Source: Physocladia obscura (Eukaryota; Chytridiomycota; Chytridiomycetes; Chytridiales; Chytriomycetaceae). Taken from it: 12,081 bases of DNA. The stretch covers positions 1 through 12,081 of the forward strand of contig JADGJH010001077.1 in assembly GCA_027596945.1 (NCBI GenBank), in the 5' to 3' direction. The notes beneath the pieces were generated by a model. It had not been told where the DNA came from and searched no databases. It worked only from the letters and a program-made list of their open reading frames with translations. Shown piece after piece: positions 1-12,081 of the stretch. The translations under genes and the position numbers were made by a program. Position 1 is the first letter of the stretch. Every line of letters starts with the position of its first letter.

Positions 1-231
1 GTTCACAATGGCAACAATTAGGAAGAGAAAGTAGATGGTCACAAAAAGGAAGCGAAAGAAGTGGAGGAAGGAGAGGATTGGCATGAAATTTTTGCCTGAT
101 TTCAGACCTCATTTACTCAACTCGTTGGTGTTAGGAAGCACCTGAGTGAATGTAATTAGTAACACAACAAAGTGAGAGATTACAAAATAATGTTGCAATC
201 CACCAAGCACCAAGTGCTATCTGCCATTTCA

Positions 232-308
232 TGTGTAGTATTGTTGGTTACATCATCAAGTGCATCATGAGATTGTGCATAGCATGCATTGTGTGTAGTA
301 TTGTTGGT
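232..308. repeat. 17-bp direct repeat, offset 60 bp
   Basis: The 17-mer TGTGTAGTATTGTTGGT occurs at 232-248 and again at 292-308, exactly 60 bp apart. Both copies sit among GCATTG-type words. This may be the remains of a 60-bp tandem repeat whose units have diverged between the conserved parts. I see no third copy in the window. Confidence 0.6.
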
Positions 309-581
309 CATTTGCATTGTTGAGCTGTGTGGTTGCTGCACTTTAATTGTGAATTACTGTCAGTCAATGCTTGCCATGTTTGGCCATACAGAACTGCATT
401 GTGTCATCATCTGTTTTATTTACAGTGAAGGGTAGGTGGATTATCATATGAAAACTTTAAAACTCTACACAAAATTACAAAAAATAAATATAAAAACAAA
501 TATACATCAGATAATAATAAAAATGTTAACAAAAAAAAAAAAAGCAGGCAAGATCATGCTAAATAAATTACTTTACATGAA

Positions 582-602
582 TTTATAATGCTTTTATAAT
601 GC
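582..602. repeat. tandem TTTATAATGC pair
   Basis: TTTATAATGC is repeated at 582-591 and 593-602 with one base between the copies. It is followed by GCATTG copies at 611-616 and 631-636. This is part of the repetitive AT-rich tract, and no function is apparent. Confidence 0.5.
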
Positions 603-895
603 AGCACAATGCATTGATAAAATTGATTTTGCATTGTAAATAAATTTTAAAGGTATTTGCAATTACTTTGTAATGTACTTAATTTGTTTGAAAAATTCAT
701 TTAGTTCATTGCAATTGCATTGCAAATGGAGGGCATGGTGTAAATTAACAACTTTATGATGTATTATAAAAAATTCCAAAAAATTAAAATTCATTATTAT
801 TTATTAACCCGGTTTTCTGATACATATCAATCAATTTAGGAAAATAACTACGCACAGTTATTGTAAGTGTACATGCATGTACGTACATATTTGAA

Positions 896-906
896 TGTGT
901 GTGTGT
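896..906. repeat. TG microsatellite
   Basis: A short alternating TG run lies just after a palindrome-rich stretch (TACATGCATGTACGTACATA, near 869-888). It is a simple sequence repeat with no coding context. Confidence 0.5.
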
Positions 907-1502
907 TTTTAATTTAGATTGGATGGATTTTAGAAAGGGGAATCAAAATTACCAGGTAGCAAGAACACAATAGCATCAATATTCAGTTGTATCAAACCCA
1001 TGCTGTACCTGTCAACTGTTCAAATAACTTCAAAAAGAAGTAATTCCAAAGTTACCATGACTAGAGGAAGATAAAGGATTGAAAATATTTTTGTTTGAGG
1101 TTTTTAATTATTTATTTGATTTTTGAGTTGCTATTGGTGGTTATAGAGGCAAAAGAAGAAAAAAGATTTAGATATGGATGTTGCACAGGACTATTCGGGG
1201 AAGAAAGATTCAGCAAGATGCTACTTGATAATGCCTTCCTTCCAGCTATCAGAGTATGTGCAACCACCTGTCACTTTCCAAGTGAAAGTAAAATGAATTT
1301 TCTATGGATAAGTGAAAATCAAATTTGTTTAGACTGTTTTTTGTCTTAACAAATTTCGACAAAAAAAATTATGTTGGGGTTTTTGAAGATTTCTGCTCCT
1401 GACAAGATAAATTACTTTTCCACAATTACACTATTTTGCTCAAAATTTATCCTTGCCCTATTTTTAAATAATTATGAAAACAGGAACAATAACCTCTCTC
1501 TT

Positions 1503-1508
1503 TTTATT
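1503..1508 (-). terminator. candidate polyadenylation signal of the CCDC28-like gene
   Basis: AATAAA on the minus strand begins one base after the TAA stop of the CCDC28-like gene (stop at 1510-1512). If used, the 3' untranslated region would be very short, as expected in a compact genome. A chance match in AT-rich DNA cannot be excluded. Confidence 0.3.
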
Positions 1509-1509
1509 C

Positions 1510-2082
1510 TTACATTGCGTCGCTCATGTCTTGTAAATTCGTCATCAGTCCATGTATATCAGCCTCTCTTTTAGCAATACTCTCCCGTCGCCGTTCAGAA
1601 TAAGCCTTCTCGTTCATTTCATTCGACGTGTCAGCACTATGTTGGCCATCTGGGTTCCTAAGCAGCACATTAAACAATAAATGAGATAATAACAAAAAAC
1701 TAAAACACAAAAAAACGAACATACAATTCATTGAACGAAAGTCGCAAAGACGCAGATCCCATCTCCAAATGCTTTCGAGCTAGATCCATCTGCATTTTTC
1801 TGTATTATAATCAAATTTAACAAAAGTTGACATTCAACAATCTGCTTGTTTTTTCTTGTTTTACCGCAATCCATCCAACTGCTTCCTCATTTTTTCTGCT
1901 CCACTTTGTCCATGACCGCCGGATCCGATACTACTACCGCCGCCAACTCCGCCGCCGCCGCCTTCTGAAGATGAGATCGAGGAGACTGCGGACTTTGCGC
2001 TCGAAGTATTTGGTCGCCGAGAGCTGGTGTTACGTCCAATCATCAGTGGCGGTTGTGCTTGAGGTGTCTTCTTCCCAAACAT
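1510..2082 (-). CDS. small coiled-coil protein, CCDC28-like
   Basis: Three exons on the minus strand (2082-1865, 1799-1725, 1657-1510) join through introns of 65 and 67 nt to give 146 residues. Both joins keep the frame: an Arg codon and then a Leu codon are completed across the junctions. Residues 1-40 are polar and Ser/Thr-rich. Residues 41-60 are a Gly/Ser linker with several Gly runs. From residue 61 to the end the protein is charged and predicted helical, with MQMDLARKHLEMG near 75-87 and a final ADIHGLMTNLQDMSDAM segment. The order and spacing of these two helical pieces resemble the C-terminal domain of the CCDC28A/B family, a small coiled-coil family of uncertain biochemical role. That match is my own eye alignment and is weak. 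The start at 2082 is the ATG that opens a sensible protein; the frame stays open further upstream but has no support. The neighbouring SPFH gene ends only 61 bp upstream on the same strand. Confidence 0.5.
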
Positions 2083-2143
2083 TGTCTTTGCTTTCAGCGA
2101 AATTTTTTGAATTTTGAATTTTATTGTTTGTGTTGTCATATTT
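2083..2143 (-). promoter_or_regulatory. 61-bp spacer between two minus-strand genes
   Basis: This short spacer lies between the stop of the SPFH gene and the ATG of the CCDC28-like gene. It must hold both the end of one transcript and the promoter of the next, unless the two are transcribed together. It is A/T-rich, and a minus-strand AATAAA lies at 2120-2125. Confidence 0.5.
2120..2125 (-). terminator. candidate polyadenylation signal of the SPFH gene
   Basis: AATAAA on the minus strand begins 18 bp after the SPFH stop codon (2144-2146) and about 40 bp before the next gene's ATG. It is a canonical hexamer in a plausible place, but the sequence is AT-rich enough for one to arise by chance. 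Confidence 0.35.
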
Positions 2144-2521
2144 TTAATGAGCAGCAGCAATCTTCTTTGCTTCAGGAGCATCACCAGTTTGTCTTGGCAA
2201 CTCGTTGAAGTGGTGAAAGTCTGGTGGAGATGGAATACTCCACTCAAGAGAAACAGCAGCTGGTGTGACAACTTCCTTTCGGTTTCCATATTTGGTTTTG
2301 AAGAAAAATGCTGGGGAAAGAACTGTTGACCAGTAATCTGCTGCGAGATTGTGACCTGCTTGGTGCTCAAGAAGAAGGGGTGGGTCCAGAGCACGCAACT
2401 TGTCAGGAATGTTCAAATGTGTTGGAAAGGCTCCGCCTGGAATTAATATTTTTTTAATCACTAGTTCACCCGCCAAAAAAGAAGTACGAACGAATTTCAA
2501 CGCCTTCAACAGTGATTCCAT
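2144..2521 (-). other. overlapping open frame: possible free-standing Cox1-c isoform
   Basis: An ATG at 2521 inside exon 5 of the SPFH gene, in a different frame from that exon, opens 125 codons. The frame runs through intron 5 without a stop and enters exon 6 in its true frame. The first 18 residues (MESLLKALKFVRTSFLAG) are basic and amphipathic, like a mitochondrial presequence. Such a product would be a short protein of presequence plus Cox1-type tail, the size expected of nuclear Cox1-c proteins. I regard the spliced SPFH reading as the main product, because exon 5 encodes conserved SPFH sequence in the other frame. Use of this ATG is speculative. Confidence 0.2.
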
Positions 2522-3538
2522 AGTCGCTTTCTTTGGCTTTCAAAGCAGTTTCAACTTTAAGTGCAAGGTCTGAAGCAGTTGAGTCTAAGAGTGTTCCAGA
2601 GCTTCCGACAGAAATATTGGACACATTCTGCTCAAGTGCCCTCTTAATGACCTTGGCGGCAGCGCGTTCAGAATCAAAGTTGTTGCTCTCTGGGTCGACA
2701 TACAGAGCAGACTAAAATAATAACTGTAAGAAAGAATAAACAATCATCGAGAAGAAACTGAAACATAACGAACCTTTGCGGGGTCATTGACCTTGATGTA
2801 AGCCACAGCGTAAGCATTAACAGCGATTCCGTCTGGAAATATAAAGAATTAAAAACAAATTATTTTTGTCTTTTTCGAACAAATCAACTTCACCTTGAGA
2901 TTTCAAAGCAGGCGAGACTACTCCAAATGAGATTGTGTGGATATTCTTAACAGCTCTGACTTTGGTGAAAGGCAGTGTGATGTGGACTCCAGATGAAAGC
3001 ACAGACCCACTTTCTGTGACCCACACTTCACCATGTGGAACAATAGTTACACCCTGAATCAAAATGAGTCAGAAAAATGCACAAAAAACAAGAATGAATA
3101 CGCCATTGAACCATTATCTTAAAAACCCGTATTCATCGCTGATGAACAAGAATCGCTGCGCGAAAAGCTAGAAAGGAAAATATATACATACACCAAGAGT
3201 TGGCTTTTGACCTTGGAATGCGTCGGATGATGTCCAAAAGTCCCACTTCTTTTCGATTGGGTGAAGCTCGCGCACTTGCTCAGCTGGAACGCCGTTCGAA
3301 AACGGAGTGACCGGAACATGAACATATGGAACAACAAGGCCGTGACTGTGACGAACAGTCTGCGTAATAATAGATGGAGATTTAATTTTTTTTAAAACAC
3401 GACATGTTAAAGCAGATCGTGCAAGCAGCATTGAGTCAGAAAAGGCAAGGATACTGCTGGAAATATATTAAGTTGTACCTGGAAGACTGCTGCTTTTTGC
3501 TGTCGAGCGACGACGGTAGTAAGCTGAGTGAATCTCAT
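2144..3538 (-). CDS. mitochondrial SPFH (stomatin-like) protein with a Cox1 C-terminal tail motif
   Basis: Six exons (3538-3479, 3359-3192, 3053-2894, 2832-2774, 2711-2492, 2436-2144) give 319 residues with every junction in frame. Residues 1-30 are rich in Arg, Gln and Thr with no acidic residue, like a mitochondrial targeting peptide. Residues about 77-235 form an SPFH/band-7 domain: it opens GVTIVPHGEVWV, has DGIAVNAYAVAYIKVNDP in the middle, and ends GITVEGVEIRGAFPTHLNIP, matching the fold order of stomatin-like protein 2. SPFH proteins scaffold inner-membrane complexes. I see no membrane-spanning segment. Residues 285-303 read SLEWSIPSPPDFHHFNELP, the signature of the extreme C-terminus of cytochrome c oxidase subunit 1, a protein normally made in the mitochondrion. 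Nuclear Cox1 C-terminal pieces (Cox1-c) are known from Acanthamoeba and other protists; the fusion to SPFH is what the exon joins here imply. An alternative unspliced start at 3431 is also open. Confidence 0.8.
2195..2251 (-). other. Cox1 C-terminal signature within the SPFH gene
   Basis: These codons give the LEW..PSPP..H.F.ELP pattern (residues 285-303) that closes bacterial-type and mitochondrial Cox1 proteins just after the last membrane helix. The preceding residues, from about 236, are not SPFH-like and include aromatic, Pro and Lys/Arg stretches. A charged, Ala/Lys-rich 16-residue extension follows the motif. Confidence 0.65.
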
Positions 3539-3739
3539 TGTTGGAGAGAAAAAAGGCAAAACCGACAAAATTCAATTTTTGGTTTGACGGTCTGTGCCAA
3601 TCCGTAATCTTGCAACTATACGGACGCTTTTTTTGCCTTTCTCTAATCTTCTTCTTTGTGCTATTGTAATCTCTGACAACTTGTCCAGATGCCAGTTAGT
3701 TCAGTTTGAAAGGGGGAAAAAGAAAGAGCAAAAAAAGGA
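3539..3739. promoter_or_regulatory. divergent intergenic region, SPFH gene and GCK kinase
   Basis: This 201-bp spacer separates the divergent starts of the minus-strand SPFH gene (3538) and the plus-strand kinase gene (3740). It must contain both promoters. The plus strand has an A/G-rich run just before the kinase ATG (3709-3739) and a pyrimidine-rich patch around 3630-3660. I see no clear TATA box. Confidence 0.6.
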
Positions 3740-6700
3740 ATGGAATTGTTCGAAACACTTGAGCGTATTGGTGAGTAACTGTGGTTTCTGCTGCATTTGT
3801 TTTCTCTTTTACTTTCACACCGACTTTGACAAAACAAATGTTAAATATTCAGGCCGCGGCTCGTTTGGTTCTGTTTACCGCGGGTAATTAATTGTCGCAC
3901 CAAGTTTTTTGTCAAGCTGATTAGCAAACTACTGCAGACGTCGAAAATCAAATGGGCAAATTGTCGCCATTAAAGTATTGGATTTAGACACTGATGACGA
4001 AGACATTGTGGATGTCCAGAAGGAAATTTCTGTTCTATCCCATATTGACAACGAATACATCACTCGCTATCACGGAAGCTATCTAGTGGGAACAAAGTTA
4101 TGGATCGTCATGGATCTGGCTGCAGGTGGTTCGCTTAGAAATCTGGTTCGTTTGCTTTGTGTCATTATTTTCGAAACATCAGTGACATACCGGTTGTTAG
4201 CTAAAATCTGGAGCTATTGAAGAGCGATGTATTGCCATTGTGGCCCGTGAAGTTCTATTTGCATTGGTGTATCTTCATAAATCCGTTAAAATTATACACC
4301 GCGACATTAAAGGTTTTTTTTTTGTTGTCTGATCAAACATACACAAACACAATAAAAATGTAGCTGCAAATATTTTGTTGACGGATACCGGTCACGTTAA
4401 GCTATGCGATTTTGGTGTGGCCGGCCATATGTTATCAGCTGGAGCTCGGCGAAATTCATTTGTTGGGACTCCTTATTGGATGGGTACTCAAACTCAACTT
4501 GGTTGTAATGTATCGATGTATTCACGTGTTTTCATTCAGCTCCGGAGATTATCACTCGATCACAATATGACTTCAAGGCGGATATATGGTCTCTTGGAAT
4601 AACGATAATAGAGTTGGCGACTGGAAATCCTCCCTTTGCAAACCACGATCCGCGCAAAGCAATGTTTTTAATTCCACGTTCGCGGCCAGCTCAACTCGAA
4701 GGAGACTTTTCCCCGCAGATAAAAGAATTCATTGCGCTTTGTTTGACAGAAGAGCCGGAGCAGGTGATACGTCTGGTACTTTAACATTGATTCTAAAAAC
4801 ATCGAAAAAATCAGAGACCCAGTGCCGAAGAACTGTTGAAAACGCGATTTATTAAAGGAGCACCCGCAAAAGGATTTTCTTTGATTAGAGACTTGATTGA
4901 ACGCCATGAAGCTTGGAAGGCCAGCAATACCGGCGATCAAGCGTCTATACTAGAGTAAATTACAAAAACAAATTATCTGAAATTGTAAATTAATGCATAC
5001 ATTTTTAGGGAAAAAGAACTGCCGGAAATTGTTGACGCTGAAGAAGATGCATGGAATTTCGATACTTTCAACTCGAAAAGAACGAGTTATCTTCCTTCAG
5101 CCGGTGGTCTTCGTGCAAGTAGAGTATCTCGACGAAGCCTTCGTCCTCCCAGCAAAGTTGTCAGTCCAGGATCAGTCTTAGATTTTGCAAATGAAGAGCG
5201 TCTCTCGACAAATATACTCGTTACAAATGAAGTTGACGATCCATCAAGATTATTAATTTCAGACGGAGACAAAGAAGAAAACAACTGGGCTGTAAGGGTA
5301 TGTGTGTGTGGTTGTGTGTATGTGTACGCTTTGTCAGTTTTAGGGTTCAATAAACTTTTTTTTTCAGCAATCATCCAAAAAAATGAATATACCAAATCTC
5401 GACTCTGTGAATGACGACTATTGGCTGACCGTACAATTCGAAGCAATGACGATTCCAGTTGAAAAAGATAAAGGCTCTCCGCTATCAGCTTTTCAAAACA
5501 GAGGTACCAGCATTTCAAACTGTTTACGTGTAAAATAACCAAATCCTGAAATGATCATTTAAAAAATACAGAAGAATCGCTCCTCAGCACGTGGAAAACC
5601 GATCAAAGCTCCAGTATAGCTCCTGGGTCAAAACCGAGCAGTCTTCCAGATCCAACGGAGCCTCTTTTTAAAGAAGTTCGAAGTAACTCGTTGGCAATGA
5701 TGATGTCTCCTGATCCTTCATTTCCGGCATTTGCAAAAATGGATAGACTTAATGATAGACAATCGCGATCTTTGGAATACGACGTCCGAAAACAGAATAT
5801 CAAAAACTTCTTTGCAAATTCACCTTCGACAAGCCCAAAATCCTCTGCATTATCTCTGAAGCTCCTAACAAAAGAAACTGTAGTTTCCGAGTTTCAAGAA
5901 AAGTCACCGGAGCTTTCCAGTGCACCGCTACTGAATGTACAATCAATTCAATACAAAAATGTCGACGGTCCTTCAACCGGGCCTCGTTCTAGCGAAGAAA
6001 GACAACTTAATATTCGATACTCAGGTGCCCCAACACTAAGCCAAAATCAATCACTTCCAAACATTGCACCGCGCTCGTCAAGTATTCAGCAATCTACTGT
6101 AGTGAATGCAACAGTGTCACCTCTCCGCCGCGGTGTGAGTTTGACAAAATCTTCATCAACGTCTTCGCCACAAATTATACGCAGAAGCCGTTATGACTCC
6201 ACAACAACGAAATCGCTGCCACAATCGCAAAATTCAAAAATTTCTGAGTCAACTACTGAAAATGGGAAATTGTCTTTGATAGTCTCTCCAACTGTGGGAT
6301 CGGGAACAGTTACAACGGCAACAACAAAGTCAGCTCCAGCTGCAACAGCTCCATTGGCTGCCATAACGCCAGTCAGCATCGATGCAAATCCATTAATCGC
6401 TGCCAACAATGTAACGACGCCATTGAATACCAAAATTACAGACGTGTCGTCAGAAAACTCCACACATCTATCCTCTGCAACGATGGCAACGACAAAAAGT
6501 TCTTCAGCAAAAATCGAAACGCTTGATATCCCGAAAGGTAATTTCCGAGTGTCAACGCCGCCATCTTCGTTGGATGTACACGAAATTATGCACCGCGGAT
6601 CGTTCGCAGGATTCTCAAATTATTCGCCTACAAAAATATTGGACCAAACTCCTCCAAAAGACGGTTCGTTAATTTCGAATGTTGTTGCTGAAAAAGTTGT

Positions 6701-6830
6701 GACTTTGCGTACCTTGGATTTCAACATGATGAAAAATGATGAAGATGTTCACAATGAGATTATGGCGCGATGCAAAGAAACAGTATATATGCTGGACATT
6801 TTTGAGGCTTTATTTCTTGAGCAAGAATGA
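3740..6830 (+). CDS. GCK-III/Ste20-type serine/threonine protein kinase
   Basis: Ten exons (3740-3770, 3853-3883, 3938-4145, 4201-4312, 4364-4483, 4540-4763, 4815-4954, 5009-5297, 5368-5503, 5572-6830) give 849 residues, all junctions in frame. The kinase domain lies at the N-terminus (about residues 4-255): glycine loop [11 protein letters not shown] (11-21), catalytic Lys33 in VAIK, Glu50 in helix C, HRDIKAAN with Asp125 and Asn130, DFG at 143-145, and the Ste20 hallmark GTPYWMAPE (162-170). All residues needed for catalysis are present. The closing [15 protein letters not shown] after the domain matches the GCK-III group (STK24/25/26; fungal Kic1, Nak1, Sid1), which act in cell polarity and cytokinesis through MO25- and NDR-type partners; that role is inferred. 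The remaining 580 residues are Ser/Thr/Asn-rich, low in complexity and probably disordered, with many potential phosphosites. Intron 8 (5298-5367) is TG-rich. The first two exons are only 31 nt each. Confidence 0.88.
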
Positions 6831-6942
6831 AGGAGGTGTTTTTGTGTTTTGCATAAATCTCTTTATTTGAAGAACAAGGGAACTGTTTGTGTGAATTTTT
6901 TTTCTCCTTTTTTTGTGTTTCCCTTCGTAGTTCTTCCCATTC
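6831..6942. terminator. convergent 3' region, kinase and NDUFA9
   Basis: These 112 bp separate the stop codons of two convergent genes. The region is T-rich on the plus strand. Both transcripts must end here or overlap one another. Confidence 0.5.
6862..6867 (-). terminator. candidate polyadenylation signal of NDUFA9
   Basis: AATAAA on the minus strand begins 75 bp beyond the NDUFA9 stop (6943-6945), inside the convergent spacer. This is a plausible distance for a short 3' untranslated region. Confidence 0.4.
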
Positions 6943-8636
6943 TCAGTGCTCTTCAATATATCTCTTCAAGTCCTTGTGGTACGATGCTCTCTGCAGATGT
7001 GCTGGTCTGTAGATTCTGCAATATTCCAGAATTGTGTCTTCGACTGTGAGTGGAGTAATGTCAAAATCTTTGAATGTGAGAATTTCAGAATTTTTCGTTG
7101 GAATTTCGTCAATATACGCTCTCTCAATCTCATCGCGCGAGATCTGCACGAAGGGCATCGTCAGATTAAAGGCATCAGCCAGGCGTCTTTTTCAATTTAT
7201 TTTCATTGTTATTATCTGTACATTAAGTAAAGCCAAACTTACTTTGCAACAAATTTACTCGGGAACCACACATTTGGGAAACGCTTGGTAACATCCAAAA
7301 AAAGATCAACGAGTTGTATGTTCCTATACGCACGAGGTCTGACAAAAAGCAAGTTTAAAATAACTTAATAAGAAAATAAAAACAACAAACCCATAGACTT
7401 CAACTATTTTTCCAGCTGCTCTGTCATCTTTCAAAGTTCTGGTGATTGCTGCGGCAACATCACCAACCTGTTTCGAAAAATCCAAAAACAGATGACACAA
7501 TCATAATAATTAATTAAAATCAAACCAATTAAAAATACAAACGTAAACAGGTCTCAGAATAGTTTGTCCCTTGTTGTAAATTGGCAATCCCACCATTCCA
7601 AATTTCAAATACCCTGTTATTTCGACATAAATTTTCTGGAATTAAATTGAAAAACTTACATCCAATTCTATTCCAAAATCTGTCTTCGACTCCATAAATT
7701 GATGACGGACGGACAATTGTTGCTTCTGGGAACTCTTCACGAACAGCTATTTCACCAAGAGCCTGAAATAATAAAAATTATCATTAATAATTCATAGGAA
7801 AATATGAACGAGGATTTTTTATACTATTCGCGCAATACCTTGGTTCTCAAAAATTCCGATTTGCTATCAACGTCGGCACCCAAAGCTGAAACATGCACGA
7901 ATTTCGAAACGCCGAGTTCTTTGGACAATCTGGCCAACTTTCGTGCAATATCAACATGCGACTGTTCCATCGTAAAGTTTCTTGAAAAAGCGAAAAATAC
8001 GGATTTTTGTTATTTGTTTGATAAGCCTTATTGATAACAACATACTTCGTCGGATAGCTTTTTCCAATTAAGTTGATGACAGTATCGGAATGTCTAATAG
8101 ACCCAATGAGTTGTTCATCGTTTCGCACGTCAAAACGCTAATGGCAATTTTCGATTTTGTCAATATAATATCTGCATTGTTGATTTTTTTGTATGATTAC
8201 CAACTGAACAATTTGACCGAGATCCCCCATCAACTTCAAATGACGTCTTTCATCGTCAGTCCCTCTGTATGGTGTAACGACTTGCGTACCAGTTTTTCCT
8301 AATAACAGAAAAAATAATTACAAAACAGATAAACCTCGCTCAGACTGTATTAATACGCACCAAGATTGTTGACAACGTATCGCCCTAGAAAACCAGTGCA
8401 TCCAAAAACCGTGGCGACGTGACCTAGTATATCGAACAAAAAAAATCGCAGAAAAATTAATATTAAAAAAAAGGAAAACAAGCTCCTTTACCAGAGTTTG
8501 AAGATCTTCCACCGGGTCCTTCTTGTCTGTTGATACCAGCCACGCCCGCGGTTCTTTTTGCGATTGCCGCAAACGATCGGCGCTGGTCAAGCGAAACGAG
8601 TCGTCCAAGTGAAGATGCTTTTTGTGTATGAAGCAT
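6943..8636 (-). CDS. NDUFA9: NADH:ubiquinone oxidoreductase subunit NDUFA9 (39 kDa)
   Basis: Ten exons on the minus strand (8636-8492, 8423-8361, 8298-8201, 8137-8046, 7980-7839, 7762-7660, 7613-7543, 7467-7391, 7338-7243, 7186-6943) give 376 residues, essentially the length of the human protein (377). Residues 1-49 are a basic mitochondrial presequence rich in Arg and Ser. The mature part opens [20 protein letters not shown], with the Rossmann dinucleotide motif G56-x-x-G59-x-x-G62 of the atypical short-chain dehydrogenase fold. It then shows [28 protein letters not shown] and [20 protein letters not shown], all in family order. NDUFA9 binds NADPH in the peripheral arm of respiratory complex I and helps stabilise the junction with the membrane arm; it is not thought to be catalytic. 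The start is the first in-frame ATG after an upstream stop. It lies 45 bp from the divergent TPGS2 start and converges on the kinase gene. Confidence 0.93.
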
Positions 8637-8681
8637 TTTTTGCACATGAAAATTCACGAAAATTCACGAAAAAGAAAGGAG
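8637..8681. promoter_or_regulatory. 45-bp divergent promoter region, NDUFA9 and TPGS2
   Basis: Only 45 bp separate the NDUFA9 ATG (8636, minus) from the preferred TPGS2 ATG (8682, plus). The stretch holds the direct repeat AAAATTCACG (8649-8658 and 8660-8669) and an A/G-rich run. Earlier in-frame ATGs for TPGS2 at 8628 and 8646 exist; the one at 8628 would make the two coding regions overlap. Either the promoters lie inside each other's coding sequence or this short segment is bidirectional. Confidence 0.5.
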
Positions 8682-9681
8682 ATGAACCAACAGCCACGCA
8701 AATCAATGGCTATTGACGCGATGCTTGGGGGTGCCGTTTCTTATCTGGAGTCATGCCCTGGAGTCAGTAAAATAAAAATTGGAACAACGCGGGCACCGGT
8801 ACCATGCCAATATTTTCATTGCGCTTTTTTTTCTTCTGTTTTTAAAGTTTTAAAGTCTTCGCTTCACGCAATTACACAATGGGAAGCTGCTGCAGCAAAA
8901 GCTGTAATGCAAGATACTGGAATTGCGCGCTCAATAACGATGCCTCAAGATTTGAAAGCACTTTATGATGTCTCTGACGGATTCAGCTTTCAATGGAGTG
9001 CCAAATTTCCCAGAATTACTGATGGTAGACAGAAAACTAATAATACAGAAGCTTGCATTCTTGGTGATATTCATGTGAATGGAATTGGTTTGCATGAATT
9101 TGATCTTTGTAATTTTTAAATTAATAAATAACGCAGATGGTCTCATTCATATTCCATGCCAATATTCGCCAAATCGCAAGCACAAAACGCAACAATATGA
9201 TAATTTGTTGAGGGGGTGGAAATTGCCCCCCGGTCCAGTCTTTGTATTGCACAATGTTATTCATCACGGAAAAGTGTGTCTTGTATATCCGGTGTCTGAA
9301 AGCGGAGAACAACTGGTACGAGACGTTTGTTCTGCTGAAGTATGGTTCCAAACCGCGAAATCTGGGGAGTGGTACTTCCTTTCTGAGACATTCAGTGGAT
9401 ACTTTCGACTAGCTGTGCTGCATCTTGGCATATGCGGATGGCAATTGCTATTGACAGATCAGGGAGTACCACAATATATTCTTGACTGGATCTCATTTTA
9501 TTCGCCGGCAGCAGCTGCAGTGATGCGGACAGTAAGGGTTGAAGGAGCAGCAGACAAGGAGCAAGGCAATAAAGCAGCCAATGACTTATGGAGAAAAAAA
9601 CAGTTGGAGGAAGCAAATGGAGCAAACGACGCATTTGATTGCGACACAATAATGCAGTTGTTGCATATTGCAAAGAGTTAA
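8682..9681 (+). CDS. TPGS2: tubulin polyglutamylase complex subunit 2
   Basis: Three exons (8682-8798, 8856-9087, 9137-9681) give 297 residues, close to the human protein (300). The family order is clear: YLESCPGVSKIKI near residue 21; ITQWE then MPQDLKALYDVSDGFSFQWSAK (68-89); GKVCLVYP near 161; then EVWFQTAKSGEWYFLSETF with SGYFRLAVLHLGICGWQ (184-218), and a WISFYSP end before a charged, low-complexity tail. In animals TPGS2 is a non-catalytic subunit of the TTLL1 polyglutamylase complex, which adds glutamate side chains to tubulin of axonemes and centrioles; its presence suggests a flagellated organism. Intron 1 (57 nt) is a multiple of three and has no stop, but removing it aligns the protein best. 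The donor of intron 2 is uncertain: 9088 is preferred, and 9109 or 9064 would also keep the frame. A 24-nt GT-AG segment at 9025-9048 could be a further intron. Confidence 0.85.
9025..9048 (+). other. possible 24-nt intron inside TPGS2 exon 2
   Basis: The segment starts GTAG, ends TACAG, carries a branch-point-like CTAATAA before the acceptor, and is exactly eight codons long, so frame is kept either way. Removing it shortens a loop that is longer here than in human TPGS2. It would be unusually short for this genome, and reading through it is equally possible. Confidence 0.25.
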
Positions 9682-9718
9682 GAAATTTTTCAAAGAATCA
9701 AAACAAACCACGTGGACA
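9682..9718 (+). promoter_or_regulatory. 37-bp spacer between tandem genes TPGS2 and DnaJ-X
   Basis: Only 37 bp lie between the TPGS2 stop and the next ATG on the same strand. I see no AATAAA in the spacer. The TPGS2 transcript must therefore end inside the next gene, use another signal, or be joined to it. Confidence 0.5.
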
Positions 9719-11696
9719 ATGAACAAACACGCGGCACCAGTGGGAAGCGAGCAAGCGGCGAACGGTGAACCGCTGCGGCTGACAGATGGGCGGCGCGAAT
9801 CGTCGGCATCGAGCACATCGGCACAGTCGAACAGCAGACACAGCCTGCGCGCGCATGACGCGGAAAACGGAACGTTCCTCGAGATTCTGTCAACGCGAAA
9901 TCCGAAGGACGCGGCCGCTGGACTCTCCAGTGGAGTCAAAAATATCACCAAAGGCGTGCTTGGTGGTCTTGCGTCGCTGGTCGTGCTGCCCGTGCAGGGT
10001 GCGCGTGAGGACGGCGTCAAGGGCTTCGGTACGCCACCCGAACAACCCCTGGCCATTCAGCCATTCATCCGTCCATCTGCCCCGCCAGATCAATGTAATC
10101 AACAAACTAACAAAAAACTATCGCGCACCACGCTCGCGCTACAGCCGTCGGTGTCGGTCTCGGCGCCGCAAGTGCCGTCGCTATGACCGCCGCTGGCGTT
10201 GGCACCGGCCTTATGCAGATCGGCCGCGGAATCGCAAATACGCCCAATGCAATCAAATCGAAACATGAAGAGAAAGTTTGGGACGAACAGAAACGCGAAT
10301 GGTATCTGTACTCTTTGCCGGCAGAGGCCGAGGATATCCTGTCTGGCGCCAACGCTGACGCCTTGAAAACTTCCGGCTTGGTGAAAGATACCGCATTCTA
10401 TGAGCTCCTCGGAGTTCCTCCAACTGCGTCTCGTGATGGTTAGTGTCTGATCAAAAATTTTTCTTGATGTCACTTCATACGTCATCCCATCCACAGACAT
10501 CAAAAAGGCATACAGAATCAAGGCGTTGCGGCTTCACCCAGATAAAAACCGGAATGATCCAAATGCATCGGAAAATTTTCAAAAACTTGGTGCCGCATAT
10601 CAAGTGCTCATGGACGATCAACTCAGAGAAGCATATGATAAAGGAGGAGAGTCTGCCATTGGAAAACAGCAACTTATGGACAGGTTCGAGTTCATTTTTT
10701 ATTCTCTTTTTTCTTTTTTTTCTTTTTTCCTTGTCTTCTTTCCCGTTCAACTTCTCACGCCAAAAATAGTGCTCAGTTATTTGAAATGGTCTTCGGCAGT
10801 CAACACTTCGAAAATTTTGTAGGTGAACTCAAACTTCTTTCAATGACGAAAGGCCTTGACGAAATGCCAAGTGGCGATTTGACTGACGAACAGCAGGAAG
10901 AAATTTTCAAGAAGAATCAATATTTGATGTCTCGCGGACAAAAACAGCGTGAAGTTCGATGTGCCGTCAACTTGGCAAAATATCTAAACAATTACATTGG
11001 AGATGAATCGCCGAAACACGAAAATTTCCGTAAATTTCTTGAAACCGACGCAAAAGAACTCACAAGCACCAGTTTTGGTGGCGTTTTAATTGGAGTATTG
11101 GGATATGTATATGAGGAACAAGCTATCGATTTCCTTGGTTTCAAAAAAAGTGTGTCAGCTGGTTTGGGGATCGATCGGATGAAGCGATCAACGCATATCT
11201 TCTCCAATCAGCTAAAAGTGATGTCATCTGTTGTAAAGTCGTATTCTGTTGCTTCAAAGGCGCAAAAGGAAATGGAGGCTGCAGAGAAATCAAAAAAGAA
11301 ACCTGCTGGTGAAATTACCGAAGCAGATGAAGCAGAAGCAGATTCGGCTGCAGCCGCAATTGGAATGAAACAGATTGAAGAAAATTTGGGAACTATTGTG
11401 GAAACTATGTGGAATATTACCGGTATGTTCTTCTTTGATTCTTTTGACTTCCCTTTATTTATCTTTTTTCTTAACCAGTTCTCGACGTTGAGTCCACACT
11501 ACGTAAAGTTTGTTTCAAAGTGTTAAAAGATTCATCTGTGTCTCGTGAAGAGAGGAACGCAAGAGCCGAAGGTCTTCTAATAATGGGACAAATTTTCCAG
11601 CAATACAGCGTTTCATTCACCGCTGGCCTTGAAGAAATGACCCAAAAGATGAAAGCCAGCTCACAACCCCAATCTCCTGACCCTGATGATGACTGA
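9719..11696 (+). CDS. DnaJ (Hsp40) chaperone with DnaJ-X domain
   Basis: Five exons (9719-10028, 10145-10438, 10497-10683, 10770-11422, 11479-11696) give 553 residues with all junctions in frame. Residues 1-60 are polar and Ser-rich. Residues about 70-133 are Gly/Ala/Val-rich with zipper-like glycines, and could pack against a membrane. [13 protein letters not shown] (147-159) precedes the J domain (about 187-252), whose Hsp70-activating HPD motif is intact at 215-217. The DnaJ-X region follows ([17 protein letters not shown] from 270), with a Lys/Glu/Ala-rich insert near residues 405-440 and an acidic, Pro-rich C-terminus. There is no zinc-finger domain, so this is a class III J protein. Relatives include yeast Djp1 and Caj1 and plant DnaJ10-type proteins, linked to organelle protein import and membranes; the exact job here is inferred only. 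The first two exons are much richer in G+C than the rest. The start is the ATG at 9719, 37 bp after TPGS2. Confidence 0.88.
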
Positions 11697-11733
11697 TTTT
11701 GTGTCTGTGTGAGATAAGAAAAAATTTCCAAAA
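11697..11733 (+). promoter_or_regulatory. 37-bp spacer between DnaJ-X and AROM-type genes
   Basis: Again only 37 bp separate a stop and the next ATG on the same strand. The spacer is T/G-rich at first, then A-rich just before the ATG. No canonical polyadenylation hexamer is seen. Confidence 0.5.
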
Positions 11734-12081
11734 ATGATGAATCCAAACACAAAAAATAGTGAAAAGGCAACCACAATAGCTTCAAATGTGCCTGAGAGTA
11801 CTGTGCCAATCCACACAGTCCAAGTTCTTGGAATAAATTCAGTTACTTTGGGCTACGGAATTGCTGGCTATGTTGCTACCCAAATTGTCACTCTTGCACC
11901 AGCTTCAACATTCCTGATTGGAACTGACTCGAACATTGCAGGACTACATCTCGATTCCCTGAAACACTCTCTCCAGCTGGCATTGAATTCTGCCGGATCG
12001 AATACGCGTGTTCTCACGTATGTCGTTCCGCCTGGCGAAAGCGTAAAAACAAGGGAAACGAAAGGCCAGATTGAGGACTTT
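11734..12081 (+). CDS. 3-dehydroquinate synthase region, AROM-type (partial, runs off the window)
   Basis: A single open frame begins at ATG 11734 (a second ATG follows at once) and runs to the window end, giving 116 residues. After a polar N-terminal stretch of about 28 residues, the protein reads VQVLGINSVTLGYGIAGYVA, then ASTFLIGTDSNIAG, then VVPPGESVKTRETKGQIEDF. That is the order of the first strand, the dinucleotide-binding beginning and the PPGE..K.R.TK..IEDF motif of 3-dehydroquinate synthase. The last motif is the form seen at the N-terminus of pentafunctional AROM proteins of fungi, oomycetes and some other protists, rather than bacterial AroB. The enzyme makes 3-dehydroquinate from DAHP, step two of the shikimate pathway. 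The four other AROM domains, if present, lie beyond the window, so a single-domain enzyme cannot be excluded. No mitochondrial or plastid presequence is obvious. Confidence 0.8.
   Translation, partial: MMNPNTKNSEKATTIASNVPESTVPIHTVQVLGINSVTLGYGIAGYVATQIVTLAPASTFLIGTDSNIAGLHLDSLKHSLQLALNSAGSNTRVLTYVVPPGESVKTRETKGQIEDF

What the first reader, a model, noticed from the sequence alone, without database searches (positions are those of the whole stretch)
2144..3538. SPFH (stomatin-like) protein fused to a nuclear Cox1 C-terminal tail
Seen: six exons join in frame into one protein with a presequence, a full SPFH domain and, at residues 285-303, the SLEWSIPSPPDFHHFNELP pattern of the end of cytochrome oxidase subunit 1. 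Known: Cox1 is normally encoded in mitochondria, and in Acanthamoeba and several other protists the C-terminal piece (Cox1-c) moved to the nucleus and is missing from mitochondrial Cox1. Inferred: here the tail is delivered by a stomatin-like membrane scaffold, so an SPFH assembly could supply, or be tethered to, complex IV. I do not know of a described SPFH-Cox1-c fusion.
Basis: partly seen in the sequence, partly recalled or inferred. Interest (0 to 1): 0.88.

Follow-up and report, generated by a model that had tools for sequence, protein, structure and literature searches.

The report
Stomatin-like protein with Cox1 tail
This chytrid fungus, like chytrids from across its phylum, has a nuclear gene that joins a stomatin-type domain to the tail end of Cox1, the core subunit of the respiratory enzyme cytochrome oxidase, and the protein is predicted to enter mitochondria and would there complete a Cox1 that likely lacks its own tail.

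Summary
Six exons at 2144-3538 (minus strand) encode 319 residues identical to HK100_000390 of the chytrid fungus Physocladia obscura: a basic, acid-free N-end, an SPFH domain over Pfam's cut-off, and a tail homologous to the matrix end of Cox1. The fused architecture recurs in a closed family of 61 proteins; all 38 with an organism name are Chytridiomycota, and 59 of 61 hold PSPPD(F/Y)H (taxonomy 41-43, 64-70, 80-101). The Cox1-like part is the most conserved (68% mean pairwise identity against 43% for SPFH). The tail begins where a scaffold's coiled coil would begin and no membrane helix is seen, so 'Cox1 tail on an SPFH carrier' fits better than 'SPFH assembly'. Most likely it is a nuclear Cox1-c working in trans. 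A review (passages) says split cox1 was not found in fungi. Untested: whether chytrid mitochondrial cox1 lacks its own tail; no COX1 or COX3 was found in the assembly and no named chytrid Cox1 was retrieved.

The parts
2144..3538 (-). Whole coding region of the six-exon SPFH-Cox1-c gene (319 aa plus stop), identical to HK100_000390
3479..3538 (-). Exon 1: ATG and most of the putative mitochondrial presequence (residues 1-20; no D/E among residues 1-27)
   Evidence: targeting is inferred, no predictor was run
3192..3359 (-). Exon 2: rest of the presequence and most of a conserved N-terminal extension (residues 28-79, with E56, W59, W62 and S65 invariant in the 34-sequence alignment)
2894..3053 (-). 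Exon 3: end of the extension and start of the SPFH domain (from residue 80)
2774..2832 (-). Exon 4: SPFH domain
2492..2711 (-). Exon 5: end of the SPFH domain; the exon ends inside codon 223 and the Pfam match ends at residue 223
2437..2491 (-). Intron 5, 55 nt, GT..AG; it lies at the boundary between SPFH domain and tail
2144..2436 (-). Exon 6: linker (224-254), Cox1-like tail (255-303) and C-end (304-319), all in one exon
2195..2341 (-). Cox1-homologous tail, residues 255-303 (ADYW..FF..SLEW..PSPPDFHHFNELP); 68% mean pairwise identity in 34 sequences against 43% for the SPFH part
2213..2215 (-). Codon of His297, the histidine of the SPPPxH motif (here SPPDFH), invariant in the 34-sequence alignment
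   Evidence: motif and proposed role from passages of PMC5664110
2120..2125 (-). AATAAA, a possible poly(A) signal about 20 nt past the stop
   Evidence: sequence read by eye

Best explanation
This is a nuclear gene of a chytrid fungus whose protein carries the C-terminal tail of Cox1 behind an SPFH domain, and it would be imported into the mitochondrial matrix and there likely supply in trans the tail that the mitochondrial Cox1 probably lacks. Shown: the gene structure, the SPFH domain, the homology of the tail to the end of Cox1, and the presence of the same fused protein in chytrids of at least eight orders. Inferred: import by the basic N-end; a soluble or peripheral matrix protein, because no transmembrane helix is seen and the end of Cox1 faces the matrix; docking of the tail onto the Cox1 core, with the SPFH domain as a handle on the matrix face of complex IV; and truncation of mitochondrial cox1 after its last membrane helix. 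Inferred origin: a cox1 3' end copied to the nucleus was captured as the last exon of a duplicated SLP-2-like (mitochondrial stomatin) gene. It took over that gene's presequence and SPFH domain and replaced its coiled coil, in or before the ancestor of Chytridiomycota.
For: Frame, exons and identity to the public protein. SPFH: Pfam (34 of 34 relatives match Band_7 at E<=1, best 9.8e-20); AlphaFold2 model with 10-residue means of 90-97 over residues 71-240 except 82 at 181-190; Foldseek matches to stomatin, prohibitin, HflK/C and QmcA at 7e-9 to 1.4e-6, with query-normalised TM of 0.35-0.37 because only the domain aligns. Tail equals Cox1 end. Family: two searches gave 61 members, with a gap from E 3e-52 to 1e-2 where the next two hits are bacterial HflC-type proteins. 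38 of 61 carry an organism name; looked up by species, genus or order, 38 of 38 are Chytridiomycota. 59 of 61 hold PSPPD(F/Y)H; P0016 looks like a frame-slipped model and P0046 is a partial entry. Conservation: Cox1-like part 68%, SLEW..LP 79%, SPFH 43% mean pairwise identity. Import: 27 of 29 full N-ends have no D/E, median 5 K/R; hydropathy: 34 of 34 below a 19-residue mean of 1.6. SLP-2-like origin: the family's SPFH profile scores 61.8 bits on a chytrid SLP-2, 37-38 on two HflC-type proteins and at most 10 on the other Band_7 pieces of this genome (some of these are single exons); a separate SLP-2 lies on contig C26. Exon 6 begins where the SPFH match ends. The tail has one place in the assembly.
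Against: No chytrid mitochondrial Cox1 was seen, so a tail-less partner is not shown. COX1 and COX3 were not found in the assembly (searches had no positive control), and no named chytrid is among the 120 listed of 7998 Cox1 hits. The third proline of SPPPxH is Asp in the family. The tail may be less essential than assumed: papers on Diplonema and Euglena report no nuclear tail although mitochondrial Cox1 lacks the motif there. The AlphaFold2 model gives pLDDT below 50 for residues 262-270 and 279-307, which fits a tail that folds only on its partner but shows nothing. There is no transcript or proteome evidence for P. obscura itself, and no import predictor was run.
Confidence: 0.75

Rival explanations
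1. Mimic or regulator: chytrid mitochondrial Cox1 keeps its own tail, and this protein carries a second copy that competes for Cox1 partners, for example in the feedback between assembly and Cox1 synthesis known in yeast.
For: A regulatory role of the yeast Cox1 C-end is in print (title of Garcia-Villegas 2017 seen in the reference list of PMC5877523; Mss51 feedback in its passages). The 12 named fungal Cox1 among the 120 listed, none a chytrid, keep a LEW or IEW..SP..H end, read by eye. SPFH proteins such as SLP2 and prohibitins act on respiratory assembly (PMC7246575 passages).
Against: The Cox1 tail from DYW to LP with the His is kept at 68% mean pairwise identity across the phylum, more than expected of a mimic that needs only a binding epitope. 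The review states that in all identified split cases the piece is no longer recognisable in mtDNA (PMC5664110).
Confidence: 0.16
2. Tether or scaffold: an SPFH oligomer holds complex IV through the tail.
For: The SPFH fold is real, and the nearest subfamily, SLP-2, is reported to promote supercomplexes (PMC7246575 passages).
Against: Band_7 matches only positions 2-143 of 176 in P0001, against 3-174 in a chytrid SLP-2. Similarity to SLP-2 stops where its coiled coil begins, and after residue 240 the model has one helix, of 4 residues (low confidence there). No membrane anchor by hydropathy.
Confidence: 0.06
3. Artefact: two neighbouring genes merged by a gene model, or a chance motif.
For: One relative, P0180, is itself a 611-residue entry that appears to merge an SLP-2 gene with this gene.
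Against: The same joined chain is found in records of many genera and in near-full-contig frames of about 1.0-1.2 kb. The shuffle controls exclude chance.
Confidence: 0.02

Closest known systems
Nuclear Cox1-c (Gawryluk and Gray 2010; not read, known to me through recall and through passages of PMC5664110, PMC12699882, PMC7789003 and PMC7403612 that cite it)
   Same: Nuclear gene for the hydrophilic, matrix-side C-end of Cox1 with the SPPxxH histidine; likely imported and likely working in trans.
   Different: Here it is the last exon of an SPFH protein, and the host is a chytrid fungus; [quoted passage not shown] The passages I read do not say whether protist Cox1-c proteins have further domains, and I did not obtain one to compare.
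Stomatin-like protein 2 (SLP-2/STOML2) and bacterial QmcA/HflC-type SPFH proteins
   Same: SPFH fold; the family's SPFH profile scores best on a chytrid SLP-2; QmcA is the best sequence match in the PDB (E 6.8e-13 with a family profile).
   Different: Lacks the coiled coil and the Band_7_C region; no membrane anchor found; ends in a Cox1 tail. This genome also has a separate SLP-2.
C-end of mitochondrial Cox1 in other fungi
   Same: DYW..FF..LEW..SPP.FH..LP pattern over 49 profile columns.
   Different: There it is part of Cox1 itself (12 of 12 named fungal Cox1 in the list, read by eye; a strict SPP..H pattern fits 76 of all 120 listed).

Membership tests
Nuclear Cox1-c (split cox1) | Homologous to the C-end of Cox1, with the SPPPxH-type motif | tested here: met
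   Profile probability 97.8 over 49 columns; 53 of 53 tails hit; the motif reads SPPDFH, third proline changed to Asp
Nuclear Cox1-c (split cox1) | Encoded in the nucleus | tested here: met
   Five GT-AG introns, standard code, neighbours are a kinase, a DnaJ, an NDUFA9-like and an AROM-like gene, in a 21.8 Mb assembly
Nuclear Cox1-c (split cox1) | Imported into mitochondria | tested here: inconclusive
   27 of 29 N-ends free of D/E and basic; no predictor or experiment
Nuclear Cox1-c (split cox1) | The mitochondrial Cox1 of the same organism lacks the segment | not testable with these tools
   COX1 and COX3 not found in the assembly; no named chytrid Cox1 retrieved
SPFH / Band 7 superfamily | SPFH domain by profile and fold | tested here: met
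Stomatin / prohibitin-type oligomeric scaffold | Coiled coil after the SPFH domain | tested here: not met
   Similarity to SLP-2 ends at the start of that region, and the model shows no long helix after residue 240, where confidence falls
Stomatin / prohibitin-type oligomeric scaffold | Membrane anchor near the N-end | tested here: not met
   Hydropathy scan: 34 of 34 below 1.6; peripheral binding is not excluded

The most novel reading that the evidence does not exclude
In the phylum Chytridiomycota the catalytic core subunit of cytochrome oxidase is a two-genome protein: mtDNA encodes Cox1 up to its last membrane helix, and its matrix tail is an SPFH protein from the nucleus that has become a permanent subunit of complex IV. 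It would be the first split cox1 in fungi and the first case where the moved piece rides on a stomatin-type domain, which puts the completion of Cox1 under nuclear control.
Probability: 0.6. Interest if true: 0.85.

Novelty: new variant of a known kind. Interest (0 to 1): 0.73.

Why it matters
Cox1 is a core subunit that mtDNA almost always keeps. A chytrid-wide nuclear gene carrying its tail would extend piecewise gene transfer to fungi, give a marked fusion (SPFH plus Cox1-c) with which to test whether cox1 fission was ancient or repeated, and predict a new matrix-side subunit of complex IV that one structure or proteome could confirm.

Tried and rejected
Mitochondrial partner: the COX1 and COX3 families, a WFFGHPEV pattern and a Cox1 protein query found nothing in the window's genome. 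The two family searches rang in 8 and 9 of 14 control genomes; the other two had no positive control. A Cox1 search of the protein database listed 120 of 7998 hits, no named chytrid among them. A scan of viral contigs gave 5 pattern matches and no relative. Passages on chytrid mitogenomes (PMC6131824; PMC8672057) mention no truncated cox1.

Recollection that ciliate complex IV holds SPFH subunits: not supported (no paper; SPFH, stomatin and prohibitin have 0 occurrences in PMC10060162).

Search for an SPFH-Cox1-c fusion or a chytrid split cox1 in print: capped listings from an open-access library, with passages opened in 11 papers; none found. In one search most listed papers match 'cox1-c' in unrelated senses, so that search is weak.

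Considered: an unspliced reading from an internal ATG in exon 5 (about 2520) through intron 5 into the tail. It would give a free-standing tail; I tested it no further and take it as chance.

The last protein search went to the family profile rather than to a second try for chytrid Cox1; that was a choice. That search scored only the 7998 candidates sharing most words (and missed P0037, found), so distant fused relatives outside chytrids are not excluded.

Full report
What is there. The window is a whole 12.1 kb contig of a 21.8 Mb eukaryotic assembly. Its minus strand at 2144-3538 holds six exons that join into 319 residues. The protein is identical over its whole length to HK100_000390 of Physocladia obscura, a chytrid fungus of the order Chytridiales.

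SPFH part. Pfam Band_7 matches residues 80-223 at E 4e-11, and 34 of 34 relatives scanned match it at E<=1. The AlphaFold2 model, made with the 59-row alignment, has 10-residue means of 90-97 over residues 71-240 except 82 at 181-190, and falls below 50 in residues 1-30, 262-270, 279-307 and 313-319. Foldseek finds stomatin, prohibitin, HflK/C and QmcA; query-normalised TM is only 0.35-0.37 for these because just the domain aligns. By profile score the domain is nearest to SLP-2: 61.8 bits on a chytrid SLP-2 (the first half of P0180), 50.8 on the SLP-2 exon of this genome on contig C26, 37-38 on two bacterial HflC-type proteins, and at most 10 on the other Band_7 pieces of the genome, some of which are single exons. 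This organism therefore has an ordinary SLP-2 as well.

Tail. A single-sequence comparison is weak: 14 PDB sequences, all 14 Cox1, at E 0.083-1.1; the family profile reaches PDB Cox1 at E 0.31-2.6; and Pfam has no model for it. Family against family it is clear. I took 115 C-ends from the 120 mitochondrial Cox1 proteins listed (five without a recognisable end were dropped), and 53 of 59 chytrid tails (P0016, P0028, P0046, P0052, P0053 and P0059 left out as fragments or odd models). The Cox1 profile hit 53 of 53 tails at 17-32 bits. The best of 1060 shuffled tails scored 6.1 bits and the best SPFH part 1.4. Profile-profile probability was 97.8 with 49 aligned columns; the best of 100 column shuffles reached 5.4. 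The histidine of the SPPPxH motif is kept (His297, invariant in the 34-sequence alignment); the third proline is Asp.

Family. Two searches, one with the single protein (59 hits) and one with a 34-sequence profile (62 hits, of which 60 belong to the family; only the 7998 candidates sharing most words were scored), give 61 members together. Between the last member (E 3e-52) and the next hit (E 1e-2, bacterial HflC-type) there is a wide gap. 38 of the 61 carry an organism name; looked up at species, genus or order level, 38 of 38 are Chytridiomycota, from Chytridiales, Cladochytriales, Polychytriales, Synchytriales, Spizellomycetales, Rhizophydiales, Rhizophlyctidales, Lobulomycetales, Caulochytriales and unplaced genera. 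The remaining 23 are unnamed. 59 of 61 hold PSPPD(F/Y)H; the exceptions are P0016, whose tail looks frame-slipped, and P0046, a partial entry from Caulochytrium that ends after DYW..FF, so in that second class only the first part of the tail is seen. The mean pairwise identity among 34 sequences is 68% in the Cox1-like part, 79% in its last 19 residues, 54% in the N-terminal extension, 50% in the linker, 43% in the SPFH domain and 26% in the first 27 residues. The tail is thus the most conserved part.

Anatomy and mechanism. The N-ends are basic and lack acids (27 of 29), and no sequence has a hydrophobic stretch over the threshold (34 of 34); I infer import to the matrix and a soluble or peripheral protein. 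Similarity to SLP-2 stops just after the SPFH domain, and Band_7 covers positions 2-143 of 176 here against 3-174 in SLP-2, so the Cox1 tail has taken the place of the coiled coil. Exon 6 starts within codon 223, where the Pfam match ends. Together this reads as capture of a transferred cox1 3' end as the last exon of a duplicated SLP-2-like gene, which lent presequence and domain; such capture is a known route for transferred genes (general knowledge). In the entry P0180 of Phlyctochytrium planicorne an SLP-2 with its Band_7_C region precedes this protein in one 611-residue model that still holds the second protein's N-end inside. I read that as two neighbouring genes merged by annotation, a possible trace of tandem duplication.

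What is not shown. The key partner, a tail-less mitochondrial Cox1, was not seen in any chytrid. COX1 and COX3 were not found in the assembly (mtDNA is probably not in it), and searches elsewhere brought no named chytrid Cox1. The 12 named fungal Cox1 in the list, none a chytrid, keep a tail (read by eye). So the choice between an in-trans Cox1 piece and a mimic rests on the extent and conservation of the tail and on the pattern in protists: the review says that in all identified cases the piece is no longer recognisable in mtDNA (PMC5664110 passages), and the diplonemid paper says the motif is found in a nuclear Cox1C in other organisms whose mitochondrial Cox1 lacks it (PMC12699882 passages). 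Against a strict need for the tail, that paper found no such protein in Diplonema, and the Euglena paper found none in its transcriptome (PMC7403612 passages).

Known and new. Nuclear Cox1-c is known from many protists (PMC5664110 and PMC7789003 passages). [quoted passage not shown] In the papers searched (capped listings of an open-access library, passages in 11 papers) I found no SPFH-Cox1-c fusion and no chytrid split cox1; the original 2010 paper was not read. I rate the find as a new variant of a known kind, with high interest because one look at a chytrid mtDNA sequence can settle it.

Noticed in passing
1510-2082, minus strand: Neighbour gene starting 61 nt after the stop of the fusion gene; its exons joined by eye match CCDC28 just under Pfam's cut-off (24.6 bits against 25.6).
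   Followed up: partly
about 6943-8640, minus strand: Multi-exon gene whose frame at 7529-7777 matches complex I subunit NDUFA9 (E 2.7e-7 in the PDB; no Pfam match for two of its frames), another respiratory-chain gene a few kb away.
   Followed up: partly
3740-6830, plus strand: Protein kinase gene (Pkinase matches in two exons), followed by a long open frame at 5550-6830.
   Followed up: partly
about 9720-11697, plus strand: DnaJ protein with a DnaJ-X domain.
   Followed up: partly
11725-12081, plus strand: Start of a 3-dehydroquinate synthase / AROM-like gene, cut by the contig end.
   Followed up: partly
about 2144-2520, minus strand: An unspliced frame from an internal ATG through intron 5 would give a free-standing Cox1 tail with a presequence-like start; probably chance.
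   Followed up: no
P0180 (Phlyctochytrium planicorne entry): A 611-residue model joins SLP-2 and the SPFH-Cox1-c protein with the second protein's N-end inside, probably two adjacent genes.
   Followed up: partly
P0034 (Rhizophlyctis rosea entry): A member of this family is named 'Stomatin-like protein 2, mitochondrial' in the public record; the name hides the Cox1 tail.
   Followed up: no
residues 28-79 of the protein (3192-3338 and 3045-3053, minus strand): The N-terminal extension (EKKWDFWT..SDAF) is conserved at 54% with invariant E56, W59, W62 and S65, and no Pfam family matches it consistently.
   Followed up: partly
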